From IMG/VR virus record IMGVR_UViG_3300009155_000084, positions 1 through 48,726 of that record: 48,726 nt of DNA; one strand, written 5' to 3'. A program made the translations under genes and the position numbers. Numbering within the stretch: position 1 is the stretch's first letter; each line of letters starts with the position of its first letter. This DNA is from a virus. The notes below the pieces were generated by a model. That model ran no database searches. It was not told where the DNA came from and worked only from the letters and a program-made list of their open reading frames with translations. This document shows, piece after piece, positions 1 through 48,726 of this stretch.

Positions 1-465
1 ATAAAACGAATCACGACGAAGATGACGCATGGCTCCGCGTACAACACGATCTTGGAATTTGTCATCTGCAAAGAGATCATAAACAGAATAACCATTATCC
101 TTTTCTGTGTAATTGATACGAGTCTTCATCATGTTGGAGAACCACTGATCTGCTTCTCCACCAATTCTAGCCTTATTAATAATTACATCATCAACAGTTC
201 CATCTGTGTTTAGATCATCAGTATGAGTAAACTGAGAAACTGGATATGTTGTCATCTTATTGAATTGATCAACAATATCTGTTTCATTCTTTCCTGTGCG
301 TGGAGGACAACCATAAGTGTCCCACGAATGCAGAATCTCTCCACGCATCTCCTTTACCCACTCCTTAAAATCATCAGGAGTCATTGCAAGAAGATCCTCA
401 AAAAGCACATTGACTTTTGAGTTGATTATGTAATCGTTTCGTTCGTAAAATCCGTAGTTATTCAT
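1..465 (-). CDS. Unknown phage protein, 3' end cut by window edge
   Basis: An open frame of 155 codons starts at the ATG at 465 and runs off the left edge without a stop. It is not in the supplied list of complete frames, but its start overlaps the stop of the PLP-enzyme gene as ATGA, so it is very likely translated by coupling. The protein starts MNNYGFYERNDYIINSKV and is soluble and mixed-charge, with no signal peptide or membrane segment. Conserved-looking stretches include HSWDTYGCPPRTGKNE and INKARIGGEADQW, rich in W, G, H and C, which suggests an enzyme rather than a structural protein. I do not recognise the family. Its position after gp55-gp47-gp46-PLP enzyme suggests a DNA or nucleotide metabolism role, possibly acting with the PLP enzyme; that is inference only. 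Confidence 0.8.
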   Translation of the reverse strand, partial: MNNYGFYERNDYIINSKVNVLFEDLLAMTPDDFKEWVKEMRGEILHSWDTYGCPPRTGKNETDIVDQFNKMTTYPVSQFTHTDDLNTDGTVDDVIINKARIGGEADQWFSNMMKTRINYTEKDNGYSVYDLFADDKFQDRVVRGAMRHLRRDSFY

Positions 466-1229
466 GCTCCCACATTCCAAAATAAAACTGTTTTGTTTCG
501 ACTGGCATACTTCTTTATAAATTCCCAAGCCTTTGCATCATATGTTGGTGCGGATGGAAACGGAGGAAGAACTTTTGTTGGTTTGTTGAATGGTATTTCA
601 CATTCATAAATCTTTGCTCTTCCATAGTTTCCCTTATGTCCAACTGTAACAACATTGAAGTTTGTTTCTGGCCATGCAAGTTGTAATCCGCGAGTAAGAG
701 TACCGCTAGATCCAACCGTCCATACTTCATCAGGAATCATACCGATATTATAACGAGCAACTTTAACAATGCAAGCCAAAACATCAGGATGATCTCCACC
801 GATTGGAATCAATATACGATTGCTAGGATCTTCTTTTACATAATCTTTTGCTCTCTTCTCCGTAACACTCAACATTCCATTTGGAACCCAACGCATATCT
901 GCACCAGAATCAATTGCTTCCTGCTGATAAGGATGTAGTTTATTCATGTCTCGTTGAGCCATAAAGATTACAGCCTTCTTACCATGTCGAATGGCTGCTT
1001 TTGCAAAACTGATCTGAGCATAACCAGTAGCCGGAGAACTACCATACACAAACTCTTTGTATGGCCATGCTTCAATCATATGATCGATGAATCGCATCTT
1101 TGAACCACCACCAAGAAGATCATCGCGCACAACATAAATTCCCTCTTCTTGTGTAATAATAGGAAGAGGATTGGGATCTTCCCAACCCTCAACCATGTTC
1201 AAATAGTCATCGGGTGTTGCTAAAATCAT
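462..1229 (-). CDS. PLP-dependent enzyme, tryptophan-synthase-beta fold (ACC deaminase/cysteine desulfhydrase-like)
   Basis: The 255-residue protein has the layout of fold-type II pyridoxal-phosphate enzymes. VVRDDLLGGGSKMRF (about residues 33-47) matches the RxDDL...GGNKxR block in which the lysine (here K44) binds PLP. YGSSPATGYAQISFAKAA (about 62-79) matches the substrate-carboxylate loop and following helix. TVGSSGTLTRGL (about 171-182) matches the glycine-rich phosphate-cup loop near the C terminus. Family members act on amino acids (deaminases, desulfhydrases, beta-replacement synthases). At 255 residues it is shorter than the usual 320-400, so it is a compact version. It starts inside the gp46 stop (ATGA) and its own stop overlaps the next start (ATGA), placing it in the replication/recombination operon. 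The substrate is unknown; modification of a nucleotide or DNA base is possible, host amino-acid metabolism is the alternative. Confidence 0.8.
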   Translation of the reverse strand: MILATPDDYLNMVEGWEDPNPLPIITQEEGIYVVRDDLLGGGSKMRFIDHMIEAWPYKEFVYGSSPATGYAQISFAKAAIRHGKKAVIFMAQRDMNKLHPYQQEAIDSGADMRWVPNGMLSVTEKRAKDYVKEDPSNRILIPIGGDHPDVLACIVKVARYNIGMIPDEVWTVGSSGTLTRGLQLAWPETNFNVVTVGHKGNYGRAKIYECEIPFNKPTKVLPPFPSAPTYDAKAWEFIKKYASRNKTVLFWNVGA

Positions 1230-2947
1230 GACACATTTAGTTTACTGAAGTTCTTCTTCTTTTCAAGAGTAATAACCGTAGAAAACTTGTCAATCAGGGA
1301 GTCGGCTCTGTGTGAAATGACAAAGATGTTTGTCTTTGAATCTAACCCAGTTAGAAGTTTCATAAACTCCTCAGCACCCACGGCATCTAGAGATGAATCA
1401 AACACTTCATCTAGGATTAGAAGATTGCAGTTGGCACTATTCTTTACACGGGCAACTTCACGCCAAGCCAACAGAAGAGACAAATCAATCCGCATCTTTT
1501 CACCTTCGCTAAAACTCATGTAACTAAAGGTATCACGATTACGGCTCTTAATTGTTTCATTGAACTCTTCGTCTAGATTGAACTGGGCAAAGAAATCCAT
1601 AGCAGATAGAAACTTGTTTACTGTCTTATTAATGATTGGCAAATAGTTCTTAATGATCTTGCCCTTGATACCTGAGTCACGCAGAAGAACGGAAGCAATA
1701 TCCATACATCGAATATTTTCCTGAAGAGCCTTACGATCTTCAGTGATCTTGTCAATCTTGGTTTGAATCTTCTCTAGTTCTTTTAATTCAGATTCAATCT
1801 CATCACCGCTAACATTTGATTGCTCAAGATCCTTCGTCAGTTCTTTAATGTTCTTTAGCACACCATCATAAGAAGTATTTAATTGAGCAATAGACAACTT
1901 AAGGTTGCGAATCTCTTCTAAAGTTTTTTCGTATTCTTCTAGTTGAGTTTCTTCTGAGTCTAATTTAAAAGAGAGTTCAGAAAGAGCCTTAGTATACTCT
2001 TCTAATTTGCCATTCTTAGTCTCTACTTGGTCTTTCTTAAACTCTTCAGTAATCGCCTGCTTGCATACTGGGCAATTATCATTGTCACGGTAAAACCCAA
2101 TTTCTTTATTGCAGTTGTCGTGATTTTGTGAAATCTGTGTTTTAAGTTTTTCAAGTGCTTTGATTACCTTTTCTGTCTTTGCTTTTGCCAATTGATCAAA
2201 TGAAATGGAAGCAAGTTTTTCTTCTTGCTTCTTTTTCTTTTCCATCAGATCATCACAGGTTTCATTCAAAGTCTTTAGTTTGTCTTTAATCTTTCCTGTA
2301 GATTCACTGCTCTTATTCTTTAGAGACTGAATGAATTTCTTTTTGAGATTCATAGTCTCATTGTTTAAAGACAGATCGTTATCATAGGCAGAAAGTATAG
2401 ACTTTGCTTGTGTTATTCTTCCTTTGAGAATTGTATTCATACTTGTGAATACATTGATATCAAGAATGTCTTCAATTACAGACCTTCTATCGGCAGCAGG
2501 AAGTTGCATGAACGGAACAAAAGAAGAACTACCAAGAATCACAACCTGTGTGAATGACTTGTAATTCATTCGTAGAATCTGTTCTTCAAAATGATCTTGA
2601 TAATCTTTATTCTTTGCAGATTGATTAATCATGTTTCCATTATGGAAAATCTCAAATACTTTTGGAGCCAAACCACGACGAACAAGATACTTATCCTGTC
2701 CAATCTCAAAATCTAATTCAACTAAACAATCCTTCTTATTGATTGTATTTACAAGTTGAGGAATATTGATCTTACGGAATGGTTTGCCGAATAAAGCAAA
2801 TGTGATTGAATCTAGAAAAGCAAAAGACTTACCGTTACCATTTGTACCAGAAACAAGTGTATTCTTTCGGGTATCAAGATGTATTTCAGTGAAGTTATTA
2901 CCAAACGATCCAAAGTTCTTAAAACGAATTTTCTTAAATACGATCAT
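1226..2947 (-). CDS. 46: Recombination endonuclease subunit gp46 (Rad50/SbcC-like ATPase)
   Basis: This 573-residue SMC-type ATPase is the T4 gp46 homologue (T4: 560 residues). Visible parts in order: Walker A GTNGNGKS (34-41); coiled coil from about 180 to 400 broken by the zinc-hook CPVC (292-295) that dimerises the arms; ABC signature SFSEGEKMR (478-486); Walker B LLILDEVFD (509-517). With gp47 it forms the Mre11/Rad50-type complex that resects DNA ends and drives recombination-dependent replication and host DNA breakdown. The start overlaps the gp47 stop as ATGA, and its stop overlaps the PLP-enzyme start the same way, so equal-ratio translation is likely. Length and motifs are complete; nothing appears broken. 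Confidence 0.97.
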   Translation of the reverse strand: MIVFKKIRFKNFGSFGNNFTEIHLDTRKNTLVSGTNGNGKSFAFLDSITFALFGKPFRKINIPQLVNTINKKDCLVELDFEIGQDKYLVRRGLAPKVFEIFHNGNMINQSAKNKDYQDHFEEQILRMNYKSFTQVVILGSSSFVPFMQLPAADRRSVIEDILDINVFTSMNTILKGRITQAKSILSAYDNDLSLNNETMNLKKKFIQSLKNKSSESTGKIKDKLKTLNETCDDLMEKKKKQEEKLASISFDQLAKAKTEKVIKALEKLKTQISQNHDNCNKEIGFYRDNDNCPVCKQAITEEFKKDQVETKNGKLEEYTKALSELSFKLDSEETQLEEYEKTLEEIRNLKLSIAQLNTSYDGVLKNIKELTKDLEQSNVSGDEIESELKELEKIQTKIDKITEDRKALQENIRCMDIASVLLRDSGIKGKIIKNYLPIINKTVNKFLSAMDFFAQFNLDEEFNETIKSRNRDTFSYMSFSEGEKMRIDLSLLLAWREVARVKNSANCNLLILDEVFDSSLDAVGAEEFMKLLTGLDSKTNIFVISHRADSLIDKFSTVITLEKKKNFSKLNVS

Positions 2948-3984
2948 ACGGAAAGGCTCTCAATATAAAGTTCGTGAATCAACGACTTCAGTTTACCTTT
3001 ATCTTCAGAAATTTCAAGTTTATCAATCTCTTCATTGATAATACTCATTGTATCTTGCGCCACATCAACCGCATCTTCTGATGTCTCAATCATTTCTTCA
3101 ACAATGTTTAGATTGATAACACCAGCCTGAACCATACGGTCTACCCACAGATCAAACTTAACAGGATCTGCTTTCTTTGCAACCAGAACCTTTACATAAG
3201 AATTCTTATAAGAAGCAAAATCTATGCCCATTGGGTCGGACTTCGAATCATCGTAAACCATAACATGATAAATGCGATCATGGTTTTGAATAAATTCTAG
3301 TTCTCGTGTTTGTGTATCAAGAACATGGAACCCCTTGTCCAATCTGGCATCAGAGAATGTAATTTGATACTGTGTTCCTAAGTAGTGGACATTCTTCTTT
3401 GATGCTTTGCCATGAAAATGTCCAGATAGAACCATCTCATAGCAGGCAAAAATTTTATCTTCCATCCCACCTTCAAAGTTGATTCCTTGAATTACTTCAT
3501 AACCATTCAGTTCAAAATGCCCGCAAATAATTGATGCAGGACAACTCTTGATGAATGTTTGAAATTGCTGTTCATTTTCTTTATTGATCCACGGAACCAT
3601 AGCAATCTTGAGTCCATCGATCTCAATAACTGTTGGTTCTTCATATAAGTAAATTGACTTATACTTATCGTGGAACAATTCACGGATGCTGTTTACATGG
3701 TTTGTGTTCTTAAAGAATGTATCGTGATTGCCTAAAATGCAATGAAACTCTACACCATTAGCATCAAACCATTCAACAAATCTCTTTCGAACTTCAGCCA
3801 ATGTATTGAAGTTCACATACTTACGGCGATCCATTAGATCACCTAAATGCAGAACTTTAGTGATACCGTGTTCCTTGCAGTAAGGAAAAAATTGTTTCTC
3901 AAAAAATGACATGAAGTATTCGAGAAACAGTGGCGAATCATTACGAGCGCCAAAGTGGGTATCATTAATAATTGCAATCTTCAT
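2944..3984 (-). CDS. 47: Recombination endonuclease subunit gp47 (Mre11/SbcD-like nuclease)
   Basis: The 346-residue calcineurin-like phosphoesterase matches T4 gp47 (339 residues). Metal-binding motifs appear in order: NDTHFG (7-12), LHLGDLMDRR (45-54), LGNHD (84-88), a CGHFE stretch near 175-179 and LSGHFHGK further on. The C-terminal third is the capping/Rad50-binding region, with an acidic helical tail. The protein partners gp46 as the nuclease half of the end-resection complex. Its start overlaps the gp55 stop (ATGA) and its stop overlaps the gp46 start. The order gp55-gp47-gp46 is the one seen in T4-like cyanophages, in some of them with small genes between. Confidence 0.97.
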   Translation of the reverse strand: MKIAIINDTHFGARNDSPLFLEYFMSFFEKQFFPYCKEHGITKVLHLGDLMDRRKYVNFNTLAEVRKRFVEWFDANGVEFHCILGNHDTFFKNTNHVNSIRELFHDKYKSIYLYEEPTVIEIDGLKIAMVPWINKENEQQFQTFIKSCPASIICGHFELNGYEVIQGINFEGGMEDKIFACYEMVLSGHFHGKASKKNVHYLGTQYQITFSDARLDKGFHVLDTQTRELEFIQNHDRIYHVMVYDDSKSDPMGIDFASYKNSYVKVLVAKKADPVKFDLWVDRMVQAGVINLNIVEEMIETSEDAVDVAQDTMSIINEEIDKLEISEDKGKLKSLIHELYIESLSV

Positions 3985-4583
3985 TTCTTTCGCTTTTTAT
4001 TTTTCTTCTTTGGTTCAAACTTGATTATATCATTTTCTGATATTTGGAAGTGTTCAGTTATGGCTTCTTGAACTGTATCTTTCTCAAAATAGTTTTCCTT
4101 AAACCATCGGTGGAAAGATCCATCGTCTAGGAGTTCTGTCATCTTCAGTTTGATGTATGCTTGTTTCTTTTCCTTTTCAATCCGTCTTAAGAATGCATAA
4201 TAGATGATCTGAGTGAAATAGGAAAATGGATTCTTTGATTTTTCTGGGTCGAAGTTATGGGCATACATCAGGCAGTTTTCTATGCCATCAGATACCATCT
4301 CTTCCCTATAAGGATAGTTCATAAAGTTGGCTTTACGAGATAGATGCTCTGCGATATTCATGAAGCATTCACCGATATAGTTTGTAATGGGAGGACGAGA
4401 CTCGTCTGACTCCTCTGCATCTTTGCAGAGTTGCTTCCACTCTACCATTTCTTTATAGAAAGCCTTATTGTCAATATAGTGATCTTTTTTGACTTCTTCT
4501 ATTTCCGGTTCTTCTATAACTTCTTCCAATTCTATATCTTCTAGATCGTCGTTTTCTTCTTGTTTCTTTTTCTTTTTAGCCAT
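3981..4583 (-). CDS. 55: Late-gene sigma factor gp55
   Basis: The 200-residue protein is the phage late sigma factor that redirects host RNA polymerase to NATAAATA-type late promoters. The sigma region-2-like core is clear: MVSDGIENCLMYAHNFDPEK (97-116) followed by NPFSYFTQIIYYAFLRRIEKE (118-138), the hallmark of gp55. T4 gp55 is 185 residues. The N terminus is a lysine run (MAKKKKK) followed by a strongly acidic stretch (11-33). The C terminus is lysine/arginine-rich (PKKKNKKRKK) instead of the hydrophobic/acidic clamp-binding tail known from T4 gp55. The ribosome site AGGAAATGCA lies just before the ATG, inside the end of the upstream 71-codon gene, so the two overlap by 8 nt. Expression should start from the extended -10 promoter at 4812-4838. 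Confidence 0.95.
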   Translation of the reverse strand: MAKKKKKQEENDDLEDIELEEVIEEPEIEEVKKDHYIDNKAFYKEMVEWKQLCKDAEESDESRPPITNYIGECFMNIAEHLSRKANFMNYPYREEMVSDGIENCLMYAHNFDPEKSKNPFSYFTQIIYYAFLRRIEKEKKQAYIKLKMTELLDDGSFHRWFKENYFEKDTVQEAITEHFQISENDIIKFEPKKKNKKRKK

Positions 4584-4791
4584 TGCATTTCCTATGTTGT
4601 TGGGAGAAAACTATAAAATCTACAGGAACATCCTCTGGATTCTTTTCTGCTCTCTTTTTTGCTTTTTCATATTCTACATCAGTAAGAAGAAGAGGTGTTA
4701 CTTCTCCATCAGAATCAACATGCCCAACAAAATAATACGAACTATTTTCCGTTGGTTTTTTGTTCTTATTCAGTATTTTCTTTTTAGCCAT
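4576..4791 (-). CDS. Small unknown protein upstream of gp55
   Basis: A 71-residue protein with a lysine-rich start (MAKKKILNKNKKP), a central YYFVGHVDSDGEVTPLL segment and a basic tail. It begins after AGGAAATAACTT and ends 8 nt inside the gp55 gene. I do not recognise a family; SYYFVGHVDSDGEV looks like two short beta strands with a turn, so a small folded domain is plausible. Small genes near gp55 are common in T4-like phages and may be transcription accessory factors. It is the first gene after the sigma-70-like promoter, which supports its being expressed early. Its first 16 nt of coding sequence are identical to those of gp55. Confidence 0.75.
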   Translation of the reverse strand: MAKKKILNKNKKPTENSSYYFVGHVDSDGEVTPLLLTDVEYEKAKKRAEKNPEDVPVDFIVFSQQHRKCNG

Positions 4792-4811
4792 AAGTTATTT
4801 CCTATGAGAGT

Positions 4812-4838
4812 ATTATAACACGCCTATGAGAAAATCAA
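4812..4838 (-). promoter_or_regulatory. Sigma-70-like promoter with extended -10, driving the gp55-gp47-gp46 operon
   Basis: Read on the minus strand, TGTTATAAT is a perfect TATAAT box (4817-4812) with the upstream TG of an extended -10. TTGATT (4838-4833) is a partial -35 with a 15-nt spacer. It sits in the longest gap of the window (4792-4938, 147 nt) and points at the 71-residue gene, gp55, gp47, gp46 and the PLP enzyme. Expression by unmodified host polymerase before the late switch makes sense for the gene that makes the late sigma factor. The short spacer is compensated by the extended -10. Confidence 0.65.
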
Positions 4839-4858
4839 GAAAAATCACTTGATTTCTC
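4828..4858 (-). repeat. Inverted repeat overlapping the -35 region
   Basis: On the minus strand GAGAAATCAAG (4858-4848) pairs with CTTGATTTTCTC (4839-4828), with one bulged T and an 8-nt loop. It follows the Sm-like gene's upstream region and overlaps the -35 of the promoter at 4812-4838. It could be an operator or a weak hairpin; the stem is AT-rich and no clear T-run follows, so I do not call it a terminator. Confidence 0.45.
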
Positions 4859-4938
4859 TTGACGACTTTATTACACTTTCTGTGTATGGTATGAGAAAGA
4901 TATTAGTTTCTCTAAGATACTTAATAATACTCTGAGTA

Positions 4939-5661
4939 TTACATATACTCATCAGAGGACGGATCTGGGTTCCAGTCAGTCCATTTATTACCAAAATCTT
5001 CCCGGTCTTTTTGTTCTCCGGTATATTTTTGATCATTAATTGATTCACGATTATTTTTCTTCTTCTTTGGTTTATCCAAGTTGAAGTGTTTTATCATATC
5101 CATAATATCACGAGGGTCAATCATTCCTTCGTTAATCATAAAAGCCAAGGCTTGTGGAGAGAAGACCATACTCATATGGATTACTTCTTCCTTTACTTTT
5201 TTCTTTTTCTTACCTGGCTTAGAATCATTCTTTTTTGGTTCTGTCATACCATTAAAAATAGTGTCGAACATTTCAGATATCATATCTTCATAATCAGCGG
5301 CATTCATGTCTTGCTCGGGTGTAATTTTTGGTTTTATCTGATTAGTAAACTCATCAAGTGGCGTTTTTTCATAACCACCCTGTCTTTCTTTCTCAGCCAA
5401 ATAATACGACACAACATCTTGAGTTGGCTCTAAAATAGTAGCAATAAAATCTGATGGAATGGTTGTTTCTGTTTGGTTACCAAATGCTAACCAATTCTTA
5501 AGAACAATACCTTCCTTTGGCATACCCATTGGATCAGGAAGCACTATTGACTTAAATACCATAGGCTTAAGAAGAGTCACTTTGTCATTTTCAGAACTAG
5601 CAATCTCAGCAATCAGTTCTTCACCACTTCTTAGTTTGATTACTTTATAGATTTGTTCCAT
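4939..5661 (-). CDS. Conserved T4-like phage protein with an N-terminal Sm-like beta domain
   Basis: This 240-residue protein begins MEQIYKVIKLRSGEELIAEI and continues with short strands (KVTLLKPMVF, then a KNWLAFGNQTETTIP stretch), a pattern like an LSm/Hfq barrel strand order. A linker with a lysine cluster (KPGKKKKKVKEE) leads to a second conserved-looking helical block, MSMVFSPQALAFMINEGMID, and a hydrophilic acidic/aromatic tail (KWTDWNPDP). The gene has a strong AAGGAG site 7 nt before the ATG and directly abuts the uvsW stop. Proteins of this kind occur between uvsW and gp55 in marine T4-like phages, as I recall, without a proven function. RNA binding is inferred from the fold resemblance only. 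Confidence 0.75.
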   Translation of the reverse strand: MEQIYKVIKLRSGEELIAEIASSENDKVTLLKPMVFKSIVLPDPMGMPKEGIVLKNWLAFGNQTETTIPSDFIATILEPTQDVVSYYLAEKERQGGYEKTPLDEFTNQIKPKITPEQDMNAADYEDMISEMFDTIFNGMTEPKKNDSKPGKKKKKVKEEVIHMSMVFSPQALAFMINEGMIDPRDIMDMIKHFNLDKPKKKKNNRESINDQKYTGEQKDREDFGNKWTDWNPDPSSDEYM

Positions 5662-7155
5662 TCAGTTCTCCTTGAGTTGAAGCGACACCAACTTATACTT
5701 AAACTTCTCTTTAGTATATATTCGGATGCGCTCATCCATATGGTTCAGCGAATGGTTTCGATACTTCTTATGGCGCAAGTCATCACCAATATCGTAAACA
5801 TTCACCGCAGTTTTTGTTTCACTTTTGCGTAGACCTCTTCCAATCGATTGTAACACGCGTACAACAGATTTCGACGGGCTAGCAAATACGACATTGTGAA
5901 TATTACGAATATTAATACCAGTTGAACAGGTTCCATAGGAAGCCAAGAGGATTGAGTTGTCATTTCTATCTACTACCTTTCGTATTTCTTCTCGTTGATC
6001 CACATCAGTTCCACCGTGAATAAAGTAAATGTCTTTATCCGGTATTTCTTTTTTGAACATGTCATAGAGAGGCTTACCATGCAACTCTACAAAGTTAAAT
6101 AAAACTAATGTATTACCTTTAAGACTAGAGCAAAGATTCTTTATAAATTTGTTTCGTTTGTTATTAAGAATGATCCACTTTATTTCTTCTTTGTACAGCA
6201 TTCGTTTTGCTTCTTCAATGTCTCGATCAGAGTATTGAAGTAGAATGCAGTCAATAGACAGATTTGATAAGAGGTTCTTCTCAATGAGTGTAGCGGTTGT
6301 AGTAACATGTAATACCCTTCCAAATAATCCCTCTACCACTAGTTTGTGTGTATGGGTTCCATCAAGTGTTCCAGTTGTACCAACACGAATTGGACAACTT
6401 GTAAGTTTGGACATAAGCAATGATAAAGATTTGGCTTTAAACAAATGACATTCATCACCTACTACCATGTCAAATTGATCAAAGAATTCTTTTGGCATCT
6501 TATAGATGCTTTGCCAAGTAGAAATAACCACACGCTTATGCGTATCTTTTTCTTTACCAGATGAGATCGTATAGCAGTGTCTTCCAACAGACCATTTGTT
6601 TTCCTTTGAGTAATCCTCAAAGTCACTGTACATCTGTGATACAAGACCAACAGTTGGAACTACAACTAGAATTTTTTTCTCTGGCTTAATATGATCCAGA
6701 AAGAATCGCATCAAGCAATAAATGATTAATGATTTACCACTGCCAGTTGGACATAATAGAAGAGTTCTTTCTTTCTGTATGGCATGTGTAATTGCTTTTA
6801 TTTGATAATCGTGTGCGCTGATTCGTTTACCAGACGCAGTTGGTCGAATGAATTCTTCGACATACTTAGTCACTTGTTCTTCTGTATAGTTTTTATCAGA
6901 ATGCTGTGGATATTCGATTGTATAGTTTCTATCGTTGGCAAACTTGACTACATAATCCAACAATCCTGCATAGATTGTATGTGTAAACAAATTGAATAAC
7001 CGAATCTGTCCATCCCAGATTTTGTTCTTATAAGCAGGAGTAAATTGATAATTAGGTACTGCAAAGGTGAAGTATTGGTTCAGTTCTTTGGCAATACTTC
7101 TTTCACAATTAACTTTGATATAAACAGAATCTAAGTCTTCAATCACTAAATCCAT
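5662..7155 (-). CDS. uvsW: UvsW-type recombination DNA/RNA helicase
   Basis: A 497-residue SF2 helicase close in length to T4 UvsW. Motifs: Q-like region ISAHDYQIKAITHAI (112-126); Walker A CPTGSGKS (135-142); motif Ia VVVPTVGLV (164-172); DECH box (234-237); GTTGT motif III; and near the C terminus the motif V/VI blocks STGINIRN and QSIGRGLRKS. The N-terminal ~100 residues correspond to the UvsW DNA-binding domain (DGQIRLFN at about 49-56). UvsW unwinds R-loops and branched DNA and moves T4 from origin-dependent to recombination-dependent replication. In T4 it is a late gene; here an AATAAATA octamer ends 5 nt before the ATG and no ribosome site is visible. Overlapping of the uvsY stop with that octamer places both in one block. 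Confidence 0.96.
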   Translation of the reverse strand: MDLVIEDLDSVYIKVNCERSIAKELNQYFTFAVPNYQFTPAYKNKIWDGQIRLFNLFTHTIYAGLLDYVVKFANDRNYTIEYPQHSDKNYTEEQVTKYVEEFIRPTASGKRISAHDYQIKAITHAIQKERTLLLCPTGSGKSLIIYCLMRFFLDHIKPEKKILVVVPTVGLVSQMYSDFEDYSKENKWSVGRHCYTISSGKEKDTHKRVVISTWQSIYKMPKEFFDQFDMVVGDECHLFKAKSLSLLMSKLTSCPIRVGTTGTLDGTHTHKLVVEGLFGRVLHVTTTATLIEKNLLSNLSIDCILLQYSDRDIEEAKRMLYKEEIKWIILNNKRNKFIKNLCSSLKGNTLVLFNFVELHGKPLYDMFKKEIPDKDIYFIHGGTDVDQREEIRKVVDRNDNSILLASYGTCSTGINIRNIHNVVFASPSKSVVRVLQSIGRGLRKSETKTAVNVYDIGDDLRHKKYRNHSLNHMDERIRIYTKEKFKYKLVSLQLKEN

Positions 7156-7160
7156 ACCAG

Positions 7161-7168
7161 TATTTATT
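7161..7168 (-). promoter_or_regulatory. Late promoter octamer AATAAATA before uvsW
   Basis: AATAAATA (minus strand, 7168-7161) matches the T4-like late box NATAAATA. It lies at the centre of a palindrome CCAGTA-AATAAA-TACTGG (7173-7156) and overlaps the uvsY stop codon. By T4 late promoter geometry (box at -13 to -6) transcription would start at 7155, the A of the uvsW ATG. Confidence 0.6.
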
Positions 7169-7602
7169 TACTGGCCGTTAGTGAATTTTGCCCAATCAAT
7201 GATAGAACGAATGTTCCATTGACGATTATTGATGATCTTTACCACATTCTCTAGGTAACTGACTTTTTCCCGCTGGTATTCAACCTTGAGTTTTTGTTTA
7301 ATTACTTGATCATCGGCTTCAATAAAATTATCCATATCATTCTTTAGGATATGGAGATCAAATTGCTCCCAACCATTATCATCCAATTCATCTTGGCTCA
7401 TTTTACCACTGAAGTACAACCATTTCTTCTTACGAAGAACAGCCAATTCAGATTCCATACGAGCAAGAGATAATTTCTCTTCCATGAAGAAAAGAAGATA
7501 CTTATTGTGTATTTGGGGAGTACGAGCAGATTCCTTGTCGAGTTGTGTCTCGTCCAAAGCGATATCTTTTTTGACCATTTCTTTAAGATCATCAAAAGTC
7601 AT
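7168..7602 (-). CDS. uvsY: UvsY recombination mediator
   Basis: The 144-residue protein matches T4 UvsY (137 residues) in size, charge and position next to uvsW. The N-terminal MTFDDLKEMVKKDIALDETQ and the following HNKYLLFFMEEKLSLARME (about 32-50) are typical, as is the C-terminal coiled-coil pattern KLKVEYQREKVSYLENVVK. UvsY loads the UvsX recombinase onto gp32-coated single-stranded DNA. There is no clear Shine-Dalgarno site before the ATG at 7602; it lies 20 nt after the stop of the tube-fold gene and may be read by reinitiation. Confidence 0.95.
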   Translation of the reverse strand: MTFDDLKEMVKKDIALDETQLDKESARTPQIHNKYLLFFMEEKLSLARMESELAVLRKKKWLYFSGKMSQDELDDNGWEQFDLHILKNDMDNFIEADDQVIKQKLKVEYQREKVSYLENVVKIINNRQWNIRSIIDWAKFTNGQ

Positions 7603-7622
7603 AACGAACAGTATATCTCAGA

Positions 7623-8156
7623 TTATGATGAAGTCAAGACTTTGAACTCGTAATATGTGTATTTAAAACTGGCTGTAGCAGTCAATGGAACATTGTCTGT
7701 GGCTGTGATTGCAAATGGTATCTCGGATAAAGCAATAGGAAATGCGTTTCTAAATACAACTTCAAATTTGCCTTTATAAGCACTATTGGTTATTCTGAGA
7801 GTTATATCAGAGAATCGATCATGATATGCTACTGTATTGGCTGTGCTTGTGTAGTTACCTATGGTGGTTATCCAGTGATAGATTTCTTGCCATCCTCTTA
7901 GATCTTCATCTAATGTGAATTTAACATTCAACGGCATAAATGTATAAGCATTTCCCGGCAGTGGAATGGTTGTACTTAAAGTTGTTGGTTGAATCAACTC
8001 AGGCATAGAAATAGCAGGGCAAGTAACTTCCTGAGCAAAGAATGAAACAGTAGGCGCTCTACTGATCATTATCTGGAAGTAATTTGTTGTTAGGTAATTG
8101 AAATTACTTAACTTACTATCGTTTGGTAAAAATTCTGTATCTGGTTGTGTTGCCAT
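7623..8156 (-). CDS. Tail tube-fold structural protein; probable tail completion protein gp3-like
   Basis: A 177-residue protein with the layout of the gp19-type tail tube family: an N-terminal FNYLTTNYFQIMISRAP, then AQEVTCPAISMPELIQPT, then PLNVKFTLDEDLRGWQEIYH, and a C-terminal SFKYTYYEFKV. It lies directly after gp23 and before uvsY, where T4-like cyanophages carry the gene annotated gp3 (tail completion/sheath stabiliser; T4 gp3 is 176 residues). A separate tail tube gene is present at 14962-15528, so this is a second tube-like copy. It could be the tube terminator (gp3) or a tube initiator (gp54 role); position and length favour the former. A late box lies 5 nt before the ATG with no ribosome site. 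Confidence 0.85.
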   Translation of the reverse strand: MATQPDTEFLPNDSKLSNFNYLTTNYFQIMISRAPTVSFFAQEVTCPAISMPELIQPTTLSTTIPLPGNAYTFMPLNVKFTLDEDLRGWQEIYHWITTIGNYTSTANTVAYHDRFSDITLRITNSAYKGKFEVVFRNAFPIALSEIPFAITATDNVPLTATASFKYTYYEFKVLTSS

Positions 8157-8161
8157 AAATG

Positions 8162-8169
8162 TATTTATT
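8162..8169 (-). promoter_or_regulatory. Late promoter octamer AATAAATA before the tail completion gene
   Basis: AATAAATA (8169-8162 on the minus strand) is followed by CATTT and then the ATG at 8156. This is the same 5-nt spacing as at uvsW. It lies directly after the gp23 terminator, so it should restart late transcription for this gene and uvsY. Confidence 0.65.
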
Positions 8170-8170
8170 T

Positions 8171-8203
8171 AAATAGAAAGGGGGGAGTCTTGCGACTCCC
8201 CCC
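8171..8203 (-). terminator. Rho-independent terminator after the major capsid gene
   Basis: On the minus strand GGGGGGAGTC (8203-8194) and GACTCCCCCC (8189-8180) form a perfect 10-bp stem closed by a GCAA (GNRA) tetraloop, followed by TTTCTATTT. It starts 28 nt after the gp23 stop. It is the strongest hairpin terminator I see in the window and is flanked downstream by a new late promoter. Confidence 0.9.
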
Positions 8204-8231
8204 AATCATCTCCCCAGATTAATTACTTAAA

Positions 8232-9668
8232 TCAGAGTCCGAAACCAGTGTTACCATGTAGGTTCTCTACTTGGAAGATACGGTAGTATTGGTTACCACC
8301 GAGTGCATTGATATCAGTGTTCTCAGCGAATGGATTGGAGACCATACCGTAACGGGTCTTGAATCCGATCTTTGGCTGGAAGGTGTTCTGATCAACAGCG
8401 CGTACCATCTGTAGTGGAACATATGGGCAGTAGAATACGCCGGCATCGTATGGAGATGTACCGCGATATCCGACTACGCAGAAGTTGACACCCAACTTGG
8501 CATATGGATCGATGTAAACCTTGATCTTGTTGTTGAGAACTCCGACGAAAGTGTTGCCGGTGTCATCAACTTCGAGGTTTGCAGTCATGGCTGGTGCGAG
8601 GTTGAGGAAGCCACCCATTGTGAGGGCGCTGGCGACATCGCTTGAGCAGATCATGAAGTTACCCTTACCACGACGAGTTTCCTTGGCGATGGTGTTGCAT
8701 TCACGCTCAATTTGGAACATGAGTCCACGGAAGCGTTCTGCACTCCAACGACCGTCAGAGTCGGTATTGAGATCGTATCTTCCAGTGTTTGCTAGATCGC
8801 CTTGTTGTGCGCCAGCCTTGGAAACGCGGTAGATAGTGGTGATCAACTCACGATTGATTTCATTCAAGACTTCGGTGCTGAGGATGTTAGCGAGTTCGCT
8901 TTCAGCATCGAGTCCGTGAACAGCCTTGAGATCTTGAGCCAACTCAGTGGTGTACTCAGCCTTTAGAGCGCGAGTCTTTGCTTCGACTGCGATGCGCTCA
9001 ATGCTGAATGCCATCTGACGGAATGGAAGATTACCAGCGTCAGAACCACCAAGATTTTCACCAACTCCAGTTAAGAAACCACGGAAAGAGTTCATATCAA
9101 ATGAATTGTCTCGGATACCCCAGTTTGCGCTGGTGCTTGCATCACCTGAACCGGCGCTAGCACCGATTGGGTTGATACCGCCGGTTGCGCTGAATGCTGC
9201 ACCAGCAGAGGTGTTACCAGAACCACCGAACTTAGCAGAGACCTCTCCGAAGAGTGCTTCACGGCCGATACCGAGTGAACCAGAAACAGTCTGTGCTTCA
9301 TAGCGGCTACGCATTGCGAAGATAAGGCCAGTTGGAGCGGTCATTGGTTGAACGCCGGCGATATCATAAGCAATGAGGTTTGGCATGGAACGACGAACGA
9401 GGCTGATTAGGATTGGATCATAACCAGCGAGTGCGGCGTTTGTGGAAGAAGCAGCAGCGGGTGAAACGCTGAAACCACCTGCACCCATTTGATTGGCTGG
9501 AGCCTCAACGAGATATTGCTCACGGAGAGCCTTCTCTTGGTTCTCTAGTAGGACGGCAGTGACTTTCTTCTTGTAAGAGTCACCGATTTGTGGAAGTGCG
9601 TCGTGAGAGAGTAGGGGTTCCCACTTCTCAGTTAGCACATCATAAGACGAGTTGTTTGAAAAATCCAT
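8232..9668 (-). CDS. 23: Major capsid protein gp23
   Basis: The 478-residue HK97-fold capsid protein matches T4 gp23 (521 residues). Recognisable blocks: SLVRRSMPNLIAYDIAGVQP (about 88-107), the typical MTAPTGLIFAMRSRY that follows, RMAFSIERIAVEAKTRALKA-like helix, and the C-terminal VSNPFAENTDINALGGNQYY region. A gp21 protease site fits LVE|A (cleavage after E55), which would remove a 55-residue propeptide, as T4 gp21 removes about 65. The gene has a strong TAAGGAG site before the ATG and codon use looks more polished than in the adhesins, as expected for the most abundant protein. The gene follows gp22 and is ended by the terminator at 8171-8203. No gp24 vertex paralogue is present in the window. 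Confidence 0.98.
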   Translation of the reverse strand: MDFSNNSSYDVLTEKWEPLLSHDALPQIGDSYKKKVTAVLLENQEKALREQYLVEAPANQMGAGGFSVSPAAASSTNAALAGYDPILISLVRRSMPNLIAYDIAGVQPMTAPTGLIFAMRSRYEAQTVSGSLGIGREALFGEVSAKFGGSGNTSAGAAFSATGGINPIGASAGSGDASTSANWGIRDNSFDMNSFRGFLTGVGENLGGSDAGNLPFRQMAFSIERIAVEAKTRALKAEYTTELAQDLKAVHGLDAESELANILSTEVLNEINRELITTIYRVSKAGAQQGDLANTGRYDLNTDSDGRWSAERFRGLMFQIERECNTIAKETRRGKGNFMICSSDVASALTMGGFLNLAPAMTANLEVDDTGNTFVGVLNNKIKVYIDPYAKLGVNFCVVGYRGTSPYDAGVFYCPYVPLQMVRAVDQNTFQPKIGFKTRYGMVSNPFAENTDINALGGNQYYRIFQVENLHGNTGFGL

Positions 9669-9701
9669 TTCTATATTCTCCTTAATGTGTTTGTTTAGAA
9701 A

Positions 9702-10658
9702 TTAGAGTTTGTTTGTTTTAGCAAGACGATCCAAAGTACTCAAGTAAGCGCCCATACCAGAGCCAATATCTTGAGGAATTTGTTTGTTAGTTGTCTCTTC
9801 GACAAGGTTAGTTACGGTTGGTGCAGAGGTGAAATAACTCTCCTTGAGAACATTTAGTTTCTCTTGGTATTGTTCGAGGCTGTCAAAATCGACGCCCTCT
9901 GCGAGAGAAGCAAACTTCTCGATTTCAACATCGGTTAAGTCATCAGCAACTTGTGCGAAGACTTGTCCTGCTTGATAAGCGAGTAGTTCCTTTTGCATCT
10001 CAATGTTGTTTTGAATTTGCTCGTTGAGAGAGGATTCGAGTTCCTCGTTCTCAGCAAAGAGTCCGTCAACGACATCGTACTTCTCTTGTGGAACTTCGAT
10101 GTAGTGAGTCTCAAAGAGTTCCTTGAGTCCAGACATAAAGTTCTCTGCGATTTCAGTGCGGATACCGTTTTCGACAGCCAGTTGATTCTCTTCCATCCAC
10201 TCTTCAACAACATAACCGAGGTAGTCATCAAGACGCTCTGCTAGTTCGTTGACTGCGGTTTCAACTTCTTCTTGAACAACAGCAGCAGCCTCAGCGAGGA
10301 CTTGTTCACGGAGAACATTGACTCTCTCGTTAACAGCAGCCTCAAAGATTGTCTTGGCTTTGTTCATGAAGTCTTCGGTTAGAGTCTCACCGTTGAAGAG
10401 AGCGTTAAGATGCTCTTGCATCTCCTTTGGCTCTTCTGTCTCGGTTTCTTCCTCTTCACCCTTCTTAGCAGCCTTAGCAGATCCTTGACCTTGTGGGCCT
10501 GGACCAGCAACTGAAGCACCTGGCTTTAGAGTTGCTTGGTTTGCTGCTGCATTTGGATTGAAGTTGTTGAACGCATCCCACTGTACTTTTGCACCATTAG
10601 CGGCTTGGGGTTCTGCACCGTTAATAGCATGTGTTGGTCTAGATGATTGTGTGTCCAT
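9702..10658 (-). CDS. 22: Prohead core scaffold protein gp22
   Basis: The 318-residue acidic, helical protein is the main prohead scaffold (T4 gp22: 269 residues). Family-typical stretches are LNALFNGETLTEDFMNKAKT (about 88-107), then FEAAVNERV, and YVVEEWMEENQLAVENGIRT. The first 75 residues are a low-complexity Ala/Gly/Pro/Gln segment and an acidic run (GEEEETETEE). Glu-rich LxE and IxE sites are plentiful, fitting breakdown by gp21 during head maturation. It lies between the internal-protein gene and gp23, the standard place. The ribosome site is AGGAACAGGAAAAAAT before the ATG. Confidence 0.95.
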   Translation of the reverse strand: MDTQSSRPTHAINGAEPQAANGAKVQWDAFNNFNPNAAANQATLKPGASVAGPGPQGQGSAKAAKKGEEEETETEEPKEMQEHLNALFNGETLTEDFMNKAKTIFEAAVNERVNVLREQVLAEAAAVVQEEVETAVNELAERLDDYLGYVVEEWMEENQLAVENGIRTEIAENFMSGLKELFETHYIEVPQEKYDVVDGLFAENEELESSLNEQIQNNIEMQKELLAYQAGQVFAQVADDLTDVEIEKFASLAEGVDFDSLEQYQEKLNVLKESYFTSAPTVTNLVEETTNKQIPQDIGSGMGAYLSTLDRLAKTNKL

Positions 10659-10713
10659 ATTTTTTCCTGTTCCTCTGTTTAAGAACTATTGTTATTTAGT
10701 AAATGTTTATTTT

Positions 10714-10733
10714 TGACCAGTTAACGATGGTCA
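10714..10733. repeat. Short inverted repeat between the internal-protein gene and gp22
   Basis: TGACCA and TGGTCA form a 6-bp stem with an 8-nt loop in the 80-nt gap (10659-10738). No T-run follows on the minus strand, so a terminator is not supported; it may be an mRNA processing or regulatory hairpin. Confidence 0.35.
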
Positions 10734-10738
10734 CGGTT

Positions 10739-11716
10739 TTAAGTTATATTTCCGATTTGTCCTGTATTTCTCATTGTGTTTATTCTAGATTGTGTACGAG
10801 CAGAAAGTGGAGCAGGACGATTTGCAAGCATTCTCTGACGAATTTGATCTTGAGTTTCACCGGATTGTTGTGTTGGGGTGGTGGTCATACCAACAGTTTG
10901 TGCCGCTTGACCAGTCTGAGATAATCTATTATTTTGTGCCACTTGTGTTATAGCAGCGGCTTTATCTTCTGGATTTATCGGTGTACCATCTACTTTTGTT
11001 GTGTTTAGATTTTCCGTACCACCAATTGCAGTATCAGCAAGATTACCACTTGCGTTTTCTATACCTTTTGCTGCTTGTCCAATTTTAAGATTAGCAAGTT
11101 TTGATCCAAAACTAACATACCGAGCAGATGTTCCAAGAGTCCTTAGTAGATTGGGACCACTTGCTGTTGGATCTGCTGTCATTCTATTGCGCGCTTGAAC
11201 CCCGAAGTTTCTCAGAGTATTTGGATCAATAGTTCCGCGTCTATTGACGGCGATTCCTTGTTTTGCTCTATATTGATCATATGCTTTTAATGCACCAACA
11301 AAACCACCTCTAACTTCAGATCCAATAACTTTTCCTTTTGCGTCTTTAACTGGTTCTCTTGATCCAAGGAATTTATTTAATATACCAGCACCCCGTTCAA
11401 CATCAGCACCTCTCTGTTGAGAAGCCTGTGCTGCCATATCTGCTCGTCGTCCTGCGATGTATGCATTTAATTTTCCTGCGCGTCTGTCTTCTGTAGAACG
11501 AACTGGTTGATCTGGTTGAAACCTAGAACCTTTATAACCACGACCAGGCAATCCTTCTTCTGCTGGAACTGCTTGTCTATTTAATGGTTTAAGCGGTGGA
11601 TTCTCGTTGTAGTTGGAAGCACCTCGTGCTGATTTGCTTTTATTAACATTTGCCAAAATGCGATTACGCATTTCGGGTGTTACTGCTTCACGAAGATATT
11701 GTTTAAAACTTAACAT
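10739..11716 (-). CDS. Probable internal head protein with gp21-cleavable capsid-targeting leader
   Basis: The 325-residue protein is basic, rich in Arg, Asn, Gln, Ala and Gly, and without membrane segments. Its first residues MLSFKQYLREA closely resemble the capsid-targeting leader of T4 internal proteins (MKTYQEFIAEA), with the gp21 site LRE|A at residues 8-11. The gene sits between the gp21 protease and the gp22 scaffold. I therefore infer that it is packed in the prohead core and trimmed after E10, leaving a basic ~315-residue cargo that could bind packaged DNA or be injected with it. The middle (KNFGVQARNR-like, SARYVSFGSKLANLKIGQAA) gives no recognisable enzyme motif. Its start overlaps the gp21 stop (TAATG); the ribosome site is weak, consistent with coupling. 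Confidence 0.85.
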   Translation of the reverse strand: MLSFKQYLREAVTPEMRNRILANVNKSKSARGASNYNENPPLKPLNRQAVPAEEGLPGRGYKGSRFQPDQPVRSTEDRRAGKLNAYIAGRRADMAAQASQQRGADVERGAGILNKFLGSREPVKDAKGKVIGSEVRGGFVGALKAYDQYRAKQGIAVNRRGTIDPNTLRNFGVQARNRMTADPTASGPNLLRTLGTSARYVSFGSKLANLKIGQAAKGIENASGNLADTAIGGTENLNTTKVDGTPINPEDKAAAITQVAQNNRLSQTGQAAQTVGMTTTPTQQSGETQDQIRQRMLANRPAPLSARTQSRINTMRNTGQIGNIT

Positions 11717-12360
11717 TAAAGATTCTTGAAGAAATTTTCAAACAGAGTCAATGCTTTCTTTTCAAGGTTTCTACTTGAAGTGGTACGAATAAGTTTCTTT
11801 GCTTCCATGAGATCACGCTCTAACCAAGAACCGTTATTCCAAACCCATTCCTTACCTTCCATAATGCCATTTACGAAAGCACCGGGAGCAGATGGATCTG
11901 CAACAATGTCAACAGCAGAAAGCATGAGATCTGGTTGAACGATCTTCTTACCGTTTTGCTCAACCAGAGAACCCATTGCTCTTGAACTAACGCCTAGTTT
12001 TGCACCTTCACGGATTAGTTCAGCAGCAATCTTACCCATAGGAGTGCTTTCCATAATCTTGGCTTTTCCGTAAACTTTGTTTCCACGAAATTCAAGCATT
12101 ACGATTCTGTGACTGACACGATCAAGATTGATGGTTGGACCTGTTGGATGTCCGAGTTCACCGAAAGCACGGTTGCAATTAACAAATTCGTTGATATATC
12201 TTCCTACTTCTTTATTCAAAGTAGGAAGAGGATAGACTCTACCGTTTCGGTTGCATTCCTCGGCAACCATGAATACACCTTCGATGAACAGATTCTTTTT
12301 GTCATCTGTTCCTTCGGTGATGTATCTAATGTCTTCTACTGTTTCGGTGATTAACTTCAT
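11716..12360 (-). CDS. 21: Prohead maturation protease gp21
   Basis: The 214-residue serine protease matches T4 gp21 (212 residues). Visible features: CNRNGRVYP (36-44), FGELGHP with catalytic H71, VSHRIVMLE (82-90), GKAKIMESTPMGK (98-110), and KLGVSSRAMGSL (121-132) holding the catalytic serine (S125 or S126). It degrades scaffold and trims gp23 at (I/L)xE sites in the prohead. The start overlaps the preceding stop by one base (TAATG) with a GAGGAAG site upstream; the stop overlaps the next start the same way, so the whole core/protease set is coupled. Confidence 0.96.
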   Translation of the reverse strand: MKLITETVEDIRYITEGTDDKKNLFIEGVFMVAEECNRNGRVYPLPTLNKEVGRYINEFVNCNRAFGELGHPTGPTINLDRVSHRIVMLEFRGNKVYGKAKIMESTPMGKIAAELIREGAKLGVSSRAMGSLVEQNGKKIVQPDLMLSAVDIVADPSAPGAFVNGIMEGKEWVWNNGSWLERDLMEAKKLIRTTSSRNLEKKALTLFENFFKNL

Positions 12361-12923
12361 TATTTCTTCTTCCTCTTAGCCATTGCAGCCTTGATGGCGT
12401 TGTTTCTGGAACCTTTCCACTCATCAGTGGATGATTCTACTTCACCATCTCCGTCGTAATCTTTCTTGGCTTTCTTTGCTTCGTTTAATCCATTACTACG
12501 AAATGCTTTTTTGCCACAATCACCGTCTTCGCAGTCCATTCCGCCCTCATACTCTAAATCTCCATCGGTATCTCTTGGATCAATTCCGCCCTCATACTCT
12601 AAATCTCCATCGGTATCTCTTGGATCAATTCCACCCTCATATTCCATTTCTTCTTCGCCTTCTTCGTCTTCTTCAGACTCTTCTTTCTTGTACTTCTTCT
12701 TGCCTTCCATGATCTCTTCAACTTCTAGGCGAAGATCATTTGCATCATCGGTAGTTTCTTCGGTTTCTTCGGTGTTTTCATCAAGGAAAGTTTCTGGAGC
12801 ATACTCTTCAAACTTTTGTTGAAGTCTCTCAGAGAGTTTTTGCATGAGAAGTTCAGTAGCAATCTTCTTAGATTCTACGATATTTTCTGAAATTACGCTC
12901 TTGATTAGATTATTTGTGTCCAT
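12360..12923 (-). CDS. Acidic prohead core candidate with tandem repeats and EF-hand-like loop
   Basis: A 187-residue, very acidic protein between the portal and gp21 genes, where T4 has core genes 67 and 68. The N-terminal helix (NLIKSVISENIVESKKIATE) resembles prohead core proteins and also that of the next gene upstream. Then come a Glu-rich stretch, two identical 15-residue repeats containing YEGGIDPRDTDGD plus a diverged third (YEGGMDCEDGD), and a C-terminal DYDGDGEVESS loop with the D-x-D-x-D-G spacing of calcium-binding EF-hands, followed by a basic helix ending KRKKK. It overlaps the upstream gene by 14 nt, and a CGGAG site lies inside that overlap. Role in core assembly is inferred from place and composition. 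Confidence 0.85.
   Translation of the reverse strand: MDTNNLIKSVISENIVESKKIATELLMQKLSERLQQKFEEYAPETFLDENTEETEETTDDANDLRLEVEEIMEGKKKYKKEESEEDEEGEEEMEYEGGIDPRDTDGDLEYEGGIDPRDTDGDLEYEGGMDCEDGDCGKKAFRSNGLNEAKKAKKDYDGDGEVESSTDEWKGSRNNAIKAAMAKRKKK
12538..12647 (-). repeat. 45-bp in-frame tandem repeat
   Basis: Two identical 45-bp units (12538-12582 and 12583-12627) are followed by about 20 bp of a third, diverged unit. Each unit encodes 15 residues (YEGGIDPRDTDGD core) of the acidic core candidate. Perfect DNA identity implies recent duplication and possible copy-number change between relatives. Confidence 0.9.
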
Positions 12924-13362
12924 TTTTTGCTCCGTAAATTCTTTCCGCAGTTTTCACTGCTTTTTTGAAACCGTGATCAGATTCCAATATGAGGTTTATT
13001 AGTTTATCCTTATGTGAACTATTTAGAGAATTGTATAGTTCGGCTAAGTATTTAGCCATTTTTGGTGTTATCTCTAACTGAGAACCATCCTTAGCAGTAA
13101 TCCAATTAGTTGTATTATGGTTTATTGCATTGTTGAATTCTGCAATAGGCATATATTCAGTTTTTACTTGTTCCTGTATTTGAACTGGAACTCGTTTAAC
13201 CTTTGGTTCTAATGTGATATTTTCGAATAGTTTTTCAGAAGCATCAAGATATTTCTTAGCCATTTCTTCTGCTATTCTGTCAGAGATAGCAGAGAACAGT
13301 TGCTCTTTAAAGAGTTCTCTGTCGTTCTGTATAAGTGCTAGAAATTCTTTTCTGATACTCAT
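12910..13362 (-). CDS. Prohead core-like protein after the portal gene
   Basis: A 150-residue helical protein starting MSIRKEFLALIQNDRELFKE. Its first ~45 residues share a pattern with the next gene's N terminus (short helix, acidic turn, long amphipathic helix ending near EKLFENI versus PETFLDE), suggesting that the two are diverged paralogues. It lies between gp20 and gp21 like T4 gp67/gp68. The C-terminal half (ITPKMAKYLAELYNSLN, then FKKAVKTAERIYG) is helical. The start overlaps the gp20 stop as ATGA. Family assignment is by position and pattern only. Confidence 0.8.
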   Translation of the reverse strand: MSIRKEFLALIQNDRELFKEQLFSAISDRIAEEMAKKYLDASEKLFENITLEPKVKRVPVQIQEQVKTEYMPIAEFNNAINHNTTNWITAKDGSQLEITPKMAKYLAELYNSLNSSHKDKLINLILESDHGFKKAVKTAERIYGAKNGHK

Positions 13363-14933
13363 TGCGGTGGTTGACCTTCTTGTGGTTGTGGTTGAATACC
13401 AAGAGCCATCATTTGTTGCTGTTGTTCGACTTCTTTGATCAACGCATCTTGCTGTTCCTTGGCAATTTGAGCATTGATTTCAATCATCTCTTCATCAGTT
13501 TGCTTTAGAATATTCTTACGAATGTATTCTTCAGAGTAGAACTTACCAACAAAGTTACTGAGAGTATTCAACATGTCGATACGATCACGAAGAATGTCAT
13601 TATCCTTTAGTTCGGTGAAGTATGAATCTTTGTTGAACTTGAAGGTAATATCTTGGGCAATCTTATTCCATTCGTCCTCTGTCATGATTCCCTTAAGAAT
13701 AACTTGAGTCTTAAGAAGATCGGTGAGGAATGCAGCAAATCTCAAACGAAGTCTTTCTATAAACTTATAGAACTTAACTTCGTCACGGGTAATTTCTGCT
13801 GATCTACCCATATTGAATCCGTTTTCGGACTCAAGACGAGAGATTGGAACATTGAGTGCGCGATAGAGTTTCTTCTGTAGATAAAGAACATCTTCCATCT
13901 CTCCGAGGTTTTGACCACCATCGAGAGTTGTGATTTCTGTTCCTCTACCACCTTCTCTTCGTGGCATCCAGAAGTCCTCAAGCATGTGCTGATGGTTTCT
14001 GTCATCACGGATTTGACCAGTGGCTGAATCGTAAGTAATCTTGTTACGATAGCGATTCATAATATCACGAAGATATTGTTCAGCCTTCTGCTTTGGAAGA
14101 TTACCGACATCGACATAGAAAATTCTACGCTCTGGTGCGCGGGAAATGCGGTAGATGACTACTGCATCTTCAATCTGACGCAACATGTTTAACGGACGAA
14201 TTGCTTTCTGTAGATATCCAATTACTCTCTTGGTTACTGAATCGACAGTACCGGAGTGACAGTAAGTAATGGTATCAAGTGTGAATTTAAAACCAGATGG
14301 AGTCGTTGGATACATTGCCTCTTTATCTGTATCTGCATAGACATAATATTCTTCGATTTTCTTTACGAATGGAATAATTTGTCCACCAGAAACTCTGGCT
14401 CTATCCTTTTCAATTTTTCTTACCTTCTTGATCTTAATTGGATCAACAGGAATAAGAGAAACTAATCCCTTAGCAGGATTTTCTTTATCAATTTCTTTGA
14501 AGTAATAAATCTTGCTGTCGATATACCATCTTCTAAAAATTTCATGACACCGATTGGTGAAGTCAAGAAGTTTTAGAATGTGATTATATTCGTAGTAGAT
14601 CTTTGTCTTGATTGTGTCTGGAAGATTGACATAATCCAAATTTAACTTGATTGGTTTTCTGTCTTCACCCATCACAATGCTCTCATTGACAATATCTTCG
14701 ATGGCTGAATCCACTTCTGGGTGGAGAGCCATACCACGATATTGACCAATGAGTTGATTCTCATCTCTAATAGAACCGGAGAAGTCGATGGATGTACCAA
14801 AGACTCCTCCGGCTTCAAATGTATAGGTTCCATCGTATGGCTCAGGAGTTACTGGAATCTGACTTGATTCTAGATTCTTTGTCTCCTGATCGTTCTTCTT
14901 ACCAAAACTAAAACCAAAGATATCAAACGCCAT
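13359..14933 (-). CDS. 20: Portal vertex protein gp20
   Basis: A 524-residue protein of exactly the T4 gp20 length. Typical blocks: GQYRGMALHPEVDSAIEDIV (about 63-82), then NESIVMGED; FRRWYIDSKIYYFKEID; LRQIEDAVVIYRISRAPERR, then IFYVDVGNLPK; and RREGGRGTEITTLDGGQNLG. These are among the most conserved portal segments in T4-like phages. The dodecamer forms the DNA gate and nucleates head assembly. The C terminus is Gln-rich (EVEQQQQMMALGIQPQPQEG). The ribosome site is AAAAAGG, 10 nt before the ATG. Confidence 0.98.
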   Translation of the reverse strand: MAFDIFGFSFGKKNDQETKNLESSQIPVTPEPYDGTYTFEAGGVFGTSIDFSGSIRDENQLIGQYRGMALHPEVDSAIEDIVNESIVMGEDRKPIKLNLDYVNLPDTIKTKIYYEYNHILKLLDFTNRCHEIFRRWYIDSKIYYFKEIDKENPAKGLVSLIPVDPIKIKKVRKIEKDRARVSGGQIIPFVKKIEEYYVYADTDKEAMYPTTPSGFKFTLDTITYCHSGTVDSVTKRVIGYLQKAIRPLNMLRQIEDAVVIYRISRAPERRIFYVDVGNLPKQKAEQYLRDIMNRYRNKITYDSATGQIRDDRNHQHMLEDFWMPRREGGRGTEITTLDGGQNLGEMEDVLYLQKKLYRALNVPISRLESENGFNMGRSAEITRDEVKFYKFIERLRLRFAAFLTDLLKTQVILKGIMTEDEWNKIAQDITFKFNKDSYFTELKDNDILRDRIDMLNTLSNFVGKFYSEEYIRKNILKQTDEEMIEINAQIAKEQQDALIKEVEQQQQMMALGIQPQPQEGQPPQ

Positions 14934-14961
14934 AATATAGGAACCTTTTTGTTAGATGAAA

Positions 14962-15528
14962 TTAGGCTGTAATGGTCTGCGAGCCAGCATATTGAAAATG
15001 TGTGTATGCAATCTGAACTTGGAATTGTACCAACTGATTGGCTGCACCCATGTCCAATTGAATAGGACCAACTTGAACTGGCCATGCATTTAACAGTGTT
15101 ATTGATTTTAACGCACTACCGCCAGCCGCATCTGCATGATCTAAATGTTGTACTGTGAGATCTTTGCAGAAACTGTTGACCTGTTTTGCCTCTAATGCAA
15201 CATTGGTTTCGTGATTATTGAATTGTTGAGACCAGTCGTGGAACATAAGCCATGTTTTATTTGTGCCAGTGTCATCAAGAACAGTTACAGTCCATTCGTT
15301 ATATGATCTATCGCCTGGAAATTTATACATTCTTCCACGAAAAGGAATTGGAATAATTCCAACGATACTTTCTGGAAGGGTTGCTGCGACGCAATGTGTT
15401 TCCGGGAACATAGATGCCGCGCCGCTGGTTGCAACACCCTGAGGCGCAGTGCCGGTAATTCTGAAACGATTTGGTCTAGTACCACCATTGAAGGCTGATA
15501 CAAAGTTTCCTATTGAGTGAATTGACAT
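14962..15528 (-). CDS. 19: Tail tube protein gp19
   Basis: The 188-residue protein lies between sheath gp18 and portal gp20, the conserved tail-tube position (T4 gp19: 163 residues). The start MSIHSIGNFVSAFNGGTRPN and the following RFRITG are typical of T4-like tube proteins, as are FRGRMYKFPGDRSYNEWTVT (about 83-102) and the C-terminal QVQIAYTHFQYAG strand. It polymerises in hexameric rings inside the sheath. The ATG follows a strong TAGGAG site; no late box is visible in its 26-nt leader. Confidence 0.93.
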   Translation of the reverse strand: MSIHSIGNFVSAFNGGTRPNRFRITGTAPQGVATSGAASMFPETHCVAATLPESIVGIIPIPFRGRMYKFPGDRSYNEWTVTVLDDTGTNKTWLMFHDWSQQFNNHETNVALEAKQVNSFCKDLTVQHLDHADAAGGSALKSITLLNAWPVQVGPIQLDMGAANQLVQFQVQIAYTHFQYAGSQTITA

Positions 15529-15554
15529 ATTATTCTCCTATGTGTTTCTTTTTA

Positions 15555-16706
15555 TTATAGTTGTGCGTCAGTATTTAGGTTAGTAATGGTAACCTTCACA
15601 TAGTTAATAGACTTAGTTGGTTTGATGTAAATGTCTGCTACGAATTGATTTGAATCCAATATTGCGGCAGGATTGTTTGTCTCATCACATACTACCTTAA
15701 AGTCGTAAAGACCTCTACCATCTTTGATGTTTTGTAGGAATCCAGTGGCTGCGTTTGCAAACAATGCACGAGTAGTTGCATCGTTTACTTCGAACAGAAC
15801 ACCGTTTGCAGTTCTTCCTAGAGTCTTCTTGATGTAGTTGATTAGACGAACGACATTCACACGGGTTAGAGTAGAAGTTGTAGTTCCTTCTTGTGTGATA
15901 TCACCGAATAGGTAGACACCATCACCAGCAATACCAATTATGGAATTGATTTTGTTGTTGTATAGATTATCTTGTTCGGTTGCAGTTGGGTTCTTGATTA
16001 ACCGAACAGTGTTGAGGATTCTTCCTCTGCGAGTTCCGGCTGGCGAGAACCAGCGTTGTGAATCTCTATCTGTTCTTACAAAGCATCCGGCGGCATCACT
16101 GGCTAGTGGGATGGTCACATAATTTGTTGAACCAGTATTAGATATACCCAACATAACCTTTTCACCACCAACTGCGAATAACTTATTATCAGCATTTGTT
16201 AGTGTTGGATATACAGTTGGGGTAGATGGAACAGTAGAACCACCAGTATAACCATCATAAGTTACACCAACAATTCCAATGATATCATCTCTATATGATG
16301 TTATGTTTGATACTGCTGTGTAATGTGTACCTATTGCTTGTGCGGTGAACATCGAATCTAGAGCGATACCTGCATCATAGAAAGTGCTTGTACTTTCTGC
16401 AATCTTGAGAACACCACCATAAGTTAGGTAGTTATATGCTGAGTACCAATCAGTTGCCCATGAACCAGTTGGTCCAGAACCAGTAACACCACCGAAAGTT
16501 GTTCCGTTTAGTTTTCCTACCCAGTCACCTATTGTTTCGATTGTCATGTAACCGAGTTGATTGTCTGCGGTTACACCAAATAGATCTACCAGAGATGGGG
16601 TTGTTAGACTAACCATACCGGAGATGTGGGCGCCTTGCGCCTCAGATCCAGCCACTACGAATGAATTGTCTACTAAAGTTACTGTTACTTTTGGTCTTGT
16701 TGGCAT
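15555..16706 (-). CDS. 18: Tail sheath protein gp18
   Basis: The 383-residue contractile sheath protein is recognised by its C-terminal domain: NGVLFEVNDATTRALFANAA (about 297-316), the LYDFKVVCDETNN block and FVADIYIKPTKSINYVKVTI. These form the inner sheath domain that carries the interlocking terminal strands. T4 gp18 has 659 residues, so this one lacks much of the protruding outer domains. The region after residue 20 (AQGAHISGMVSL) and the RWFSPAGTRRGRILN stretch are also typical. The gene follows gp17, has its own late box and a hairpin leader with the AGGAGC ribosome site. Confidence 0.95.
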   Translation of the reverse strand: MPTRPKVTVTLVDNSFVVAGSEAQGAHISGMVSLTTPSLVDLFGVTADNQLGYMTIETIGDWVGKLNGTTFGGVTGSGPTGSWATDWYSAYNYLTYGGVLKIAESTSTFYDAGIALDSMFTAQAIGTHYTAVSNITSYRDDIIGIVGVTYDGYTGGSTVPSTPTVYPTLTNADNKLFAVGGEKVMLGISNTGSTNYVTIPLASDAAGCFVRTDRDSQRWFSPAGTRRGRILNTVRLIKNPTATEQDNLYNNKINSIIGIAGDGVYLFGDITQEGTTTSTLTRVNVVRLINYIKKTLGRTANGVLFEVNDATTRALFANAATGFLQNIKDGRGLYDFKVVCDETNNPAAILDSNQFVADIYIKPTKSINYVKVTITNLNTDAQL

Positions 16707-16714
16707 GTTTTGCT

Positions 16715-16736
16715 CCTAGAGATGTCTTACTCTAGG
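16715..16736 (-). promoter_or_regulatory. Hairpin in the gp18 mRNA leader that includes part of the ribosome site
   Basis: On the minus strand CCTAGAG (16736-16730) and CTCTAGG (16721-16715) form a perfect 7-bp stem with an 8-nt loop, between the late box and the gp18 ATG. The 3' arm contains the AGG of the AGGAG site. It may control translation or protect the 5' end of the abundant sheath mRNA. Confidence 0.55.
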
Positions 16737-16738
16737 GG

Positions 16739-16746
16739 TATTTATT
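16739..16746 (-). promoter_or_regulatory. Late promoter octamer AATAAATA before gp18
   Basis: AATAAATA (16746-16739) lies in the 47-nt gap between gp17 and gp18. By T4 geometry the start would be at about 16733, inside the leader hairpin's 5' arm, giving a ~27-nt leader with a normal ribosome site. Confidence 0.7.
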
Positions 16747-16753
16747 GATTTGA

Positions 16754-18421
16754 TTATTTCAGTCCTTCGGCATTCCAGACATCGGTTCCGTCTGAAAACG
16801 ACTTCATATCATCTTCATCATACGAAGAAATAAAACCAAATGGTGCTAAATCTTCCTCAAGTTGTTTGATTTCGTTTTGAAATAGAGCCATTCTGGTGTC
16901 TAGGTTGGTAAGTTCCTTGAAATAGGGTTGACGAGACAACCAAGCAAACAGAACTAGAGACATAACCAAGTCATCATTGTGTCCTTCCTCGGCAGAATAA
17001 CTTTGTGCTTTACTAACAAATGACATCAATTCTGTTAAGATTTCGTAGTCTTCTAGGATCAATTTGTCCTGTTCTATCATGTTTTTGAGAACAGAACAAC
17101 CAAGTCTTTTTACTTGTGAAGTAGTTCTGACACCAAAAACGCTCTCTCCTTTACCAAATCCACCACTTACAACTTGTCCCTTTCTTCCCTTCATGCTAGA
17201 CATAAGCACATGCTCATACTCCAATTCGCTGTGTAGGATGTCTGCAACCTGACCACCAATGTCATTGATCTCAATAAAAAGATAGGCTTTATTGTACTTG
17301 TATCCGGTTTTTTCTATTACAGTCGGATATAGCATAGGAGATATTAAGTTATTCCTAAACTTACATACTAATCTATAAGGTGAACTTGTCGCGTCAATTA
17401 CGGTAAACGCGCTATAGTCCTTTCCTTGTCCCCGTGCTGTATCTACCGCAATAAAGTATAAATGATCATCTTTTGGTTCTTCGTAAACAGTCAAACCATC
17501 TTTAGTTGTATAGATTGGTTCTTTCCATGCCATTGCATTCAATTTAGCAGTGGAGATCAAAGTATTAGATGAACCCAAGAAGTTACATTCGAACTCAGAT
17601 TCGAATTGCTTCTCAGATGTCTGCTTGATCATCTCCTCTTTCCACTTCTGATCCCGGAGTTTACCACCAGCAGTAGATGGAACCTGCGACCAGTGAACCT
17701 CTATGGGAACATATTCATTCTTTCCAGACTCTCCGGGTTTCTTCGTAGCGCCCTTCCAGAGTTTGTAGAACATGTTTAAACCATTTGGGGTAGAGATTAG
17801 CAATACCTTTGTACTCAAACCAGAGGTAATGGTTGGGAACACGGAACTGAAGAATTCTTCTGCGATGTTCTGTGGGACGAATGCAAACTCGTCAAGGAAC
17901 AACAGATTGAAAGATCCACCACGGACAGCAGATGCTGAGGTAGAGGATGCTAGGATCTTAGAACCATTCTCTAGTTGAATAGATCCTTTGTTCCATTCCA
18001 GAATACCTTGTTGCAACCATTTTGGTAAATACTCGTAAGCCAATTTCAAACGAGACAACATTTCGCGTGCCGTAGATTGCTTGTTAGCAAGAATGGCTAC
18101 GCTCATGTTTTGGTTGAACAGAATGTAATGAAGAATGTATGCAATAACCGTAGTTGATTTACCAGACTGACGAGGAAGTTTGGCAATCACATAACGATTG
18201 CTGTGGATCTTATCAATGATATCTTCTTGATAATCATACAACTTGAAAGGTACAAGACCTTTATCTAGAGTTACAATCTTAACATAGTTTTTAGTGAAGT
18301 AGATCGGATCGTTTGCACACTTCACATATTCTTCTACTTGTTCTTTTGTAAATTCAATTTTTACTCCGGGTCCCTTTAGATTAGGATTACCGAGGTAACT
18401 TTTATTGTTGTTCTTCCCCAT
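16754..18421 (-). CDS. 17: Terminase large subunit gp17
   Basis: A 555-residue packaging motor (T4 gp17: 610 residues). ATPase: Walker A PRQSGKST (83-90), Walker B LLFLDEFAF (173-181) with catalytic E178, and a LLISTPNGLN coupling motif. The C-terminal RNase H-like nuclease shows FIAVDTARGQGKDYSAF (first aspartate), IEINDIGGQVAD and HNDDLVMSLVL (last acidic pair). It pumps DNA through the gp20 portal and cuts concatemers. It overlaps gp16 by 20 nt; the ATG at 18421 is preceded by AAAGG about 11 nt upstream, inside gp16. Confidence 0.98.
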   Translation of the reverse strand: MGKNNNKSYLGNPNLKGPGVKIEFTKEQVEEYVKCANDPIYFTKNYVKIVTLDKGLVPFKLYDYQEDIIDKIHSNRYVIAKLPRQSGKSTTVIAYILHYILFNQNMSVAILANKQSTAREMLSRLKLAYEYLPKWLQQGILEWNKGSIQLENGSKILASSTSASAVRGGSFNLLFLDEFAFVPQNIAEEFFSSVFPTITSGLSTKVLLISTPNGLNMFYKLWKGATKKPGESGKNEYVPIEVHWSQVPSTAGGKLRDQKWKEEMIKQTSEKQFESEFECNFLGSSNTLISTAKLNAMAWKEPIYTTKDGLTVYEEPKDDHLYFIAVDTARGQGKDYSAFTVIDATSSPYRLVCKFRNNLISPMLYPTVIEKTGYKYNKAYLFIEINDIGGQVADILHSELEYEHVLMSSMKGRKGQVVSGGFGKGESVFGVRTTSQVKRLGCSVLKNMIEQDKLILEDYEILTELMSFVSKAQSYSAEEGHNDDLVMSLVLFAWLSRQPYFKELTNLDTRMALFQNEIKQLEEDLAPFGFISSYDEDDMKSFSDGTDVWNAEGLK

Positions 18422-18857
18422 TGGTATCTAATGCCTTTCTTCTACTGCGACTTTCGTTTACTAAGTCTTGCAGATCACTTGTCGAACCAACATATATGGC
18501 ATTTGTTGTGTTATTATTAACAGTGATTTTTTCTTTTTCAATTTCTTTCTTTTGCTGATGAAGACCCATTAAGTCTTTATTCATTTCAGCAAGTTGCTTT
18601 GCAAAGTTTGATACAACCTCAAAACCACGGGGAGAATCTAAACTTTGAGCCAATGATATTGCATTATCTAGACTATCTTTACCCTTCTCGATTAGTTCTT
18701 TAAGATTTTCTCTAGCATATTCAAAGTCCGAGTCCATTTTCTTTTGTTGAACTTCTGGACTTGCTGGCTTTACTGTTATTTCTTTTGGTGCTGGTTTGAA
18801 ATTCACACCTAAACTTTGAGAAATAGAATCAAAAACTTTTGGTACTTCTTCGTTCAT
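18402..18857 (-). CDS. 16: Terminase small subunit gp16
   Basis: The 151-residue protein lies directly before gp17 and has the size of T4 gp16 (164). A Pro/Lys-rich segment (20-35) is followed by FEYARENLKELIEKGKDSLD and a long coiled coil (NFAKQLAEMNKDLMGLHQQK and on), as in T4-like small terminases, which form rings that recognise DNA and stimulate gp17. The NNNTTNAIYVGSTSDLQDLV block near the C terminus is also typical. The start overlaps the gp15 stop (ATGA) with a GAGGAT site upstream. Confidence 0.93.
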   Translation of the reverse strand: MNEEVPKVFDSISQSLGVNFKPAPKEITVKPASPEVQQKKMDSDFEYARENLKELIEKGKDSLDNAISLAQSLDSPRGFEVVSNFAKQLAEMNKDLMGLHQQKKEIEKEKITVNNNTTNAIYVGSTSDLQDLVNESRSRRKALDTNGEEQQ

Positions 18858-19522
18858 AATGCATCATCCTCAAAAATATTAATATCAACTTCCTTGATGA
18901 TTCCAGAACCACCTTCCTTGATACGACCATAGATGTATGCTTTGGCTGTAAAGGAAAAAGTTGAAACAACCATTCGGCGAGAAGACATATCACCTTCATA
19001 TGTCTCTGTTAGATTTGTACTATTCAACACAATTGGAACATCGACATTTACATCCAATTCATTCATGTTTAATGTAACTATGAATTCTGGAGAGAAATAA
19101 GGAAGTATTTGTTCTATGATTTGAAGGTTGTCTTCAATTGTTCTGGTAAAACAATACAAACCATATTGAACATTATATGGTACTTCAGCATATGATTGAT
19201 ATGTGTTTGTGTTCTGTTCGTCTATCTTTACGCTTCTTGACTTTGTATTTAATTTATTGATCTTTCTAACCGGATCATATTGAAGGTTAGTAATTTCAAA
19301 TCCCAAACGAGGAAGCATCGTTTCGATCTTAACATTGTTTGAGATAGAACTGGCTTCTGTCAATCTACGAATAAACTTTTCTTTACCAGAATAAGTGATA
19401 GGAACATTTGTTTTTTCTGCTACACCATCTGATGTTCGATTTTGTACATAGATTTCATCAAATAGACCACCAAAGGCTAATGTTAACTTTCGTAAAGTTT
19501 GATTATAGTAGTACTGAAACAT
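18854..19522 (-). CDS. 15: Tail sheath stabiliser/terminator gp15
   Basis: The 222-residue protein starts MFQYYYNQTLRKLTLAFGGL, a recognisable T4-like gp15 opening, followed by IPITYSGKEKF-type sequence (VPITYSGKEKFIRRL) and the LPRLGFEITNLQYDPVRKIN block. T4 gp15 is 272 residues and caps the tail, providing the joining surface for the neck. It overlaps the gp14 stop by one base (TAATG) with a GAAGGAAG site. Confidence 0.95.
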   Translation of the reverse strand: MFQYYYNQTLRKLTLAFGGLFDEIYVQNRTSDGVAEKTNVPITYSGKEKFIRRLTEASSISNNVKIETMLPRLGFEITNLQYDPVRKINKLNTKSRSVKIDEQNTNTYQSYAEVPYNVQYGLYCFTRTIEDNLQIIEQILPYFSPEFIVTLNMNELDVNVDVPIVLNSTNLTETYEGDMSSRRMVVSTFSFTAKAYIYGRIKEGGSGIIKEVDINIFEDDAL

Positions 19523-20436
19523 TAGTAACTTCCTTCAGAGAATGGATCGATATCGGTGAAATCATAGATTCCAATACTATCTCCAGACTGTTTGAGATGT
19601 TCGTTGTCACCTTCTGCTGTAGAATCGATTGGAGTGATCGGTATAACGATATCTGTTCCTGTGATTCCAGTAACATAAAACTCTGCGCCAGAATCTTTTC
19701 CTTTGATTGTTTGCGAAGAATACAAGAACGATCCACTAATTCCATAGATGCTCATTGTGTTTGCAGCGTCATTATACTTGAAGCACATGGCTTCTGCTGT
19801 GGCATTCGAATATGTTCCACCAGTTACACCACGAACTTGGAATATAGTCTCACCGTCGTAGAAACTTAGATCAGTAGTTACTTCTGTGGAAAGTGTAAAC
19901 TTATATACTGCTTCTTTTGTTTCTGTCATAACAACATCAACATCTGTTTCACCTGTATTGAATTCGTCATTATCAATTGTGGTGAGTTCGCATGTTAATG
20001 CGTATGTGTATAATTTGCCAAGTTGATAAAATGGATTCTCGTGTTCAACAAAGTTGATTTCAAATAAACCTTTGCTTAGTGGAAAGTAAATAAGATCACC
20101 TTCTCGTGGTCTGGTAATCCCATCATATTTTTCTACAATCTCTTTGATGAATCTCTTCTTGGAGATAATCAAAACCATCTTATCTCGTACTTCAAGACCA
20201 AACTTGGAGATAATGTCTCCTTCACCTTCAAAGCCAGACACAGAAGCAATGTACATTTCGAGTGGAAATGCTTTATTAAATTTGTATTGGGCTTCTCCGA
20301 ACATTATGTTTTTATCATATTGCTCTCGGGGAATATAAATCATATCCCTACCCATAGTCTTGATGATCTCTATAGAAAGATCTTCAATTATGTTCTGTTC
20401 GCCTGAATAGTCTTTGAAGTAGGGATTATGAGCCAT
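19522..20436 (-). CDS. 14: Neck protein gp14
   Basis: A 304-residue neck/head-completion protein (T4 gp14: 256). The start AHNPYFKDYSGEQNIIEDLS followed by a MIYIPRE motif is typical of the marine T4-like group, as is the GDIISKFGLEVRDKMVLIIS stretch and the PREGDLIYFPL motif. The C-terminal third holds a Gly/Thr-rich segment with GVTGGTYSNATA and IYGISGSFLYS, probably an inserted beta domain that explains the extra length. With gp13 it closes the packaged head and joins the tail. It starts 1 nt after the gp13 stop. Confidence 0.94.
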   Translation of the reverse strand: MAHNPYFKDYSGEQNIIEDLSIEIIKTMGRDMIYIPREQYDKNIMFGEAQYKFNKAFPLEMYIASVSGFEGEGDIISKFGLEVRDKMVLIISKKRFIKEIVEKYDGITRPREGDLIYFPLSKGLFEINFVEHENPFYQLGKLYTYALTCELTTIDNDEFNTGETDVDVVMTETKEAVYKFTLSTEVTTDLSFYDGETIFQVRGVTGGTYSNATAEAMCFKYNDAANTMSIYGISGSFLYSSQTIKGKDSGAEFYVTGITGTDIVIPITPIDSTAEGDNEHLKQSGDSIGIYDFTDIDPFSEGSY

Positions 20437-20437
20437 T

Positions 20438-21244
20438 TTATCCGACCATGAAGTTTATTGGGAGTTCGTATTCAAGTTGCACTTGTTGTTCTATTAACTG
20501 AATTTCGGTTTGTGCATCTGCAACAATTTCTGCACCGCGAAGAGTAACACCACCGGGAAGTTGAACACCAGTAAATTTCGACATATTCATTCCCCATTGT
20601 CTTTTGATGAGAGCGGTAACATACTTCTTTAGAAGCCGATCATTATAGATCTCTGTGAACTTGTCTGGGTTTAGAGAAACATATGCTTCAATCAATAGAT
20701 TTCCATTTGCTGCAAGTTCTTGTTGCCAATTCATATCAATGTGAAGTTTATTCGTAACCTTACTGAAGCGAATTGCTTTTTCTGGTTGGAACATATCTTG
20801 AATCATATTGATATAGCGTTTGGTGCTATCGTATTGAGCAAGACCCATATTACGGCTAGACATTAGATTGGTATTAATACCAAAGTAATCTGTTAGTGCC
20901 ATCTGGTATCGAACATCGAACATGGAGATGTTGCTGAATGGACCAAACTGGAACAATTTGACTATAGAAACGATGTCTCTGCCTGTTGGACCGTCACCAC
21001 CGAAACCATTTACTGGACCTAAATTATCGGTGTCGATATATTGATTGGTGATATCAGTTGCGGTAACTGGATACAAGAAGTATGCTTTTTCAACACCGTC
21101 AAAGTGACGCTCTGAGAAGTATTGTAAAGCATCATCAAGTCTATCTTCACATTGCTGCCAGTCTACATTGATATCTACAACAGGTGCGCCCAGTTGTCGC
21201 AATGAATATTCAATAAGGGTTTGTCTTGAACTTGGTGATGCCAT
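20438..21244 (-). CDS. 13: Neck protein gp13
   Basis: The 268-residue head-completion protein (T4 gp13: 309) opens SSRQTLIEYSLRQLGAPVVD, followed by INVDWQQCEDRLDDALQYF, the typical gp13 N terminus. Further typical segments are FGPFSNISMFDVRYQM and MNWQQELAANGNLLIEAYVS. It binds the portal with gp14. It has a strong AAGGAG site, a late box at 21261-21268, and heads the neck-packaging-tail-head block. Confidence 0.95.
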   Translation of the reverse strand: MASPSSRQTLIEYSLRQLGAPVVDINVDWQQCEDRLDDALQYFSERHFDGVEKAYFLYPVTATDITNQYIDTDNLGPVNGFGGDGPTGRDIVSIVKLFQFGPFSNISMFDVRYQMALTDYFGINTNLMSSRNMGLAQYDSTKRYINMIQDMFQPEKAIRFSKVTNKLHIDMNWQQELAANGNLLIEAYVSLNPDKFTEIYNDRLLKKYVTALIKRQWGMNMSKFTGVQLPGGVTLRGAEIVADAQTEIQLIEQQVQLEYELPINFMVG

Positions 21245-21260
21245 AAATTCTCCTTACAGG

Positions 21261-21268
21261 TATTTATG
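21261..21268 (-). promoter_or_regulatory. Late promoter octamer CATAAATA before gp13
   Basis: CATAAATA (21268-21261) matches the T4-like late box. It lies in the gap between the zinc-ribbon-like gene and gp13, with the AAGGAG site and ATG 16 nt further on. It would drive the gp13-gp14-gp15-gp16-gp17 set. Confidence 0.7.
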
Positions 21269-21280
21269 GCATTTACCAAA

Positions 21281-21871
21281 TTACTTTAAAGGTTCGGAGT
21301 TTAATTTGTTCCCTTGTTGAGCAGCAAGTTTTGCTTGTTGTTCATCCATAGCCTTCTGCATTGCTTCGGGCATATCTGGAAGAGTAACAGGCATCTTGTT
21401 TAGATCTTCAAAGTTGATGTTTTCAATGTAGTACTTACGAGTAATTGGTGGGATTGCTTCATCTGGTTTGCTTGGAGCATAATTAGTAAATCCAGGCATA
21501 GTGATTGGGCAGTTTAACTTTGGATAGTCCAATTTGCTATAGTCTGCACCATTAGCAACCAACCAAGTACCTTGTCTGTCACCACAACCGCAACCACCAC
21601 AGAAGTACTGTCCCTGCGTCTTGCTTTCCTTTAGATGCTCGCATGGTGGAACAACACCGTTGAGGTGCTTATCACCAAAACAACTTAAAACTCTAAGTTG
21701 CTTAGTGGCTCTGTTGATCTTCTTCTCGTTTAGACCACGAGAAGTAAGAGACATGGCAAAACTTTGAATCATTCCAATCTTCTTGGATATGACACTCTTA
21801 TTATCTGGTACGGCAACCGTTCTGAATTCGATGGGATTGGGTTTGCTCGAACAAGACTTATCTTCACTCAT
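21281..21871 (-). CDS. Unknown protein with zinc-ribbon-like cysteine cluster
   Basis: A 196-residue protein with a cysteine/histidine cluster in the middle: C64, C77, H79, C91-G-G-C94-G-C96 and C121-P. The CGGCGC...CP spacing resembles four-cysteine zinc ribbons seen in some phage and bacterial proteins (CxxCGC...CP). A conserved-looking segment follows (KLDYPKLNCPITMPGFTNY) and the C terminus is helical with a Gln/Ala-rich tail. There is no signal peptide. It lies between the last adhesin and gp13 with a GGAG site at the end of the 849-residue gene. It may be an adhesin assembly factor or an unrelated regulatory protein; I cannot tell. Confidence 0.8.
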   Translation of the reverse strand: MSEDKSCSSKPNPIEFRTVAVPDNKSVISKKIGMIQSFAMSLTSRGLNEKKINRATKQLRVLSCFGDKHLNGVVPPCEHLKESKTQGQYFCGGCGCGDRQGTWLVANGADYSKLDYPKLNCPITMPGFTNYAPSKPDEAIPPITRKYYIENINFEDLNKMPVTLPDMPEAMQKAMDEQQAKLAAQQGNKLNSEPLK

Positions 21872-21876
21872 AATAA

Positions 21877-24426
21877 TTACTCCAATTCAATTCTTCTAAT
21901 GCGCCGAACATTAACCTGAGATGTTCTGGGTACTAAGTATATAGATCCGTAATCTGACTTGCTATAACTTTGACCGAACATAAAAGATTGTCCTTTAAAA
22001 ATCTGAGAATCTAGGTTATATGTTGTAACCGATTGTCTCTCAAAATAAGGAGTCGATGTTAAATAAATGCCACTATTCATGGATTTAAATACTTCTGGAA
22101 TAAAGAAACCATGATTTAGTTTAGAGTTAATAAACTCTAATTCATTCTTTGATGGCAAATACCAACCAGACAATTTAGAATTTTCTCGCAGAGTTTCCAT
22201 TGTCTTGCTTTGTATGCCATAATATGTTTGATTGTCGCCATAGGTATTCCATAAACCATCATACATGGATGCTGGAATTACTTCAGTTGGCTCAAACTTA
22301 TCATTTATAGTACTAAGATCATAGTCATTTGTATCAACTATGATTGCCCATCTCTTTGCTGTTGTTCCATATCCAACAACATTTGGAATATACTCAACGG
22401 CAGATCCTGTGTATGGATTACCATTAACCACTGATCCTTGGGTGTTTATTGGTACACCTGGCTCAAATATACCAACATATAAACCATCTTCGTAATATGT
22501 AAGTTCTGAATCTGGAAGTGTGGTTTCTGCTTGTGTTATTTTTTGTACAAATGTTGAAGTACCACAATCTGCATCAACAACAGTATTGCAATCTACGCAA
22601 CCCTCGATTGGATTGTCTGTATTGCAGCACAAACCACCTGTTTTAAATTTACCACCAAGTCTTGTGCAATTTCCTTTATTAGTCTGTATGCATGGAGCAA
22701 CATCAACACACTGACAGCAACTACCATTCATTTGGTTATTACAAATATCCATATCTGGTTCAACAACAGCATAGCAAGAACCTGCATAGCAAGAAAGATC
22801 AAGTATGTCTGTATATGACACTAGTGGTTGCTTTGCAAATACCATATTAGGAAGACCAATTTTTATTATTCTATTGTTTTCATCAACAGCAAAACAAAAA
22901 TCATTTTCTGGTTTTTGATTATCTGGAGCCGCACCATTTATACTAGAACAAGAAACCAGTCTGTATTTTCTATTTAATGGATAAGTGAGCTCGGTGTTCA
23001 GTGAGTTGCATGTCATCATTCCATCTGCATCAATTCCACAGAAAGTATTAGCACCAAGAGATGCTTTGACAAATTCTTTTTTTGGTAAAGATCTGATACT
23101 ACTTCTCAGAGTTTTTAATTCATCCAATTCATTAATAAACGGAGAATAATACTCAAAACTGTTGTCTAGTCTCTGTCCAACAAATCCAAGAGTAGCAAAA
23201 TTAATTTGCATGTTATCTTCACCGTTTCCTGAGGCTTTAGGGTGAACATAAACATTATGTTGATAAAGTTTTTTAAGTTTAGTATTTACGCTTAATGTTT
23301 TAAACTGGTTATTTTTGCCATCATAAAATCTACCATAAATTTTTACTGAATTATCAGTAGTAATATAAGCACTAAATGTTTTTGTTGCTATTAAATCTAA
23401 TACTCTAGGAAGTTGTGATGATGTTGGAATTGGAGAATTTAATGGTGTTTGCAAAAATCTATTTTTAAAGTTTTCGGTTGCAAAATATAATGGTACTGAA
23501 TTGCCAGTTATTAATGCAAAATATCCATCAGTCCATCTGTCTGGTTCTGATGTTGTATAATCCTGAGCATAACCACCCGGACAAAATTTACGCACAGTAG
23601 TAATATTAGTTGTACTAGCGTACACATCACCATTTCCTCTAAATTCGTTTCTTGGTGCTAAAATTAAATCATAAAATTCAGGAACATCTTTGATTTTTAT
23701 TTCAAACACACCTTGATTTATACCTTGTGCAAATCTTCCTGCAAAATTATCATCAAACCATTGTTTTTGACCACACCGAGCATAATCCGGTAGATTCCAA
23801 CAGAATACATTTGTTCCATTTTCACATGAATTTAAAACTCTAGTATTGGTTTCCGACAATTTACATTCATTTGATGCTGGATCTGAAGCTCCAACTTGTT
23901 CAAAACACTTTCTTCCATTATTGTAAAAAGTAGAAGTATATGGATATACTGTTTTTTCTGCACATTCTTTTTCACTACAAACATCTACACAATTTGCATA
24001 AACAGTTCCATCATCATTGTATTCTGGATAGCAACATGCTCTGGGTTCTCTATAATCTAATCTATTTGAATTTTCTAATGTACCAGAAATGCAAAGAGTT
24101 TCTTCTGATTCTGAACAAGTAGAACCTAATGTCCAACGACCACTTAAAGATTCACAATCACATAGAGTTGTTACTGTTGGGCCATCTAACGAACAGGCAC
24201 AGCAACACCCAGTTGATGATGGAGTAATATTTGTATTCTCGTCACAAGTTCCTGCAATAAAATGTCCATTTAGTGAATTACATGCAGAAATCGAAGATTG
24301 TTCTTGCTTTGAAACTGTATTTGACTCTGAATTGTAAGTGTAGCAGCAGCCTGTTATATTATTATTTGTGATATATTGGCTATAATCTACTACTGTTTGT
24401 GATCTTGTTCTAAATTGGATTGACAT
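21877..24426 (-). CDS. Cysteine-rich adhesin with RCC1-like middle and DUF1566/Lcl-type C terminus
   Basis: The 849-residue protein lacks the collagen-like start of its three neighbours and opens directly with cysteine repeats (26-190): units of the type CC...C...C..L.G.F..G..C, for example CDCESLSGRWTLGSTC. Another unit lies near 570-625 (CTRLGGKFKTGGLC). The middle holds stretches like RCC1 propeller blades (ASLGANTFCGIDADGMMTC; CFAVDENNRIIKIG). The C terminus has the DUF1566/Lcl pattern: DGLWNTYGDNQTYYG, then GWYLPSKNELEFINS (about 752-766) and a final VRRIRRIELE strand. These surface-type modules suggest receptor binding at the fibre or baseplate tip. It starts 1 nt after the stop of the previous adhesin. 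Function is inferred from architecture and location. Confidence 0.85.
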   Translation of the reverse strand: MSIQFRTRSQTVVDYSQYITNNNITGCCYTYNSESNTVSKQEQSSISACNSLNGHFIAGTCDENTNITPSSTGCCCACSLDGPTVTTLCDCESLSGRWTLGSTCSESEETLCISGTLENSNRLDYREPRACCYPEYNDDGTVYANCVDVCSEKECAEKTVYPYTSTFYNNGRKCFEQVGASDPASNECKLSETNTRVLNSCENGTNVFCWNLPDYARCGQKQWFDDNFAGRFAQGINQGVFEIKIKDVPEFYDLILAPRNEFRGNGDVYASTTNITTVRKFCPGGYAQDYTTSEPDRWTDGYFALITGNSVPLYFATENFKNRFLQTPLNSPIPTSSQLPRVLDLIATKTFSAYITTDNSVKIYGRFYDGKNNQFKTLSVNTKLKKLYQHNVYVHPKASGNGEDNMQINFATLGFVGQRLDNSFEYYSPFINELDELKTLRSSIRSLPKKEFVKASLGANTFCGIDADGMMTCNSLNTELTYPLNRKYRLVSCSSINGAAPDNQKPENDFCFAVDENNRIIKIGLPNMVFAKQPLVSYTDILDLSCYAGSCYAVVEPDMDICNNQMNGSCCQCVDVAPCIQTNKGNCTRLGGKFKTGGLCCNTDNPIEGCVDCNTVVDADCGTSTFVQKITQAETTLPDSELTYYEDGLYVGIFEPGVPINTQGSVVNGNPYTGSAVEYIPNVVGYGTTAKRWAIIVDTNDYDLSTINDKFEPTEVIPASMYDGLWNTYGDNQTYYGIQSKTMETLRENSKLSGWYLPSKNELEFINSKLNHGFFIPEVFKSMNSGIYLTSTPYFERQSVTTYNLDSQIFKGQSFMFGQSYSKSDYGSIYLVPRTSQVNVRRIRRIELE

Positions 24427-24427
24427 G

Positions 24428-27400
24428 TTAGCAACTTTCGTATGAACTACAATCTGAACACATTATATCTACACAAATGCCTTCAGCAATTTTTACTGTT
24501 TTTGGCTGTAATTTTGTAGTTGGGGCAAATGGAGAAGTTGAAAGCACTGTTGATGAAACCAACAAACCAGTTTTTCCAACACCGACAACCCCATCTGGCC
24601 CTCCCCCCCCAGTAGGAGTACAAGCGGTACACAGACTTCCTCCAGCCTCTTCACCACATTGCGACTGTCTTGTACACCCGGGGCAGCCACCACATACTGC
24701 ATTGCACCCACCACCGCAGGCTGAAACATATAAAATCCACTCATCTCGGTTTATTGGAATAACAATATTGTCACTATATCCCATAGTTTGAACTAAATTT
24801 GTACCACCCATTAGAGGATTAACATCTTCGTGATAAAATACGGTAGCACTTCTAAATGCATCGATATTATATCTTAAATTTCTACCTAAAATTCCGTATT
24901 TAAATTGAAAGTTTTCTCCTCCTTCCGTCATTGCATCAACAAAACTATTTCCTTTTACCAGATATTTTTCTCCAACTTGAGACAATAATTCTGTGCCACC
25001 ATAATAATCAAGTTCTTCTTGATTCCTTGGTGGATAAATCCGTTTAGTAGATGTTATATTTTCAGTTACTGGTGGTGAACCAGTTGCACGGGGGAACCAA
25101 TAACCACCAGTTTCCCAAGGCTGAAGACCAAAGCACGCACCACAGGCTTGTCTACCAAAACCACCAGCAAAACCATATGGATATCTCAGTGCGTTAGGTG
25201 TATTATTACCCCATCCTAACTTTGAAATTCCTTTTAAATATGGATCATATTCATATCGTGGAAGTATACATTCACTTACCAAATCATATGGGAGATAAGC
25301 GCCAATATATGTTTGACTGTTTGCAATTTCAAGCGGTGTGGTTAATTGGGTTATACCATATGTTGAATGACCTAAAGCAACTGCTGCATTTTTATAAAAT
25401 CCATTATTAGATGAACTAATATTAAACTCGGTTTCATCATCTAATATTGGTTTAAGCCAAGATTTAAGATTTCCGCTGAAAGTCTGTTCAATGAGATCTT
25501 TTATTTGATTTTCTGAAAGTAATCTTAAATTAAAAGTATCATCAAACCAATGGTATTGGGCTCCACATGAATTGGTATGGGCATCAAAACTAAGCGACAT
25601 TCTTCCCCATATTGGTGGGAATGGAGCTGGTATATTATTATATGGTTCAATTCTAGCAAACTCTACTTCTTCATTATCGTCAACCTCAAACTTTATTGGT
25701 TTTGTTTCATCACATAGTTTACAAGTTGATGATGCTGTTGTTAATTCTTCATAACCAAATCTTCTAACACATTCTAGTTTATTGTTTTGTGCATTTGATC
25801 GAGAATATGCATAAGCACCAACATAATAACATTTATATTTTCCAGTTACAGCCCACACACTATTTTTTGTACCATAAACATTTGGATTATCTACTGGTGA
25901 TGCTACATTATCCCAATTTTCTGTAAAATATATCAATCCGTTAGAATCAATTTGTAACGGATATGTGCCAGATTTAGCACTTATTGTGGGAGTACCAATT
26001 ATTTCGAAATTTTCTAATTGTGCAGCAAGTTGTGGGTCTACTAAAAATGCTGCTCTATATGGTGCTTCGGAATTATGCTTAACATTTTTTAACCACTGTT
26101 CAGTTCTTTCCCTTTCACTTATCATACTAAACTTTGTTTTACCAAGAATGCCTGAAAGTTGTCTATTGTCTATTATTTCAGGGAAACACCAAAAACATAT
26201 TGCTGACTTTTCACAATCTCCACCTACACCATCATCACACGGACAACTTTCATTGGGATATTCTGGTTCTGCTTGACTACATGGTAAAGTTGCATCCACA
26301 CCAGATACAGAACCACATTGACAATTTACACAGTCTGCATAACAAGTTTTTGTCTGGCAGGTTTGATTTGGAATACATGCTCCATCTGAATATCCATTTT
26401 CTTGACACGATCCACAAGTTTGAATGGTTGTGCAATTTGTTCCATTGCATGTATGGCAAGAAACTGGATTACATTGTCCACTACACGAAGCATCAGAATA
26501 ATATCCAAAGTCAGAACATAAAGTGTTTGGTTCTATTGTTATGGAAGAACATTGACATGTGTTGTTTAGTCTAACACATTGGTAGCAAACATTTGGATTA
26601 CAATTACAATTTATACTACCGCATGTGGTGTTTTTACCCATATAAACACCGCCACTCTCATTGCATTCAAATGGTGTATCTACATTAGTACAGGTATATT
26701 CTTCACCACTTTGTTTGCAACATGCACCGGGTGCTTTGATGTGATCACAGCAAGATGCATCAGAACAACTATTTGCTTTAACACTTATTCCATCGAGATA
26801 CTTACAATGTTCTTCTGTGAGATGACCTAAGCATTCACCGTTTTTACAGCAGATTGTTGGTGTTTTGCATTGGTTATAGCATAGACCAGATTCATCTCCT
26901 TCTGGATCTGAATAGTTTTCTGCACCATCGTCTGGGTATAGTCCAACTTGACCACATGTTATTCCTGATATAAAATAACCACCAACTGTTTGACAGAGAT
27001 TTGGGTCTATATCAGAAATACATCTGCCTTCTGAACAGCAAACACCATCATATTGCTTTTCAGTGTTGTCTACTATGCATGAATTTTTATTGCAGGGAAC
27101 TAAACCCTCAAATGTTCCTTCTCGCTCATCACAGTATGATTGAGTAACATAATCTTCGCAGTGTTTAGTTCCATCCATGTCAATATAGCAGCAAGATCCA
27201 CGAACACCGGGATTACTTACTTTTGTGACACCAAAACCACGAGCAGTAAAGTTGGCTCTCCATACAGAATCAGAACTACTTCTCCACATGTGAAGAATAT
27301 TTGTTCCGGGGTAGAAGATTGGCTTACTTTCTGCATCAAACACAACATCTGTTGGGAAATTCCAAACATCGTCACCTTCTACAACCAAAGTGACAGACAT

Positions 27401-28171
27401 AATCTGCCCGGTTGGAATTGTATCGTATTTGAAACCCTTAATACCAATTGGAGTTGTTAATTGATAAACTGTGGATCTAGAAACATCTAATGTGATACCA
27501 TCTGTATCGACATTATAGAAGTCATCTAGTGTTATGATCTTTTCTCCACGCTGGAATGGACCAACAGAAAGAATAGAATCGGTGATATCGGCAACTACAT
27601 TTCTTCCTGCTGTTTCACCACCAAAATTAACATAACCATAGTGGGAAGTTTCAATTCTATTCGCAACGGTTGTTGATTCTGGAATCAGATCAGTAGACAT
27701 GATGTATGTCTTTTCTTTGACATACACGATTCTATTGTTTTCAGTAGAAGCAGAGATACCACCAGCAGTTGTGTTTGCAGAAATGGTGAATCTTAAAGTA
27801 CCATCTGCATCATAAGTCAAACCAAGTAAACCACTAGTTCTGAAGTTATAGAAATCTAGGGTTATACCACCACAAACACCTTTTAATATGGCATATCCAC
27901 CGCCAACAGAAGAAGCAGTTAATCCTGCATAGATTCCTGTTGCGCCCTGTAAAATACCAGCAGAGGTTGATGTACCATCAGACAGTACTAGTTGAACAGT
28001 ACCGTCTTGGGCAACAACTACTTGAGTTATGTAATTAGAGTCTAGTCCTGTAGCACCAGTTGCACCACGAATAGTTTGTGCTGCGCCTGTGCTTCCTGTT
28101 GGTCCTACTGGTCCAGCAGAACCTGCTCCAGAAGCCGGATATATTGAACTATAACCGATATTATTTGCCAT
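24428..28171 (-). CDS. Large collagen-like, cysteine-rich adhesin
   Basis: At 1247 residues this is the longest of the four adhesins. Order: collagen-like GPVGPTGSTGA...GATGATG (20-42); beta-rich fibre domain (45-320) ending in a VWNFPTDVVF...FYPGTNILHMW segment typical of tail-fibre heads; cysteine repeats from 325 (GSCCYIDMDGTKHC; GVCCSEGRCISD; TICCKNGECLGHLTEEHC; GACCKQSG) followed by a different Cys-dense stretch (CYQCVRLNNTCQC) to about 665; then a ~500-residue C-terminal domain with GAQYHWFDDTFNLRL and a Gly/Cys-rich end (CGGGCNAVCGGCPGC) and a cysteine tail (CSDCSSYESC). I do not see the WYLPS motif found in its relatives. An 8-base G run lies at codons 1188-1190. Receptor binding is inferred. 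Confidence 0.85.
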   Translation of the reverse strand: MANNIGYSSIYPASGAGSAGPVGPTGSTGAAQTIRGATGATGLDSNYITQVVVAQDGTVQLVLSDGTSTSAGILQGATGIYAGLTASSVGGGYAILKGVCGGITLDFYNFRTSGLLGLTYDADGTLRFTISANTTAGGISASTENNRIVYVKEKTYIMSTDLIPESTTVANRIETSHYGYVNFGGETAGRNVVADITDSILSVGPFQRGEKIITLDDFYNVDTDGITLDVSRSTVYQLTTPIGIKGFKYDTIPTGQIMSVTLVVEGDDVWNFPTDVVFDAESKPIFYPGTNILHMWRSSSDSVWRANFTARGFGVTKVSNPGVRGSCCYIDMDGTKHCEDYVTQSYCDEREGTFEGLVPCNKNSCIVDNTEKQYDGVCCSEGRCISDIDPNLCQTVGGYFISGITCGQVGLYPDDGAENYSDPEGDESGLCYNQCKTPTICCKNGECLGHLTEEHCKYLDGISVKANSCSDASCCDHIKAPGACCKQSGEEYTCTNVDTPFECNESGGVYMGKNTTCGSINCNCNPNVCYQCVRLNNTCQCSSITIEPNTLCSDFGYYSDASCSGQCNPVSCHTCNGTNCTTIQTCGSCQENGYSDGACIPNQTCQTKTCYADCVNCQCGSVSGVDATLPCSQAEPEYPNESCPCDDGVGGDCEKSAICFWCFPEIIDNRQLSGILGKTKFSMISERERTEQWLKNVKHNSEAPYRAAFLVDPQLAAQLENFEIIGTPTISAKSGTYPLQIDSNGLIYFTENWDNVASPVDNPNVYGTKNSVWAVTGKYKCYYVGAYAYSRSNAQNNKLECVRRFGYEELTTASSTCKLCDETKPIKFEVDDNEEVEFARIEPYNNIPAPFPPIWGRMSLSFDAHTNSCGAQYHWFDDTFNLRLLSENQIKDLIEQTFSGNLKSWLKPILDDETEFNISSSNNGFYKNAAVALGHSTYGITQLTTPLEIANSQTYIGAYLPYDLVSECILPRYEYDPYLKGISKLGWGNNTPNALRYPYGFAGGFGRQACGACFGLQPWETGGYWFPRATGSPPVTENITSTKRIYPPRNQEELDYYGGTELLSQVGEKYLVKGNSFVDAMTEGGENFQFKYGILGRNLRYNIDAFRSATVFYHEDVNPLMGGTNLVQTMGYSDNIVIPINRDEWILYVSACGGGCNAVCGGCPGCTRQSQCGEEAGGSLCTACTPTGGGGPDGVVGVGKTGLLVSSTVLSTSPFAPTTKLQPKTVKIAEGICVDIMCSDCSSYESC
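24603..24610 (-). repeat. 8-bp G homopolymer inside an adhesin gene
   Basis: On the minus strand eight consecutive G residues, closely followed by GGG, lie in the codons for TPTGGGGPDG near the end of the 1247-residue adhesin. It is one of the longest G runs in this AT-rich window. Slippage would alter the last ~58 residues, including the cysteine tail. Confidence 0.85.
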
Positions 28172-28182
28172 TAATTACTCTC

Positions 28183-31101
28183 TCATCTACAGGAAGAACA
28201 TGTGTACAAGGATTTAAAACTATATTCGAATTGGTTTTTGAAATCCTTGTTTTTAAAGTATATAGGAACCATGCGACATGCCCTGAGTTTGGCTGTAGAA
28301 GAGGACTTTAGCGAAGAAACCATCTTACCTGTGCTAAAATCTTGAGTATATGCTCTATGTGCTTGAGCGAGTTTGTACTTTCTCCAAGTATCAGTTAGTG
28401 GATCTCCAATAGTAACTATTCCCTCTAATGAATTGTTCTGAGGATCATATGTCTTCATACCATATTCACCAGTTTGAAGTGTTTTAGAATCTAGTAGTCT
28501 TCCACCTGTGGTAGAAGACCAATACTTAGATGGGGACAGCGTTGTCCAACCAGTTGTTGCATTATAAATTAAACCAGCATTAATTGCATCCATGTTGTAA
28601 TACATGATGTTCAATTCAAGTGCGCTTGGAATATACCAATCGGAATATCCATTGTATGATTCTTTATTCTTGCTGCTGATGTGATATAGTGCAGTGTTTT
28701 CTGTATTTACTGCATACCACATTTCAGTATACTTGGACTTAAAGTATTCGGAATTTCTACCAATTTGATTTTGATCAATTGTTGATTGCCAATATGAAAG
28801 TCTGCTATGGTTGAATCTCTGATATGCAAGAGGATCTATGGTTTCTAGTTTGCCATTTAGAGTGTAGTTACTTGCAATGAACCATGTATTTCTTTCAATT
28901 GATGTTTCATCAAACAATCTAGTGTTTAGCAATCCATCAAATACGGTTGTTCCATATGGAGTAAGAACATTGTTCTGCCATAAAGAATTGCTATAGTTTT
29001 CAAATCCACTTGGTGTGCTGAAACCATTGACAGACATGCTCATACCAAAAGAAACATTATCTGTGGTGAATTCTTCTGGTGCTACAACCAATATCCATGC
29101 GCTTGGAATATCTGATCCATAGACTTGAGATGCATATTGTTTATATGCAAGTGCTGGATTAAATCCATACTTCTTATACTCTGGTCCATTATCATTACAT
29201 GCTTTTCCTTCATCAAGCAGACAAGCATCGGTTAGTCTGTTATAGAATGTGAGATTGACTTTATCAACTACACCGGATAGAGACTTAACATCCGAGACAT
29301 ATACCTTACCACCACTCTTGCTCAAAGCACTAAGATCAACATAACGAGATGGTGAGAAGTTAGAGCAATTGCACTTTATAGATCCATTATAAACACCATT
29401 TACGGGGACATATCTCTTAATGGTCGCTGTTGTGTAATTTTCTATTTCTGAGATTACTTCGCCTTTAGCAAAGTAGCCATCAGTATTGAAACCAATTGGT
29501 GCTGGATACCCAACAAATCCAGCCACAATTCCACCTTGGAAATAATCACCAATTTTTAATCCGGCTGGAATTGATGCTCCTGCATCTGTTGCGACAGCAG
29601 CAAGACGGAAATTTGGAGTGGTTTGTGAATCTTTACAGCACTCAGAGGAAGAACAAATGCTTCCTGGTCCTTGGAATACACCACCAAGAGTTAATAAGCA
29701 TTCTTTTGGTGTTATGTCATCTCTGCAATCGTCTATACCAATGCAGCACGCACCCAAGAATCCGTCGATGCAGCAATTTCTTTCATCACATGGTGTTGCT
29801 TCGTATTTTCCTTTGAGTTCATTGCATAGGTCTTGTGATGCAGAACTATCTGGTAGAGAATAGCAAATACCATTTACGCAGCAAGATGCATCAAGAGGGC
29901 AATTACTTGGACATCCTTCTTCGAGTTGATTGCATTTTACATTTGGATAAAATTTGCCATATACTTTAGAACAGAGTTCTTGATTAGTTTCCAAACAAAC
30001 ACCATTCACACAGCAAGAGCCACCAGAATAGCAATCACCAGTTAAATATCTTTCATTGCATGACTTGAAACTAAAATTACCGCTGATAGATTCACAGAAT
30101 TCTTGTGATGTATAATCTAAGCATGAACGATGAACCATGCTGTTTGTATCATTTGCATCTTTACTACAATAGCAGCACGAACCGATAATCGAACTCTTGT
30201 ATGTTTCGGTGGAATATGTTATTCCCTTACCAACCACATCTATTTGAACAGGACCTGTGACTTTACCACCAACTGTAATTCCTTCTGCACGGAATGAAAG
30301 TTTTGGATATACATTTTTTGCAGAGTCTGTTACTGTTATGAAAACGCCCTGATCAGTTCTGTTAAATACATTTGATGTATTCTGAACAGTTGAATAACCA
30401 GCGTTAATTGTATTTAAATATGAAGAAACATTTGCCTGAGTTGTTGTATTGATCCAATTTATATTATTAATAATACCAAATGTAAATCCGGTTGTATAAT
30501 CTTGACTTACTTTAAATCGGAATGTATCTAATGTTGTACCAAATAAACTTCCGGTAACTGGAGTAATTTTAGATCTATAATAGTTTGTGTTTAGATCATT
30601 AGTTGCATCTATTTTTTGACCAAATCCTGCATCGGTGATGTACAACAAACTACCAGTTTTTCCAACGGCAGCATTTGTTGTGCCCGGAGTTGCAAGATAG
30701 AATGAATCTAAACTAATACCACCAGTTATTTCACCAACTAATTTTATAGTTTTGAAGTTTAATGAATATGGATTAGTTAATGAGAAGCCACCAAATATGC
30801 TTACGGCATCTACATCAGATGAACCAGTAAATGTAATTTTAAAGTTTGGGTTTGGATCTCTATATGAAGATCCTTTTGGAGCAGTAACACCAACGGAGAA
30901 GTAAGTATTTCCTTGGTATGTTATTCCCAAAATATAGTTTTGAATTAAAGCAGAAACAAACTGAATACCAGTTGCACCAGTAGGTCCAGTAACAGAATAA
31001 CCAGTTATTCCACGAGGACCTGTAGATCCTGTCGGTCCTGTAACATAACGAACACCCGCAGAAACTAGATTATTTGGTATGGATGATGAACCGAATATCA
31101 T
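28183..31101 (-). CDS. Collagen-like, cysteine-rich adhesin with DUF1566/Lcl-type C terminus
   Basis: A 972-residue paralogue of the flanking adhesins. Order: collagen-like GPTGSTGPRG...GPTGATG (22-45); beta-rich fibre domain (46-305); four to five cysteine repeats (307-489), for example GSCCVNGVCLETNQELC and GACCIGIDDCRDDITPKEC; and a DUF1566/Lcl-type domain (about 515-955) that opens LKIGDYFQGGIVAGFV and carries DWYIPSALELNIMYYNMD, PSKYWSSTTGG and a LRACRMVPIYF strand. It ends with another Cys pair (CSSCR). Its ATG overlaps the stop of the upstream adhesin by one base, with an AGGGAT site. The architecture implies a surface ligand-binding fibre protein; the target is unknown. Confidence 0.87.
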   Translation of the reverse strand: MIFGSSSIPNNLVSAGVRYVTGPTGSTGPRGITGYSVTGPTGATGIQFVSALIQNYILGITYQGNTYFSVGVTAPKGSSYRDPNPNFKITFTGSSDVDAVSIFGGFSLTNPYSLNFKTIKLVGEITGGISLDSFYLATPGTTNAAVGKTGSLLYITDAGFGQKIDATNDLNTNYYRSKITPVTGSLFGTTLDTFRFKVSQDYTTGFTFGIINNINWINTTTQANVSSYLNTINAGYSTVQNTSNVFNRTDQGVFITVTDSAKNVYPKLSFRAEGITVGGKVTGPVQIDVVGKGITYSTETYKSSIIGSCCYCSKDANDTNSMVHRSCLDYTSQEFCESISGNFSFKSCNERYLTGDCYSGGSCCVNGVCLETNQELCSKVYGKFYPNVKCNQLEEGCPSNCPLDASCCVNGICYSLPDSSASQDLCNELKGKYEATPCDERNCCIDGFLGACCIGIDDCRDDITPKECLLTLGGVFQGPGSICSSSECCKDSQTTPNFRLAAVATDAGASIPAGLKIGDYFQGGIVAGFVGYPAPIGFNTDGYFAKGEVISEIENYTTATIKRYVPVNGVYNGSIKCNCSNFSPSRYVDLSALSKSGGKVYVSDVKSLSGVVDKVNLTFYNRLTDACLLDEGKACNDNGPEYKKYGFNPALAYKQYASQVYGSDIPSAWILVVAPEEFTTDNVSFGMSMSVNGFSTPSGFENYSNSLWQNNVLTPYGTTVFDGLLNTRLFDETSIERNTWFIASNYTLNGKLETIDPLAYQRFNHSRLSYWQSTIDQNQIGRNSEYFKSKYTEMWYAVNTENTALYHISSKNKESYNGYSDWYIPSALELNIMYYNMDAINAGLIYNATTGWTTLSPSKYWSSTTGGRLLDSKTLQTGEYGMKTYDPQNNSLEGIVTIGDPLTDTWRKYKLAQAHRAYTQDFSTGKMVSSLKSSSTAKLRACRMVPIYFKNKDFKNQFEYSFKSLYTCSSCR

Positions 31102-33896
31102 TATTGATTATCCCTCAGAAGATTTGGAGTCTTCCATAATTTATATTGCTCTGAAGTCGATGCTGGTATTTTTCCATCACATCTCAATGCTCGTATTGGT
31201 CTAACTTTAAGTTCTGTGCTTCTGCTTTCTTTCTTAACCATAAAGTTAGTAGAATCACCATTAGAATCAAAATACATTGCCCATGCAACTGAACCATGTT
31301 CTGGTTTTCCAGAAGTATATACACCTTCAGTTGTTGAAGTTATATCAAAGGAACCAGTTGAAGACCAGTGCCAATCATATAAAGGAACTCCACCATTCGA
31401 AAGCAGGTAAGAATTTGCATTGAATCCATAATATGGATTGGTTGAATCGCTGACAGTATTTGCAGCAATAAATGCTAATTCATCATGACTTGGAAGATAC
31501 CAATCTGTAATTTGACTTGGATTCCCAGTTAATCCATAGGAATTTGTATATGAACCATTGTCAAATAGTTTTACTGCACGAATTGCTGTAATGTCTGTAC
31601 CAGATGAGAATTCATTTGATGTGAAATATGGAGAACGATTCAATTTCAAGTAATCTGCATTATCGGCAGATAGCATACGAATGGTATTGTAAAGACCCCA
31701 GTTTCTATTCCACAGACCATTAGCAGATTTCACATTTCGTGTAAACAATCTGGCAACTGGATCTGTTCCGTTCTTTCTGGTGGAATAGCAAGATTGGAAA
31801 GTTACATTTTTAATAGTATCAAGCGATTCACCAGTTACACCGTAGTATCCTTCACCATATCTCAAGTATGAGGAATCATATGATTGTGTAAGATAGGTGA
31901 AATCATCATAGGTGTAATTTGTAAGATTTAGAATTGGACCCCATGCAATACCATCACCATACCAAGGGAATGTATCTGCATAAGCCAATTCTTCTGTTGG
32001 ATTTACTGCATTTCCCTCGTCATCAACAGATGCAGGATATAGTGAAACTATGATGTAATATGAATCAGCGTCTTGTGATACTGATGTTAGGCAGGATTCT
32101 CCTGTTACACCATAACCGACATAATCATTTTCGCTTGTGTAGTAACCAGCACCAGTTTCACCACCATACATGAATGACGCAGTTACACCTTGTCGTGAGA
32201 ATGCATGTGCGCCACCTAATAGTTTTGAATTTCTTGGATTGTATATTCCAACGACCATACCACCACCGATTAAATCACCGGGGCGTAGGGTGAATCCAAG
32301 ATAACCACCACATGTTAGTTGTGATGCACATGTTATACCACTGCATGATGTTCCACTACCATGATAATTTCCATTGTTGGAAAAACAGGTATAAGCATCA
32401 GTTACGGTGCATGTTCCATTTGTATAGCAACAAGCACCACTTCCAGATGAACATGTTGGATTTGTGTCATCAGAATAGCAAAGAACTCCTCTGCCCAAGA
32501 AACTACCACCAGAAGCAATACAATCTTCTTTTGTTAGATCTTTGCAGTTTCCTTTACCATCGCAGCAACCACCAGTTTCTTGGAAACATGTTTCGCAGTT
32601 AACATCTTTGCATGTCTTGTCTACACCAGTAAATACTGATTCAACAGAATCATTATTCAACATTAGGCAATCAAACGGTGATACATTCTCGATGCAGTAT
32701 GTTGAAATCTGTCCATCTGTAGTATTCTTGACGCAGCATGAACCAACAGATTCACTGCAAACACTAGTAGAACCTATTACACCGCATGTAGTACCAATAC
32801 CAGAGAAGAATCCATCACACAAACCATCTGTTGTGATTTCACATGTTCCATCGCCTTTACAACAGGCTCCTGTGATACCAGAATAAAAGTCTAAAACTTT
32901 AAGTGCATTTTGTGTGTAATTTCCTACAACAGTATTGCAGAAGTAATTACCACTACCTCCAACTTTATTGAAGATATAACCATACCATGTATTTTTCACT
33001 GAGATAAAATGGATGACATAGTTTTCACCACTTCTAAAACATGGCTGTCTATTGAATGGGAATACTACAGGAACTCCATCTAAATCTTTAAAACTGATAC
33101 CACTATAATTTGCAGGAGACACACCATTTTGTATGTGTAAAGTAATTGCTAGTGGTGATACTGATGGTCTTGGTAAATTAATTCCTATAAAATTAGTTCC
33201 AGTATTATTTAAATCTAAAGAATAAATTTTTGGATTTGTCGTATTAGTATCTGTACCAGTATTCAAAGTAGCAATTGAAAACAACGAACCATTTGAACTT
33301 GTAGTAATAGAAGAAGAATTTGCTCCACTAGTTCTCTCAAATACATTTACTTTGTTTATCTGAACCGTGTCTGCAAGATTTAAATACTTTGCAGCACCAA
33401 GAGTTACACCAATTAATTTTCCGTTAGAATCTGTTGCTAATATTTGAGCAAGAGTTCCTGCACTTATTCCATACTCGCCGTCATATCGATCTACGGAAAT
33501 TGTAATTGTATTTGAATCTGCGGTTACACCGATGTTTGATCTATAACCAGTGCTTCCCTTAATTGTTCGTAGTTGAACAACTCGTTCGGATGCGGTTGCT
33601 CCAACGAACACATAACCAGTTCCAGTAGAACCAGTTTTGCCATCAAAGTAAATTACCGTGTTTCCAGTTATACCATAAAGCAAACCAGAGGCAGCATAAG
33701 TTGTGCCATTGGTGAAACGGGTGATTAGTGTAAACCCAGATAGGGTTATACCAGAAACAATCTTTACAGCAGTAGCACCAGTAGGACCAATATAATCACT
33801 ACCTCTTGGACCTTGAGGTCCAGTAGGACCTGTAATTCCATAGATTGTGATTCCTTTTATGGCTTTAAACTGGCTACTACCACGAATTGATGCCAT
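31101..33896 (-). CDS. Collagen-like, cysteine-rich adhesin with DUF1566/Lcl-type C terminus
   Basis: The 931-residue protein is the clearest example of the family. Order: collagen-like GPTGPQGPRG...GPTGAT (23-42); beta-rich region with a FPFNRQPCFRSGENYVIHFI fibre-head segment (279-298); four cysteine repeats (343-523): GACCKGDGTCEITTDGLC, GSCCVKN, GGCCDGKGNCKDLTKEDC, GACCYTNGTCTVTDAYTC; then a DUF1566/Lcl-type domain from about 537 (LRPGDLIGGGMVVGIYN) with DWYLPSHDELAFIAAN, YDWHWSSTGSF and a final ELKVRPIRALRCD. The gene starts after a good AGGAATCTAAT site, 1 nt from the preceding stop. It is probably a receptor-binding tail component. Confidence 0.88.
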   Translation of the reverse strand: MASIRGSSQFKAIKGITIYGITGPTGPQGPRGSDYIGPTGATAVKIVSGITLSGFTLITRFTNGTTYAASGLLYGITGNTVIYFDGKTGSTGTGYVFVGATASERVVQLRTIKGSTGYRSNIGVTADSNTITISVDRYDGEYGISAGTLAQILATDSNGKLIGVTLGAAKYLNLADTVQINKVNVFERTSGANSSSITTSSNGSLFSIATLNTGTDTNTTNPKIYSLDLNNTGTNFIGINLPRPSVSPLAITLHIQNGVSPANYSGISFKDLDGVPVVFPFNRQPCFRSGENYVIHFISVKNTWYGYIFNKVGGSGNYFCNTVVGNYTQNALKVLDFYSGITGACCKGDGTCEITTDGLCDGFFSGIGTTCGVIGSTSVCSESVGSCCVKNTTDGQISTYCIENVSPFDCLMLNNDSVESVFTGVDKTCKDVNCETCFQETGGCCDGKGNCKDLTKEDCIASGGSFLGRGVLCYSDDTNPTCSSGSGACCYTNGTCTVTDAYTCFSNNGNYHGSGTSCSGITCASQLTCGGYLGFTLRPGDLIGGGMVVGIYNPRNSKLLGGAHAFSRQGVTASFMYGGETGAGYYTSENDYVGYGVTGESCLTSVSQDADSYYIIVSLYPASVDDEGNAVNPTEELAYADTFPWYGDGIAWGPILNLTNYTYDDFTYLTQSYDSSYLRYGEGYYGVTGESLDTIKNVTFQSCYSTRKNGTDPVARLFTRNVKSANGLWNRNWGLYNTIRMLSADNADYLKLNRSPYFTSNEFSSGTDITAIRAVKLFDNGSYTNSYGLTGNPSQITDWYLPSHDELAFIAANTVSDSTNPYYGFNANSYLLSNGGVPLYDWHWSSTGSFDITSTTEGVYTSGKPEHGSVAWAMYFDSNGDSTNFMVKKESRSTELKVRPIRALRCDGKIPASTSEQYKLWKTPNLLRDNQ

Positions 33897-33897
33897 A

Positions 33898-35106
33898 TTA
33901 GATTCCTAGTATTTGTTCTAATGCTTGAATCCGTGCTTCTAGTGCTACGAGTTTTGCATCAACATCTGCGACATTAGGAGTGGACAATGTATCTGATACT
34001 TCTATGCTATTGAAGATAGCAGAATCTGGTAAGTATGATACTGTTGTATCTGCTTTGACTCGTAGCAGTGTTTTTGTATTGAATGTGGAAATTTGATTTG
34101 AAGTTCCAGCATTTGCTTCGATATTTGTTGAGAGTTTTGGTGTCTTGAAGTGTGTGATTTGTCCAGAAGTTACGGTTACACGATTCAAACCAAGAACTGG
34201 AACTTGTAACTCATATGTTGTATAAGTGGAATTCCACAATTCTTCTTGTTGCGTTATATGATCTAATACTATTGTGTTGTTTGCTGTATCTACTGAAGTG
34301 ACAAATGCGTATGCTCCAACTCCCTTTCCGGTTGTTGGGCTAATTGGTCTTATTGATTGTTGTGCTAGAGCAGAAACAAAGGAGTAAGAACCATTTACGG
34401 ATAATTGTTCATATGAACCATAATCAGTTCCATAGATGTTATATGCATCACTGTATGATGTTATGGACAAAACTTGTGGTGTGCTTGTGTCAACCCAACC
34501 ATCTGGAACATTTGAATTTGAATCAACAGTTTGTATTGATCCAATATTTGATGTGCTTCTAGTGACTGTGTAGTTTTCAGCAGCAGATGATTCGTAGCCA
34601 AGGTAATTGATTACAAGACTGTTGTATAATTCATCAGAAGTTGGGCAAACCTGAAGAACTGGTTTGACAATGTAACCAGTTTCTTCAATGAACTCAAAGG
34701 TAACCCCACCAAGTACAGTTGGGCTTAGGAAGAAAATATCAGTTCCACCCGCACCACCCTCGGTTCCACTTATACCACTGATTATACCTAAAAGATTTGG
34801 ATAGTTCATTAAACCATGTGTAACGATGGTTGCATATGTGACACCACTTGTTGCCTGTGCTATGGATTCAACTACACCAACTACTTCTGCTTGCGATAGA
34901 TTAAAAGTTTCACTATAGTATGGATTTGCAATTGATTGAGTGAACTTACTATTAGCCACATCATAACGAATAACATTACCAGCAGCAATGGTTGAATCCC
35001 AATTCTTGCTAGTATCTTGCTTAAAAGACAACCGCTTACCATTGATGGTATCGGTTGAAGTTACGAGCATTCCTGTGATTGTAGAGTTATTAGTGCAAGA
35101 TGGCAT
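33898..35106 (-). CDS. Fibre-type structural protein with C-terminal coiled coil
   Basis: A 402-residue beta-rich protein. Residues about 40-170 (AGNVIRYD, then AEVVGVVESI, ATIVTHG, GGTDIFFLSP, GYIVKPVLQV, LVINYLGY) follow the same order of strands as a module in the 615-residue fibre gene at 36232-38079, so the two share a domain. The middle (SDAYNIYGTDYGSYEQLSVN) is Ser/Tyr/Asn-rich. It ends in a heptad coiled coil (VDAKLVALEARIQALEQIL), a common trimerisation motif of fibre proteins. The ribosome site is AAGGAACATAA. I infer a fibre or fibre-adaptor role. Confidence 0.8.
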   Translation of the reverse strand: MPSCTNNSTITGMLVTSTDTINGKRLSFKQDTSKNWDSTIAAGNVIRYDVANSKFTQSIANPYYSETFNLSQAEVVGVVESIAQATSGVTYATIVTHGLMNYPNLLGIISGISGTEGGAGGTDIFFLSPTVLGGVTFEFIEETGYIVKPVLQVCPTSDELYNSLVINYLGYESSAAENYTVTRSTSNIGSIQTVDSNSNVPDGWVDTSTPQVLSITSYSDAYNIYGTDYGSYEQLSVNGSYSFVSALAQQSIRPISPTTGKGVGAYAFVTSVDTANNTIVLDHITQQEELWNSTYTTYELQVPVLGLNRVTVTSGQITHFKTPKLSTNIEANAGTSNQISTFNTKTLLRVKADTTVSYLPDSAIFNSIEVSDTLSTPNVADVDAKLVALEARIQALEQILGI

Positions 35107-35115
35107 TTATGTTCC

Positions 35116-36225
35116 TTATGTTTCCAGACCTCTATCGTATGGACTATAATCTAAATCGGCATCTGCAACCATATGAACTAAAATATCATCAAAAACTACT
35201 GCACCAGTTGCAACATTGAATGCCACTCCATATGTAGTTCCAGAAGTTGTGAGTGTCGCTGCACCAGTTGGAGAGAATCTTGTTACTTGATTCCAACCGC
35301 GAGTTCCAGATGTTAGTCTCATATCTTTTACTGCGGTTTTGTTGTAACCATCATTAGCAACACCACTATCGGGTGAATATAGAGTGATTGATGGTGATTT
35401 TCTCATCGGTGTGTTGAAGTGATAATTGTATGTGTAATTTGGAGTTACAGTAAAGTCTATTGAAGTTAGATCATTACCACCAACTGTGGTGATTGTTCCT
35501 GGCAGAGTTGTTACTGGATAACTTGTGTAATAATATTTTGCTTGTCTAGTTTTTTCTTCTTCGGAATCTGTGTACATTACTGTAGAGATTGATCCGACTT
35601 CTAATTGTACTGAACTTATACTTACTGTAGTATTTGGCTGTATCTTAAAACCAACACCAAAATAATGATCACCCGATATACCAGAATTTGAAACATATGG
35701 TGGAAGAAAAGTAAATGAATATTGTTGCCAATATGAATCAATCGGTGCAATTGAAAACATACTTTTGTATTCAGTTGTGTTTGGGCTTACTGCTTCTCTA
35801 AAATAACAACCCAAAGTGGTTCCAGTTACACCGGCAGAATATTTTGCGTAAAAAGAAAGAGTTAATGGAATTCCACCATATTTTGTGGAATTTTCTTGTT
35901 TATTTTCTAAATAGCAATAGCCACCAGTTACGGATGTGATATTGTTTGCAACTGTAATATAGTATTTTGAACGACTATATTGCTCATCGCTCTTACTAAA
36001 TAGTTCTCTATAAATGGAAATAGAACCAGTGCTTCCTCCGGTTCTTTTTTGAGTATCTATTGCATACCATCTATCTGCTGTTTTTTCTGTTTGTGCAGTG
36101 TATGTTGTGCCACTAGCTCCGATGTTTGAGTACTTTGCATTATATGGTATGGTAAAGGTTGTTCCCCTTTGCCATAAATCAAAATTACCGTTTATTATTA
36201 AATTAGATGTGTTTTGATTTGTCAT
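35116..36225 (-). CDS. Tail protein with carbohydrate-binding-module-like fold
   Basis: The 369-residue protein opens TSNLIINGNFDLWQRGTTF and then has TADRWYAID, the hallmark of a common phage tail protein family related to CBM4/9-type jelly rolls. It also carries the VQLEVGSISTVMYTDSEEEK motif (about 205-224) with the following ARYYYTSY-like QAKYYYTSYP, which in these proteins closes the jelly roll. The C-terminal ~130 residues form a further beta domain. It probably binds surface glycans or decorates the baseplate or fibre. It lies in the fibre cluster; the ribosome site is weak, so coupling to the upstream gene is likely. Confidence 0.83.
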   Translation of the reverse strand: MTNQNTSNLIINGNFDLWQRGTTFTIPYNAKYSNIGASGTTYTAQTEKTADRWYAIDTQKRTGGSTGSISIYRELFSKSDEQYSRSKYYITVANNITSVTGGYCYLENKQENSTKYGGIPLTLSFYAKYSAGVTGTTLGCYFREAVSPNTTEYKSMFSIAPIDSYWQQYSFTFLPPYVSNSGISGDHYFGVGFKIQPNTTVSISSVQLEVGSISTVMYTDSEEEKTRQAKYYYTSYPVTTLPGTITTVGGNDLTSIDFTVTPNYTYNYHFNTPMRKSPSITLYSPDSGVANDGYNKTAVKDMRLTSGTRGWNQVTRFSPTGAATLTTSGTTYGVAFNVATGAVVFDDILVHMVADADLDYSPYDRGLET

Positions 36226-36231
36226 TTTTTA

Positions 36232-38079
36232 TTAACCAAATTGAGTTGAAGGCCAACCACTAATACTATACGAGTTTGGAATAAATGTATATTTACTTGA
36301 AACAATAATTGGACTTCCAGTTGTTGTTCGTGTATTTGTATCGAACTTATACATTTCTAATAAAATGTTACAATTAAATTGTTGAGTTGGCATTACACCA
36401 GAATTATTATACAAATATGAAACTGGAGTGAAATAAAGATTTTCACAAATTGCACCATATGCTGCATTCCATCCTAGTATTGCACTTTCCAAAGTATATC
36501 CAGAAGCACCAGTCATCTGATCCATGAATTTATTTTCGCAAGATGCTTGAATATATTTTGAAGCGTCAGAACCAACACCACCAAGAGTTATATTATTGAT
36601 ATTAAATGATGATGGTTTTGTGGCGGGGTTCCCGCCGGCGGTGCCGGCGGGAGTATATACGATTGGATATGAACCATTTGAATCTGGAATACTTATCGTT
36701 CCAGCAGTCAATCCATATGTAAATATTTGATTACTTTGTGGAGTATATCTGAGGGGTTGAATAATTGGAGTTATTAAATCAGAAGCAGTGTTAGTTTGGC
36801 TAGTATAGGTGGAACTGCTACCCGCTATTAAATAAACTCCATTTATTGAATAACCATTTCTTCTAATTTCTATTCTTAGATTAGAATTATCTTGAACTGA
36901 GATATTACTGTCATTAAAATATGTTGAAGTAATAGTAGTTCCAGCATATGTGCTATACTGTTTGTTTAGCGAAAAGGTAAAATATGATGGACTAAAATCT
37001 TTTTCTGGAATTATTTTAATATTTGTTAATTTATAGACATCCGCAGTTATACCACTTGTTGAAAACAGAAAACCATCGTTAGTAAAATTTGAAATATAAT
37101 CTACTTTAATTGTTGTCGAACCAGATGAAGAAGTAGTAGAAGTTTCATTTGAAGTTAGTGGATAAAGAATACCAGAATTATTTTTGTTAGCAATACTGGT
37201 TTCTAATTTATTTGGTGTATTAAGTTTTAAATCTAATTTCTTTGTTAAACGACCGTTGCCTGTACTAGTATTTACTGTAATATACATCAATCCATGTACA
37301 TGACCAGTTGTTCTGAGGTTTTTATCCTGCGGGGTTGTACCAGTATCCCACAGAGCAGCAGTGATACCGTTAATACTCAACACACCACTTGTTGCAGTTG
37401 CATTTGTGGATGAAGAACTACTTGCGGCAGTCAAACCAATATAACCACGATATGGAAGAATTAATCCAGTATCACCAGTTAAACCAAGAAGCATTGGCTT
37501 AGAAACATAACTTGTAACATCTGGTTCGAGTGTAGTACCAGCACCAGAGACTCCACCACTCAGGAAGTAAACTACACCTTTCTGAAGTGTAGCACCTGCG
37601 GTTCCTAAAAAGTTTGCAACAACAGATGAACCACTTACTTTACCAGTAGTAGCCACTTGTGCATTTCCACCAGTAAATCCTATAACAACACCCACTACTT
37701 CTGATGTGCATTCGTCGTTGGCTAGTGCTTTTTCTAGTCTACCAGTAGAATCTAGGTAGACTATATTTCCAACAGTAACACCGGAATTTGCTGGTAGAAC
37801 AACATTAATACCCGAAACATCTACACCATAACTTGATGATAAAACACCATTTATAGTAACATTACCATTGAATGTTACATTTTTGCTTATAGTACTAGCA
37901 ATGTCTAATGTATAGCCACCCTGTGTGGAAGTTTGTGGCCTGACAAGAATACCATCTCCTCCGGTTATACCTCCAACTTTGAGAGCATTTAACCGGGTAA
38001 TCATCTCATTCGTCTTGGCGTACCAAGCACCGAATGTTGTTCCAAGACTTATTGAGTTTATTGAGGTAAAGTCAGACAT
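36232..38079 (-). CDS. Tail fibre-like structural protein
   Basis: A 615-residue beta-rich protein. The N terminus (SLGTTFGAWYAKTNEMITRL, then NALKVGG) resembles the attachment segment of T4-like marine fibre proteins. A repeated-strand part follows (KNVTFNGNVTINGVL). Residues about 95-220 (VGNIVYLDSTGRLEKALAND, SEVVGVVIG, GVVYFLSGGVSG, KPMLLGL) share a module with the 402-residue protein. A short GC-rich, hairpin-forming segment encodes TPAGTAGGNPATKP (about codons 474-488). The ribosome site is AGGATAAT. It is likely a fibre or short tail fibre subunit. Confidence 0.83.
   Translation of the reverse strand: MSDFTSINSISLGTTFGAWYAKTNEMITRLNALKVGGITGGDGILVRPQTSTQGGYTLDIASTISKNVTFNGNVTINGVLSSSYGVDVSGINVVLPANSGVTVGNIVYLDSTGRLEKALANDECTSEVVGVVIGFTGGNAQVATTGKVSGSSVVANFLGTAGATLQKGVVYFLSGGVSGAGTTLEPDVTSYVSKPMLLGLTGDTGLILPYRGYIGLTAASSSSSTNATATSGVLSINGITAALWDTGTTPQDKNLRTTGHVHGLMYITVNTSTGNGRLTKKLDLKLNTPNKLETSIANKNNSGILYPLTSNETSTTSSSGSTTIKVDYISNFTNDGFLFSTSGITADVYKLTNIKIIPEKDFSPSYFTFSLNKQYSTYAGTTITSTYFNDSNISVQDNSNLRIEIRRNGYSINGVYLIAGSSSTYTSQTNTASDLITPIIQPLRYTPQSNQIFTYGLTAGTISIPDSNGSYPIVYTPAGTAGGNPATKPSSFNINNITLGGVGSDASKYIQASCENKFMDQMTGASGYTLESAILGWNAAYGAICENLYFTPVSYLYNNSGVMPTQQFNCNILLEMYKFDTNTRTTTGSPIIVSSKYTFIPNSYSISGWPSTQFG
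36622..36651. repeat. GC-rich overlapping inverted repeats
   Basis: On the plus strand CCCGCCGGC (36631-36639) and GCCGGCGGG (36643-36651) form a perfect 9-bp stem with a 3-nt loop. The same CCCGCC can instead pair with GGCGGG at 36622-36627 (6 bp, 3-nt loop). The two hairpins exclude each other. The surrounding DNA is AT-rich, so the element stands out sharply. Confidence 0.85.
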
Positions 38080-38080
38080 A

Positions 38081-38824
38081 TTATCCTATTATTTCTTTTA
38101 CTTTAATGTTATTTAGGTAATATAGACCATCGGATCTTTTTTGTGCCAATGCAACGAAACTGTTGGTAATAGGAACATCAGATGTAGTTATTCCTGTTAT
38201 CTTAATATAATATCTACCAGAACCACATGAAGATGTATTTCTAACATTCAATGGGTGATGCCCTTGTAGTCCAACAGTGTTACAAGTCGCTAATTCACCA
38301 GTATAGGTTTCACTTGCAGTAGTATTTAATGTGAAACCAATATAGTAGTTTTCTTGAATATCTGCTAATGAAAAATCTACTTCCATATCAGTGACTAAAA
38401 ACAACCAGAAATATAATCCAGAAGAATTTGCTTTACATAAAAACCACGGATCTGGCGATATTCCATCCCCATAATTTTTAAATGACAGAACATTACTAGA
38501 AGTTTTATATAATAATAAATCTGGGTGTATTGGAGTAGCACCTTCCCAACCAGGTCCAGTTGAAGACGATGAACCATAATTCATCAGTACATTTAACCAA
38601 TTGGCAAACATTTGATTTGTTAATGTTTGCTCAACATTCATTCTAAATTGAATTTCATTCAGTTCTTGGGCTTGTAATATCTTACCGGGTTCAAATGCAA
38701 TCATTTTATAGCCAGTAGAATATATTCCATTGGCTGGAACACCAAAATCAACAGCACCAAATGTTGGTGGTGTGAATCCCGGAATATTAGTTAAGGTTTC
38801 TGTTATTATACTTGCGTTTGCCAT
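38081..38824 (-). CDS. Baseplate/tail structural protein, unassigned
   Basis: A 247-residue protein between the gp8-like gene and the fibre genes. The segment KMIAFEPGKILQAQELNEIQ (about 42-61) followed by FRMNVEQTL resembles the F.PG..LQ..ELNE.Q motif of several phage baseplate/fibre adaptor proteins in T4-like viruses. The rest is beta-rich with a Cys pair (SSCGSGRYYIKITG) and ends LNNIKVKEIIG. In T4 this place would hold gp9-gp11 type proteins, so a fibre-attachment role is plausible, but I cannot assign a homologue. No ribosome site is visible before the ATG, which lies 1 nt after the previous stop. Confidence 0.78.
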   Translation of the reverse strand: MANASIITETLTNIPGFTPPTFGAVDFGVPANGIYSTGYKMIAFEPGKILQAQELNEIQFRMNVEQTLTNQMFANWLNVLMNYGSSSSTGPGWEGATPIHPDLLLYKTSSNVLSFKNYGDGISPDPWFLCKANSSGLYFWLFLVTDMEVDFSLADIQENYYIGFTLNTTASETYTGELATCNTVGLQGHHPLNVRNTSSCGSGRYYIKITGITTSDVPITNSFVALAQKRSDGLYYLNNIKVKEIIG

Positions 38825-38825
38825 A

Positions 38826-40562
38826 TTAGATTAAGAATGAAAGTTTTGCGGAAGAATCCGATCCAGTCGTGGTATCGAATGAAATATTATTGCTCAATAT
38901 TTTGGTTGAAACATATTCAACATTATTTAGTTCATACTTTGGCTCAATTATATCACTTACTGTAAAAGTATCATTACCTATTTTGACATAATCTGCACCT
39001 GTTAATACAGTAAACAACAATTCATCTACACCAGCAATTTCTAAAGTAGAAGATACAGCAGTATTTGTTTCATCGTAATTGACTTCTACAGCCACTAATG
39101 CAGAACTATAATCTGATTGTGTTGCTGTCGCATCATTAGTTTTAATTGTAACTGTTGTAGTTCCTGCTGTGTTATCAACAAAAATTTCACCAGCTTCAAT
39201 ATCTGGTAGAATAGGTGCAGCAAATCCTGTTTTTGCATCTAATGTAATAAGAGTTGTCATTCTTCCATTATCTGATTCATTTGGTTGTAGGTTTATTGTT
39301 GGATCTACACCATTAGTTGTTGTAAGATTTTTGACAATTCCTACTTTAGAGAATACTGTTTGTTTTGTTTCAATACTCGCACCAGTAAGATCAGTTGCTG
39401 ACAATTGTTTTATTATTGATATTCTTGGTGTTGGTAAGAAAGTAGATGGATCTGACAAATCAGGCATCAATACAGCATTTATGGCATGTTGAAGTTTTGT
39501 GCTAGCCGCATTTGGTATGCTAAAGTGTGGATTTACAAAATTAGTACCAGCAGAGCGAAGAGTTATGCCGTTTGCTATAAATGCATTTCTTCTTATATCA
39601 TAATAAGTTTCTATATTTCCTGCTGCGCCTATTCCAAGTGGATCTAAGAATGTAATCTCTGGTTTTTGTGTCTTTACAATTCTATCTTCAATCGAAAGAG
39701 AAGAAACATCAAGTTGGAGGTAAACAATACCACCATTTAAATTCTGACCGTATAGGTAATTATTGTATTGAATGTAATAGCGATTATTTACATCGATGGA
39801 ACCCAAATTGACTACTAATTCATCAATTGGATTTCTTACAATTGCAGAAGATGAATTTAAATAATCAATATGAATTGATTTATATCCTAACATATCACCA
39901 ATAGAGTGACAAACAGAACATGTCCAATTAGAGGAACCAACCCCGGATACTAAATCTCCTTTGGTGTGTACTACTGAAGTCAATGGATCTATTGTATCTT
40001 GATTGTAATAAAAATAACAAGAACCCGTAACACCAGCACCATGAGAACATAGAGAATTATATTTTGAAGAATATGATCCAGATGTTACTTGAGTTGTATA
40101 ATCATATAAACTACTAACCGGCATTACTGTTTCTGTTAAGAATTTACTCAAAGCAAAATCAATTTTATACATTGCCATCCAAGCATATCCATCAGAATAT
40201 AATTGAATTCCGTTGGTGTGTGTTGGTTGCTGTGTTGATCGGAATGTATTTTCCCCGATCAATCCAGTTGATTGATTTTTACCAACACACAGATATACTA
40301 TATCCGATACATTATTATAAACATAAGATTGATCTCCAAGAGAACCGACATAATATGGTTCATATTCAGAATTGTATGACCAATTAACTCGTGGAACAAC
40401 AGTCGAAACCTCATCTTGGGTAATTCTACTGACTAACGAAACATCGGTATCATCGACAGAAGCAGCAGCACCTGATATACCACCCATAAAAATAAAGAAT
40501 TTGCTTACTTCGTCTTTTGTAGTTTTTGCTGTAAATGATTTTATTTGATTTTTGATTGTCAT
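38826..40562 (-). CDS. 8: Baseplate wedge protein gp8-like
   Basis: I place the start at the ATG at 40562 (578 residues), not at 40586, because AAGGA lies 5 nt before it and the later start avoids overlapping the upstream gene. The N terminus matches gp8-type wedge proteins: KFFIFMGGISG (about 20-30), then SRITQDEVSTVVPRVNWSYN, SYVYNNVSDIVYLCVGKN and the DGYAWMAMYKID motif. T4 gp8 has 334 residues, so this one carries a long extra C-terminal part, which includes a CSVCHSIGD motif near 215-230. gp8 stabilises the wedge around gp6/gp7. The gene follows the gp7-like gene in the standard wedge order. Confidence 0.85.
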   Translation of the reverse strand: MTIKNQIKSFTAKTTKDEVSKFFIFMGGISGAAASVDDTDVSLVSRITQDEVSTVVPRVNWSYNSEYEPYYVGSLGDQSYVYNNVSDIVYLCVGKNQSTGLIGENTFRSTQQPTHTNGIQLYSDGYAWMAMYKIDFALSKFLTETVMPVSSLYDYTTQVTSGSYSSKYNSLCSHGAGVTGSCYFYYNQDTIDPLTSVVHTKGDLVSGVGSSNWTCSVCHSIGDMLGYKSIHIDYLNSSSAIVRNPIDELVVNLGSIDVNNRYYIQYNNYLYGQNLNGGIVYLQLDVSSLSIEDRIVKTQKPEITFLDPLGIGAAGNIETYYDIRRNAFIANGITLRSAGTNFVNPHFSIPNAASTKLQHAINAVLMPDLSDPSTFLPTPRISIIKQLSATDLTGASIETKQTVFSKVGIVKNLTTTNGVDPTINLQPNESDNGRMTTLITLDAKTGFAAPILPDIEAGEIFVDNTAGTTTVTIKTNDATATQSDYSSALVAVEVNYDETNTAVSSTLEIAGVDELLFTVLTGADYVKIGNDTFTVSDIIEPKYELNNVEYVSTKILSNNISFDTTTGSDSSAKLSFLI

Positions 40563-40567
40563 GTTTA

Positions 40568-40572
40568 TCCTT
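40568..40572 (-). promoter_or_regulatory. Ribosome binding site fixing the gp8-like start
   Basis: AAGGA on the minus strand (40572-40568) is followed by TAAAC and ATG at 40562. The longer in-frame alternative start at 40586 has no such site and would overlap the upstream gene by 10 nt. Confidence 0.75.
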
Positions 40573-40576
40573 ATGC

Positions 40577-41884
40577 TCAGGGACAACTACCGCATTGTGC
40601 AGTGGCGCAAGTTATAAGATTCGCATTTGGCGATATATCATTGGGATTTGCTCTATTTAATTCAATAAAACTTTGTATTGTCATATTACCAAGAGTTCTG
40701 GGTATAGTTCCTACTATAGATTGTTTGACATCATTATCCCAAGTAGGAAATACATGTTGTGGATAATAACCAGTTGTGCCCATCGGGTCGCAATAATTAG
40801 TGCAGCAATAGCATGTATAGTTTTTTTGATCTGTACACGCATTACTTTGATGATATAGTGAATATAGATTTAAACCTGTTCCAGCAATACCTGTTGTTAT
40901 CCCCGGAAACATCAATAGATATCGTCCAATTACAGGAAGTTCGGTGTAGTCAACTGGGATGTTTGTATCAGTATTATCATCTGCACCAGTATCTACATCA
41001 TCTAATGGAACATATTGTTCAAAGAATCCCAACATACCAGCCGGATGAGTTCCAGCCAATAATGTATTTTTATAATTTTGAGCCTGTTCTGTTGTTGCAT
41101 CTGAAGTAAGAATATATGAATATTCTTGCCAGAAATAATCATCTGGAAGAACTGCTTCATTTAAAGCAGCACCAAACAAATTGGATCTGTTTTGTGTATC
41201 ATAACCTACATTTCCGGCCAATACATCATTTTGAATTGGGTTATCTGGATCAAAGTTTTCTGGAAGATCAATTATGTCACTTGGAACAAAATCCCAAGAA
41301 AAATCAACATATTTACCACCGTTGAGTCTCATCAAATACTTCTTGGGGTAATCTATATTAACATTGGTAACATTGTATAGAGTTTTTAGAAGATAGCGAT
41401 ATGCTGGCTCTGTTCCTTTTGTGATCAAAAAGTCACTCTTGATTGATCGTATAAATGATCGAACATATTGTTTGTCTACTGCTGAAATTGATGGCAGAGA
41501 TATAAATGGAGCGTATGACTTGATGTATTCGTCTAAGAAAGCGTCTGGAACACGATCTATGTCTAATAGTTCTTCGATATCATATGGTGTAAGTTGAACA
41601 TCCTGTTTCTTAAAACCACAGTAAATCCAGTTGTAGTAACTCTTTAAGAATGCTATTAAATAGTTTTCATTAGAATCTGTACCATAATTTTGTTTAATCC
41701 AGAATGGAATTTGTGATTCTATTACAGATGGAGCCACGCAATAATTCTGCCCCACTGGATCAGAACTAGAAGTTACATTATTTTGTATTAAATTCTTTAC
41801 ATAATTTTTAAATGGAATAGCCTCTTCCAATACTTCTTGGGATGGTGTTGTTTGAGGCTTTTTAAGTAAAACTGTTGTTAGCAT
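40577..41884 (-). CDS. Baseplate wedge protein, gp7-like (tentative)
   Basis: A 435-residue protein between gp6 and gp8-like genes, the place of gp7 in T4. Typical marine T4-like segments: FLKSYYNWIYCGFKKQDVQL (about 83-102), then TPYDIEELLDIDRVPDAFLD, FIRSIKSDFLITKGTEPAYR followed by YLLKTLYNVTNVNIDYPK, and LRLNGGKYVDF-like LMRLNGGKYVD. T4 gp7 has 1032 residues; this is far shorter, so only part may be equivalent. The C terminus is Cys-rich (CTDQKNYTCYCCTNYCD; CATAQCGSCP). The start ATG at 41884 follows the gp6 stop region by 1 nt with only a weak ribosome site. Confidence 0.8.
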   Translation of the reverse strand: MLTTVLLKKPQTTPSQEVLEEAIPFKNYVKNLIQNNVTSSSDPVGQNYCVAPSVIESQIPFWIKQNYGTDSNENYLIAFLKSYYNWIYCGFKKQDVQLTPYDIEELLDIDRVPDAFLDEYIKSYAPFISLPSISAVDKQYVRSFIRSIKSDFLITKGTEPAYRYLLKTLYNVTNVNIDYPKKYLMRLNGGKYVDFSWDFVPSDIIDLPENFDPDNPIQNDVLAGNVGYDTQNRSNLFGAALNEAVLPDDYFWQEYSYILTSDATTEQAQNYKNTLLAGTHPAGMLGFFEQYVPLDDVDTGADDNTDTNIPVDYTELPVIGRYLLMFPGITTGIAGTGLNLYSLYHQSNACTDQKNYTCYCCTNYCDPMGTTGYYPQHVFPTWDNDVKQSIVGTIPRTLGNMTIQSFIELNRANPNDISPNANLITCATAQCGSCP

Positions 41885-41885
41885 T

Positions 41886-43646
41886 TTATCTTGCTACTGG
41901 TGTTGTACCTGTTATGTTGAGTTTCAAATAAACTTCATCTTGAGAATTAATAAGTGTTGTTGTTACTGGATTGACTTTAACATCAAATGAATCTGTAGAA
42001 AGATTTGGGTATATTGATACTGTTCCCTGTGTATAGTTTATTTCACCGACAACAGCATTTAAATCTATACTAGCATCAGTGGAGCCTTCGGGTATACCAT
42101 AGAGTCTAAGTTTTCCGATGGATGGTGGATTTGTTGTGTTTGTGTATATAACAGGAACATCTCTGATTTGTACTGTTCCTTGTGAATAATATGGACTTAC
42201 AAATGAAGAAGATACAACACCAACACCTGAAGTTGAATCTGTTCCTTTTTTGATGCTATTTTTAAAATTTAATGTGGTAGTTCTTGTCGAAGGTGATACA
42301 GTATATTGTAAACTCAAATCCTGTATAGAATCTATGCTATAGCCAGTATATGACTCTACGGTAGAATTCACATCACTATATTTTAAACTAGAACCGAATG
42401 ACCCAATTGGATACATTGCTTCTAAATCAGTAATCATTCCATTTATTGCTGTTGTTGGATCTGTTGCCGCATTAGTGCCGTACTGTGTATTTAATGTGAA
42501 ATTGACAGTCATTGCCTTCGGTGGAATATACTCTGGCAAGATAGTAACAACTGATCTTTCTTTTATCTTTGCTATAGCATCTTTTATGATGGAATTATCA
42601 CTGGTTGCAATATTAGCAGCAGTGAATAATAGTCTTCCATATATTGGAGGTGAATTTTCCTCACCACCCCACACATTTATGTTCGTGAATCCCATCTGAG
42701 ACAAGAAACCATAGTAATCATATTTAGTTACTAGGCGTTGTTGTGCCGAGAATACGCTTGGTGCTATTCTTCTTGCCTCATCTAGATCTGGAGAATTCAT
42801 ACCACCAGATGCTGGTTGTATGTTTACAACAGAACTTCCATTAGGAACCACCACTGGAACAAAAGTAGCAGCGGCATTTCCATTTGAACCATTGGAGGAA
42901 ATATATTGAATCTTTACTTTGTCTCCAGCAACCAAATTAGCAGAAGAACTTGATGTGGTTCGGAATTTAACAATAAAACCTGCTGTGGTTCTTTCTAAAC
43001 TGTATAGATTTGATGTTGGTTCTATAAATGCACCACTATATGTGTCTACTCTTGACCAGTAATTATAGATGGCATCAGTGGTTCGTTGTACTTCTACTTT
43101 GAGTGTTCTGATGTCCATGTTCAGATCAGGAATGAATATCTTCTGATCTGGAAAATCGAAACCATCTCCACCATAACTCAATTCAGTTTTTACACCCTCA
43201 TACATAGTGAAATAGTTGGTTTCATTGGATGGAGCAGATGAACCACCAACTGGAATGGAATCTATATTCCAAAACTGATATCGTAGACCTTCTGGGGTTA
43301 CTCCATAAACACTCACTGTAAATGGATCAATAACTGAAGTACTAGTAACGCTTCGTAGTTTTATTCGCGTGGTAGCACTGGTTTTAGTTGGTAAAACATA
43401 ACCTAATGGCTTAACTAGAGAAACTATAGATCTTTCTAGTTGGGCTGAATCCAAAAAGGACTCGTTAGAGATCATATTTGCAAAGTGAGCGTAGTATAAA
43501 GTGTTATATGTCAACAAATCCAATAGAAAGTTAACAGCAGAACCTTCAAAGTTAAGATCCTTTACGGTATCTTGCTTCTTTAGGTAATCGACCAAAGAAG
43601 CCCGTATGCTGTCAAAGTCTAGTTCTGATAGGTTAATTTGTGCCAT
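41886..43646 (-). CDS. 6: Baseplate wedge protein gp6 (baseplate J-like)
   Basis: The 586-residue protein is recognised from its N terminus: DFDSIRASLVDYLKKQDTVK, then DLNFEGSAVNFLLDLLTYNT and LYYAHFANMISNESFLDSAQ, followed by the SLVKPLGYVLPTKTSA motif. LDEARRIAPSVFSAQQRLVT, then KYDYYGFL, is the conserved gp6/P2-J core. T4 gp6 has 660 residues; six gp6 dimers form the inner ring of the baseplate that changes shape on contraction. It follows gp25 in the usual order gp25-gp6. No clear ribosome site is seen before the ATG. Confidence 0.96.
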   Translation of the reverse strand: MAQINLSELDFDSIRASLVDYLKKQDTVKDLNFEGSAVNFLLDLLTYNTLYYAHFANMISNESFLDSAQLERSIVSLVKPLGYVLPTKTSATTRIKLRSVTSTSVIDPFTVSVYGVTPEGLRYQFWNIDSIPVGGSSAPSNETNYFTMYEGVKTELSYGGDGFDFPDQKIFIPDLNMDIRTLKVEVQRTTDAIYNYWSRVDTYSGAFIEPTSNLYSLERTTAGFIVKFRTTSSSSANLVAGDKVKIQYISSNGSNGNAAATFVPVVVPNGSSVVNIQPASGGMNSPDLDEARRIAPSVFSAQQRLVTKYDYYGFLSQMGFTNINVWGGEENSPPIYGRLLFTAANIATSDNSIIKDAIAKIKERSVVTILPEYIPPKAMTVNFTLNTQYGTNAATDPTTAINGMITDLEAMYPIGSFGSSLKYSDVNSTVESYTGYSIDSIQDLSLQYTVSPSTRTTTLNFKNSIKKGTDSTSGVGVVSSSFVSPYYSQGTVQIRDVPVIYTNTTNPPSIGKLRLYGIPEGSTDASIDLNAVVGEINYTQGTVSIYPNLSTDSFDVKVNPVTTTLINSQDEVYLKLNITGTTPVAR

Positions 43647-43650
43647 ATTT

Positions 43651-44034
43651 TTATACCGTTAGTACAAGTGTTTGGGTTAGGAAGTTTTGTTGACCATTAT
43701 TTAACTTATACTTTATATTTATTTTGGCATCAGCCGCGCTTGTATCTTCAAGGGGATACAAGACTTCTACAGAATCTACTATTATTCTTGGTTCTATTTC
43801 TTCTAGGATCGTTTTTATGTCTTTTTGTAAAAACGCTATATCAACCGGAGATGGATTATCAAATAACAAATCAACGGTTCCTGTTCCAAAATAATTGTTG
43901 AAAGGACGCTCACCCTTTCGAGTCAGGACAATATTCTTTATCGACTGAATAATCGAAGAATTGTTGGATACAAATGATATGTCTCCGGTGTCTGCATTCT
44001 TTTTAAAGAAGATGTCTAAGTCCCTGTATTTCAT
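43651..44034 (-). CDS. 25: Baseplate wedge protein gp25
   Basis: A 127-residue protein of the gp25/lysozyme-like wedge family (T4: 132). Clear features: SIIQSIKNIVLTRKGERPFN (27-46), followed by NYFGTGT, the family signature, and then ILEEIEPRIIVDSVEVLYP. gp25 starts sheath polymerisation on the baseplate and sits on gp6. An AATAAGG site precedes the ATG at 44034. Confidence 0.97.
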   Translation of the reverse strand: MKYRDLDIFFKKNADTGDISFVSNNSSIIQSIKNIVLTRKGERPFNNYFGTGTVDLLFDNPSPVDIAFLQKDIKTILEEIEPRIIVDSVEVLYPLEDTSAADAKINIKYKLNNGQQNFLTQTLVLTV

Positions 44035-44041
44035 TGATGCC

Positions 44042-47000
44042 TTATTGAGTATTTAGTTTCAATTTAGTGGCTCTGTTATCATGATTTGTGGATTCTGTGT
44101 CTCTCATCAACAAGACATCCATAAGATGCTTTGTTCTCGCAATATCATGGTTAATAGCAGATACCAGCCAAATTCCACCATATCTTTTATTACCCATATT
44201 AAGTTTGACTTTCATTCCGGGTCTTAAGGTGAAGTCGCCGTTCAGTTTAATTGCAATCTTATTTGTGTTGATCTGCATCATTTGTGCATTTCTATACAAT
44301 GGACGCTCCGGTGGAGTGTTCCAGAATGTGCAATATGTCTGGGAATACTTAAGATAATCTAAGAAATACTTACCAATACACGGACAATTGCAGTTTAATG
44401 GATTCTTGGTATCTCCCCACACACAACCCAACCAATCCTCACCAAGTACATCTTCTATGAGAGTACATTCCTTTATTTCCTCTTCAAGATCTTTGAGTTC
44501 TTTGAATGTTGGTTCAGGACCAGTTATTCCCATAGACAATCTGTCTGGACGCAATTCCTGACATGGGCAATTGCAAAGTGGATTGTCATCTGGACATGGT
44601 GTGTTATCTACTGGATTTGGATTTGAGCAGTTATAACCAGCACAAAGTGTATCAAGTTGAATGCTTTCTCTGGACATTACCACAAACTGAGCAGCAAAGT
44701 TTCTGTCAAATGTAGAATCATCCTCTTCTAGTTCTGGACCAACGATTCCATATTCGGTTTCACCAGATATATCGTTCTTCCAAACAGAAGCAGTCAATCC
44801 AGCCAATTGTGGATGTTGCCATATAGCAGAACCGTAATAATAACCATAGAATGCCGTTTCTTCTTCTGGTTCTACTCTGTCGTTTCTATTTCTTAAATCC
44901 AGTTCAAAGAAAGAAATCCAAGGTTCGTTTTCATATATTTCTCCGGGATAATATGAGGCGTTTGATTTAAAATAATCTTTAGACACTGGTAATGTATTAT
45001 CACCATAACTACTAACATATATAACCGTATTTCCCGGATATAACATAACCGAATTATACTTAAATGAGGTTGGAACATCACTACCATCATAGTACCAATT
45101 TGAGAAGAAACCACTGTTGGGATTATCACCATAATCAATTTCAATAAAGTTAGTTATCCACGACAAACAATAGTACAACGGGGTCAAATATGCGGTATTA
45201 ACTCCTTGGGGCCTTATATTATTAATTTCAAAATATGATGTTGGTAATGATAATGGATTTGTTCGTGTAACCGATTTTACTAAATCATAATAAAATGCCT
45301 CAGTTGATATAGTAAAAGACGAATAACGATTGCTTGCTAAATTTGGAGAATATAAAACAGCATTTCTAAACGAATCAAACCTTACTGAATTATTATCATT
45401 TGTTGTGTAAAAATTGTTACCACGGAATGGAGATAAATAGGTTACTATGTTAGCTTCATTATAATAAAGACTCTTTTTATACCAAGATGGCATTAAACCA
45501 TATGATGTAGCGTAAGATCCGGCATAAGTATAATACTGATTTGAATAGGAATCAATCGAATATATTGGATTCGTGTATCCCTTTTCCATAACATGGAAGT
45601 CTTTATTATTGACTAATGCTTTATTTTCTGGTTTTAATTTTTGTTTTTTCTTCCGTATTCGTTTAACAGCAACATCAAATCCATATGGATCTTGTCCTAA
45701 GACAGATATATTGTAATCAACAGATTTTGTTCCGAATGGACCAGCAGTTAGAAGAACATGATATGGTAAATAATATTCTGAGCCTGGAGTATCATAAAAA
45801 CCTTTAGGAAAATCATATAGAGTATTTGTACCAATTGGTTTTTGAAATTCTACTCGCACAAAACTTTCAATTTCTTCTAAAACAGTTTCAATTGGCCGTT
45901 TTGGTTCTTCATCATCTGCTGGTGGCTGAATATCTGTAAAATTTCTAGAATTTAAATATTCTATTGGATTAAAATCTTCTATTCGCTCCATACCAAATGG
46001 TTCTAGAACACACACACCGGGATCATATTGTGACAAAAATGCATTACCTTTATTGTCCGAGTGTACAAAATCAATCTCAAATTTAATATTTTTTACTAGT
46101 TTTCGAGTACCACATTTAACTTCGCTTTCTTGTGTTGAAGTAAAAGAATTAGAAGTAACATTACTAGTATTACCATATTGAGTTCCATCCCAATTTGTTA
46201 CTAATTTATTTACTATTGTAGAAATAATATTACTTTTTGTTAAATTACTTGGATCATGATCCGTAATTACTTTATCATAAATACCATAACTTGTGCCGGT
46301 TTCAGTCTTGATTTCTACACCATCACATTCGCCTGGTGGTGGTTCATCGCAACATGGACACCTTTCACCGCCGCCGCCACCGCCGCCGCCGCCGAAGCCG
46401 CCGCCGGGATTGCCGGTGCTGCAATCACAACCCGGGCACCACGGATCGCGCGGCGGAATTACCGGACCAGTGCTTTCCCATTGCGTGGTATTTTTAACTC
46501 TTACTGTAATAAAATATAGAAATTGCTTAATTGGATCAGGATCAATAGCAGAACCAGAATCTGGACCACCCGCTGGATCAAACAACGAAAATGCAGGATT
46601 TACTTGATATCCAACATCAAAATCATAACCAGAGTCATAATGTGGATGTTTTATCTTTGGATCAATTGTATTATCATTATCATAGAAAATTTCATAAGGA
46701 TAATATGAAGTTGCTCCAGATGGAAATCCTTTAAAGTCCGCAGTGACTCCATCACCAAGAGAAGAAATTAATTGAGATACAACAGACTTTTGTGCTAATT
46801 TTTCATATTTACTACCACGAATTGGTACTCTCTTTATTGATTTAATATTAAACAAATTCTTCTGTGAATTGTCAGCAGTAAAACCAATTTGATTGGAGAT
46901 AAAGAATGCTTTTCTATTTTTATATTCTTCGTATACTTTTGTGAAGTTTTCTTTTTCACTAATAATTATATCTGCCATAGAATCAAAATAAGGAGAAGCA

Positions 47001-48726
47001 AGTAATTCTTGTCTATTTCTGATTGGATTGCTAAAATAATCTTTTATGTACTTTGATTTTATTTCTTCTGAGCAAAAACAGTCTCTCCCTACACTCAGGC
47101 GATTCTCCTGGCACTCTTGTATAGCCACTGGATCACTGCATATAGGAAGATCCTCATACTTTGGTTTTACGTCTTGAAGTCTAGTAATTGCATTTTGTAT
47201 TGTTTCTTTTGCAATATCAATTCTCTTCAGTTCTAGATCATAAAGATATTTGGTTTGCAGATCTGGTGTTTCGCGTAAATACATCAAATCACCAATTGTT
47301 GTATTAAAAGGCTCAGACTCAAAGTCATAACTCAAAGACAAACCAGCAGGGAACATAGCAGGTAAAGTAGAACCAGTTGCTCCCATATAGTTAACCATAT
47401 CACTAAATGCACCAGCAGCCACAACTCCATATTCTGGAGTAAATACAACATCTTCTAATGCAGTGATGTCTTGATAACGAGTATCACAGCAAATACTACA
47501 ACGATATACTTTCCACTTTTCTTTTAGATTTTTCTTGTTTGCATATTCTATTCTTTTATCTTTGATCTTTTGCTTGATATCTTTTTGAATCTTCTTGCAG
47601 ATTTCTCCATCGAGATCAACTTGATCAAACATTGGTTGCCATGATACCATTCCATCTCGGTTAGATAGAGTATAGCCATGATGTTCCCACTCTACAGTCT
47701 TATCTCTGTTACTATAACTCGGAGAGAAATAACCAGATACATTATCATTTATGATATTGGCAACTGTTGGCTTGGTGTCAACGCTTGTATCAAATAAAGG
47801 ATGGTTTTCTACTTTTAACCATTTATTGTAATCTTTGAAATAATCATAACTTACTTCTTTGAACGAATGTGATTCATTATAATCAAGATATTCTCTATAT
47901 GGTTGATCCCATTTAGGTTCAATTAAATAATATTTGGATGCTATAGCATTTGATTCAAATAGTCTTAAGAAATTGGCTTCTTGTACTGTCTCCAATGTGT
48001 AAATGTTTTTATTCTGAGTTGGAATATTAGTTACTTCATATTCTCTGACTACAGATTCCTTCAGCAAAGATTCAATACTTCTAAAGTTCCATCTGTCAAG
48101 ATCTTGCCAAAATAAGAAATTACATGCATATTGGTTTTCCTCACCAACTGCATATTCTGCCAAAAACTGCATTAATTGTGCTGCTTTAATTGGTCTTGTT
48201 AATTTGCCCCAAGGATATAAAGACTGATTCTGTTTGTACCAGATCCAGTTTCCAGTTGGTTCAATAAACATTTCTTTTTGTGTCGTATCAGTATTAGTTT
48301 TTCCGGTTTTGAAAAACTGATTATTGATCATATTAACAAGACCAACTGGAGTATCCTGATTGGCATTTTCTTTAGATGATGCAATTTTTGTAATAATATC
48401 TGCGCCGGTTAATCCAGCCAGTTCTGTAAATTCTCTATAAGTAAGCAAATAATGTTCATATGAGCAGAATTGAATTTCTAATTTTACATTAGTTACATTT
48501 ACATCTTCTTTAACCTTATTGTTTGCAATCTGATCATCTGATGCTTTTACATTGTAAATCTTAAAACGCAAAGACTTATATGAATTGGGAACCTGTGGAT
48601 TTTCCATCTTAACAACTAAATCTTCAAATCCAGTGAAATTCACTTGTTCCATAGTTGAATTTAAATCACGAATAGTCAATTTACCAACAACAGATGCTTC
48701 AAACATTCCTTCAACCATTTCCATTG
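44042..48726 (-). CDS. Very large baseplate hub-like protein with Cys/Gly-rich inserts, 5' end cut by window edge
   Basis: At least 1560 residues; the frame is still open at the right edge, and homologous hub domains normally have 20-40 residues before this point, so the start is probably outside. The N-terminal part (FEASVVGKLTIRDLNSTMEQ, then SLRFKIYNVKAS and EIQFCSYEHYLLTYREFTEL) resembles the gp27-type hub barrel of T4-like phages. The last ~90 residues (LRPGMKVKLNMGNKRYGGIW, then LVSAINHDI) look like the second hub barrel of gp27/late-control-D proteins. Between them lies about 1400 residues with Cys clusters (CSICC near 410, CDCS and CPCCDEPPPGEC near 760-800, CNCPCQ and CNCPCIG near 1380-1450) and a polyglycine hinge. 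T4 gp27 has only 391 residues. Assignment to the hub is moderate. Confidence 0.75.
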   Translation of the reverse strand, partial: MEMVEGMFEASVVGKLTIRDLNSTMEQVNFTGFEDLVVKMENPQVPNSYKSLRFKIYNVKASDDQIANNKVKEDVNVTNVKLEIQFCSYEHYLLTYREFTELAGLTGADIITKIASSKENANQDTPVGLVNMINNQFFKTGKTNTDTTQKEMFIEPTGNWIWYKQNQSLYPWGKLTRPIKAAQLMQFLAEYAVGEENQYACNFLFWQDLDRWNFRSIESLLKESVVREYEVTNIPTQNKNIYTLETVQEANFLRLFESNAIASKYYLIEPKWDQPYREYLDYNESHSFKEVSYDYFKDYNKWLKVENHPLFDTSVDTKPTVANIINDNVSGYFSPSYSNRDKTVEWEHHGYTLSNRDGMVSWQPMFDQVDLDGEICKKIQKDIKQKIKDKRIEYANKKNLKEKWKVYRCSICCDTRYQDITALEDVVFTPEYGVVAAGAFSDMVNYMGATGSTLPAMFPAGLSLSYDFESEPFNTTIGDLMYLRETPDLQTKYLYDLELKRIDIAKETIQNAITRLQDVKPKYEDLPICSDPVAIQECQENRLSVGRDCFCSEEIKSKYIKDYFSNPIRNRQELLASPYFDSMADIIISEKENFTKVYEEYKNRKAFFISNQIGFTADNSQKNLFNIKSIKRVPIRGSKYEKLAQKSVVSQLISSLGDGVTADFKGFPSGATSYYPYEIFYDNDNTIDPKIKHPHYDSGYDFDVGYQVNPAFSLFDPAGGPDSGSAIDPDPIKQFLYFITVRVKNTTQWESTGPVIPPRDPWCPGCDCSTGNPGGGFGGGGGGGGGERCPCCDEPPPGECDGVEIKTETGTSYGIYDKVITDHDPSNLTKSNIISTIVNKLVTNWDGTQYGNTSNVTSNSFTSTQESEVKCGTRKLVKNIKFEIDFVHSDNKGNAFLSQYDPGVCVLEPFGMERIEDFNPIEYLNSRNFTDIQPPADDEEPKRPIETVLEEIESFVRVEFQKPIGTNTLYDFPKGFYDTPGSEYYLPYHVLLTAGPFGTKSVDYNISVLGQDPYGFDVAVKRIRKKKQKLKPENKALVNNKDFHVMEKGYTNPIYSIDSYSNQYYTYAGSYATSYGLMPSWYKKSLYYNEANIVTYLSPFRGNNFYTTNDNNSVRFDSFRNAVLYSPNLASNRYSSFTISTEAFYYDLVKSVTRTNPLSLPTSYFEINNIRPQGVNTAYLTPLYYCLSWITNFIEIDYGDNPNSGFFSNWYYDGSDVPTSFKYNSVMLYPGNTVIYVSSYGDNTLPVSKDYFKSNASYYPGEIYENEPWISFFELDLRNRNDRVEPEEETAFYGYYYGSAIWQHPQLAGLTASVWKNDISGETEYGIVGPELEEDDSTFDRNFAAQFVVMSRESIQLDTLCAGYNCSNPNPVDNTPCPDDNPLCNCPCQELRPDRLSMGITGPEPTFKELKDLEEEIKECTLIEDVLGEDWLGCVWGDTKNPLNCNCPCIGKYFLDYLKYSQTYCTFWNTPPERPLYRNAQMMQINTNKIAIKLNGDFTLRPGMKVKLNMGNKRYGGIWLVSAINHDIARTKHLMDVLLMRDTESTNHDNRATKLKLNTQ
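46368..46407 (-). repeat. GGC/GGN trinucleotide tract encoding a polyglycine hinge
   Basis: The plus strand shows CCGCCGCCGCC units interrupted by CAC and GAAG. The minus strand encodes a GGGFGGGGGGGGGE segment, near residues 772-786 of the hub-like protein, flanked by Cys clusters. It is a local GC-rich island in AT-rich DNA. Confidence 0.9.

Follow-up and report, generated by a model that had tools for sequence, protein, structure and literature searches.

The Legionella adhesin Lcl forms trimers in which a collagen-like stalk carries a C-type-lectin-like head; this head binds glycans and contains no disulfides (PMC11162425). Disulfides have been proven in virions of phage Milano, whose RBPs are disulfide-linked (PMC10811340), and phage 7-7-1 has a disulfide-rich capsid (PMC12796354). 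The extracellular domain of iRhom2, stapled by eight disulfides, was called unprecedented, as no similar PDB structure was found (PMC11248996); this iRhom homology domain (IRHD), with its eight disulfides, comprises two structured regions (PMC11248996, PMC8233286). Here we describe a phage locus that we read, with a probability of about 0.7, as encoding T4-like fibres with a collagen-like base (P2–P4), a disulfide-ribbed shaft and an Lcl-related tip (P1, P3 and P4).

The window, that is, the whole 48,726-nucleotide stretch analysed (a 48.7-kb virus record, IMGVR_UViG_3300009155_000084), covers part of the genome of an uncultured aquatic, T4-like myovirus. It encodes an SbcCD-like nuclease, late sigma factor, UvsY, gp23, scaffold, portal, sheath, terminase and the gp14/gp13 neck proteins, followed by a fibre slot and then the baseplate wedge proteins. 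The four ORFs of 849, 1247, 972 and 931 residues (P1–P4), in which an earlier note on this DNA had seen a cassette of cysteine-rich adhesins, are present on the minus strand (Table 1) and occupy the T4 fibre slot (gp8 to gp13), between the baseplate-wedge genes and gp13/gp14. This position, together with collagen-like starts in P2–P4 and Lcl_C-type C-termini in P1, P3 and P4, supports their adhesin or fibre nature. Cysteine makes up 4.7%, 5.8%, 3.6% and 3.3% of P1, P2, P3 and P4 (31–72 cysteines per protein) and 0–2.3% of the other listed ORFs, the exception being the adjoining 196-residue gene at 3.6%.

The major capsid protein is 55–57% identical to those of T4-like cyanophages, and gp13 is closest to proteins of marine single-cell viruses, Methylophilales phages and pelagiphages (~39–43%). 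A cyanophage reading was rejected, as psbA/psbD (PF00124) was absent from the records scanned (0 of 21 and 0 of 17, all possibly fragments). The cassette itself recurred in about 25 IMG/VR loci on distinct contigs, down to ~27% identity, with the order gp6 ... 615-369-402-P4-P3-P2-P1-196aa-gp13 conserved as far as each contig extends. One distant relative encodes a protein of 1466 residues with 140 cysteines. A tblastn search of named phages with P3, P4, the proteins of three relatives, the 37-residue unit consensus and an 82-residue repeat pair returned no relatives of the cysteine-rich proteins; the capsid and gp13 controls matched 2532 and 1149 records, respectively, and tblastn may miss short units. 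The cassette phages form a large clade with no named relative in the collection searched.

Table 1. Features of the cassette and its flanks (window positions; residues numbered within each protein).
Feature	Residues	Positions	Strand	Found by
gp13-type head-tail adaptor (Ad2), edge of fibre slot		20438-21244	-	
196-aa six-Cys protein, just upstream of gp13, linked cassette partner		21281-21871	-	
P1, 849 aa: N-terminal CC units degenerate, one clear unit further on, Lcl_C-like C-terminus		21877-24426	-	
P1 Lcl_C-like stretch, under curated cut-off	751-815	21982-22176	-	
P1 clear unit	568-601	22624-22725	-	unit HMM, hhalign P1-P4, cross-gene models
P1 very degenerate unit	130-174	23905-24039	-	weak match, models from other genes
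P1 degenerate unit 2	73-112	24091-24210	-	unit HMM; missed by models from other genes
P1 degenerate unit 1	25-61	24244-24354	-	unit HMM; missed by models from other genes
P2, 1247 aa, 72 Cys: collagen-like N-terminus, 4 CC units, second Cys-dense stretch, variable C-terminal half		24428-28171	-	
P2 variable C-terminal region, mostly 18-59% identity to L003, L004	~541-1200	24572-26551	-	
P2 unit 4	482-522	26606-26728	-	unit HMM, cross-gene models
P2 unit 3	439-474	26750-26857	-	unit HMM, cross-gene models
P2 unit 2; following Cys only at aa 431	376-406	26954-27046	-	unit HMM, cross-gene models
P2 unit 1	325-365	27077-27199	-	unit HMM, cross-gene models
P3, 972 aa: collagen-like N-terminus, 4 CC units, Lcl_C-like C-terminus		28183-31101	-	
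P3 Lcl_C-like stretch, under curated cut-off	796-868	28498-28716	-	
P3 unit 4	450-488	29638-29754	-	unit HMM, cross-gene models
P3 unit 3	405-443	29773-29889	-	unit HMM, cross-gene models
P3 unit 2	361-397	29911-30021	-	unit HMM, cross-gene models
P3 unit 1	307-357	30031-30183	-	unit HMM, cross-gene models
P4, 931 aa: collagen-like N-terminus, 4 CC units, Lcl_C-like C-terminus		31101-33896	-	
P4 Lcl_C-like stretch, under curated cut-off	795-902	31191-31514	-	
P4 unit 4	487-523	32328-32438	-	unit HMM, cross-gene models, AF2 model
P4 unit 3	442-482	32451-32573	-	unit HMM, cross-gene models, AF2 model
P4 unit 2, long loop	385-434	32595-32744	-	unit HMM, cross-gene models
P4 unit 1	343-380	32757-32870	-	unit HMM, cross-gene models
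402-aa ORF, adjoins cassette in conserved order, without family match		33898-35106	-	
369-aa ORF, resembles phage tail-fibre families (phrog_4492)		35116-36225	-	
615-aa ORF (ORF615), C-terminal half variable		36232-38079	-	

The window units were aligned and built into HMMs. The earlier note had described about 15 copies of a five-cysteine pattern; the repeat is real and the unit HMM found 4 + 4 + 4 + 3 = 15 units (P4, P3, P2 and P1, respectively) plus one degenerate unit in P1, but the cysteines number six. The consensus, GACC-x2-DG-x-C-x7-C-x3-GG-x-F-x-G-x-G-x2-C-x4-C, spans about 37 residues, with the sixth cysteine most often five residues past the fifth (85 of 205 phage units and 277 of 419 bacterial units) and all six present in 676 of 999 full-length units. 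Since this number is even, three internal disulfides per unit are possible; cases of cysteine co-loss were too few to guide the pairing. Scored by models trained on the units of the other genes, P4, P3, P2 and P1 reached 88.3, 89.7, 85.7 and 41.5 summed bits, and none of 300 shuffles per gene with cysteines held fixed attained the real score (maxima of 24.7, 29.6, 23.1 and 20.7 bits). P1 was the weakest of the four, with one clear unit at residues 568–600. AlphaFold2, run on two tandem P4 units with 94 related sequences, predicted beta-beta-alpha-beta twice at a mean pLDDT of 78.

No gene's repeats aligned to an unrelated known domain of their own, the outcome that the earlier note had named as contrary to a shared module. 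Searches of the full proteins against the PDB with phmmer and of viral models with Foldseek gave nothing significant. The unit is a small domain of putative disulfide type, matched by no Pfam or NCBIfam family in the four phage proteins, from which a widespread clade of phages would build its fibres.

The description of the genes as four paralogues fits some of them better than others. By hhalign, P3 aligned with P4 over 465 columns (E = 1e-37), covering the N-terminal part and the units, and with P2 over 195 columns (E = 1e-25), covering the units and a short flank, but P1 is clearly similar only in single units (P1–P4: one unit only, E = 3e-6) and the four are not equal. The proposed shuffling of repeats between the genes found no support, as in L002 and likewise in L003 all 15 window repeats had their best match within the corresponding gene; the same held for 11 of 15 in L012 and 6 of 15 in L018, where several units fell below the detection threshold. 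For relatives at about 60–88% identity, these same-gene best matches led us to reject unit recombination between genes.

At the protein ends, the collagen-like GPTG starts that had been noted in three proteins are those of P2, P3 and P4; the tracts are short and were found by reading, with Pfam Collagen matching single orthologues only. At the other end, Pfam Lcl_C (PF07603, DUF1566) matched P1, P3 and P4 with E-values of 0.006, 3e-5 and 0.008, at scores of 17–24.5 bits that lie below the curated cut-off of 34.9. Orthologues gave Lcl_C matches at E <= 0.05 in 12 of 12 cases for P3 (best 3e-7), 7 of 12 for P4 (best 3e-4) and 6 of 6 for P1 (best 4e-4). A profile of the P3 C-terminus had a single PDB match, 8q4e, listed as 'HbP1' (E = 0.026), which in our own reading is the C-terminal domain of Lcl (Lcl-CTD). 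Because the scores stay below the cut-off and the P3 C-terminus gave an AF2 model with a pLDDT of only 37, we do not claim membership of the Lcl family; in outline, the phage proteins would work as Lcl does. The DUF1566-type domain also led us to consider DGR diversification, which was rejected, as no reverse transcriptase (PF00078) was found in 26 records, possibly fragments, with a positive control.

The cysteines of the cassette outlast most of its other residues. Against L011, at 27–32% identity, P4, P3, P2 and P1 keep 83%, 82%, 62% and 57% of their cysteines and 31%, 31%, 24% and 26% of their non-cysteine residues, and across 12 P4 orthologues nearly every unit cysteine is invariant, the sixth included. 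Variation between near-identical phages falls elsewhere. L004 and L003 have P3 proteins 96% and 89% identical to that of the window, and their P2 proteins match at about 90% or more over the first 400 residues, then mostly at 18–59% beyond about residues 541–600; similarly, ORF615 drops from ~85% identity to L003 to 30–50% in its second half. Both variable parts, the C-terminal halves of P2 and ORF615, lie outside the CC repeats. Changes in specificity thus more likely sit mainly in these two tails, which we single out as the likely specificity-determining parts, than in the units.

Receptor-binding surfaces are usually the most variable, and this bears on a reading in which the units are receptor- or carbohydrate-binding modules instead of shaft stiffeners, their number tuning avidity. 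Unit number does vary in distant relatives, from 2 to 8 per gene and up to 14–15 in L261/L263, and the unit matches a region of iRhom2 that lies in the domain contacting ADAM17 (PMC11248996). In closer relatives, however, the units belong to the better conserved stretches and it is the P2 and ORF615 tails that vary, so that we regard a binding role of the units themselves as unlikely and favour units that form a shaft.

According to the earlier note, similar repeats are frequent in predicted secreted proteins of some aquatic bacteria, and our scans bear this out. A first, strict DNA pattern matched no phage loci owing to unit spacing and was then relaxed; in 84,980 genomes, the DNA pattern for the unit hit, among the matches listed, mostly Phycisphaerae and other Planctomycetota, along with scattered other taxa, some of them by chance. 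The phage-derived HMM matched 106 of 115 listed bacterial ORFs, with up to 16 units each, a proportion that is favoured because these ORFs were picked by part of the motif. A simple heuristic found a signal-peptide-like start in 65 of the 115, some of the ORFs carry dockerin or multicopper-oxidase domains, and in nine bacterial proteins scanned no Pfam family covered the units.

These matches would suit phages that infect Planctomycetota and carry copies of a planctomycete surface module, mimicking host surface proteins. The taxonomic weight of the listed matches and the 106 of 115 ORFs recognised by the phage HMM point that way. Yet the bacterial set was selected by motif and its counts come from the matches listed, no evidence of a host was found, and the capsid and neck genes are closest to those of cyanophages, pelagiphages and Methylophilales phages. 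We consider this reading improbable.

The reach of the unit may extend to animals. When unit profiles were compared with PDB sequences, the animal signalling proteins iRhom1 and iRhom2 were the top matches: the two-unit profile reached E = 3e-4, the phage-only single-unit profile 9e-8 (iRhom1) and 4e-6 (iRhom2), the bacteria-only profile 0.0087, and a profile built from the 15 repeats of the window 3e-4. Within the iRhom1 ectodomain, the unit aligns to two stretches, to the second over all six cysteines and to the first only partly, and shuffles of the iRhom segments with cysteines fixed reached the real score in 0 of 2000 cases each. A Foldseek search of 350,542 chains with the two-unit AF2 model placed iRhom chains at ranks 1–4, as weak matches (E 0.2–0.4, probability 0.35–0.57). 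We found no published link between the unit and iRhom in the open-access papers searched.

It is doubtful that the likeness to iRhom and planctomycete proteins is coincidence, arising from a low-complexity or convergent cysteine pattern. The units are short, the iRhom E-values vary with the profile (by the range given above) and those of Foldseek are high, all of which speaks for such a reading; however, neither the phage genes nor the iRhom segments were ever matched by their cysteine-fixed shuffles, profiles from three sets ranked iRhom first, and the structural search put four iRhom chains at the top. Homology between the unit and iRhom is, on these profile and model comparisons, plausible though not proven. 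We see about an even chance that phage fibres, Planctomycetota secreted proteins and animal iRhoms share the six-cysteine unit as a single mobile disulfide domain, of which IRHD would be a diverged two-copy version.

Taken together, P2, P3 and P4 would begin as a short collagen-like base, continue into a shaft whose ribs are six-cysteine beta-beta-alpha-beta units of ~37 residues each and, in P3 and P4 as in P1, end in a lectin-like tip that is akin to the C-terminal domain of Lcl and may bind glycans. We expect the proteins to be trimers carried on the virion. Myoviruses assemble in the reducing cytoplasm, which raises the question of how fibre proteins so rich in cysteine reach their fold in a lytic phage. 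Oxidation would most likely occur during or after phage release, and an oxidised unit, with up to three disulfides, would make the shaft stiff and resistant to proteases. A search of 17 related records found no glutaredoxin, and no sulfhydryl oxidase turned up (PF04777) in a search whose control was silent. The earlier note had called such hardening of fibres unusual; for this cassette we infer it, and it is not unique among phage particles, as Milano (PMC10811340) and 7-7-1 (PMC12796354) provide precedents.

The cassette has a linked partner in the 196-residue gene, which sits between P1 and gp13. Its product has six invariant cysteines (C64, C77, C91, C94, C96 and C121) in 19 orthologues, matched no family in PDB and Pfam scans, and has relatives on at least 593 contigs and none among the 50,697 records of the named-phage collection, making it a linked marker gene for the clade. 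Among 48 loci, those with at least 2.5 kb upstream from the best 80 of at least 593 contigs and hence leaning to close relatives, a cysteine-rich ORF lies in that upstream stretch in 46 and a recognised CC unit in 39; L268 and L278 have neither. The protein may be a structural neck or fibre adaptor, a metal protein or a redox helper.

The invariant cysteines of this protein include a CxxCxC motif of the kind that characterises metal or Fe-S sites. Were the unit cysteines to bind metal (Zn or Fe-S), supplied or chaperoned by the 196-residue protein, even the reducing cytoplasm would leave the shafts stable. Cytoplasmic assembly and the association with cysteine-rich ORFs in those 46 of 48 loci, drawn from the best 80 of at least 593 contigs, agree with this. 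Bacterial proteins, however, carry the unit as well, and many of them have signal-peptide-like starts; the unit also matches an iRhom extracellular domain stapled by eight disulfides (PMC11248996). Metal binding thus seems quite unlikely to us, and we prefer disulfide-bonded units.

Among known systems, cyanophage P-SSM2 has an annotated gp6-gp7-gp8-[fibres]-gp13-gp14 order in which the slot has the same position and flanking genes; the slot proteins of P-SSM2 differ in containing 0–0.6% cysteine. Lcl shares the collagen-like N-terminal part and an Lcl_C-type C-terminal domain, but no CC-unit shaft has been described for it, and the phage proteins score below the family cut-off and lie in a T4 fibre slot. 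The Agrobacterium phages Milano and 7-7-1 are likewise contractile-tailed, with disulfides in the particle; the bonds described there, however, form networks that join sheath, baseplate, RBP and capsid proteins internally and to one another, with no tandem small disulfide domain. Planctomycetota (Phycisphaerae) proteins carry the same tandem GACC..DG.C...C...GG...C....C unit, but are cellular, and many have signal-peptide-like starts. The iRhom extracellular domain had been without a known structural relative, and the unit offers a candidate bacterial and viral one; if the homology is true, the iRhom homology domain would be a diverged form of a module that aquatic bacteria and their phages carry in abundance. 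IRHD has the same six-cysteine spacing and flanking residues as the phage unit, and differs in holding two diverged copies within a membrane pseudoprotease.

When near-identical phages were compared, variability was greatest in the C-terminal halves of two proteins, the putative tail-fibre protein P2 (1247 aa) and the product of a neighbouring 615-aa ORF, and these halves are likely to be specificity regions. Within P2, four CC units, the six-cysteine repeats of about 37 residues, are followed by another cysteine-dense stretch with a different cysteine spacing.

At least 593 IMG/VR contigs encode relatives of the 196-aa cysteine protein, while none was found among 50,697 named phage records; the protein may mark a large clade of phages lacking named relatives. 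Its linkage with cysteine-rich upstream ORFs had two exceptions, L268 and L278, loci in which the 196-aa gene is present, yet the upstream ORFs longer than 200 aa are cysteine-poor (0.3-2.0%).

The ORFs that adjoin the 196-aa gene in L261 and L263 are 1943 and 1683 aa long; cysteines make up 10-11.5% of their residues, and 14-15 units were recognised in them. Four viral contigs found by pattern (L173, L187, L192 and L201) encode proteins with 8-13 units.

Features of the window discussed here
Feature	Position	Strand
196-aa protein, six invariant cysteines	21281-21871	-
P2 second Cys-dense stretch, aa 524-662	26186-26602	-
P2 C-terminal half, variable	24572-26551	-
615-aa ORF C-terminal half, variable	second half of 36232-38079	-
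Sheath gene, 383 aa	15555-16706	-

The phrog_23 match to the sheath protein is limited to aa 190-375, and the gene itself comprises only 383 aa, compared with about 729 aa in the T4-like cyanophage P-SSM2.
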